Positions 1 to 33,822 of a DNA stretch of 33,822 nucleotides are shown in pieces (the first letter of the stretch is position 1; every line of letters begins with the position of its first letter). Under the pieces are notes generated by a model. It worked only from the letters and a program-made list of their open reading frames with translations. It was not told where the DNA came from and did not search any database. The DNA is from Clostridia bacterium. GTDB taxonomy: Bacteria; Bacillota; Clostridia; UMGS1883. A program made the position numbers and the translations under genes. The DNA is taken from NCBI GenBank assembly GCA_017451505.1, contig JAFTOF010000021.1, positions 1-33,822 on the forward strand. The letters are read 5' to 3'.

Positions 1-610
1 CGATTCTCTTGACCGTCTCAGAACAACGGCTAAGAGCCACGGAAGAATTATGGTAGCCGAGGTTATGGGCAGAGGTGCAGGCTGGCTTACGCTTCACGGC
101 GGTATCGCAGGGGCGGCAGATGTTATTCTTCTTCCCGAAATTCCTTATGATATTAACAAGGTGGCTGATAAGATTAGAACTGACTTTGCAAATGGTAAGG
201 ATTTTGCAATCGTTGCCGTTGCAGAGGGTGCCAAGCCTAAGGATGGCGAGGCAGTAATCCTCAAGGTTCGTGAAGACAGCCCCGATCCCATACGTCTTGG
301 CGGTATTGCAAATGTTGTGGCAGATCAGCTTGAGGAGCTTTGCAACAACGAAGCCCGTGCTACAATCTTAGGTCATACCCAGCGTGGTGGTTCTACCAGT
401 GCTCATGACAGAGTTCTTTCTTCACGCTACGGTTACGCCGCAGTGGAGTACGCTATGCAGGGCAAGTTTGGCACTATGGTTTTTCTTAAAGGTGATGAAA
501 TCGGCTGTGCTTCTTTGGAAGATGTTATCGGTAACGGTAATAAGCAGGTTGACCCCAATGGTGAACTTGTTAAGATGGCAAAGGGTCTCGGAATTTGCTT
601 CGGTGATTAA
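1..610 (+). CDS. 6-phosphofructokinase, C-terminal part (5' truncated by window)
   Basis: Phosphorylates fructose-6-phosphate in glycolysis (cytosol). The reading frame is open from base 2 and the window cuts off the N-terminal half, so about 202 codons remain. Visible family motifs are the EVMGRGAGWLT fructose-6-phosphate-binding segment (about residue 20 of the fragment), LLPEIPYD, and the GHTQRGGSTSAHDRVLSSRYG segment, followed by a C-terminal LGICFGD tail. The tail and the MVFLKGDEI stretch look more like the longer mixed ATP/PPi PFK groups than E. coli PfkA. The phosphoryl-donor determinants (GGDGS/GGDDS and PKTIDND positions) lie upstream of the window, so ATP versus PPi dependence cannot be judged. 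A second PFK gene lies 2.2 kb downstream. An intrinsic terminator follows the stop codon by 15 nt. Confidence 0.93.
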   Translation, partial: DSLDRLRTTAKSHGRIMVAEVMGRGAGWLTLHGGIAGAADVILLPEIPYDINKVADKIRTDFANGKDFAIVAVAEGAKPKDGEAVILKVREDSPDPIRLGGIANVVADQLEELCNNEARATILGHTQRGGSTSAHDRVLSSRYGYAAVEYAMQGKFGTMVFLKGDEIGCASLEDVIGNGNKQVDPNGELVKMAKGLGICFGD

Positions 611-625
611 TAAATTTTTGATTAT

Positions 626-659
626 AAAAAGCTATCGCAAGGCATTGCGGTAGCTTTTT
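626..659 (+). terminator. Intrinsic terminator after phosphofructokinase
   Basis: A 15-bp stem (626-640 paired with 645-659, one G-T wobble) with a 4-nt loop, running into a T-rich 3' arm. It lies 15 nt after the phosphofructokinase stop. Its right arm also contains TTGCGG (645-650), which sits 17 nt from a TATAAT at 668-673, so terminator and the promoter for the next gene may overlap. Confidence 0.85.
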
Positions 660-673
660 GTTTATGATATAAT
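645..673 (+). promoter_or_regulatory. Probable promoter of the dGTPase-like gene
   Basis: TTGCGG (645-650), 17-nt spacer, TATAAT (668-673). The -10 is perfect; the -35 is weak at its 3' half and lies in the terminator stem. A small hairpin AACGAA/TTCGTT (695-700, 707-712) sits in the leader just before the AGGAG ribosome-binding site at 717-721. Confidence 0.5.
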
Positions 674-729
674 GAGTTCAATAAAGATGAAATCAACGAA
701 TTTAACTTCGTTTAACAGGAGTGAAAGCT

Positions 730-1722
730 ATGACAATACGTGAACAAACCGAAAAAATTGAGAGGGAAACCCTTTCTCCATATGCGTGCCTTTCCGAAAA
801 AACGAAGGGCAGAACAGAAAAACGCCCCCTTTGTGATATGCGTACAGAATTTCAGCGTGACCGTGACAAAATTATTCATTCAAAATCTTTCCGCCGCCTG
901 AAGCATAAAACACAGGTGTTCATCACTCCCGAGGGCGACCATTACAGGACACGCCTTACCCATACGCTGGAGGTTTCCCAGATTGCACGAACTATAGCCA
1001 GAAGCCTGCGACTTAATGAGGATTTGGTGGAAGCAATGGCTATGGGGCACGATTTGGGGCATACACCTTTCGGCCATGCAGGGGAAGCGGCTTTAAACGA
1101 GCTTTGTTCCATGGGATTTCGCCATAGTGAGCAGAGCCTCAGAACCGTAGAGGTACTGGAAAACCTTAACCTCACATGGGAGGTCAAGGACGGAATCTTA
1201 AACCATCCGGGGGATAATGCGGCAAGCACCCTTGAGGGAAGCGTGCTTAAAATTGCCGACAGAATTGCATATATAAACCACGATATAGATGATGCCTGCA
1301 GAGGCGGAATAATAAACGAAAAGGATATACCCTCAATCATTACCGATGTTTTGGGAGAAACCCATTCGGAAAGAATAAACACGCTAATATGTGATGTTGT
1401 CAGAAACTCTTACGGGAAAAAGGCAATCCTTATGAGTCACGAGGTTGAAGAAGCAATGATTCGCCTGCGTAACTATATGTTTGATTTTGTGTATGTAGGC
1501 TCATCGGCAAAGAACGAGGAAAAGAAGGTTTTCGGTGTTATAAAAGGTATTTTTGAGTATTATATTGAAAACCCGGGCTCGCTCCCTCTTTATATTCAGG
1601 AAATTGCGTGGAAAGAGGGCATTGAAAGGGCAGTGTGCGACTATATCGCAGGAATGAGCGACCGCTTTGCAATTTATACATATAATAATATTTTCGTGCC
1701 GAAATCGTGGGAGAAGCTATGA
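730..1722 (+). CDS. Deoxyguanosinetriphosphate triphosphohydrolase-like HD protein
   Basis: Predicted cytosolic dNTP triphosphohydrolase of the dGTPase-like HD superfamily (dNTP to deoxynucleoside plus tripolyphosphate). The metal-binding HD set is intact: H78 (in RLTHTLE), H107-D108 (in MGHDLGHTPFGHAGE) and D177 (in IADRIAYINHD). At 330 aa it matches the short Firmicutes type. I chose ATG 730 over an in-frame GTG at 721, because AGGAG (717-721) overlaps that GTG and is 8 nt before the ATG. In many Clostridia this gene precedes dnaG and rpoD; here it is followed by a glucokinase with its own promoter. The exact substrate is not shown by sequence. Confidence 0.9.
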   Translation: MTIREQTEKIERETLSPYACLSEKTKGRTEKRPLCDMRTEFQRDRDKIIHSKSFRRLKHKTQVFITPEGDHYRTRLTHTLEVSQIARTIARSLRLNEDLVEAMAMGHDLGHTPFGHAGEAALNELCSMGFRHSEQSLRTVEVLENLNLTWEVKDGILNHPGDNAASTLEGSVLKIADRIAYINHDIDDACRGGIINEKDIPSIITDVLGETHSERINTLICDVVRNSYGKKAILMSHEVEEAMIRLRNYMFDFVYVGSSAKNEEKKVFGVIKGIFEYYIENPGSLPLYIQEIAWKEGIERAVCDYIAGMSDRFAIYTYNNIFVPKSWEKL

Positions 1723-1733
1723 TTGAATTCCTG

Positions 1734-1762
1734 TTGACATAAATAGCCAAATATAATAAAAT
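1734..1762 (+). promoter_or_regulatory. Promoter of the glucokinase gene
   Basis: TTGACA (1734-1739), 17-nt spacer, TAAAAT (1757-1762): a near-consensus housekeeping promoter 45 nt upstream of the glucokinase ATG. An alternative TATAAT at 1752-1757 is only 12 nt from the -35 box and is less likely. Confidence 0.7.
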
Positions 1763-1806
1763 ATGGTAGTACATGCTGAAAGAAAAGCAACAAAGGAGAA
1801 ACAAAA

Positions 1807-2739
1807 ATGTATATTGGTATAGACGTAGGAGGAACGAGCATAAAAGCAGGTGTGGTAAATCACGCAGGAGATATTATTACAAAATATGCAGTTCCCACCC
1901 CACTTGATAATAACGAAAACTTTTTAAAAGCAATGCTTGAAAGTGTACAGGTTGCACTTAAAGAGGCAAATGTAAAGGCGGACGAAATTGAAGCGATCGG
2001 TATAGGTGCACCCGGTGTTGTAGACCGTGAAAAGGGACTTTTGGTTAATTCCCCGAATATCCCCTACATAAATGCCCCCGTAAGGGAATATTTGCAGAAA
2101 AATTTAAAGAATGTTCCCGTGCTTGTGGAAAATGATGCAAATAGTGCCGCATTGGGTGAATACTACAAGGCAGATAATGCAAAGAATTTTGTCTTTATTA
2201 CATTGGGAACAGGCGTTGGCGGCGGTGTTGTAATAGACGGCAAGCTTTTTACGGGCACAAACGGAGCCGCAGGGGAGCTTGGACATGTGGTAATTCATGC
2301 GGGCGGAAGAAAATGCGGATGCGGCAGAGAGGGCTGTTGGGAGGCATATGCTTCCGTGACAGGTCTTATTAAAACCACCAAGGAGCATAAAGATGAGATT
2401 AAAGGCATCAAGGAAGGTGACAGAATTTCCGGAAGAACCGTGTTTGAGCTTGCAAAAAAAGGTGATAAAGATGCAGAGCGTGTCCGCAATATGTGGATAG
2501 AGGAAGTAGCAATAGGCATTACGGATATGGTAAATATATTCCAGCCTGACGAGCTTGTTGTAGGCGGTGCTATTTCAAAAGAGGGCGACGTGATTATGGA
2601 GCCAATCAGAGAATATGTGAAAAAGCACAGCTTTAATGTGGGAGAATTAAAAAGAACAAATATTGTGGCATCACGCATAGGCGGAGATGCGGGAATAATA
2701 GGTGCAGCGTTGTTGTATAAGAATAAAAGCGAGGGCTGA
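1807..2739 (+). CDS. ROK-family glucokinase
   Basis: Predicted ATP-dependent glucokinase making glucose-6-phosphate in the cytosol. At 310 aa it has typical ROK length. The N-terminal phosphate-binding DVGGT is at residues 6-10; the catalytic base is D110 in VENDANSAALGE; the second phosphate loop is TLGTGVGGG. The ROK zinc site is complete: H160 in GELGH, then C170, C172 and C177 in the CGCGREGC segment. There is no N-terminal winged helix, so this is a kinase and not a ROK repressor. AAGGAG precedes the ATG by 8 nt. It has its own promoter, and the PPi-type phosphofructokinase starts 102 nt downstream. Other hexoses or N-acetyl sugars are possible substrates; glucose is the family default for this motif pattern. 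Confidence 0.9.
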   Translation: MYIGIDVGGTSIKAGVVNHAGDIITKYAVPTPLDNNENFLKAMLESVQVALKEANVKADEIEAIGIGAPGVVDREKGLLVNSPNIPYINAPVREYLQKNLKNVPVLVENDANSAALGEYYKADNAKNFVFITLGTGVGGGVVIDGKLFTGTNGAAGELGHVVIHAGGRKCGCGREGCWEAYASVTGLIKTTKEHKDEIKGIKEGDRISGRTVFELAKKGDKDAERVRNMWIEEVAIGITDMVNIFQPDELVVGGAISKEGDVIMEPIREYVKKHSFNVGELKRTNIVASRIGGDAGIIGAALLYKNKSEG

Positions 2740-2753
2740 AATCAAATTCAAAA

Positions 2754-2790
2754 TGCGAAATGCGAAGTTCGAAATACGAAATGACGAAAA
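2754..2790 (+). repeat. Degenerate 7-nt tandem repeat (xxCGAAA)
   Basis: Five consecutive heptad-like units: TGCGAAA, TGCGAAG, TTCGAAA, TACGAAA, TGACGAAAA. The array fills part of the glucokinase-phosphofructokinase spacer and is non-coding. A weak promoter-like pair (TTGCAG 2796-2801, 16 nt, TATATT 2818-2823) follows it. Confidence 0.6.
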
Positions 2791-2841
2791 GGAACTTGCA
2801 GGCAATTTTCTCTTGAATATATTGAGAGTTGGAGGATAACT

Positions 2842-4068
2842 ATGAGTATTAAAGGAAATATTATAATCGGACAATCAGGCGGTCCCACGGCTGCCATAAA
2901 TGCCACATTGGCAGGTGTTTTTTCCGCAGGAAAGAAGCTTTGCGAGGGAAAGGTTTACGGAATGCTTGGCGGAGTTGAGGGGCTGCTTCGGGAAAACTTT
3001 GTTGACATGTGTGAGAAGCTTACCTCCGACCATGATGTTGAGCTTTTAAAGAGAACTCCATCATCATATCTCGGCTCCTGCCGATTTAAGCTTCCCGAAC
3101 CCGTGGAGGGTAATGAAATCTACGAGAAGCTTTTTGAAATTTTTGAAAAGTACAATATCAAGGGCTTTTTCTATATCGGCGGAAATGATTCCATGGACAC
3201 AGTGAAGAAGCTCAGCATATATAACGAATTTAAAAAGACAGATATCAAGTTTATGGGTGTTCCCAAGACTATTGATAACGACCTTGTGGCAACAGACCAC
3301 ACTCCCGGCTTTGGCAGTGCGGCAAAATTTGTTGCCACTGTTACAAAGGAGCTTGTCCGTGACAGCCTTGTTTACGACCTTAAGAGCGTGACTGTTGTGG
3401 AAATCATGGGCAGAGATGCTGGCTGGCTCACAGGGGCAAGTGCCCTTGCCAAGGGTGACGACTGTGAGGGTGCGGCTATGGTTCTCCTTCCCGAAGTTCC
3501 CTTTGACTATGAATATGTTAAAAACCGTGTGGCAGAGCTTATGGAGTCGGGAAGCAAGTCCCTTGTAATCACCGTCTCCGAGGGCGTAAGAACTAAAGAC
3601 GGTAAGTACGTTTGCGAATTAGGGAGCGAAAAGGGGACAGATGCCTTCGGCCATACAATGCTGACGGGTACTGCAGCGGCTATTGCGGCAATGCTGAAGA
3701 AGGATTTGGGCATCAAAACCCGTGCGGTAGAGCTTTCCACGCTTCAACGCTGTGCTTCGCATATTGCATCGGCTACGGATATTTCAGAATCCTTCAAGGT
3801 AGGCGAGGCGGCAGTTAAAGCAGCGGCAGATGGCGAAAGCGGAAAGATGGCACTTCTTAAGAGAATATCAAATGACCCCTATATCTGCGTAACCGATACC
3901 GCTGATGTAAGGGAAGTTGCAAACCTTGCAAAAGAAGTTCCCCGCAGCATGATTAACGAGAACGGCGACAATGTAACAGATGAGTTTATAGAATATGCCC
4001 GTCCCCTTATTGAGGGAGAGCTTTCTCAGCTTATGGTAAACGGACTGCCGACACACATTACATTATAA
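2842..4068 (+). CDS. Pyrophosphate-type 6-phosphofructokinase
   Basis: Interconverts fructose-6-phosphate and fructose-1,6-bisphosphate, predicted to use PPi as phosphoryl donor. The donor-determining residues are visible: GGNDS places Asp (D116) where ATP enzymes have Gly, and PKTIDND supplies Lys K142, the known PPi-enzyme signature; D145 is the catalytic base. The substrate segment EIMGRDAGWLTG follows. Its 408 aa are close to the ~400-aa PPi-PFK group and longer than E. coli PfkA (320 aa). GGAGG (2831-2835) lies 6 nt before the ATG. It follows a glucokinase and is nearly contiguous with mutS2: the next ribosome-binding site overlaps this stop codon. PPi use is inferred from the two residues and is not measured. 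Confidence 0.92.
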   Translation: MSIKGNIIIGQSGGPTAAINATLAGVFSAGKKLCEGKVYGMLGGVEGLLRENFVDMCEKLTSDHDVELLKRTPSSYLGSCRFKLPEPVEGNEIYEKLFEIFEKYNIKGFFYIGGNDSMDTVKKLSIYNEFKKTDIKFMGVPKTIDNDLVATDHTPGFGSAAKFVATVTKELVRDSLVYDLKSVTVVEIMGRDAGWLTGASALAKGDDCEGAAMVLLPEVPFDYEYVKNRVAELMESGSKSLVITVSEGVRTKDGKYVCELGSEKGTDAFGHTMLTGTAAAIAAMLKKDLGIKTRAVELSTLQRCASHIASATDISESFKVGEAAVKAAADGESGKMALLKRISNDPYICVTDTADVREVANLAKEVPRSMINENGDNVTDEFIEYARPLIEGELSQLMVNGLPTHITL

Positions 4069-4082
4069 GGACTGGTAAATCC

Positions 4083-6461
4083 ATGGAAGAACGTACACTG
4101 CGTGTTCTTGAATTTAATACAATAAAGGAAATGCTTAAATCACAGGCAGTATGCACCGAGTCGCGTGAGCGTCTGGGTGCACTCATTCCTGAAACAAATA
4201 TATATAAAGCAAGGGAGCTTCTCGCCCTTACAAGTCAAGCAGAAAGCCTCATTATAAAAAAGGGTACACCGCCTATAAGTCCCGTGAGGAATATTTCGGG
4301 CAGTGCAAAAAGAGCGGCGGCAGGCGGCACTCTTTCCATGGGCGAGCTTCTGGGAATCGGCCATCTTTTGAGAATGTCCCGCGGACTTGTAGGATATTCG
4401 GACGAGGACGCCTTTGAGGAAAATTATCCTGCCCTTTGGGAGCTTTTTTCCTCTGTCAGCGAAAACAGAAAGCTTGAAAATGCGATTTTTTCTGCTATAA
4501 TGAGCGAGGAAGAAATGGCGGACGACGCATCAGGCGAGCTTCTTTCCATACGCAGAAAAATGCGTTCTCTCCACTCCAAAATCCGCGAAGTGCTTAATAA
4601 TATGGTGCACTCCCCCTCCTACTCAAATCTTTTGCAGGAGCCTATTGTATCAATGAGGGGAGACCGCTATGTAATCCCTGTTAAAAGTGAACACAAGGGA
4701 CAGGTGCCCGGTGTTGTTCACGACAGCTCCGCAAGCGGTGCAACCCTTTTTGTAGAGCCTATGGCGGCAGTGGAAATAAATAATAAGCTTCGCGAGCTTA
4801 AAAGCGAAGAAAAGGACGAAATCGAGCGTATTTTAAAAGAGCTTTCGGAAAGAGTGGCAGAGTTTTCCGAGCCGCTTATTCAAAATTATAATTCAATAAT
4901 TGAGCTTGATTTTACCTTTGCCAAAGGCAAGCTTTCACGAAAAATGAATGCCTCCGTTCCCGAACTTAATACTGACGGAATTATAGATATTAAAAAAGGC
5001 AGACACCCCCTGATTGACGAAAAAAAGGTAGTTCCCACGGATATATATTTGGGAAAGGATTTTGATACCCTTGTAATTACAGGTCCAAATACAGGCGGTA
5101 AGACGGTATCTATCAAAACTCTGGGACTTTTTACCCTAATGGCACAGTCGGGGCTTTGTATCCCTGCATCGGGGGGAAGCCGGCTTGCCGTGTTTGAAAG
5201 CGTGTTTGCAGATATTGGCGACGAGCAGTCAATCGAGCAGTCGCTAAGTACCTTTTCCGCACACATGACCAATATTATCAAAATTCTTGATAATGCAAAC
5301 TATAATTCGCTGATTCTTTTTGACGAGCTTTGCTCCGGAACAGACCCCACGGAGGGTGCGGCACTTGCCGTGGCAATCTTGGAACGGGCACGCTCCCTCG
5401 GTGCAAAGGTGGCGGCTACAACCCACTACAGCGAAATAAAGCTTTATGCTCTTTCCACCGACCGTGTGGAAAACGCCGCCTGCGAATTTGACGTGGCATC
5501 ACTTCGACCGACATACAGGCTTTTAATAGGCGTTCCGGGAAAGAGTAACGCTTTTGCAATTTCAAAAAGATTAGGACTTTCCGAGGATATAATCGACCAC
5601 GCAAGGGAGCTTATAGACGGAGAAAACACCCGTTTTGAGGATGTGATTACCTCTCTTGAACAACACCGTGCACAGGCACAAATGGAGCTTGATGCCGCCA
5701 GCGAGGCAAAGGCACAAACCCTCGTGCAGAAGCAGGAAGCGGAAAAAGAGCGGAGCCGTATAAAGGCACAACGTGAAAAAATCTTAAATGATGCACGCCG
5801 TGATGCCAAGAAAATTTACGAACAGGCTAAGAGCGAGGCAGATGCAATCGTTAAAAAGATGCAGAAGCTCTTTGATGAATCTGCTACCGCAAACAGAACT
5901 GCTATTGAAGAAGGCAGGCGTACCCTTAAAAAAGGGCTTGATAAGGCGGAAGGCAAGCTTTCCGAGGATGTATTCCGTAATAAATCGGGCAAAAAGCTCG
6001 ACCCCAAGAAAATTACTCTCGGTCAGGTGGTAGAGGTTACCACAATGAATTCTACGGGTAATGTCCTTACTCTGCCCGACAAAAAGGGCGACCTTACCGT
6101 GCAGGTTGGTATTCTGAAGATAAAGACCAATGTAAACGCCCTTGCACCAGGCAAAGAGGAAACGAAGAAAAAGAATTCACAAAGCTATATCGTAGGCGAA
6201 AGCAGAGCCTACAGTGACATTAAAATGGAGCTTGACCTTAGGGGAGAAACGGTGGAGGACGCCCTCTTGTTAGTGGATAAGTATCTTGACGATGCCGCCC
6301 TTGCACACCTTGAATCGGTTACAATTATACACGGAAAGGGTACAGGTGCACTCCGCAGTGCAATAGGCGATATGCTTCGCCATCATCCCCACGCACGAAG
6401 CTTCCGCCCCGGTAAGTACGGCGAGGGTGAAGCAGGCGTGACGGTAGTGGAAATAAGGTAA
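4083..6461 (+). CDS. mutS2: MutS2: endonuclease/ribosome-rescue ATPase with Smr domain
   Basis: Full-length 792-aa MutS2. The order is: MutS core and lever region (about 1-310), ATPase with Walker A TGPNTGGKT (333-341) and Walker B LILFDE (D414-E415) followed by the CSGTDPTEG loop, a long Glu/Lys/Ala-rich coiled coil (about 510-630), a KOW-like linker, and a C-terminal Smr domain with LDLRGE (717-722) and HGKGTG (750-755). The family lacks the mismatch-reading N-terminal domain of MutS. It suppresses homologous recombination in some bacteria, and in Bacillus it splits collided ribosomes. The ATG follows AAGGA, which overlaps the upstream phosphofructokinase stop, so the two genes are probably co-transcribed. 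Confidence 0.97.
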   Translation: MEERTLRVLEFNTIKEMLKSQAVCTESRERLGALIPETNIYKARELLALTSQAESLIIKKGTPPISPVRNISGSAKRAAAGGTLSMGELLGIGHLLRMSRGLVGYSDEDAFEENYPALWELFSSVSENRKLENAIFSAIMSEEEMADDASGELLSIRRKMRSLHSKIREVLNNMVHSPSYSNLLQEPIVSMRGDRYVIPVKSEHKGQVPGVVHDSSASGATLFVEPMAAVEINNKLRELKSEEKDEIERILKELSERVAEFSEPLIQNYNSIIELDFTFAKGKLSRKMNASVPELNTDGIIDIKKGRHPLIDEKKVVPTDIYLGKDFDTLVITGPNTGGKTVSIKTLGLFTLMAQSGLCIPASGGSRLAVFESVFADIGDEQSIEQSLSTFSAHMTNIIKILDNANYNSLILFDELCSGTDPTEGAALAVAILERARSLGAKVAATTHYSEIKLYALSTDRVENAACEFDVASLRPTYRLLIGVPGKSNAFAISKRLGLSEDIIDHARELIDGENTRFEDVITSLEQHRAQAQMELDAASEAKAQTLVQKQEAEKERSRIKAQREKILNDARRDAKKIYEQAKSEADAIVKKMQKLFDESATANRTAIEEGRRTLKKGLDKAEGKLSEDVFRNKSGKKLDPKKITLGQVVEVTTMNSTGNVLTLPDKKGDLTVQVGILKIKTNVNALAPGKEETKKKNSQSYIVGESRAYSDIKMELDLRGETVEDALLLVDKYLDDAALAHLESVTIIHGKGTGALRSAIGDMLRHHPHARSFRPGKYGEGEAGVTVVEIR

Positions 6462-6511
6462 AAAAAAGCAAAAATCGTGAATTGACAGAGCTTTATCACC
6501 ATAAAAATATG

Positions 6512-6540
6512 TTGACATCATTTTTTTGGGGTGTTATAAT
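6512..6540 (+). promoter_or_regulatory. Perfect consensus promoter of gdhA
   Basis: TTGACA (6512-6517), exactly 17 nt, TATAAT (6535-6540): a perfect sigma-A-type match. It lies 43 nt before the gdhA ATG, with GGAGG at 6569-6573. A second TTGACA at 6482-6487 has no good -10 partner. Confidence 0.9.
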
Positions 6541-6583
6541 AATTCTAATGTAGATTTTTGTAGAAAATGGAGGTTTTTTTGTT

Positions 6584-7933
6584 ATGAAAAACGAATACTT
6601 ACTCAGTGTCCTTGAAAGTGTAAAGAAAAAGGACGCTAATGAACCTGAATTTATTCAGACAGTTACAGAGGTTTTGGAAAGCCTTGAGCACGTTGTTGAA
6701 AAACGCCCTGAGCTTGCAAAAACAGGTCTTTTTGAAAGACTTGTAGAGCCGGAAAGACAGATTCTTTTCCGTGTTCCCTGGGTTGATGACAACGGCAAGG
6801 TTCAGGTTAACCGCGGTTTCCGTGTACAGTTTAACGGTGCAATCGGACCTTTCAAGGGCGGTCTTCGTTTCCATCCTTCTGTTAACCTTTCTATTATGAA
6901 GTTCCTTGCTTTCGAGCAGACCTTCAAGAACAGCCTTACAGGTCTTCCCATCGGCGGCGGTAAGGGCGGTAGCGATTTCGACCCCAGAGGTAAGTCTGAC
7001 GGAGAAATCATGCGTTTCTGCCAGAGCTTTATGACAGAGCTTTACCGTCATATCGGTCCCGATGTTGACGTTCCCGCAGGTGACATCGGCGTAGGTGCAA
7101 GAGAAATCGGTTACCTTTTCGGTCAGTACAAGAGAATCAGAGGCACTTGGGAGAACGGTGTTCTTACAGGTAAGGGCCTTTCCTACGGCGGTTCTCTTAT
7201 CCGTCCCGAAGCTACAGGCTACGGTGCTACATATTATGCTTGCGAAGTGCTTAAGCATTTCGGTGAAACAATCGAGGGCAAGACTGTTGCAATCTCCGGT
7301 TTTGGTAACGTTGCATGGGGTGTTGCTGCAAAGGTAGCTCAGCTTGGCGGTAAGGTTATCACAATTTCCGGTCCCGACGGCTATGTATACGATCCCGACG
7401 GTGTGACAACTCAGGAAAAGATTGACTATATGCTTGAAATGAGAGCTTCAGGCCGTGATAAAGCTCAGGATTACGCAGACAAGTTCGGTTGCCAGTTCTT
7501 CCCCGGCGAAAAGCCCTGGGGTGTTAAGGCAGATATCTGCATGCCCTGTGCTACTCAGAACGAAATCGGCATCGAGGAAGCTAAGAAGATTATTGCAAAT
7601 GGTACAAAGTACTATATCGAAGTTGCTAACATGCCCACAACAAACGAGGCTGTTGCACTTCTTAAGGACAGCGGTCTTATCGTAGGTCCTTCAAAGGCTG
7701 TTAACGCTGGCGGTGTTGCAGTATCTGCTCTTGAAATGGCTCAGAACTCTATGCGTTATAGCTGGAGTGCTGAGGAGGTTGACGAAAAGCTTAAGGGTAT
7801 TATGATAAATATCCATAAGGTAAGTGCAGAAGCAGCAGAAGAATACGGCCTTGGCTATGACCTTGTAGCAGGTGCTAATATCGCAGGCTTCAAGAAGGTT
7901 ATGGAAGCTATGCTCGCTTACGGTGTTTGCTAA
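6584..7933 (+). CDS. gdhA: NADP-type glutamate dehydrogenase
   Basis: Reductive amination of 2-oxoglutarate with ammonium to give glutamate; cytosolic hexamer. At 449 aa it matches the ~450-aa bacterial (small hexameric) class. Key segments are FKGGLRFHPSV, FEQTFKNSL and PIGGGKGGSDFDP with the catalytic lysine K127, and the dinucleotide-binding ISGFGNVAWG turn. NADP preference is inherited from the family and was not read from a single residue. It has its own perfect promoter and a strong terminator, so it is a monocistronic, probably highly expressed gene. Its codon use (CTT, GTT and CGT rich) matches rpsO and pnp better than its neighbours, which fits high expression. Confidence 0.97.
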   Translation: MKNEYLLSVLESVKKKDANEPEFIQTVTEVLESLEHVVEKRPELAKTGLFERLVEPERQILFRVPWVDDNGKVQVNRGFRVQFNGAIGPFKGGLRFHPSVNLSIMKFLAFEQTFKNSLTGLPIGGGKGGSDFDPRGKSDGEIMRFCQSFMTELYRHIGPDVDVPAGDIGVGAREIGYLFGQYKRIRGTWENGVLTGKGLSYGGSLIRPEATGYGATYYACEVLKHFGETIEGKTVAISGFGNVAWGVAAKVAQLGGKVITISGPDGYVYDPDGVTTQEKIDYMLEMRASGRDKAQDYADKFGCQFFPGEKPWGVKADICMPCATQNEIGIEEAKKIIANGTKYYIEVANMPTTNEAVALLKDSGLIVGPSKAVNAGGVAVSALEMAQNSMRYSWSAEEVDEKLKGIMINIHKVSAEAAEEYGLGYDLVAGANIAGFKKVMEAMLAYGVC

Positions 7934-7951
7934 AAACAGATTGTATATCGC

Positions 7952-7983
7952 AAAAGGAATCCGAAAATTCGGATTCCTTTTTT
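7952..7983 (+). terminator. Intrinsic terminator of gdhA
   Basis: A perfect 14-bp inverted repeat (7952-7965 with 7968-7981) followed by a T run, 18 nt after the gdhA stop. Confidence 0.92.
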
Positions 7984-8079
7984 GCTGTGTAGGAATTTGC
8001 GTAAAATCAAGACGCATGAAGCTATGTTCACACAGGGGTTGAGTGCGACGTGGGTAAAGCGACACGCTTCTTTTTTGTA

Positions 8080-8108
8080 TTTACAACGAGGAAAATTTGT
8101 GTTAAAAT
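8080..8108 (+). promoter_or_regulatory. Promoter of the C_GCAxxG_C_C gene
   Basis: TTTACA (8080-8085), 17 nt, TAAAAT (8103-8108), ending 19 nt before the start codon. The stretch 7984-8079 holds no gene; it contains only a short AAGCG/CGCTT hairpin followed by a T run near 8057-8077. Confidence 0.6.
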
Positions 8109-8127
8109 GTCGGTGAGGTGAATTTCT

Positions 8128-8577
8128 ATGAATAAACACGAAGAGCTTGCATATAAATATTTCACCGCAGGGTACAACTGTGCCCAGTCGGTATTTGCGG
8201 CATTTCACGAGGAGATGGGCATAGATGAAAAGACGGCACTCCGCCTTTCCTCTGCATTTGGAGGCGGTATGGGACGGCTTCGGGAGGTTTGCGGTGCCGT
8301 CAGCGGCATGTTTATGGTGCTGGGTATGCTTTACGGCTATGACGAAGCGAAGAATGACGAGGCGAAGAAGCTTCTGTATTCCCGCGTACAGGCATTTGCC
8401 GAGGAATTTAAAGGGGAGTACGGCACAATTATTTGCCGCGAGCTTATAGGCGTACCGGGAGCACAGAAGCCTACACCCACACCGAGAAACCCCGAATTTT
8501 ATGAAAAGAGACCGTGTCTGGGATTTGTAGTTAGTGCGGCACGCATTATGTCGGAATTTATCGAAGAGAATAAGTAA
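8128..8577 (+). CDS. C_GCAxxG_C_C family redox-type protein
   Basis: Member of the C_GCAxxG_C_C (split-Soret-like) family, common in anaerobes; biochemical role not established. All four family cysteines are present: C18 (GYNCAQSV), C55 (in CGAVSG), C103 and C130. The GGGMG stretch precedes C55. Its 149 aa are normal for the family. Some relatives carry selenocysteine, but here all positions are ordinary Cys. The ribosome-binding site GAGGTGA precedes the ATG. It is a single gene between its own promoter and a bidirectional terminator. A metal- or haem-binding redox function is plausible but is only inferred from the conserved cysteines. Confidence 0.85.
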   Translation: MNKHEELAYKYFTAGYNCAQSVFAAFHEEMGIDEKTALRLSSAFGGGMGRLREVCGAVSGMFMVLGMLYGYDEAKNDEAKKLLYSRVQAFAEEFKGEYGTIICRELIGVPGAQKPTPTPRNPEFYEKRPCLGFVVSAARIMSEFIEENK

Positions 8578-8578
8578 C

Positions 8579-8612
8579 AAAACCCCGTTTGGATTTTACC
8601 AAACGGGGTTTT
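8579..8612. terminator. Bidirectional intrinsic terminator
   Basis: A perfect 14-bp stem (8579-8592 with 8599-8612) around a 6-nt loop, with an A run on the left and a T run on the right, so it can stop transcription from both sides. It separates the convergent C_GCAxxG_C_C gene (+) and the small protein gene (-). Confidence 0.92.
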
Positions 8613-8613
8613 A

Positions 8614-8817
8614 TCAATCTTCAAAATCATCCTCTGGAAAGCTACCCCGAAGAAACCAGTCGGGCATAAATCCCGGAGGATATAGCACGGGGGCTTCTGC
8701 CTCTGTTTCTTTGCTTTCTACCGCAATGGGGGCAGAAAAACCCTCTAAAGAAAGCCGTGGCATCAGTTTTGCCGGTACTGCATAGGTTATATAACACATT
8801 GGCTCATTGTTTTGCAT
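8614..8817 (-). CDS. Hypothetical 67-aa protein
   Basis: I do not recognise this protein. It is short (67 aa), with no membrane segment. It has a hydrophobic N-terminal half (MCYITYAVPAKLMPRLSLEG), a Glu-rich middle and a Pro/aromatic/acidic tail (PPGFMPDWFLRG then an EDDFED end). Support for a real gene: AGGTGA sits 8 nt before the ATG at 8817, and its stop lies 2 nt from a bidirectional terminator. An upstream in-frame GTG (8826) overlaps that ribosome-binding site and is rejected as the start. A TATAAT on the minus strand (8840-8835) could be its -10, though the -35 is poor. A spore-coat-type protein was considered but no family motif supports it. Confidence 0.6.
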   Translation of the reverse strand: MQNNEPMCYITYAVPAKLMPRLSLEGFSAPIAVESKETEAEAPVLYPPGFMPDWFLRGSFPEDDFED

Positions 8818-8860
8818 ATAAATCACCTCAAGTAATTATATGAACAAAAAAACATAATTA

Positions 8861-8889
8861 TTGCCTTTTTATAAAAATAGGTGTATAAT
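8861..8889 (+). promoter_or_regulatory. Promoter of the YwlG-like gene
   Basis: TTGCCT (8861-8866), 17 nt, TATAAT (8884-8889). A second TATAAT occurs at 8898-8903 without a clear -35. The region is divergent with the small minus-strand gene. Confidence 0.7.
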
Positions 8890-8926
8890 GGCAGTGTTAT
8901 AATAAAAACGAGAGGTCTGAATATAA

Positions 8927-9487
8927 ATGTTAAATGAAATAAGAAATCAGGCTGCACAGGCAGCTATGGAGCTTTGCGAGGCGGCAGGACTTAAAAAAGG
9001 TGATATTTTCGTTGCGGGCTGTTCCTCCAGTGAGGTGGGCGGTGAAAAGATCGGCACTTCAAGCAGCGAAGATATAGGAAAAGCTGTTTTCGAGGGGATT
9101 TATCAGGTATTACAGGAAAAAGGCGTATTTCTTGCGACGCAGTGCTGTGAGCATCTTAACCGTAGCCTCGTTATAGAACGTGAATGTTGTGAAAAATATA
9201 ATCTTGAAGAGGTATGCGTAGTTCCTCAGCCAAAGGCAGGCGGTTCTTTTGCCACGGCAGCGTATAAGGCATTTAAAAACCCTGTAGTGGTTGAGGAAAT
9301 AAAGGGCAATGCAGGTATTGACATCGGCGGTACTCTTATCGGTATGCACCTTAAAAGGGTGTGTGTCCCTGTTCGCCTTTCTGTCAAGAAAATCGGGCAG
9401 GCTGCCATTATCTGTGCAAAAACACGCCCCCGTCTTATCGGCGGAGAGCGTGCGATATATAATTTCAGGGAAGATGTCGAAAGATAA
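8927..9487 (+). CDS. UPF0340 / TIGR01440 (YwlG-like) protein
   Basis: Conserved Firmicutes protein of unknown function, related to Bacillus YwlG (186 aa here, usual ~180). Recognisable family segments are VAGCSSSEVGGEKIGTSSS, the cysteine-containing QCCEHLNRSLVIE, VPQPKAGGSFATAAY, and DIGGTLIGMHLKRV near the C-terminus. There is no signal peptide or membrane helix, so it is cytosolic. It is the first gene behind its promoter, and a flippase gene follows after 25 nt, so they may be co-transcribed. No reaction can be assigned. Confidence 0.88.
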   Translation: MLNEIRNQAAQAAMELCEAAGLKKGDIFVAGCSSSEVGGEKIGTSSSEDIGKAVFEGIYQVLQEKGVFLATQCCEHLNRSLVIERECCEKYNLEEVCVVPQPKAGGSFATAAYKAFKNPVVVEEIKGNAGIDIGGTLIGMHLKRVCVPVRLSVKKIGQAAIICAKTRPRLIGGERAIYNFREDVER

Positions 9488-9512
9488 TGCCGATTGAGAA
9501 AGGTTTGTTTTT

Positions 9513-11126
9513 ATGACTAAAAATAAAAAAACCCCCTCATTTTTAATGAATGTAATAATGATTGTATTTGCCCAGATTGCCGTTAAGCTTTTAGGCTTTG
9601 TCTACAGAATGGTCATTACCAATATTGACGGCTTCGGCGATATGGGTAACGGATACTATAATTTTGGTTTCCAGATATATACCCTGCTTCTGGCGATAAG
9701 CTCAATCGGTATCCCAAATGCAATTTCAAAGCTTGTGTCCGAGCGGTGTGCTCTTGACGATTTTAAGGGTGCAATGCGGATTTTCAGGGTAGCACTTGTG
9801 CTTTTTGCCTGTGTGGGTACGTTTTTCTCATTGGTGATGTTTTTCGGGGCACAGTTTATAGCCGCATCGATTCTTGACGCACCTCCTGCTGTGCACACAA
9901 TCAGAGTTTTGTCGCCTGCAATACTTTTTGTATCGGTTTCCAGTGTTATAAGGGGATTTTTTGCAGGTCAGCATAATATGAAAGCAACCAACACCAGTCA
10001 GGTTATAGAGCAGTTTTTAAAATGTGTTTCCACTATCCTAATTGTGCTTGCTATGGTTGGAAGTGCTCCCGAATATATGGCGGCAGGTGCAACCCTTGCC
10101 ACGACCATTTCCACCCTTTTAAGCTGTATATACCTTTTTGTGTTCTATGGTGCAAACAGAAAGGATATTAAGGAAAAAATCATTAAAGCACCCGAAATTA
10201 AGCTTAGAGGAAACGGACTTAAAATAGCAAAAATGATTTTGTGGGTGTCTGTCCCCATTTCATTGGGTGCAATAGTGGCATCGCTTAACAGAATTGTGGA
10301 TATTGTGACGGTGGTGCGGGGTGTGAAAATAGCCCTTGCAGGCAGTATGAGCGGCATAGAGCTTGAAAGAGAAGCCGTAAGGCTCAGCGGAATTTTAAGC
10401 AAGACCGATGTTCTTGTAAATCTCCCCTTGGCACTTAATACTGCGTTTTCTACGGTGCTTGTTCCCACGGTGGCAGGTGCATTGGCAGTAAAGGATTTTG
10501 AAACGGCGAGGCAGAAAATATCATTTTCCCTGCTTATTTCAACGGTGGTTGCACTTCCCTGTGCAATCGGTTATATGGTGCTTTCGGGACCGATTCTTCA
10601 TATGATATATCCCAATGCCAGTGACGGTGCACTTTTATTTTCGCTGGTCGCACCTACAGTGTTTTTCTCCGCAATGAGTCAGACTATTTACGGGTCACTT
10701 CAGGGTATGGGAAAAATATTTGTCCCCGCCATAAGCGTACTGTGCGGCGGTATTATAAAGGTTATACTTAATTTAGTTCTTATCCCTATTCCTGCGATTA
10801 ATATTTATGGAGCACCCATAGGAAGTATTGCCTGTCAGGCTACAGCGTTTATGATAAGCTTCTTTGTTCTTCGCAAAAATCTTCCCATGAAGCTGCCGTT
10901 AGGTAAATACTTTATCAAACCGTTTATTTCTGCGGTTATAATGGGCGGATGTGCGATTTTTGCACATAATATTTTATGTGGTATCACAGGAAACACAATA
11001 GCCGTTCTCGGTGCAATCCTCTTTGCGGGGCTTTTGTATTTTGCTTTGATAGGAATCCTCGGCGTTTTCAGCAGGGAGGAGCTTTCGGCAATTCCGATTA
11101 TAGGCAAAAAATTTAAAAAGAAATAA
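9513..11126 (+). CDS. MOP-superfamily flippase (SpoVB/MurJ-YtgP-like)
   Basis: Polytopic membrane protein of 537 aa with about 14 predicted hydrophobic segments in two halves, as in lipid-linked oligosaccharide flippases. Family features include the N-terminal LGFVYRMVITN segment with its Arg, SIGIPNAISKLVSER, and the second-half LVNLPLALNTAFSTVLVP and SLQGMGKIFVPA segments. Relatives are SpoVB (spore cortex precursor export in Bacillus) and YtgP (a MurJ-type lipid II flippase). Sequence alone does not separate the two; the spoVA genes just downstream slightly favour a sporulation role. AAAGG precedes the ATG. A strong terminator follows, so it is not necessarily in the spoVA transcript. Confidence 0.87.
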   Translation: MTKNKKTPSFLMNVIMIVFAQIAVKLLGFVYRMVITNIDGFGDMGNGYYNFGFQIYTLLLAISSIGIPNAISKLVSERCALDDFKGAMRIFRVALVLFACVGTFFSLVMFFGAQFIAASILDAPPAVHTIRVLSPAILFVSVSSVIRGFFAGQHNMKATNTSQVIEQFLKCVSTILIVLAMVGSAPEYMAAGATLATTISTLLSCIYLFVFYGANRKDIKEKIIKAPEIKLRGNGLKIAKMILWVSVPISLGAIVASLNRIVDIVTVVRGVKIALAGSMSGIELEREAVRLSGILSKTDVLVNLPLALNTAFSTVLVPTVAGALAVKDFETARQKISFSLLISTVVALPCAIGYMVLSGPILHMIYPNASDGALLFSLVAPTVFFSAMSQTIYGSLQGMGKIFVPAISVLCGGIIKVILNLVLIPIPAINIYGAPIGSIACQATAFMISFFVLRKNLPMKLPLGKYFIKPFISAVIMGGCAIFAHNILCGITGNTIAVLGAILFAGLLYFALIGILGVFSREELSAIPIIGKKFKKK

Positions 11127-11131
11127 TTTCC

Positions 11132-11169
11132 AAAAAGAAATTCTTTGAAAAATAAGAATTTCTTTTTTT
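11132..11169 (+). terminator. Intrinsic terminator after the flippase
   Basis: A 14-bp AT-rich stem (11132-11145 with 11154-11167) followed by a T run, just after the flippase stop codon. Confidence 0.85.
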
Positions 11170-11215
11170 ATTGGTTAAAATAATCTTAGCAACTGATAGA
11201 AAGGATTGATAAGTT

Positions 11216-11329
11216 ATGTTTAAATATAAATATTTTCTTATAGCATTGGCGTTTGCTGCATTGTGCATTTTACGGATAGTTATTGAGGGGAACGGTGCCG
11301 GAGCAACATATGCAGTGACACTTATATAA
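11216..11329 (+). CDS. Small single-pass membrane peptide (37 aa) upstream of spoVAC
   Basis: A short reading frame of 37 codons beginning MFKYKYFLIALAFAALCILR. A Lys/Tyr N-terminus is followed by about 14 hydrophobic residues, then a polar VIEGNGAGATYAVTLI tail. This suggests one membrane helix or a small secreted peptide. Support: AAAGGA about 10 nt before the ATG, and an exact junction with the next gene, whose AAGGAGG ribosome-binding site (11328-11334) overlaps this stop codon, a sign of translational coupling. I recognise no family. It occupies the first position of the spoVA operon, so a sporulation-linked role is plausible but inferred only from position. Confidence 0.55.
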   Translation: MFKYKYFLIALAFAALCILRIVIEGNGAGATYAVTLI

Positions 11330-11346
11330 GGAGGCTTTAAAGAAAT

Positions 11347-11784
11347 ATGCTGTCAAAAAAGGAATACGCAAAAATTGTAAAAAAACACAGCGGAAAATCG
11401 CCCATTGTAAAAGATACCCTAAGGGCGTTTTGTGTTGGCGGACTAATATGCACCATAGGGCAGTTTTTCCGCAATTTCTACTCTGCACAGGGGCTTAATA
11501 AAGAACTGACGGGAACAGCAACGGGAATCACACTGATTTTTATTGCCTCTATGCTCACCGCAATAGGCGTTTTTGACCGAATTGGGAAATTTGCAGGGGC
11601 AGGCACACTTGTTCCCATAACAGGCTTTTCAAATGCCGTCACCTCCCCTGCCATGGAATTTAAGGCAGAGGGCTTTGTTCCCGGGGCGGCGGCAAAAATA
11701 TTTACGGTGGCAGGACCTGTTATTGTCTATGGAACGACCTCCTCCGTAATAGCGGGGTTAATATATTTAATTTTTATAAAGTAA
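11347..11784 (+). CDS. spoVAC: Stage V sporulation protein AC
   Basis: Spore inner-membrane protein of the dipicolinic-acid channel; in Bacillus, SpoVAC is a mechanosensitive channel component used for DPA uptake and release. The 145-aa protein has four hydrophobic segments. Family motifs include RAFCVGGLICTIGQ near residue 30, the LVPITGFSNAVTSPAMEF segment, and the C-terminal FTVAGPVIVYG helix. AAGGAGG at 11328-11334 precedes the ATG by 12 nt. It is followed by spoVAD after 93 nt that contain a long imperfect hairpin. Forespore sigma-G control is expected for the family, but I could not identify a convincing sigma-G box. Confidence 0.95.
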   Translation: MLSKKEYAKIVKKHSGKSPIVKDTLRAFCVGGLICTIGQFFRNFYSAQGLNKELTGTATGITLIFIASMLTAIGVFDRIGKFAGAGTLVPITGFSNAVTSPAMEFKAEGFVPGAAAKIFTVAGPVIVYGTTSSVIAGLIYLIFIK

Positions 11785-11785
11785 A

Positions 11786-11851
11786 AGGGAATGTAAAAAA
11801 CTCCAGATCGCAAAAAGGTAACTAAAAATCTGAAGCTTTTTCCTATTCCCT
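11786..11851 (+). promoter_or_regulatory. Long imperfect hairpin between spoVAC and spoVAD
   Basis: Two arms of about 23-24 nt (11786-11808 and 11828-11851) pair with only a few mismatches and one bulge. The outer 7 bp (AGGGAAT with ATTCCCT) and the inner CAGAT/ATCTG are perfect. There is no T tract right after it, so it is not a classical terminator. A processing, mRNA-stability or partial-attenuation element is possible. Confidence 0.65.
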
Positions 11852-11877
11852 GAAAGACAGTGTAAAAGGAAAGAGGG

Positions 11878-12894
11878 ATGGTTATAAAAATGAAAAGAGC
11901 AGGCGAAGGAACGGTTATCTTTGAGAAAAAACCTTCAATCTTGTCATATGCGGCAGTAGTGGGAAAAAAAGAGGGCGACGGCCCCTTAGGAAAATATTTT
12001 GATGAAATAGAAACCGATGCGTATTTCGGAAAGCCCTCGTGGGAAAAGGCAGAAAGCGAAAACCTACGCAGGAGCGTGATGCATACACTTGAAAAAGGGA
12101 ATTTTAAGCCCGAGGATATGGACTTTGCGATCTCGGGAGATTTGCTTAACCAATGTATTTCCTCCGGCTACGCATTAAGAGGGCTTAAAATCCCCTTCTT
12201 TGGCGTATACGGAGCGTGTTCAACCATGGCGGAGAGTCTTCTTTTAGGAAGCCTCATCATTTCGGGAGGCGGTGCAAAAAACATTCTCTGTGCCACAAGC
12301 AGTCATTTTTGCAGTGCGGAAAAGCAGTTTCGGACTCCTCTTGAATACGGCGGTCAGCGTACCCCCAACGCACAGTGGACGGTGACGGGCAGCGGTAGTG
12401 CAGTCATATCGGACGCAGAAGGTTGTCCTTCCATAGAGGCGGTAACCTGCGGCAGAATTATAGATTTGGGCGTTACCGACATTGGCAATATGGGTGCGGC
12501 AATGGCACCGGCTTTTGCAGACACGATAAAAAGGCATCTTAACGCCCTGCAAAGAGATATTTCATATTATGACCTGATTTTGTCGGGGGATTTGGGGATT
12601 ATAGGAAAAAGCATTGCCAGGGAGCTTTTACTGAAAGATGGAATAGATGTGGGGGATAAATATGACGACTGCGGTGCAATGATTTTTGACCCCAACCTTC
12701 AGGATACCCACGCAGGCGGAAGCGGATGCGGATGTGCGGCATCGGTGCTTTGCGGATATATTCTGCCCGAAATGCAGAAAGGAAACCTGAAAAAAGTTCT
12801 CTTTGCCGCAACGGGTGCCCTTATGAGCCCCACCTCTACCATGCAGGGGGAAAGTATACCCTCAATTTCACATGCAATTTCTATTGAGGCATAA
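11878..12894 (+). CDS. spoVAD: Stage V sporulation protein AD
   Basis: Thiolase-fold protein that binds dipicolinic acid and works with SpoVAC in loading DPA into the spore. Very strong resemblance to Bacillus SpoVAD throughout: KEGDGPLGKYFD, AISGDLLNQC, FGVYGACSTMAES, ATSSHFCSAEKQFR, PLEYGGQRTPNAQ, VTGSGSAV, GRIIDLGVTD, AGGSGCGCAASV and ATGALMSPT. At 338 aa it is normal length. Two starts are possible: ATG 11878 (AAAGGA 7 nt upstream) and ATG 11890, which aligns better with Bacillus SpoVAD. The expected third gene, spoVAE, does not follow; a polysaccharide deacetylase occupies its place. Confidence 0.96.
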   Translation: MVIKMKRAGEGTVIFEKKPSILSYAAVVGKKEGDGPLGKYFDEIETDAYFGKPSWEKAESENLRRSVMHTLEKGNFKPEDMDFAISGDLLNQCISSGYALRGLKIPFFGVYGACSTMAESLLLGSLIISGGGAKNILCATSSHFCSAEKQFRTPLEYGGQRTPNAQWTVTGSGSAVISDAEGCPSIEAVTCGRIIDLGVTDIGNMGAAMAPAFADTIKRHLNALQRDISYYDLILSGDLGIIGKSIARELLLKDGIDVGDKYDDCGAMIFDPNLQDTHAGGSGCGCAASVLCGYILPEMQKGNLKKVLFAATGALMSPTSTMQGESIPSISHAISIEA

Positions 12895-12899
12895 AACAG

Positions 12900-12935
12900 G
12901 AAGCACCTCAATACTATATAGTAAAGAGGTGCTTC
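12900..12935 (+). promoter_or_regulatory. Hairpin sequestering the deacetylase ribosome-binding site
   Basis: A perfect 10-bp stem GAAGCACCTC (12900-12909) with GAGGTGCTTC (12926-12935), enclosing a second perfect palindrome TACTATATAGTA (12912-12923). The 3' arm contains the GAGGTG ribosome-binding site of the deacetylase, 3-8 nt before its TTG start, so the folded form should block initiation. No T run follows, so it is not a terminator. Confidence 0.7.
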
Positions 12936-12937
12936 AG

Positions 12938-13627
12938 TTGAAAAATATGCCTGTTAAATATATCTTAATGGCGGCGGCACTGATGCTGCCGCTGTTTTTA
13001 TTTCTCCAACACGTCTTTGCCAAGGAGGAACAAAAATATGCCTATATAACCTTTGACGACGGACCAACCTTAAACACTCCCCAAATAGTTGAAACTCTGG
13101 AGCAGTATGGTGCCAGGGCTACTTTTTTTGTGCTTGAAGAAAGAATTGTCCGTTACCCCGATTTTATAAAGAAAATACACCACGCAAAAAATGCAATCGG
13201 GCTTCACGGAGTAAGCCACAGTGAGGCAATTTATTATACCCCGACCTCACCTCTGGAGGAAATGGAAAAAGCTAATAAGGCACTGGAGAGTGTTTTGGGA
13301 AAACGGAGCAGTCTTGTCCGTGTTCCCTTTGGCTCTGCCTACCGCCTCACAAAAAAACAGGCGGAGATTTTGGAAAGCAGTGGCTACAAAATATGGGACT
13401 GGAACGTAGACCCCCGTGACAGTGTGGGGCAAATCATTCCCGAAAGGGTAATGGCAAACCTCCGACGTGACCTTAAAAGGTGTAAGGGTGACGCAGTAAT
13501 CCTGCTTCACGACAGAAAAAGCACCGCGAAGCTTTTGCCACAAATACTGCAGTGTTTAAAAGAGGAAGGATATACCATGCTCCCACTTCCGGAAAAAGGA
13601 AAACCGCTCAATCAATTAAGAGGGTGA
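12938..13627 (+). CDS. Membrane-anchored polysaccharide (peptidoglycan) deacetylase
   Basis: NodB-homology (CE4) deacetylase, predicted to remove N-acetyl groups from extracellular or spore peptidoglycan. After an N-terminal signal anchor (about residues 8-24) come motif 1 TFDDGP, motif 2 HGVSH (first variable position is Gly instead of Thr/Ser), motif 3 RVPFGS, motif 4 DWNVDPRD and motif 5 ILLHD, so the catalytic set is largely intact. I chose TTG 12938 because AGAGG lies 8 nt upstream; ATG 12947 is too far from it. Length is then 229 aa. Placement right after spoVAD suggests a spore-cortex role like PdaA or PdaB, but this is inferred. Its ribosome-binding site lies in a hairpin. Confidence 0.88.
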   Translation: MKNMPVKYILMAAALMLPLFLFLQHVFAKEEQKYAYITFDDGPTLNTPQIVETLEQYGARATFFVLEERIVRYPDFIKKIHHAKNAIGLHGVSHSEAIYYTPTSPLEEMEKANKALESVLGKRSSLVRVPFGSAYRLTKKQAEILESSGYKIWDWNVDPRDSVGQIIPERVMANLRRDLKRCKGDAVILLHDRKSTAKLLPQILQCLKEEGYTMLPLPEKGKPLNQLRG

Positions 13628-13635
13628 AAAACCTG

Positions 13636-15444
13636 TTAATTACCCAGATAATACTCCGACACAGGAGTATAGTTTTTTAAATCCTCGCCCGTTATGTCAG
13701 TGTTAATAAGATTATAAATAACAAGGCAGGCTTTATTTCTCAAAACCGATTCCCTGCTTGAAAATGTACCGTGTGACGGGAGAAGCTTTGCGTACCGTGA
13801 AAGAGCGAAAACAGATTTTTCTCTTGTTATATCTGAATCGGAAATCCCCATACCTCTTAACGCCATTGTCAGCATTTCTTCATAGGTTATAGTTTGGTCG
13901 GGCTTAACTGTGTTGTCGGGGTAGCCCTTTATAATTCCGAGGCTATGTGCTTTCATAATTATATTTTTTGCCCAGTGGTTTTCAATATCTGCAAACAGGG
14001 CGTCTTCTTCGTTTATATCCCATTCAAACGCACGGGAAAGCATAGTCAGAAACTCAGCTCTTGTAATTGTGTTATAAAGATTAAGCTCACCGTCTGTATC
14101 TCCGATTATTATTCCTTTTTCTTTTAAGAAATTAATCTCTTTTTTATAAAGCTCTGTCGTATACGAAGAATTATCAACAGGTGTCTGCTCATTTTCAAAC
14201 GCGATTTCATACCATTTTGAATTTTCAGACACAATAATTTTACCGTTTATAATATTAATCTCCTCAAACACAGGCTTTGTTATAAATTCCCCCTTGTCAT
14301 TGAGAATTGCCAATTTTCGGGGAGCAAGCTTTAATGCAAAATATCCGTTTCCGAGATGCTCTGCGTCGTATAATGCCTCCAAAGAAATAGTGGGCGGTGT
14401 GTGATACGTGCCGTCGGGGTTTAAAATTCCTGCAAGACCGTTAAGCCTTACCATGAAATAACCGTCTACGGGATATATATCTTCGTAGATACAAGGGGCA
14501 ATCTCTTTTCCGTCGGTTGTGATAATGCCTAACTTGTCATTCTTTTTAAACCACAGGAGATTGTCACTTCCTCCATGATGCACGCCCATTTTTTCGCTTG
14601 GCTCTTTAATTAAATTAAGGTTTATATCAAAATAATAATCGTAAGAATCGTCGCTTGCGTGATAAACGTTTTTTTCTTTTATAAAACAGACATAATTATA
14701 TATGGGGGGAAGAAGGATATTACCGTTAAAATTTACCAGCCCCTGTTTTTTGTCCTTTATAACCACAGCGGTCTTTGCATCCGTTGGATATATTTCGTCA
14801 TAATCGCCATTGAAAAGCAGATTTCCGTTTTTATCAAGTATATAACTGCCGCTTTCATTTTTTGCGACAAAGGTGCCGCTGTAATAACTCAGCCTATCGG
14901 CAGCTAAGGGCATAAGCTCATTACCTGCTTTGTCAATAACCGTATATCCGAAATCCCTGCCTACAACGCACATTCCGTCAATAAACACGCTTTCGCAATA
15001 GTCATATTTAAAATCCACAATTATTTTTCCGTTGTAGTCAATAAAACCATATTTGTCATTAAAGTCCTGTACCCTTATTTCAAAACGGTCATCGGTGCGG
15101 GGTTGAATCTGAACTTCCTTATACATTGCAGGGATAACAATTCTGCCTTTTTCATTCACTGCTCCCCAACTATTTCCATCTCTTACCGCAATAAGAGAAA
15201 AATCCTGATATGGCGGATATGATGGTCTGTTATCGCTTCCTAATTCATCCCACACGGCAGGAATGATGACCTCGCCGTATTTTGTCATTCCCCATTTCCC
15301 GTTTTCCGAGAACTTTTCATATTTCAAGCCTTCGTGGGGGATTTCCCGTACGTAACTTAAATTATTCGTCGGAAAATCATAATCTGCATAAGCAGTAAGT
15401 GTTAATAAAGAAAAAGCTAATAATAAAGAAATTAATTTTTTCAT
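13636..15444 (-). CDS. Secreted WG-repeat protein with C-terminal SLH domains
   Basis: 602-aa predicted cell-surface protein. A signal peptide (1-20, ending TAYA) is followed by a long run of WG-type repeats (about 40-415), seen as recurring KWGMTKYG, SWGAVNEKG, KYGFIDYNG, KQGLVNFNG and KLGIITTDG turns. The C-terminal region has S-layer homology modules (about 430-475, and from 484: FADIENHWAKN, GIIKGYPDNT), which usually bind secondary cell-wall polymers. No enzyme motif is seen. AAGGAGG stands before the ATG, and only 10 nt separate it from the upstream M56 protease gene, so it belongs to the BlaI-controlled operon. Its 3' end converges on the deacetylase with 8 nt between the stops. Confidence 0.85.
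   Translation of the reverse strand: MKKLISLLLAFSLLTLTAYADYDFPTNNLSYVREIPHEGLKYEKFSENGKWGMTKYGEVIIPAVWDELGSDNRPSYPPYQDFSLIAVRDGNSWGAVNEKGRIVIPAMYKEVQIQPRTDDRFEIRVQDFNDKYGFIDYNGKIIVDFKYDYCESVFIDGMCVVGRDFGYTVIDKAGNELMPLAADRLSYYSGTFVAKNESGSYILDKNGNLLFNGDYDEIYPTDAKTAVVIKDKKQGLVNFNGNILLPPIYNYVCFIKEKNVYHASDDSYDYYFDINLNLIKEPSEKMGVHHGGSDNLLWFKKNDKLGIITTDGKEIAPCIYEDIYPVDGYFMVRLNGLAGILNPDGTYHTPPTISLEALYDAEHLGNGYFALKLAPRKLAILNDKGEFITKPVFEEINIINGKIIVSENSKWYEIAFENEQTPVDNSSYTTELYKKEINFLKEKGIIIGDTDGELNLYNTITRAEFLTMLSRAFEWDINEEDALFADIENHWAKNIIMKAHSLGIIKGYPDNTVKPDQTITYEEMLTMALRGMGISDSDITREKSVFALSRYAKLLPSHGTFSSRESVLRNKACLVIYNLINTDITGEDLKNYTPVSEYYLGN
13651..13678 (+). terminator. Plus-strand terminator inside the 3' end of the convergent gene
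   Basis: A perfect 7-bp stem ATACTCC (13651-13657) with GGAGTAT (13664-13670), followed by AGTTTTTT. It lies 24 nt after the deacetylase stop and would end the spoVA/deacetylase transcript. It also lies within the last codons of the minus-strand WG/SLH gene. Confidence 0.75.
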
Positions 15445-15454
15445 AATGTCCTCC

Positions 15455-17029
15455 TTAATAAATCAAAACTGTACCTGAAATATCAGTGTTGTTATACTCG
15501 CTGTCAGGTTTATAGATTAAAAGCAGCTCATAGCCGTCATTCTTGTCAAGCCCTGTAAATGAATACGAATTTGTTTTGGACGGCTTAACCGATGCATTAA
15601 GCAAGGCTTTGCCGTCTTTTAAAAGTATGATGTTCAGCCTTTGGCTGCTGCTGGAATTTATGTATAAGGATATATTGCCGTTATAATCGGGAGTATAATT
15701 CCCTAAAGAAATCGTGTCATTTTCTTTAATGTTAAATTCCCTTACACTGCAGGAAGAATTAAGGTTAATATTTTGTGAAGCTTCCCGACTTCTCCCTGAA
15801 TTTAAAGCCTTGTTGAGCATTATATCAAAATCGGTTCCGGGGGGAAGTGCGTTTACCTTTGCTTCGGGGAATAAAATGCTTTCCGCAGGTATCGGCACAT
15901 TTGAATCAGCCGTTTCTTTTTCGCTGACAGTCGGGGCTTGCTCCTTTTTTGGTACACTGCTTGGGACTTCTTTTTCGATTTCCTCTGCTTTTTGTGTTAC
16001 AAGTGGGGCTTCCTTTTGCTCCGCCTTTTTAATAAATTTAATATTTACTTGAGGGATACTCGTTGATTTCACGGGGACAGCCGTTGTTAGCGTCACAAAA
16101 GAAAGGGCTATAGCCAAAACAGAAAATAGGCAAACGCTGTATTTCCCCTTTTTTCTGTAATGTGATATTTGCATAATTCTTTTCTTTATGTGCCGCTTCC
16201 CGTCAGCAACGCCCAAAAGCTTCGGAGAATAAGCCCTTGAATATTCCTCCAGCATAGAAACCAATGTCAGCCCATAGGCTTTAAACTCGCCGTTTTTAAT
16301 AAGGGACAATGTTTTTTCATCGGTTGCAAGCTCTATATCCTGCCTTATAACCTTTGCAAATATATGTATCAAAGGATTAAACCAATGTATGGTCTGTATA
16401 AGCGATGTCAAATAGTTGGCAAAAACGTCTTTTCTTGTGTAGTGGGAAAGCTCGTGATAGAAAATATACTCAATTTCCCTGTCGGTAAAGCTTGTTAGCT
16501 TGTTTGTTATCAGGATTTTAGGACGAAGTAAACCGTAAAGAGATACGCCTTTTATCAGCGGTTGATTGATTAGTCTGATTTCTCTTTTAATATTAAGCTT
16601 ATTTTTGCATTGTATAAAAATTTTCGTTATACGCTCATCTGCAGGGGAAGACAGTGCTTTCAGCTTAAAGGATAATGTTATGTTGGATAAAATAAGCCAA
16701 AGCCCCGCAATTACAAAGCCCAAAAACCAAATGTAAGGAATAATGTCTATAGTTTTAACTTGTGCCACGGGAACGCTCCCTGTGTTTCCCAAAAAAACTT
16801 CGGGAATATTGTATTCCCCTTGAAAATGCGGCAGATTAAAAACACTCACTTTGCTTTCCGGTCCAAACGGAAAAAACAGCTTTATTATAAAAATCGCCCA
16901 TAACAGAACCTTAAATTTATGCGGTAGTATTTTGCCTGTAAGCTTTCTTATTAAAAAAACAATAAAGCCGACTATGCTCCCGTTTAAGGTAGAAGCCAAA
17001 ACAAAATGGAATACTAAGTCAAGATTCAT
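15455..17029 (-). CDS. BlaR1-like M56 membrane metalloprotease/sensor
   Basis: 524-aa integral membrane protein of the M56 (BlaR1/MecR1) family. Hydrophobic helices lie near 5-28, 38-54, 97-120 and about 303-322. The zinc protease motif is HELSH (H192, E193, H196) with a following ELATDE segment. In BlaR1 the protease is activated by an outside signal and relieves BlaI repression. Here the roughly 200-residue extracellular tail is Glu/Pro/Ser-rich and then beta-like. It shows no SxxK, SxN or KTG penicillin-binding motifs, so beta-lactam sensing is unlikely and the signal is unknown. The ATG overlaps the end of blaI by 11 nt, with GGAGGG inside blaI. Confidence 0.88.
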   Translation of the reverse strand: MNLDLVFHFVLASTLNGSIVGFIVFLIRKLTGKILPHKFKVLLWAIFIIKLFFPFGPESKVSVFNLPHFQGEYNIPEVFLGNTGSVPVAQVKTIDIIPYIWFLGFVIAGLWLILSNITLSFKLKALSSPADERITKIFIQCKNKLNIKREIRLINQPLIKGVSLYGLLRPKILITNKLTSFTDREIEYIFYHELSHYTRKDVFANYLTSLIQTIHWFNPLIHIFAKVIRQDIELATDEKTLSLIKNGEFKAYGLTLVSMLEEYSRAYSPKLLGVADGKRHIKKRIMQISHYRKKGKYSVCLFSVLAIALSFVTLTTAVPVKSTSIPQVNIKFIKKAEQKEAPLVTQKAEEIEKEVPSSVPKKEQAPTVSEKETADSNVPIPAESILFPEAKVNALPPGTDFDIMLNKALNSGRSREASQNINLNSSCSVREFNIKENDTISLGNYTPDYNGNISLYINSSSSQRLNIILLKDGKALLNASVKPSKTNSYSFTGLDKNDGYELLLIYKPDSEYNNTDISGTVLIY

Positions 17030-17405
17030 TTTGTTTGCCCTCCAAAATGCTTTTAAGCTCCTCTATATCCTCCTTTGACAGCTTTTCATCCTTAATAAAG
17101 GAAGCCAGCATCAGATTTAAGGAGCCGTTATATAGCTTTTTTATAAAATTCTTATTTGCGTATTGCTCATATTCCTCACGCTTAACAGCCGCAGAATACC
17201 AAAAGGCTTTGGCGTCTTTTTTTTCTGCCTTCACTGCCCCTTTTGCCACCAATCTTGTTATAAGGGTTTGGATTGTTTTTGGCTTCCAATCATTTATTTT
17301 CTCAATCTCCTCGATTATCTCCTTGGCGGACATTGTGCCTCTTTCCCATAATACCTTCATAACCTCTATTTCTGCCTCTGATATTTGCAGTACTTTATTT
17401 GTCAT
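17019..17405 (-). CDS. BlaI/MecI-family transcriptional repressor
   Basis: 128-aa winged-helix repressor. The DNA-binding domain is in the N-terminal two thirds (EIEVMKVLWERGTMSAKEI, then the recognition region WKPKTIQTLITRLVAKGAV). The C-terminal helices form the dimer interface with the site normally cut by the M56 partner. I chose the ATG at 17405, 5 nt after AGGTA in a GGGAGGT ribosome-binding site; upstream in-frame ATGs fall inside the promoter and operators. It is the first gene of a three-gene operon with the M56 protease and the WG/SLH protein, and no beta-lactamase gene lies nearby. Autoregulation is indicated by operators over its own promoter. Confidence 0.92.
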   Translation of the reverse strand: MTNKVLQISEAEIEVMKVLWERGTMSAKEIIEEIEKINDWKPKTIQTLITRLVAKGAVKAEKKDAKAFWYSAAVKREEYEQYANKNFIKKLYNGSLNLMLASFIKDEKLSKEDIEELKSILEGKQNES

Positions 17406-17420
17406 TATAAATACCTCCCG

Positions 17421-17477
17421 AAATGGATTACATTTGTAAGTCAATTTAATATTACACCTGTAATCCATTTTTGTCAA
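17421..17477 (-). promoter_or_regulatory. blaI operon promoter with two BlaI-type operators
   Basis: On the minus strand: TTGACA (17477-17472), 17 nt, TAATAT (17454-17449). One dyad ATTACA-CC-TGTAAT (plus 17451-17464) lies between and over the -35 and -10. A second, TTACA-TT-TGTAA (17428-17439), lies just downstream of the -10. Flanks extend this into a perfect 12-bp inverted repeat AAATGGATTACA (17421-17432) and TGTAATCCATTT (17459-17470). TACA/TGTA half-sites are the family pattern for BlaI/MecI. Confidence 0.82.
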
Positions 17478-17526
17478 TAGAAAAAAGAGAAAACTTTTTA
17501 AAAAGGATTATTTTCAGAATTTTGTA

Positions 17527-17555
17527 TTGACAAAATAACCCCGTTGTGTTAATAT
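17527..17555 (+). promoter_or_regulatory. Promoter of rpsO(-pnp)
   Basis: TTGACA (17527-17532), 17 nt, TAATAT (17550-17555), about 105 nt before the rpsO start codon. It is divergent from the blaI promoter, with about 50 bp between the -35 boxes. Confidence 0.82.
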
Positions 17556-17561
17556 GATAGA

Positions 17562-17631
17562 CGGCATATTATCCGGTTACTATGGTTTGCGGTTTCTCCA
17601 ACCCATGCCTTGGCTTTCGGAGTTTTTGCCG
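17562..17631 (+). promoter_or_regulatory. Structured rpsO leader, possible S15 autoregulatory element
   Basis: The 5' leader of rpsO folds into nested stems: CGGCA (17562-17566) with TGCCG (17627-17631), TCCG (17572-17575) with CGGA (17618-17621), and a GGTT/AACC-type stem between. S15 represses its own mRNA in several bacteria through such leaders. The role here is inferred from position and pairing only. Confidence 0.45.
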
Positions 17632-17659
17632 AAAATATTATTTAGGAGGTTTCTTTATT

Positions 17660-17923
17660 ATGTTAAAGGAAACAAAGCAGAGCATTATCGATCAGTACAA
17701 GCTTCACGAGGGTGACACAGGTTCTCCCGAGGTTCAGATTGCTATTCTCACAGAGAGAATCAATCACCTTAACGAGCACCTCAAGGTTTACAAGAAGGAC
17801 CATCACTCAAGACGCGGTCTTCTCAAGATGGTTGGTCAGAGAAGAGGTCTTCTTAACTACCTTACAAAGGTTGACATCAACCGTTACCGTGCAATCGTTG
17901 AAAAGCTCGGTCTGAGAAAGTAA
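17660..17923 (+). CDS. rpsO: 30S ribosomal protein S15
   Basis: S15 binds 16S rRNA helices H20-H22 and helps assemble the central domain of the small subunit. The 87-aa sequence is typical: start [20 protein letters not shown], then [13 protein letters not shown], the [18 protein letters not shown]-binding segment and a C-terminal EKLGLRK. TAGGAGG sits about 9 nt before the ATG. pnp follows, as in many bacteria, with about 218 nt of hairpin-rich sequence between them. Codon bias is strong, as expected for a ribosomal protein. Confidence 0.99.
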
Positions 17924-17948
17924 GTCAGGACAAAAACTTGATTATATG

Positions 17949-18002
17949 TGTCGGAGGAAATCTTTCCTCCGACATATTAAAGTCAAGACAGCCCCTGACT
18001 TT
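17949..18002 (+). promoter_or_regulatory. Tandem hairpins between rpsO and pnp
   Basis: First hairpin: a perfect 12-bp stem TGTCGGAGGAAA (17949-17960) with TTTCCTCCGACA (17963-17974) and no T tract after it. Second: AAAGTCA (17979-17985) with TGACTTT (17996-18002), followed by TTAT. Together they could cause partial termination, or protect the rpsO mRNA 3' end. I see no separate promoter for pnp, so some readthrough is expected. Confidence 0.65.
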
Positions 18003-18023
18003 TATCACGTTTAAAGTTCTTTT

Positions 18024-18110
18024 CGGAAGGGCGGTTACGCTTAGCACTTACGAAAGAAGGACAACCTACGGGTTTTCTTTTTTCGTAAGTGATAAACGAC
18101 TACCCTTTCG
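18024..18110 (+). promoter_or_regulatory. Long-stem leader of pnp
   Basis: The outer arms 18024-18036 and 18098-18110 form about 12 pairs with one mismatch and wobbles. Inside, CACTTACGAAA (18045-18055) pairs perfectly with TTTCGTAAGTG (18081-18091). E. coli pnp has a similar long leader stem, cut by RNase III and used by PNPase for autoregulation; an analogous role here is inferred. Confidence 0.6.
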
Positions 18111-18141
18111 AACAAAATTTATTTTATTTGGAGGTATAGTT

Positions 18142-20247
18142 ATGTTTAAGACTTTTGAAACAGAGTTCTGCGGCAGACCGCTTGTTGTTGAAACAGGTAA
18201 AATGGCTCAGCTCGCAGGCGGAAGCTGTCTTGTTCGTTACGGCGAAACTGTTGTTCATGCAACTGCTACAGCTTCCCAGAAGCCCAGAGAGGGTGTTGAT
18301 TTCTTCCCTCTGGCAGTAGATTACGAGGAAAAGCTTTATGCCGTTGGTAAAATCCCCGGTAGCTTCTTAAAGAGAGAGGGACGTCCCACAGAAAAGGCAA
18401 TCCTTGCTTCAAGATGTATTGACCGTCCTATCCGTCCTCTTTTCCCGAAAGACCTTAGAAACGACGTTGCAGTTGTTACCACCGTTATGAGCGTTGAGCC
18501 TGATAACGATCCCGTTGTAACAGCTATGATTGGTGCATCTATTGCAATTTCTATTTCTTCCGTACCCTTTGCAGGACCTATCGCAGGTGCGACCGTTGGT
18601 CTTGTTGACGGCAAGGTTGTTGTTAACCCTACAAAAGAACAGCGTGACAAGAGCGAAATGTTCCTTACAATCGCAGGCACAAAGGAAAAGGTTAACATGA
18701 TTGAGGCAGGTGCAAACTGCGTTCCCGAGGATTTAGTGTTTGAGGGTATCATGGCGGCACATGCAGAAATCGCCAAGATGTGCGAATTTATCGAAGGTAT
18801 CCAGAAGGAAATCGGAAAACCCAAGTTCGATTATGAGCATATGGAAGTTCCCGAAGACGTTTACGAAGCAGTTAAGGAAGTTGCTATCGAAAAGGTAAGA
18901 GCGGCTCTTGACACAGATGATAAGAATATCCGTGAAGAAAACCTTAAAGAGGTTTACAGCTTTGTATATGAAGCACTTGCAGATCGTTTCCCCGAAATGG
19001 AAGCAGTAATTGACGAAGCTATCTATAAATTGCAGAAATATGTTGTTCGCCGCTGGATTCTTGACGACGGAAAGAGAGTAGACGGTCGTGGTCTTAACGA
19101 CATCCGTCCTCTTGCTTCTGAAGTAGGCATCCTTCCCCGCACACACGGAAGCGGTATGTTCACAAGAGGACAGACACAGGTTCTTACAACCTGTACTCTC
19201 GGTATGGTTTCCGAGGAACAGCTTCTTGACGGCATTGATGACGAGGAAACAAAGAGATATATGCACCACTACAATTTCCCCTCCTACTCCGTTGGCGAAA
19301 CAAGAGCAAGCCGCGGTCCCGGAAGAAGAGAAATCGGTCACGGTGCACTTGCTGAAAAGGCACTTGTTCCCGTTATTCCCTCAACAGAGGAATTCCCCTA
19401 CACACTCCGTCTTGTATCCGAGGTTCTTTCTTCCAACGGTTCTACCTCACAGGGTAGTATTTGCGGAAGCACACTTGCACTTATGGATGCAGGCGTTCCG
19501 ATTAAGGCTCCCGTTGCAGGTATCTCCTGCGGTCTTGTAACCGAGGGCGACAGATATATCACAATGGTTGATATTCAGGGACTTGAGGACTTCTTCGGTG
19601 ATATGGACTTTAAGGTAGCAGGTACAAAGGAAGGTATTACAGCTATTCAGGTGGATATTAAGATTGACGGTCTTAAGCCCGAAATTATCCGTGAAGCTCT
19701 CCAGAAGACAAGAGAGGCACGCATTAAGATTCTTGATGAGTGTATGCTTCCCTGCATCAGTGAGCCTCGCCACGAGCTTTCCAAATACGCTCCCAAGATT
19801 ATCTCCACAACAATTGATCCCGAAAAGATTCGTGAGGTTATCGGAAGCGGCGGTAAAGTAATTCAGAGAATCGTTGCTGAAACAGGCGTTAAAATTGATA
19901 TTGAAGAAGACGGAACAGTATTCTTTGCAACGACCGACAGCGAAGCAGCAGAAAAGGCTCTTCGCATTGTACGCGGTATTGCAGGCGATATTGAAATCGG
20001 TGATATTTTCAGTGCAACTGTTACCAAGATTATGGACTTTGGTGCATTCGTTGAATATCTTCCCGGTAAGGAAGGTCTTGTTCACATCAGCAAGCTTGAT
20101 ACTAAGCGTGTAGAAAAGGTTACCGATGTGGTTAATGTAGGCGACCAGATCAACGTTATGCTTGTAGAGGTTGACCGTATGGGACGCTACAACTTCTCAA
20201 GAAAAGATGCTATGCTTGCACTTGAAAGCGAAAACACAGAAGAGTAA
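18142..20247 (+). CDS. pnp: Polyribonucleotide nucleotidyltransferase (PNPase)
   Basis: Phosphorolytic 3'-5' exoribonuclease for RNA decay. The 701-aa protein has the full order: RNase PH-like domain 1 (FFPLAVDYEEKLYAVGKIPGS), an all-helical linker, RNase PH domain 2 with the active-site segments RTHGSGMFTRGQTQ, FPSYSVGETRASRGPGRREI and DFFGDMDFKVAGT, a KH domain (IREVIGSGGKVIQRIVAETG) and a C-terminal S1 domain (GDIFSATVTKIMDFGAFVEY, then GLVHISKLD). I chose ATG 18142, behind GGAGG, because the upstream in-frame sequence is the leader hairpins. It follows rpsO and a long structured leader. A terminator follows. Confidence 0.99.
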   Translation: MFKTFETEFCGRPLVVETGKMAQLAGGSCLVRYGETVVHATATASQKPREGVDFFPLAVDYEEKLYAVGKIPGSFLKREGRPTEKAILASRCIDRPIRPLFPKDLRNDVAVVTTVMSVEPDNDPVVTAMIGASIAISISSVPFAGPIAGATVGLVDGKVVVNPTKEQRDKSEMFLTIAGTKEKVNMIEAGANCVPEDLVFEGIMAAHAEIAKMCEFIEGIQKEIGKPKFDYEHMEVPEDVYEAVKEVAIEKVRAALDTDDKNIREENLKEVYSFVYEALADRFPEMEAVIDEAIYKLQKYVVRRWILDDGKRVDGRGLNDIRPLASEVGILPRTHGSGMFTRGQTQVLTTCTLGMVSEEQLLDGIDDEETKRYMHHYNFPSYSVGETRASRGPGRREIGHGALAEKALVPVIPSTEEFPYTLRLVSEVLSSNGSTSQGSICGSTLALMDAGVPIKAPVAGISCGLVTEGDRYITMVDIQGLEDFFGDMDFKVAGTKEGITAIQVDIKIDGLKPEIIREALQKTREARIKILDECMLPCISEPRHELSKYAPKIISTTIDPEKIREVIGSGGKVIQRIVAETGVKIDIEEDGTVFFATTDSEAAEKALRIVRGIAGDIEIGDIFSATVTKIMDFGAFVEYLPGKEGLVHISKLDTKRVEKVTDVVNVGDQINVMLVEVDRMGRYNFSRKDAMLALESENTEE

Positions 20248-20256
20248 AATATGATG

Positions 20257-20288
20257 CGGAGCGTCCCCGTGACGCTCCGTTTGTTTTA
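20257..20288 (+). terminator. Intrinsic terminator after pnp
   Basis: A perfect 9-bp GC-rich stem CGGAGCGTC (20257-20265) with GACGCTCCG (20271-20279), followed by TTTGTTTT. It sits between pnp and the M16 peptidase gene. Confidence 0.88.
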
Positions 20289-20298
20289 TTGGGTGATT

Positions 20299-21516
20299 AT
20301 GTATAAAATTCATTGTTTAAAAAACGGCATACGGCTTGTTTATGAAAAATTGCCCCACACAAAAACCGTAAGCGTGGGCATTTTCGTAAAAAGCGGCAGT
20401 ATGTATGAAACAGAAAAAGAAAAAGGAATAAGCCATTTTATTGAGCATATGCTTTTTAAAGGGACCTGCAACCGCAGTGCAAAGGACATTGCTGAGGAAA
20501 TGGACTTTGCAGGGGGGCATATAAATGCGTATACCGCCCGTGAATGTACCTGCTATTATACCAAGGTTCTGTCCGAGGATTTAAGGCTTTCTGCCGAAAT
20601 CTTAGGCGATATGTACTATAACTCACTCTTTAGGGAGGAGGATATAGAGCTTGAACGCGGTGTAATTATTGAGGAAATCAATATGTACGAGGATTCTCCC
20701 GAGGATCTGGCACTCGACACAGTATGCGAATACATGTGGAAGGATAATCCTTTGGGCTATATTATTTCGGGCAGCGAGGAAAGCGTAAAGGGAATTTCCC
20801 GTGAAATGATGCTTGATTATATGAGCCGCAGATACACTCCCGAAAACACTGTAATCTCAGTTGCAGGTGCTTTTGACGAGGAGGATATGAAAAGCATATT
20901 TGAGGAGTTCTTTTCGCAAGGGAAAAATGCTCCCTCCATTATACTTGGAAAGCCCGACTTTACTTTTGGCACATGGTCAAGGGTCAAGGATGTTGAACAG
21001 GCACATTTATCTATTGCTTATCGGGGACTTGATTTATCGAGTGATAAGCTGTATACTATGTCTGTACTGAACAATATTCTGGGCGGAAGTATGTCCAGCC
21101 GCCTTTTTCAGAAGGTCAGGGAGGAAAATGGGCTTTGCTACAGCATATATTCCTATACGGCATCTTTTCCGCAGGCAGGCATGATGGGAATTTATGCGGG
21201 GCTTGCCGATAACTCACTGGAAAAAGCCCTTGATATGATAGATGGCGAGATAGGACGGATTTGCAGTGAAAAGGTCAGTGAGTATGAGCTTAAAAAGGCA
21301 CTAAGCCAGATTAAGTGCGGCATCGTAATGAGCCGCGAAAGTGCCGCAAGCCATATGGCGGAAAACGGAAAATCCCTTCTTCTTACAGGCAGAGTAAGGA
21401 CGGATGATGAAATTTTAAAGGCGGTACTTTCTGTTACCGAGGAAGATATTTTAAACGTTGCAAATGAAATTTTAGGCGTGAAAGAGCGTACAATCTTTAT
21501 TTTAAATAACAAGTAA
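20299..21516 (+). CDS. M16-family zinc peptidase (processing-peptidase-like)
   Basis: 405-aa pitrilysin-type metallopeptidase with the inverted zinc motif HFIEH (H46, E49, H50) and the downstream acidic VIIEEINMYED segment that supplies the third ligand. The second half has the paired M16 domain (LNNILGGSMSSRLFQKVREE, LCYSIYSY), typical of YmxG/MPP-beta-like proteins, which commonly lie near pnp in Firmicutes. No signal peptide, so probably cytosolic; the substrate is not known. I chose ATG 20299 because the upstream in-frame ATG (20251) lies before the pnp terminator and the protein homology starts at MYKIHCLKNG. The ribosome-binding site is only GGTGA, so translation may be modest. Confidence 0.92.
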   Translation: MYKIHCLKNGIRLVYEKLPHTKTVSVGIFVKSGSMYETEKEKGISHFIEHMLFKGTCNRSAKDIAEEMDFAGGHINAYTARECTCYYTKVLSEDLRLSAEILGDMYYNSLFREEDIELERGVIIEEINMYEDSPEDLALDTVCEYMWKDNPLGYIISGSEESVKGISREMMLDYMSRRYTPENTVISVAGAFDEEDMKSIFEEFFSQGKNAPSIILGKPDFTFGTWSRVKDVEQAHLSIAYRGLDLSSDKLYTMSVLNNILGGSMSSRLFQKVREENGLCYSIYSYTASFPQAGMMGIYAGLADNSLEKALDMIDGEIGRICSEKVSEYELKKALSQIKCGIVMSRESAASHMAENGKSLLLTGRVRTDDEILKAVLSVTEEDILNVANEILGVKERTIFILNNK

Positions 21517-21528
21517 AGAGGGATATTT

Positions 21529-22566
21529 ATGAATATAGTTGTATTATCAGGGGGACTCAGCACCGAAAGAAACGTATCTCTTACAACAGGTGCAAAGGTG
21601 CAAAATGCCCTCATAGCAAACGGACATCATGTTATTTTAGCAGATGTTTTTATGGGATATAAGCTGGCACAGGGCGTGGAGGAAGAATTTAAAAATGCAA
21701 CCAAGCCTGCAAAAATAGAAGGAGTCAGCGAGGTTGTTCCCGATATAGAAGCAATAAAAAAGGCAAGAGGTACTTCTTCCGATGTCTTTTTCGGTGAGAA
21801 TATCATCGAGCTTTGTTCCTATGCTGATATAGTATTTATGGCACTGCATGGTGAAAACGGCGAAAACGGACGGCTTCAGGCAGCATTTGACCTTTTGGGT
21901 ATCAAATACACGGGAAGCGGATACTTAGGCTGTGCGGTAAGCATGCACAAAAATCTCACCAAGCAGATTTTCAAGTCATTTGGTATTCCCACCCCCAATG
22001 GGAAAATGATTAAAAAGGGTGAAAAGGCAGATTTTAAAGAATTTGGCGGAAAAAAAGTTGTGGTCAAGCCCTGCTGCGGAGGAAGCAGTATCGGGGTTTA
22101 TATCGCAGATAACGAGGCAGATTTTAACAAGGCCCTTGAAGAAGCCTTTAAGTTTGAAGACGAAATTCTCGTTGAGGAATTTGTAAAGGGAAGGGAATTT
22201 TCAGTAGGCGTTCTGGGGAACACTGCTCTTCCTGCAATCGAGATTATTCCCAAGGAGGGTTTCTACGATTATAAAAACAAGTATCAGGCAGATTTGACCC
22301 TCGAAATATGCCCCGCAGAAATAACCGCCCTACAATCAGAGAAAATGCAAAGTGCCGCACTTATGGCATTCAAGGCACTGGGGCTTTCGGGCTATGCCAG
22401 AATGGATTTTCTTTTGGATGAAAATGACGATATTTATTGTCTGGAGGCAAATTCACTTCCCGGCATGACCCCCACAAGCCTTCTACCGCAAGAAGCGGCG
22501 GCAGTGGGAATAGGCTACAGTGAGCTTTGCGAGGAAATTATTAAACTGGGGATAAAAAGGGTGTGA
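21529..22566 (+). CDS. ddl: D-alanine--D-alanine ligase
   Basis: ATP-grasp enzyme that makes D-Ala-D-Ala for peptidoglycan. At 345 aa it has family length. Visible motifs: GGLSTERNVSL (N-terminal substrate loop), MALHGENGENGRLQ, VVKPCCGGSSIGV (ATP-grasp glycine loop), EEFVKGREFSVGVL, the YDYKNKY omega-loop segment and C-terminal EANSLPGMTPTSL with metal/ATP ligands. The YDYKNKY segment fits the D-Ala-D-Ala type and not VanA-like D-lactate ligases. murF starts only 4 nt downstream, and the two enzymes are consecutive steps in precursor synthesis, so they form an operon with the M16 gene upstream. Confidence 0.95.
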   Translation: MNIVVLSGGLSTERNVSLTTGAKVQNALIANGHHVILADVFMGYKLAQGVEEEFKNATKPAKIEGVSEVVPDIEAIKKARGTSSDVFFGENIIELCSYADIVFMALHGENGENGRLQAAFDLLGIKYTGSGYLGCAVSMHKNLTKQIFKSFGIPTPNGKMIKKGEKADFKEFGGKKVVVKPCCGGSSIGVYIADNEADFNKALEEAFKFEDEILVEEFVKGREFSVGVLGNTALPAIEIIPKEGFYDYKNKYQADLTLEICPAEITALQSEKMQSAALMAFKALGLSGYARMDFLLDENDDIYCLEANSLPGMTPTSLLPQEAAAVGIGYSELCEEIIKLGIKRV

Positions 22567-22570
22567 GCTT

Positions 22571-23932
22571 ATGACCTCGAAAATTGATTTTACCATACGC
22601 GAAATAATGCAGGCGGCAAAGGGAAGCTTTACAGGGGACTGCTCTCTTCTTGATGAAAGGATTACCACTACTGTAATCGACAGCCGCAAAAGTGTACCGG
22701 GCAGCCTTTTTGTTGCCATAAAGGGCGAAAAAACAGACGGATATAACTATATTCCCTCCGCTGTGGAAAACGGAGCATTGTGTGTTATTTCCGACAGACC
22801 TTATGAGGGTTACCCCTGCGTTATCGTAAATGACCCCGTCAAAGCACTGCAGGATATTGCTGCGGCGTATCGCAAAAAACTCAATATCACTGTCATAGGC
22901 ATTACGGGCAGCGTGGGAAAAACCACCACCAAGGAAATTGTTGCCTCTGTGCTTGCAGAAAAGTACAAGGTTATTAAAACAGAAGGTAATTTCAATAACG
23001 GATTGGGACTTCCCCTTACGATTATGTCAATTAAATCCGATACTCAGGTTGCCGTTGTGGAAATGGGCATGAACCATTTTGATGAAATGCGTGTGCTTTC
23101 CTCGATTGCACATCCCACAATGTGCATAATGACAAATATCGGCATATCCCATATAGAAAACCTTGGTTCAAGAGAAAATATTTTGAAAGCAAAAAGCGAA
23201 ATTTTTGAATACATGAGTGCAACCTCAAGGTGCATATTAAACGGTGATGACGATTTACTTAAAACCTTAGACAGACCCAATCGCTGTGACTACGGATTCA
23301 ATTCTAATAATGATATTTATATAGAGTCGCTTTATGAGCACGGATTTGACGGAACCGATTTTGAAGCGTGGGTTTTCGGTGAAAAATATAATTGCCATAT
23401 AAATGTACCCGGCAGACACGTTCTGTTTGCGGCAATGGCGGCAATGGCGGCAGGAAGCTGGCTTGGACTAACCCATAGCCAGATAGAAGCGGGTATTGAA
23501 AAGGCAAAATCAATCAGCGGCAGAGTAAACGTAATCCGTACAGAAAAGTACACTTTAATTGATGACTGCTATAATGCGGCACCCCAGTCTATGATGAGCG
23601 GTATCGACCTTCTTGTAAAAAGTGACGGATATCCCAGAAGCGTAGCGATTTTTGGTGATATGGGTGAGCTTGGAGCAGATGAAAAATATCTTCACAAAAG
23701 CGTGGGTGAATACGCCGCAAAAAGCAAGGTGGGACTTCTCATTGCAATAGGAGAGCTTTCAAAGGAAATATACGAAGGCTGCATTTCTCAGGGAGGAACT
23801 GCAATGTGGTTTGCCACAAAGGAGGAATTTCTTTCTCAGGCGGAAAACATCCTTAAAGACGGAGATGCAATTTTAATAAAGGCATCACACTTTATGGATT
23901 TCCCCAAGATTGTGGAAGCATTAAAAAGATAA
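22571..23932 (+). CDS. murF: UDP-MurNAc-tripeptide--D-alanyl-D-alanine ligase
   Basis: Adds the D-Ala-D-Ala dipeptide (product of the adjacent ddl) to the UDP-MurNAc-tripeptide. The 453-aa Mur ligase has a P-loop at 111-119 (ITGSVGKTT), a TEGNFNNGLGLPLT segment characteristic of MurF, EMGMNHFDEM, TNIGISHIENLGS, a GRVNV turn and IDDCYNAAPQSM, with the Lys/Asp set of the family. ATG 22571 follows ddl by 4 nt with a weak ribosome-binding site, suggesting translational coupling. A strong terminator ends the operon. Confidence 0.97.
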   Translation: MTSKIDFTIREIMQAAKGSFTGDCSLLDERITTTVIDSRKSVPGSLFVAIKGEKTDGYNYIPSAVENGALCVISDRPYEGYPCVIVNDPVKALQDIAAAYRKKLNITVIGITGSVGKTTTKEIVASVLAEKYKVIKTEGNFNNGLGLPLTIMSIKSDTQVAVVEMGMNHFDEMRVLSSIAHPTMCIMTNIGISHIENLGSRENILKAKSEIFEYMSATSRCILNGDDDLLKTLDRPNRCDYGFNSNNDIYIESLYEHGFDGTDFEAWVFGEKYNCHINVPGRHVLFAAMAAMAAGSWLGLTHSQIEAGIEKAKSISGRVNVIRTEKYTLIDDCYNAAPQSMMSGIDLLVKSDGYPRSVAIFGDMGELGADEKYLHKSVGEYAAKSKVGLLIAIGELSKEIYEGCISQGGTAMWFATKEEFLSQAENILKDGDAILIKASHFMDFPKIVEALKR

Positions 23933-23967
23933 ATATTTGAAAAAAGCTGTTTATACGGCTCTTCTTT

Positions 23968-24000
23968 ACGGCTGTGCCTTTTGGCACAGCCGTTTTGTTG
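23968..24000 (+). terminator. Intrinsic terminator after murF
   Basis: A perfect 11-bp stem ACGGCTGTGCC (23968-23978) with GGCACAGCCGT (23983-23993), 4-nt T loop, followed by TTTGTTGTTTT. Confidence 0.92.
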
Positions 24001-24029
24001 TTTTAGGGCGAGGAGAAAATAGTGCAGAA

Positions 24030-24100
24030 CGGACAAACTGAACCCCAAAGGGGCTTGCCCGAAGGCGTACGTGGGTACGTCGAGAGGTGAAGTTTGTTCG
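24030..24100. other. Branched intergenic inverted-repeat element
   Basis: The outer arms CGGACAAACT (24030-24039) and AGTTTGTTCG (24091-24100) pair over 10 bp with one wobble. They enclose CCCC-AAA-GGGG (24043-24053) and CGTAC-GTGG-GTACG (24066-24079). No coding sequence or promoter is evident. The 305-bp gap 23933-24237 otherwise holds only two terminators. It may be an intergenic palindromic repeat (REP/MITE-like) or a small RNA; sequence alone does not decide. Confidence 0.6.
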
Positions 24101-24112
24101 TAGCAAAAAGGC

Positions 24113-24149
24113 ATAAAAAAGAAGAACAATCGTAGTTATACGATTGTTC
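24113..24149 (-). terminator. Minus-strand intrinsic terminator after the lysA-luxS operon
   Basis: A perfect 11-bp stem GAACAATCGTA (24124-24134) with TACGATTGTTC (24139-24149). Read on the minus strand it is followed by TTCTTTTTT, so it ends the minus-strand operon about 90 nt after the nucleotidyltransferase stop. Confidence 0.85.
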
Positions 24150-24237
24150 AACAATAATATATTATTTTATATTTTTGCACTGTATATATTTTATATTTCA
24201 GTTGCCTTTTTGCGGTCTGTGCATTTTATCACAGCCC

Positions 24238-24975
24238 TCATTTATTTTCAAAAACTTTTTTTACATCTTCATAACTTTCCAGTGTTCCTATATCATAGCG
24301 TTTACCGGGGAGCCTGAGGGCGTACACATCGGTTTTTTCACACAGATAGCATACAAAACTTCCGGGAGCATCTGTTCCGCAGCCGTCTTCAATTCCCTGT
24401 TTTATAAGATGAAGCTCGTCTTTCTTGTAGATATAAAAAGGTCCTACGCACCAGTTGCTCTTGGGATTTTGGGGCTTTTCCTCCATTGAAACAACTCTGA
24501 AGTTTTCATCGGGAATCATTACACCGCTTCTGCGAAGTGCATTTACATCTTCAACAAAGTCGCACATTACAACGGCTGAATTTTTTTCGTGGAACAAATC
24601 CACAAATGATTTAAAGGAGAAATCCAGCATATTATCCCCGGCAACAATCAAAAGGTCATCATCAAGATTAAGGGTATCAATGGCAAACTGAATATCCTTT
24701 ACCGCACCCAGTCTTGTTTCGTTGGAAATTGAGCCGTCATCAATGATTGTAACGGGGTTTTTAAGGGTACAGGTCTTTTTCCAGTTTTCAAAATGATGAG
24801 CAAATTTGTGATTTGAAATAATGATATGCTCGTCAATTTCTTCTATGGTATCAATATCATCTAAGAGCCAATCAAGGATGCTTTTTCCTGCCACCTCCAA
24901 AAGAGGCTTGGGGAAGTTTTCTGTAAGGGGATAAAGTCTTGTTGCGTAACCTGCCGCCAGTACTACACTTTTCAT
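24238..24975 (-). CDS. Sugar-phosphate/choline-type nucleotidyltransferase
   Basis: Cytosolic nucleotidyltransferase of 245 aa that should activate a sugar-1-phosphate or phosphocholine with an NTP. Motifs: the N-terminal nucleotide loop LAAGYATRLYPLT, FPKPLLEVAGK, a metal-binding VAGDNMLDF, EEKPQNPKSN and VGPFYIYKKD. The short length, without the C-terminal left-handed beta-helix, fits RmlA/LicC-like enzymes and not GlmU. The substrate cannot be read from sequence. It is the last gene of a six-gene minus-strand operon, 15 nt after mtnN. GAAGG precedes the ATG. Confidence 0.87.
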   Translation of the reverse strand: MKSVVLAAGYATRLYPLTENFPKPLLEVAGKSILDWLLDDIDTIEEIDEHIIISNHKFAHHFENWKKTCTLKNPVTIIDDGSISNETRLGAVKDIQFAIDTLNLDDDLLIVAGDNMLDFSFKSFVDLFHEKNSAVVMCDFVEDVNALRRSGVMIPDENFRVVSMEEKPQNPKSNWCVGPFYIYKKDELHLIKQGIEDGCGTDAPGSFVCYLCEKTDVYALRLPGKRYDIGTLESYEDVKKVFENK

Positions 24976-24990
24976 TTTTCTACCTTCCTT

Positions 24991-25668
24991 TTATAAGTTT
25001 CTTATTGTATTAATTATTATCTGTGCAGATTTTGCCGCCGCTTCCTCGCGGAATTCTTCATAGCTCATTTCCTTATCTCCGTTTGCACCGTCGGAAATGC
25101 TTCGTACAACACACACGGGTGTGTTGTTTACATGGCATACATGAGCGATTGCACCGCCCTCCATTTCGCAGGCAACGGCATTAAAGATTTGTGCAATTTC
25201 CTTTTTCTTCTCTTCATCGGCAATAAATACATCGCCCGAGGCGATTATTCCGCGGATGTAATCGCCGTCTATGTTTTTGCAGACCTTTTCTGAAAGAACT
25301 TCATCTGCTTTAAATTCCACAACATTTATTCCGGAAATCATACCCTTTGGGTCGCCAAAATATGTAGTATCCATATCGTGCTGAACAAGTCCCGAAGCTA
25401 CCACAATTCCCATAATTCCTATTTTATCGGTAAGTGTTCCTGCAACGCCTGTATTTATAATGGCGTCAGCACCATACTTTATAATCATGGTCTGTGCACA
25501 AATGGCGGCAAACACCTTTCCGATTCCGCAAATTGCCGTTACCACCTCGGTGCTTCCGATTTTTCCTATGGTATATAATGCCCCGCTGACAGTTTCTTCT
25601 CTTTTTTCAGTCATTTCGGCGTTAATACGCTCGATTTCAATATCCATTGCTCCGATAATACCAATCAT
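24991..25668 (-). CDS. mtnN: 5'-methylthioadenosine/S-adenosylhomocysteine nucleosidase
   Basis: Cleaves MTA and SAH to adenine plus the thioribose product; S-ribosylhomocysteine from SAH is the substrate of LuxS. The 225-aa protein has the catalytic base E11 in GAMDIEIE, the INTGVAGTL core, the CEMEGGAIAHV substrate segment with its Glu, and RSISDGAN with the catalytic Asp. It lies 3 nt from luxS, with its ribosome-binding site inside the luxS 3' end, so the two consecutive pathway steps are coupled. Confidence 0.96.
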   Translation of the reverse strand: MIGIIGAMDIEIERINAEMTEKREETVSGALYTIGKIGSTEVVTAICGIGKVFAAICAQTMIIKYGADAIINTGVAGTLTDKIGIMGIVVASGLVQHDMDTTYFGDPKGMISGINVVEFKADEVLSEKVCKNIDGDYIRGIIASGDVFIADEEKKKEIAQIFNAVACEMEGGAIAHVCHVNNTPVCVVRSISDGANGDKEMSYEEFREEAAAKSAQIIINTIRNL

Positions 25669-25671
25669 ATT

Positions 25672-26133
25672 TTACACCTCATACTTAAAATCGGGGGTAT
25701 ACGCTTCTAATACAGCAAGATATCTTTCACACTCTGTTTTTGCGGCGGAAACATCGAGATTTTTGTAGTTTCCGCACTCAATAGCAGAAGCACCGAAAAC
25801 CTCACCCTCGTGGTCAATTACTTTCTTGAGAGTTTCTTTCAAAACACAAAGGACTTTTTCATTGTCCGCATTTCTTACAAGAAGATAAAAGCCCGTCTGA
25901 CATCCCATGGGGCCAAAATATATAATATCCTTAGAAAGAGCAGAGCTTCTGATATATGTGGCAATCATATGCTCAGTGCTGTGCATGGTTATATTGTCCA
26001 TATAATCTCCCATATTGGGCTTTCGTGTGCGAAGGTCATATGTGACAATGTCCCCGTCTGTGCGGGAAACGTAGATTCCGGGATTTAGTTTGTTATGGTC
26101 TATTTTAAAGCTTTCAATTTTATCGGGCTTCAT
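25672..26133 (-). CDS. luxS: S-ribosylhomocysteine lyase (AI-2 synthase)
   Basis: Converts S-ribosylhomocysteine to homocysteine and DPD, the AI-2 precursor. The 153-aa protein has the metal ligands H51 and H55 (HSTEH) and C120 (in ECGNY), plus the catalytic-loop cysteine C78 in MGCQTGFY. I chose the ATG at 26133 because AAGGAG precedes it; a longer in-frame start would overlap the upstream gene. It is followed directly by mtnN, so both detoxification of SAH and AI-2 output come from one transcript starting at lysA. Confidence 0.97.
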   Translation of the reverse strand: MKPDKIESFKIDHNKLNPGIYVSRTDGDIVTYDLRTRKPNMGDYMDNITMHSTEHMIATYIRSSALSKDIIYFGPMGCQTGFYLLVRNADNEKVLCVLKETLKKVIDHEGEVFGASAIECGNYKNLDVSAAKTECERYLAVLEAYTPDFKYEV

Positions 26134-26143
26134 ATTTTTCTCC

Positions 26144-26365
26144 TTAAATTTTAAAATCCAGCGGGTCAAACATTGTAGTATCCAATGTTCTTACTCTGGG
26201 GGTGCGAGGGGCGAAAGGGTTAAAAATATATTTTTTGCATATTCCGCCAAGCTTGAATTCGCCTTTTACGTATTTGCACGAATAATCCTCCCCGTTTGTT
26301 ACAAGATGCTTGCAATATCGGCAACAGTCGGACTCTTTAAATTTTCTTTTGTTAAATAATTTCAT
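26144..26365 (-). CDS. Small cysteine-rich protein (possible zinc ribbon)
   Basis: 73 aa, no named family recognised. It has five cysteines: a CCRYC cluster, a CKYVKG cysteine and a CKKYIFNPF cysteine. This spacing resembles a small zinc-binding fold of the CxxC...C...C type. The C-terminal half is basic and proline-containing, ending FDPLDFKI. AGGTGA sits 7 nt before the ATG at 26365. Gaps of 8-10 nt to both neighbours place it firmly inside the lysA-luxS operon. It could be a metal-binding or RNA-binding adaptor; no function should be claimed. Confidence 0.75.
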   Translation of the reverse strand: MKLFNKRKFKESDCCRYCKHLVTNGEDYSCKYVKGEFKLGGICKKYIFNPFAPRTPRVRTLDTTMFDPLDFKI

Positions 26366-26373
26366 AAAATCAC

Positions 26374-27066
26374 CTAATTTTGCATTCCGTTATAAGACAC
26401 GTCTGCAGCTTCCTTTTCCATATTGCACGAAAGCACGTAAAACGGAACACTTCTTAAAAGCTTGTCCGTAAGGGAAAGCACCTTTTCCATCTCGTCCATA
26501 TTTTCTGTACGCAAGGTTTGCGTCAGAACAGTGGAAATAGCCTCGTGGGGAGGTATTTTCCTTATTTCGTTTGTTTCGCCTCTTTGCAGTATGCAGATAG
26601 CTTTGATCGGGGCAACAATGTTATGCCCGTAATTTTCCTTTCCTCTCCACGGAGTTCCGCAAACGAAGAATTTGTCGCCGCGTTGCCGCAAAATAGGCTT
26701 ATCCCCGTTTACTACAACAAATCTGTCACCGAATTTTTCGTGCCATAGCCTTATATGGGTGGTTTTCCCTGTGCCGCTTAATGCGGTGAACAGATATGCC
26801 TCCCCGTCTACGGCTACTGCGGCACAATGCATCAGCATTGCATCGTAATCAAGGATTTTTCGGCAAATAATTCTGTATATTTCCAGACTTTCTAAGTAAC
26901 CGTCGGGGAAATCAGGATTTTCCCGTATGACTTTCTTCATAACCTTATCGGGAACTTCCACGGTGAAATCCGCCTTGCCGTCATACTCAAATTCTTTGGC
27001 AAATTCGCTGAAGTACTCATATTTATTTTTTACATCGATAACAATCCCGGCAATCTTAATTACCAT
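26374..27066 (-). CDS. HPr-kinase/PEPCK-like P-loop protein
   Basis: 230-aa protein with a C-terminal P-loop domain like HPr kinase-C: the P-loop SGTGKTT at 97-103, preceded by LMHCAAVAVDGEAYLFTA. Downstream are VVNGDKPILR and GTPWRGKE, resembling the Asp and the loop of the HprK/PEPCK fold. It lacks the N-terminal domain of true HprK, so the HPr Ser-46 role cannot be assumed. Homologues of this kind occur as orphan kinases and in peptide-modification clusters, but no precursor peptide is evident here. AAGGAG precedes the ATG at 27066, 12 nt from lysA. Function unknown; ATP/GTP-dependent phosphotransfer is an inference. Confidence 0.75.
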   Translation of the reverse strand: MVIKIAGIVIDVKNKYEYFSEFAKEFEYDGKADFTVEVPDKVMKKVIRENPDFPDGYLESLEIYRIICRKILDYDAMLMHCAAVAVDGEAYLFTALSGTGKTTHIRLWHEKFGDRFVVVNGDKPILRQRGDKFFVCGTPWRGKENYGHNIVAPIKAICILQRGETNEIRKIPPHEAISTVLTQTLRTENMDEMEKVLSLTDKLLRSVPFYVLSCNMEKEAADVSYNGMQN

Positions 27067-27078
27067 GGCTTTTTCTCC

Positions 27079-28374
27079 TTAAATATCATTTTTTACAAGG
27101 TCGGCATAGGTTTCCCTCTTAACACCGATACGGCTCTTTCTGTCCTTTAAAATAACAATGGGGGGACGGGGGATTCTGTTGTAATTTGATGCCATGGAGT
27201 AATTATATGCTCCCGTTGTCAATACAGCTATATAATCGCCTTTTTCGCAATGGGGCAGATTAATATGCTCTGCAATAACGTCTCCGCTTTCACAGCACTT
27301 TCCTACCACGTCACACTTAAAGTCTGCTTTTTCGTTTGCCTTATTTGCCACAAGCACACTGTAAAGACTTCCATAAAGGGCAAATCTGGGGTTATCCGAC
27401 ATACCGCCGTCTACGGCAACATAGCTTTTATAGCCTTTAATTGTCCTCACGTTTCCTACGCTGTAAAGAGTAATTCCTGCGTCGGCAACGATGCTTCTGC
27501 CAGGCTCCATCATAATGCGGGGCATATCGATTTTTGCTTTGGCACATTTATTTTTAATATGCTCGCTTACTTCCTTTATGCTTTCCTCTATGTCTAAAAC
27601 AGGGTCTTCCTCAACATAGCGTACACCGTAACCGCCGCCTAAATTCAGAACCTTTGCCTCGTAACCGAGCTTTTCCTTTACAAGCACAATGAAATCTATC
27701 ATAATATCGGCACTGTCACAGAAAGACTGACCGTCAAACACCTGACTTCCTACGTGGCAATGGAATCCCATAAGCTCAATATTAGGAAGCGAAAGAGCAT
27801 ATTCCACCAATTCAATCGCCTGTCCCGTTTCAATGGGAACGCCGAATTTAGAGTCCACCTGACCGGTTCTCACCGCCTCATAGGTATGAGTATCTATTCC
27901 GGGGGTAAGACGCATAATAATTTTCTGAGTAATTCCTTTTTCCCCCGCAATACGGCTTATTGCCTGAAGCTCCTCACGGCAGTCCGACATGAAACAACCC
28001 AGACCACAGTCCATTGCAAAAGCAATTTCCTCGTCAGTTTTATTATTTCCGTGGAAGTATACCTTTTCCATGGGGAATCCTGCTTCCTTTGCGGTATAAA
28101 TCTCTCCGCCGGAAACCGCGTCAACACTCATTCCCTCATCTTTCATGATTTTGTACATTTCCTTGAAGCTGAGTGCCTTGCTTGCATAGAGAGGAATACT
28201 TTCCTCGCCGAAATATTTTTTCATCGCGTCAATATATATTCTGCACTTTTCCCGAACACGCTGCTCGTCAAGCACATACAGAGGGGTTTTATATTCCTTT
28301 GCAAGCTCTACTGTATCCACCCCTGCAAAGGTAAGATGCCCCTTTTCGTTAATATCTAAATTTGTGTGTAACAT
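27079..28374 (-). CDS. lysA: Diaminopimelate decarboxylase
   Basis: PLP-dependent fold-type III decarboxylase that makes lysine from meso-DAP. At 431 aa it has the PLP lysine K66 (YASKALS), HCHVGSQ, the LNLGGGYG phosphate-binding glycine loop, EPGRSIV and CCESGD with the active-site Cys from the other subunit. The ATG at 28374 follows AAGGA. It is the first gene of the operon with HPr-kinase-like, Cys-rich, luxS, mtnN and nucleotidyltransferase genes, transcribed from a promoter at 28450-28422. No lysine riboswitch is visible in the short leader. Confidence 0.96.
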   Translation of the reverse strand: MLHTNLDINEKGHLTFAGVDTVELAKEYKTPLYVLDEQRVREKCRIYIDAMKKYFGEESIPLYASKALSFKEMYKIMKDEGMSVDAVSGGEIYTAKEAGFPMEKVYFHGNNKTDEEIAFAMDCGLGCFMSDCREELQAISRIAGEKGITQKIIMRLTPGIDTHTYEAVRTGQVDSKFGVPIETGQAIELVEYALSLPNIELMGFHCHVGSQVFDGQSFCDSADIMIDFIVLVKEKLGYEAKVLNLGGGYGVRYVEEDPVLDIEESIKEVSEHIKNKCAKAKIDMPRIMMEPGRSIVADAGITLYSVGNVRTIKGYKSYVAVDGGMSDNPRFALYGSLYSVLVANKANEKADFKCDVVGKCCESGDVIAEHINLPHCEKGDYIAVLTTGAYNYSMASNYNRIPRPPIVILKDRKSRIGVKRETYADLVKNDI

Positions 28375-28421
28375 TATTCATCAAGTCCTTCCATAAAAAC
28401 GGCGAACACCGCTATTATATA

Positions 28422-28450
28422 ATTTTATACGTTTTCTTTAAAAAAGGCAA
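28422..28450 (-). promoter_or_regulatory. Promoter of the lysA-luxS operon
   Basis: Minus strand: TTGCCT (28450-28445), 17 nt, TAAAAT (28427-28422), about 47 nt before the lysA ATG. It is divergent from the strong promoter at 28501. Confidence 0.7.
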
Positions 28451-28500
28451 TAGAAAAATTGAAAATGACGCAAAAAACGTGGTAAAATTTCAAAAAAGAC

Positions 28501-28531
28501 TTGACATACCCCTACCTGTAGGTAGTATAAT
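28501..28531 (+). promoter_or_regulatory. Strong promoter with 19-bp dyad spacer (MerR-like layout)
   Basis: Perfect -35 TTGACA (28501-28506) and perfect -10 TATAAT (28526-28531), separated by 19 bp instead of 17. The spacer carries CTACC-TGTA-GGTAG (28512-28525). Overlong spacers with a central dyad are the classical layout for MerR-family activation, or the site could be a repressor operator. It drives the structured RNA and possibly the pot operon. Confidence 0.75.
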
Positions 28532-28537
28532 GAAAAA

Positions 28538-28800
28538 AGCAGTAAGACGATGGGAAAATTCATAGAATTTCAATCGGAGTCTTCAAAGCAAATATTTTAG
28601 GACCACTTCAAAATGAAGTCAAGGCCATACGGACAGCCGGGTCCACTGCCGATTGGCGGATTTCCGCCATTATTGATTGAGTTAAAAGCTCAGTTTTATA
28701 AGTTATAACCGAAGCGTATTACGCAAACTTGTGAAATGGTCAATAAGAGTAGTAAAAGTATTATTGCTATATAGACTCTGTATGCCCGACGTCCCGATTT
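28538..28800 (+). ncRNA. Structured non-coding RNA / potA leader (raiA-like?)
   Basis: No coding frame is supported here. CGGAGTCT (28575-28582) pairs with AGACTCTG (28773-28780, one wobble), closing a ~206-nt domain. Inside are GGACC (28610-28614) with GGTCC (28640-28644), an ACTTCA/TGAAGT hairpin, GGCGGA/TCCGCC (28655-28668), a GAG/CTC hairpin near 28680, GCGT/ACGC (28714-28724) flanked by AAGTT/AACTT, and CAATAA/TTATTG (28741-28766). It has a strong promoter and is followed by a terminator at 28843. Size and layout recall the raiA class of structured RNAs of Clostridia; that name is a recollection, not a search result. It is not a recognised riboswitch fold to me. Confidence 0.65.
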
Positions 28801-28842
28801 TCCGTTTTTTTAAGGCGGAGTGTCGCATTTTCAGGATATTTG

Positions 28843-28880
28843 ACGCAAGCTGTGTAATGCAGCTTGCGTTTTGTTTTTTT
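28843..28880 (+). terminator. Intrinsic terminator just upstream of potA
   Basis: A perfect 10-bp stem ACGCAAGCTG (28843-28852) with CAGCTTGCGT (28860-28869), then TTTGTTTTTTT. Only 20 nt separate it from the potA start, and the ribosome-binding site lies between. It therefore either ends the upstream RNA or acts as an attenuator for pot. Confidence 0.92.
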
Positions 28881-28900
28881 CAGATAAAGAGGTGTTACAA

Positions 28901-30388
28901 ATGGAAAAGAACGTAATTATTGAACTTAAAAACGTATCAAAGCATTTTGGGCAGACCTATGCCGTGGAGGATTTTAATCTCTATGTGAAAAAGGGCGAAT
29001 TTATTACCTTTTTAGGACCCAGCGGCTGTGGAAAAACTACCACGCTCAGAATGATTGCAGGCTTCGAGCTTCCTACAGGGGGAGAAATCCTTTTAAACGG
29101 CAAGGATATTACGGATTTACCTCCGTATAAACGCCCTGTAAATACAGTGTTCCAGAAGTATGCACTTTTTCCTCATATGGACGTATACGAAAATGTGGCT
29201 TTCGGACTTAAACTGAAAAAGGTTTCTGACGGAGCTAAAATGCGTAAGCTTACGAATGCGGAAATAGATAAAAAGGTAAAAAACGCTCTTAAAATTGTTG
29301 ATCTGGAGGAATATGAAAACCGTGATATTTCCACCCTTTCGGGCGGTCAGCAGCAGAGAATTGCCATAGCCAGAGCTATTGTAAACGAGCCTGAAATTCT
29401 TCTCCTTGACGAACCGCTCGGTGCTCTTGACCTTAAGATGCGTAAGGATATGCAGCTTGAGCTTAAAGAAATGCACAAGAAGCTTGGCATCACCTTTATC
29501 TACGTAACCCACGATCAGGAGGAGGCACTTACTCTCTCCGATACAGTGGTTGTAATGAAAGACGGTATGATTCAGCAGATTGGCACTCCCGAGGATATTT
29601 ATAATGAGCCTAACAATGCCTTTGTTGCAAACTTTATCGGTGAAAGCAATATTTACAGTGCCACCATGACAGGCGAGAAAAAGGTAAGGTTTATAAACCA
29701 TGTCTTTGACTGCGTGGATGAATTTCCGAAGAATGAAAAGGTTGACGTGGTAATCCGCCCCGAAGACGTTCATATTACAGGGGAAGACCAAGGAATGGCA
29801 AAGGGAAAAATCGTCAGCAAGATTTTTAAAGGAATCCACTATGAATATATTATGATGGTCGGCAGAAACGAGCTTGTAATTGTGGATACCCGTAACCTTG
29901 AAATTGACAAAACCTACGGCTTTGACATCGAGCCTGACGGAATACATATCATGAAAAAAGAGCTTACGGCAAACATCTATGATGATGCTTATATTGATAA
30001 GAATAACCGTGTGGTTATTTCCGAAAGTGCCTTTGAATGTGACATAACCTCTCTTGTTCCCGGCTCTACCGTGGACGAGGAGGGCTATGTGGTAGGTCCC
30101 GACGGAGTACGCTACGATTTCACCGATGCAGATGTAAAGGCGGAAATCGGGCTTAAGGATATTGATATCTTAGACGATGAGCAGAGCGGAACCGTTAGTG
30201 GCGAAATCGTGTCCATCATATATAAGGGCGACCACTATCAGCTCACAATCCGTACACCGCAGGATGAGGATTTTGTCCTTGATACGGAATACACCTACGA
30301 CGAAAACGACCTTGTAGGTCTTAGCGTAAAGAGTGAGAAAATAAAGCTTAAGCTTAAAGGGGAGGCAAAGAAATATGCGAAAAAATAA
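28901..30388 (+). CDS. potA: Spermidine/putrescine ABC transporter ATPase with extended C-terminus
   Basis: ATP-binding subunit of the polyamine importer. Walker [10 protein letters not shown] (39-47), Q-loop [12 protein letters not shown], signature [14 protein letters not shown] and Walker [13 protein letters not shown] are intact. It is 495 aa against about 350-380 usual: after the first TOBE domain (about 299-355) comes a second TOBE-like module (about 429-490) with repeated IVSxIxKGxHY. I chose ATG 28901 after AGAGGTG; an upstream in-frame ATG (28871) lies in the terminator T tract. It overlaps potB by 14 nt. The extra domain may be regulatory; no ligand can be inferred. Confidence 0.95.
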
Positions 30389-31175
30389 AAGTATTTTTTC
30401 CAGAAAATTTCTTGCCGTTCCCTACGCTGTGTTTATGATTCTGTTTGTAGTTATTCCCCTGATGCTGATTATTGCATATGCCTTTACCGATGAGAGCGGA
30501 AGAATAACACTTGACAACTTCCGTGCATTCTTTTCGGGCGGACATAACATAAATACGCTTATGTTCAGCATATTTATCGGGTTTTTAAACACGGCAATAT
30601 GCCTTGTGCTGGGTTATCCTGCGGCATTTATTCTGGCAAAAAAGGAATTTGGCTTTGGCACTGCAACGGTACTTCTTTTCGTGATGCCCATGTGGATTAA
30701 TTTTGTTTTAAGAACTGCGGCAACGAGAGATTTGCTGTTCGCCATAGGTATATCGGGCGGCGAATACCCCTACCTTGCCACTATGATAGGTATGGTGTAT
30801 AACTATCTGCCGTTTGTTATTCTGCCCCTTTATACCACTATGACAAAGATGGATAAAAGCCTTATTGAAGCGTCCTATGACCTAGGTGCAAATAAGGTGC
30901 AGACCTTCTTTAAAACTATTCTTCCCATGACTATGCCCGGCGTTATATCTGCGGCGACAATGGTATTTATGCCTACTATGAGCAGTTATGTAATAAGCGA
31001 CGTTATGGGAGAGAGAAAAATCTCCCTTATAGGGAACAGTATTCAGCTATATTTTGACCAGGGCCTCTGGCATATAGGAAGCCTTGTGGCACTTATTATG
31101 CTGGCTATTATTGCAATAGGCTCTTTTTGTGCCGATTCTGAACCTCAGGAAAACGCGAGAGGGGGATTGTGGTAA
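30375..31175 (+). CDS. potB: Spermidine/putrescine ABC transporter permease 1
   Basis: 266-aa inner-membrane permease with about six hydrophobic helices (for example 14-34, 62-85, 96-113). The EAA loop that contacts the ATPase is [28 protein letters not shown], split here across residues about 160-188. GGGGAGG at 30358-30364 lies inside the potA 3' end. Its stop codon overlaps the potC start (TAATG). The C-terminal tail ends with a short polar GGLW-type sequence as in relatives. Confidence 0.95.
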
Positions 31176-31975
31176 TGAGCAAGAAGAAATTTTCTCTTAC
31201 GGCATTTTTGTGTCGGTTTTACGTGTACATACTTCTTCTGATAATGTACGCCCCTATTATCCTCCTTATAGTTTACAGCTTCACCGATACCAAGATTATC
31301 GGCAATTGGAACGGTTTCACTTTTCGTCTGTATGAATCGCTTTTTCACGACAGTGAAATAATGCAGGCATTTAAAAACACCTTTGCGGTTGCAATTTCTT
31401 CTGCAATAGTTTCTACTTTGCTTGGAACATTGGGTGCAATAGGTATTTTCTACAGTAAACGCAAAGCAAAAGCAGTCATGGAGGGCATCAGCAATATTCC
31501 CGTTATGAACGCGGAAATTGTAACGGCACTTTCGCTTACAATTCTCTTTGTATCAATCGGTGCGGCGTTTAATTTTACCACTCTTCTTATAGGTCATGTG
31601 GTGCTGACGATTCCGTTTGTAGTGCTGTCTGTAAGACCAAAGCTTATGCAGATGGACCCCAATATATACGAAGCGGCACTGGATCTGGGGGCAACGCCCA
31701 AAAAGGCACTGTGGTCAGTTATTGTGCCTGAAATTTTACCGGGAGTATTTTCAGGATTTATACTTTCAATAACCCTTAGCCTTGACGACTATATTATAAC
31801 GGCATTTACACGAAATACAGCCTATCAGACACTCAGCACTTATGTTTACGGCGTGACCAGTAAAAGGGGAACGCTTCCGCCGTCCCTGCGTGCACTTACA
31901 ACCGTGATAACGCTGATTGCCTTGGCTATACTCATTATTGTTAATATTAAATCCGGGGAGAAGGAAAACAAATGA
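31175..31975 (+). CDS. potC: Spermidine/putrescine ABC transporter permease 2
   Basis: 266-aa permease with about six transmembrane helices. The EAA loop is IYEAALDLGATPKKALW followed by SVIVPEILPG, and LSLDDYIITAFT is typical of PotC. I chose ATG 31175, which overlaps the potB stop as TAATG and lies 9 nt after AGGGGG; the longer GTG start at 31169 is less likely. It overlaps potD by 4 nt (ATGA). Confidence 0.95.
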   Translation: MSKKKFSLTAFLCRFYVYILLLIMYAPIILLIVYSFTDTKIIGNWNGFTFRLYESLFHDSEIMQAFKNTFAVAISSAIVSTLLGTLGAIGIFYSKRKAKAVMEGISNIPVMNAEIVTALSLTILFVSIGAAFNFTTLLIGHVVLTIPFVVLSVRPKLMQMDPNIYEAALDLGATPKKALWSVIVPEILPGVFSGFILSITLSLDDYIITAFTRNTAYQTLSTYVYGVTSKRGTLPPSLRALTTVITLIALAILIIVNIKSGEKENK

Positions 31976-33411
31976 AAAAAATAAGTGCATTAATATTGTG
32001 TTTGCTTCTGTGCTTCGGATACCTTCCCTCAGCGTATGCAAAGACTGAGATTTTGCGTGTTTACAACTGGCAGGACTATATCAACGAAGGAAAAGACGAC
32101 GACGGCACGAAAATCAGCGATTCGGTAATTGAACTGTGGGAAAAGGATTACCAAAAACGTACAGGCAAAAAAGTAAAGGTGCAGTATGACACCTTTGAAA
32201 CAAATGAAACAATGCTCAACACCCTGCGTACGGGAAAAACGGCTTACGATTTGGTATGCCCGTCGGATTATGTTATTCAGAAAATGATTGCCGCTTCAAA
32301 AAACGATGGCGAAGAAAATATTTCTGTGGAAAAGTTCGACGTTTCAAAAATGAAGAACTACAGGGAAAATGTTTCCCCCTATATACGGGAATTGTTTGAG
32401 AAAAACGGCTGGACAGATTATGCTGTGGGCTATATGTGGGGAACGGTAGGCTTTTTATACAACCCTGAAAATATCCCTCTTGAGGATGTTTCCACATGGG
32501 ACTTTTTCTGGGACACGAGATATAAAAACCGTATGACCTGCAAGGACGTTTCCCGTGACGCATATGTGGTAGGCTCGCTCTATGTGCATAAAGAGGAGCT
32601 AAGTAAGTGTGTGGAGCAGTATAAAAACGGCGAAATTTCCGCCGAAGAGCTGAGAAAAACCGTTCACGCAGCGGCAAATGATGTTGCCGATGAAAATATT
32701 GAAAAAGTCGGCACGGCTCTTTCGCAGATGAAAGAAAACATTTACGGCTTCGAGGTGGATTCGGGAAAAACCGATATTGTATCGGGAAAAATAGATGCAA
32801 ATCTTGCCTGGAGCGGTGATGCAGTATATGCAATGGACTTAGCCGAGGAAGAAGATAACAAGGAGCTTGCGTTTGTAATTCCCAAAGAGGGAAGCACAAT
32901 ATGGTTTGACGGCTGGGTAATGCCCAAGGGTGCAAATGTGGAGTTGGCACAGGATTTTGTAGACTTTTTGTGTAGACCTGAAATTGCCGTGATGAATATG
33001 GACTATATTGGCTATACAAGTGCTATTGCAGGTGATGAGGTTTTCGAGCTTGTCCGTGAAAACTACGAGGACGAGAACGGAAAGTACGAATATGACCTTA
33101 GTTATTTCTTCGAGGGTACACTTTCCGAGGATAAGTATTCAAAGGACGGCAAGGCAGTTATCCGTACAAATACTATCGGAAGACAGCTTACTACCCAGTA
33201 TCCATCCATGGACGAAGTTGCACGATGCGGAATCATGGAGGATTTCGGGGACAAAAATCAGGCAGTGCTTGAGATGTGGTCACAGGTAAAAAGCAATAAC
33301 ATCACCGTATTTTCCTATGTTATGATGGCGGTGCTGTTTGTACTGCTTGTGCTGATGGTAACAAGAAGCATAAAACGAAGAATTAAGAAGAGAAAAAGAA
33401 TGAGAAGATAA
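31972..33411 (+). CDS. potD: Spermidine/putrescine-binding protein with C-terminal membrane anchor
   Basis: 479-aa extracellular polyamine-binding protein (E. coli PotD is 348 aa). A signal peptide of about 23 residues ends AYA without a lipobox. Then YNWQDY (W33, Y36), CPSDY, DVSRDAY, LAWSGDA and IWFDGW match the polyamine-contact segments of E. coli PotD. The tail has a hydrophobic helix (about 447-464) and a strongly basic end (KRRIKKRKRMRR), so it is probably anchored by its C-terminus, in contrast to a lipoprotein. It is last in the potABCD operon, with ATGA overlap to potC. Putrescine versus spermidine preference is not resolved. Confidence 0.94.
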   Translation: MKKISALILCLLLCFGYLPSAYAKTEILRVYNWQDYINEGKDDDGTKISDSVIELWEKDYQKRTGKKVKVQYDTFETNETMLNTLRTGKTAYDLVCPSDYVIQKMIAASKNDGEENISVEKFDVSKMKNYRENVSPYIRELFEKNGWTDYAVGYMWGTVGFLYNPENIPLEDVSTWDFFWDTRYKNRMTCKDVSRDAYVVGSLYVHKEELSKCVEQYKNGEISAEELRKTVHAAANDVADENIEKVGTALSQMKENIYGFEVDSGKTDIVSGKIDANLAWSGDAVYAMDLAEEEDNKELAFVIPKEGSTIWFDGWVMPKGANVELAQDFVDFLCRPEIAVMNMDYIGYTSAIAGDEVFELVRENYEDENGKYEYDLSYFFEGTLSEDKYSKDGKAVIRTNTIGRQLTTQYPSMDEVARCGIMEDFGDKNQAVLEMWSQVKSNNITVFSYVMMAVLFVLLVLMVTRSIKRRIKKRKRMRR

Positions 33412-33414
33412 GAG

Positions 33415-33445
33415 AACCCGTACGGAAACAACTTCCGTGCGGGTT
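33415..33445 (+). terminator. Hairpin after potD
   Basis: A 13-bp stem (33415-33427 with 33433-33445, one wobble) starts 4 nt after the potD stop. Only TTT precedes GTGTGTGG, so it is a weak terminator or a stability hairpin; the 17-bp hairpin at 33617 may do the actual stopping. Confidence 0.6.
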
Positions 33446-33500
33446 TGTGTGTGGTGGGGATTAATGACAATGAAATCGTTCACTTTGTTCACGATGAAAT

Positions 33501-33608
33501 CCAAACAAGTTTGGATGAAATCAAATCCGCCTTTTATATCCCGACGAAGTCGGATTTCATCACGAAGTGATTTCGTCTGCAAGGCAGATTTATTCCGTCA
33601 CAAGACGG
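33501..33608. repeat. Array of short hairpin repeats with GATTT-type linkers
   Basis: Mini-hairpins in a row: CCAAAC/GTTTGG (33501-33514), CCGAC/GTCGG (33541-33553), ATCAC/GTGAT (33559-33571), TCTGC/GCAGA (33576-33588), CCGTC/GACGG (33595-33608). Stems differ in sequence while the loops are GAA, AAG or ACAA-like and the linkers resemble ATTTCATC, ATTTCGTC and ATTTATTC. Units are about 17-20 nt. The sequence 33474-33500 carries GATGAAATC-type flanks. No coding frame is supported. Confidence 0.7.
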
Positions 33609-33616
33609 ATTTAGTT

Positions 33617-33654
33617 GCAAAAAGAGCAATTACAAAAGTAATTGCTCTTTTTGC
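33617..33654. terminator. 17-bp bidirectional terminator
   Basis: A perfect 17-bp stem (33617-33633 with 33638-33654), A-rich left and T-rich right, loop AAAA. It can end the pot transcript on the plus strand and the two tRNAs on the minus strand. Confidence 0.9.
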
Positions 33655-33739
33655 TGGTGGGAGAGGGTGGATTCGAACCACCGAAGTCAGTGACAACAGA
33701 TTTACAGTCTGCCCCCTTTGGCCGCTCGGGAACTCTCCC
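33655..33739 (-). tRNA. tRNA-Tyr (anticodon GTA)
   Basis: Minus-strand class II tRNA of 85 nt including encoded CCA. The acceptor GGGAGAG pairs with CTCTCCC. The anticodon stem CAGA/TCTG closes a loop CTGTAAA carrying GTA. There is a long variable arm, as expected for Tyr, and the T-arm is GGTGG-TTCGAAT-CCACC. Confidence 0.97.
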
Positions 33740-33815
33740 TGGAGCTGGTGATGGGACTCGAACCCGCAACCTGCTGATTACAAATCAGCTGCTCTGCCAA
33801 TTGAGCTACACCAGC
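33740..33815 (-). tRNA. tRNA-Thr (anticodon TGT)
   Basis: Minus-strand tRNA of 76 nt including encoded CCA. The acceptor GCTGGTG pairs with CACCAGC. The anticodon stem GCTGA/TCAGC closes a loop TTTGTAA carrying TGT (Thr, ACA codons). Its CCA end directly abuts the 5' G of tRNA-Tyr with no spacer. Confidence 0.97.
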
Positions 33816-33822
33816 ATATTCA

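Follow-up and report, generated by a model that had tools for sequence, protein, structure and literature searches.

The 526-bp gap between lysA and potABCD in the window (the whole 33,822-nucleotide stretch of Clostridia DNA analysed here) contains a structured RNA, and we are nearly certain that this RNA is a conserved cis-acting leader of polyamine genes. It probably works as a polyamine-sensing transcription attenuator, with spermidine the best candidate for the ligand; we infer the ligand's identity, its direct binding and the direction of the switch. A preliminary description had offered two readings of the gap, a raiA-like RNA or a polyamine-operon leader, and the second now has strong support from gene context, covariation and a coupled terminator.

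Extent and fold of the leader RNA

The flanking genes are divergent, with lysA at 28374–27079 on the minus strand and potABCD at 28901–33411 on the plus strand, and their starts (28374 and 28901) agree with the gap of 526 bp given earlier. The first gene of the controlled operon, potA (28901–30388, +), encodes a polyamine ABC transporter ATPase that scores above the TIGR01187 cut-off, and its ATG at 28901 follows a ribosome-binding site, GAGGUG, recognized by sequence at 28889–28894 (+). The permease genes potB (30375–31175, +) and potC (31169–31975, +) fall below the NCBIfam equivalog cut-offs, and the potD-like solute-binding protein gene (31972–33411, +) is assigned by PF13416 and its position in the operon. 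A promoter is predicted by consensus match at 28501–28531 (+), comprising TTGACA (28501–28506) and TATAAT (28526–28531). The preliminary description called this promoter perfect; the hexamers are indeed exact, but they are separated by a 19-nt spacer, and an alternative reading takes TAGTAT as the −10 element with a spacer of 16 nt. From its sequence, the leader transcript is expected to start near 28538. A perfect palindrome, CTACCTGTAGGTAG (28512–28525), lies between the −35 and −10 elements and is a possible repressor site; it is absent from the related loci L010 and L194.

Folding z-scores of −4.5 (28534–28830) and −4.9 (28538–28885), with no shuffled sequence folding equally well, the conserved domain and the covariation described below all bear out the proposal of a large structured RNA. 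A covariance model built here (R1, 198 positions) matches the window at a single place, 28599–28780 (+), with 176.5 bits and an E-value of 1.2e-48. This conserved domain is the candidate aptamer. The RNA is thus real, but the boundaries first proposed for it, 28538–28800, shift: the conserved domain occupies 28599–28780, and the leader with its terminator spans about 28538–28880. The sole Rfam match above cut-off in the gap, from the scan that had been recommended, is the RF02440 (SpF59_sRNA, ldcC RNA) core at 28600–28652 (+), which covers model positions 1–54 completely at 71.6 bits (cut-off 37.2). Conservation extends over about 180 nt, roughly four times the size of the RF02440 model.

The 5′ part of the leader (28538–28598, +) contains CGGAGUCU (28575–28582), which pairs with AGACUCUG (28773–28780) to form the 8-bp closing stem P1. 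This stem, noted in the preliminary description, is conserved beyond chance: 61 of 112 homologs carry 7 bp or more of complementarity in their 5′ flank, against 12 expected. A longer flank-to-flank duplex was only weakly above permuted pairs (mean −25.2 versus −22.3) and was dropped, leaving the short P1 alone. The conserved domain begins with a three-way junction (28600–28644, +) made of P2 (28600–28604/28640–28644), P2a (28605–28609/28615–28619) and P2b (28623–28625/28636–28638); the P2b loop, CAUACGGACA, is near-invariant, and a G-C pair of P2b is swapped to C-G in L020 and L023. There follow the P3 hairpin (28655–28668, +), in which all six model pairs show changes on both sides, and a three-way domain (28671–28745, +) with P4 (28671–28676/28740–28745), P4a (28678–28681/28689–28692), P5 (28698–28704/28726–28732) and P5b (28714–28717/28721–28724). 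The last element (28746–28779, +) consists of P6 (28746–28750/28775–28779) and the inner P6a (28751–28755/28764–28768). The 3′ strand of P6 is also used by P1, so that P1 and P6 compete for it, a second competition in the leader besides that at the terminator.

RNAalifold gave only a weak consensus on the raw MAFFT alignment, and the structure of 55 pairs was therefore drawn by hand on an alignment of 68 diverse members. Because hand drawing favours the structure drawn, slid and shuffled controls were used. In this alignment 91.0% of paired cells can pair, compared with 29–40% when the 3′ partner is slid by one to three columns. Both sides had changed in 30 of the 55 pairs (15.4 in shuffles) and in 243 cells (84.5 in shuffles), and none of 500 shuffles attained any of these values, so the check for conserved sequence and a covarying fold came out in favour of both. 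The top dozen pairs ranked by mutual information are all drawn pairs, a ranking that leans towards the structure since the alignment was fitted to the model. A mutual-information search for pseudoknots yielded no convincing additional helix; an isolated signal, at columns 40–111 of L036, is mostly an invariant C-G. The fold of the domain is supported by covariation.

Distribution, gene context and variants

Homologs occur in Bacilli, Clostridia and Negativicutes, plus one Synergistaceae metagenome-assembled genome (MAG). An exact search of genome contigs for a 23-nt core found at least 117 stretches, and the matches listed include Paenibacillus, Bacillus, Neobacillus, Kurthia, Lachnospiraceae, Oscillospiraceae, Christensenellaceae, Acidaminococcus, Phascolarctobacterium and the Synergistaceae MAG. 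The RF02440 model matches 35 of 291 genomes of the window's class.

Among the core-bearing loci, 127 extend at least 900 nt past the RNA, and every one of them has a polyamine gene as the first to follow on that strand, as judged with gene queries derived from these same loci. First downstream genes are Orn/Lys/Arg decarboxylase (39), SpeD (34), carboxynorspermidine synthase-like (28) and PotA (26), while a polyamine gene lies upstream within 5 kb at only 11 of 126 loci. Since the queries came from the same loci, R1 was also run on whole genomes, with matches in 10 of 60 relatives and in 25 of the 398 genomes searched across the phylum. All 34 loci returned, among them the window itself (L156) and some loci of the first set, lie directly upstream of a same-strand polyamine gene, down to an E-value of 3.5e-6. 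Representative SpeE, SpeD, NspC and agmatinase proteins score above NCBIfam cut-offs and PotA above that of TIGR01187; the dehydrogenase is nearest to carboxynorspermidine synthase, below its cut-off, and the decarboxylase belongs to PF01276. These genes stand for alternative ways of obtaining one product: SpeD/SpeE, carboxynorspermidine synthase-like/NspC, decarboxylase/agmatinase and import by PotABCD.

The leader varies among close relatives. P5a, a hairpin of about 9 nt (GGTTACTTT) kept by nearly all homologs, is missing from the window RNA (site 28704–28711). In genomes G291 and G292, potA is orthologous and has no leader RNA, the promoter standing directly before it; in the former (L188, G291:C3:4400-5700) lysA adjoins potA, as it does in the window, but the two are separated by no more than a short promoter region, and the latter locus is L189 (G292:C31:5900-7300). 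The leader of G294 is broken, having lost its P2/P3 domain (L163 1501–1938, minus strand; G294:C99), and L163 also carries, in the P5b loop, an insert of about 270 nt whose ends are inverted (GAACAGTAATAATCCAA...TTGGATTGTTACTGTTC) and which may be a small mobile element. P3 and P6a are missing from G295 and P6a from G288; in their loci (L010, L194) the deletion of P6a leaves P6 as AGAGTAGTGACTCT, in support of the view that P6 is a hairpin in its own right. Losses within the genus indicate that the leader is a removable module, dispensable in places, and make the genus a poor one for studying it intact. Better intact forms are the Paenibacillus and Bacillus copies (for example, L036 and L046), which score 213–214 bits with R1. 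In a PotA-associated clade (L002, L003, L015, L096 and similar), an additional hairpin, ACCGC...GCGGT, separates UGCCGA from P3; L015 and L096 also belong to another terminator family (AAGTGATATGCC...).

A terminator coupled to the domain

An intrinsic terminator lies at 28842–28880 (+), with a hairpin at 28842–28870 followed by a U-rich tract (z −4.1), and ends 20 nt upstream of the potA start codon. A terminator stands between RNA and gene at 83 of 113 homologous loci, as against 28 of 565 shuffles; at the other 30 no clear one was found. Within the RNA, the strongest pairing partner of the terminator 5′ arms is the 3′ strand of P5b/P5; in the window this is UACGCAAACUUGUG (28720–28733, +), which pairs through 28720–28725/28851–28856 and 28728–28733/28844–28849. 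This antiterminator pairing excludes P5/P5b as well as the terminator. The mean duplex energy of an arm with its own strand is −13.0 kcal/mol, compared with −10.5 (s.d. 0.27) after permutation of arms across loci, −11.0 (s.d. 0.22) after permutation confined to loci of one downstream-gene family and −5.8 with shuffled arms; the observed energy was reached by none of 1,000 permutations under either scheme, although permutation leaves some shared ancestry and part of the excess may be phylogenetic. A nearest-neighbour model puts about 6 kcal/mol between the antiterminator state of the window and its aptamer-plus-terminator state. Base pairing predicts that strands lying far apart will change jointly, and the arm and the P5b/P5 strand do appear to change together by lineage (ACGCA/UGUGU, ACAUC/GAUGU, GCAUA/UAUGC). 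We consider transcription attenuation by a P5-strand antiterminator very likely.

The coupling also bears on whether this is a free-standing, trans-acting sRNA whose transcript merely ends at the terminator. Such an RNA would fit the Rfam type (Gene; sRNA), the presence of SN20, F59 and srn235 in S. pneumoniae sRNA lists, and a predicted promoter of its own with a strong terminator, but it need not lie invariably on the same strand directly upstream of polyamine genes, nor would it need a terminator 5′ arm that co-varies with the domain; we regard it as very improbable.

A riboswitch is expected to have a structured domain that is conserved among the 5′ leaders of functionally related genes, which was found here, and an expression platform mutually exclusive with that domain, which sequence and modelled energies indicate. 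In the mechanism that we propose, the leader would be transcribed from a promoter of its own. At low polyamine levels, 28720–28733, the 3′ side of P5/P5b, would pair with the 5′ arm of the terminator, no terminator would form and potABCD would be transcribed. When polyamine is plentiful, the ligand would bind the 182-nt domain and hold P4, P5 and P5b together, so that the terminator would form and transcription would stop before potA, giving feedback repression. The simplest interpretation is that spermidine represses these genes by feedback, because the regulated gene sets have no single intermediate in common and all raise spermidine, and because a stabilized P5/P5b frees the terminator. RNA binds polyamines loosely in general, and polyamine gene context is therefore not proof of a specific pocket. 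We nevertheless think it likely that the domain binds a polyamine directly, and we lean, if slightly, towards spermidine as the ligand.

The identity of the first genes, which places regulated steps both early and late (decarboxylase, SpeD, carboxynorspermidine synthase-like and PotA), would also suit a riboswitch for a related compound, such as agmatine, putrescine, cadaverine, decarboxylated SAM or carboxynorspermidine, or an ON switch. Spermidine, however, is common to the SpeD/SpeE, carboxynorspermidine synthase/NspC and PotABCD operons and no single intermediate is, and a P5-strand antiterminator implies that a stabilized domain leads to termination; we hold this alternative to be unlikely. 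Less probable still is an attenuator in which a conserved, polyamine-responsive RNA-binding protein stabilizes the 182-nt domain or the antiterminator. Identical context, fold and terminator would be expected of it, and the near-invariant P2b loop together with the joining segments could form a protein site. Against it, about 100 positions across the 182 nt are invariant or near-invariant, more than protein-bound leaders usually require, and clusters of neighbouring genes hold no recurrent RNA-binding protein gene, although one could be encoded elsewhere. A conserved leader peptide was also sought, and an upstream ORF was rejected as a common feature, since only 26 of 138 leaders carry an ORF of at least 10 amino acids with a Shine–Dalgarno sequence and start codon.

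Relation to known RNAs and significance

The suggestion that the RNA was undescribed holds in part: its 54-nt core is already RF02440, and no open paper on the full RNA was found. RF02440 is a pneumococcal sRNA family with no function attached; it covers about a quarter of the window RNA and takes in neither the remaining fold nor the link to the terminator nor the polyamine regulon. In pneumococcus, F59, an 82-nt RNA that judging by the names is presumably the source of SpF59, sits between SP0915 and SP0916 (PMC3395615), and the same place is recorded as SN20 (318 nt; PMC2887815), once guessed to be FMN-switch-like (PMC2887815), and as srn235 (327 nt, in 385 genomes; PMC12323649). The SN20 and srn235 records document a discrete transcript of 318–327 nt at the corresponding place, upstream of the arginine decarboxylase gene SP_0916 (PMC7531197). 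The Rfam alias 'ldcC RNA' suggests that a link to a lysine-decarboxylase gene had been noticed; its origin was not found in the open literature. None of the openly available papers searched describes the full RNA, the polyamine link or the switch.

RNA elements likewise lie beside polyamine genes in the potE, odc1 and speF motifs, the last of these from alphaproteobacteria. The potE motif occurs only in Veillonella and covaries poorly, and the odc1 motif, also alphaproteobacterial, is a hairpin plus pseudoknot that its authors classed with upstream ORFs (PMC8632094). The raiA (ModT) RNAs resemble the window RNA in being complex, about 200 nt long and from Bacillota, and in one genome (L013, G072) a raiA RNA (973–1172, −) and a polyamine leader (1500–1683, +) lie divergent and about 330 bp apart. 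Membership in that family has next to no likelihood and was rejected, as the models match neither way: RF03072, which detects raiA in 56 of the 291 genomes searched from the window's class, has no match in the window or its genome, and R1 finds nothing in six raiA loci. The raiA-like reading of the preliminary description thus fails; ModT, moreover, acts in trans and has variable neighbours (PMC11706538).

The only accepted polyamine riboswitch class that we found in the open literature is a rare SAM-I variant for spermidine with 13 representatives (PMC10853860). It too lies upstream of polyamine genes, including ldcC, speE and speB, and is a terminating OFF switch, but it has the SAM-I fold, whereas the window RNA has a different and larger architecture and well over 100 loci. 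SAM-I (RF00162) has no match in the gap at the gathering cut-off or at E-values up to 10, and known riboswitch classes, SAM-I included, were rejected for want of any Rfam match even at that level. We moderately favour the view that this RNA is a second natural polyamine riboswitch class, with no relation to SAM-I and a far wider distribution. Its aptamer of about 180–200 nt would govern both the synthesis and the uptake of polyamines in Bacilli, Clostridia, Negativicutes and some bacteria outside these classes. If so, all that had been known of the class until now is a fragment filed under sRNA.

Of the small molecules that bind RNA, polyamines rank with the most abundant, and riboswitches for them have long been sought. 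The RNA described here has the gene context, the covariation and the integral terminator switch expected of a widespread class of polyamine sensors, and it occurs in several classes of Firmicutes, pneumococcus included. Our results suggest that RF02440 should grow from 54 to about 200 nt and move from sRNA to cis-regulatory. If the ligand is spermidine, the size and near-invariant core of the domain would show how an RNA can achieve selective recognition of a flexible, purely cationic molecule.
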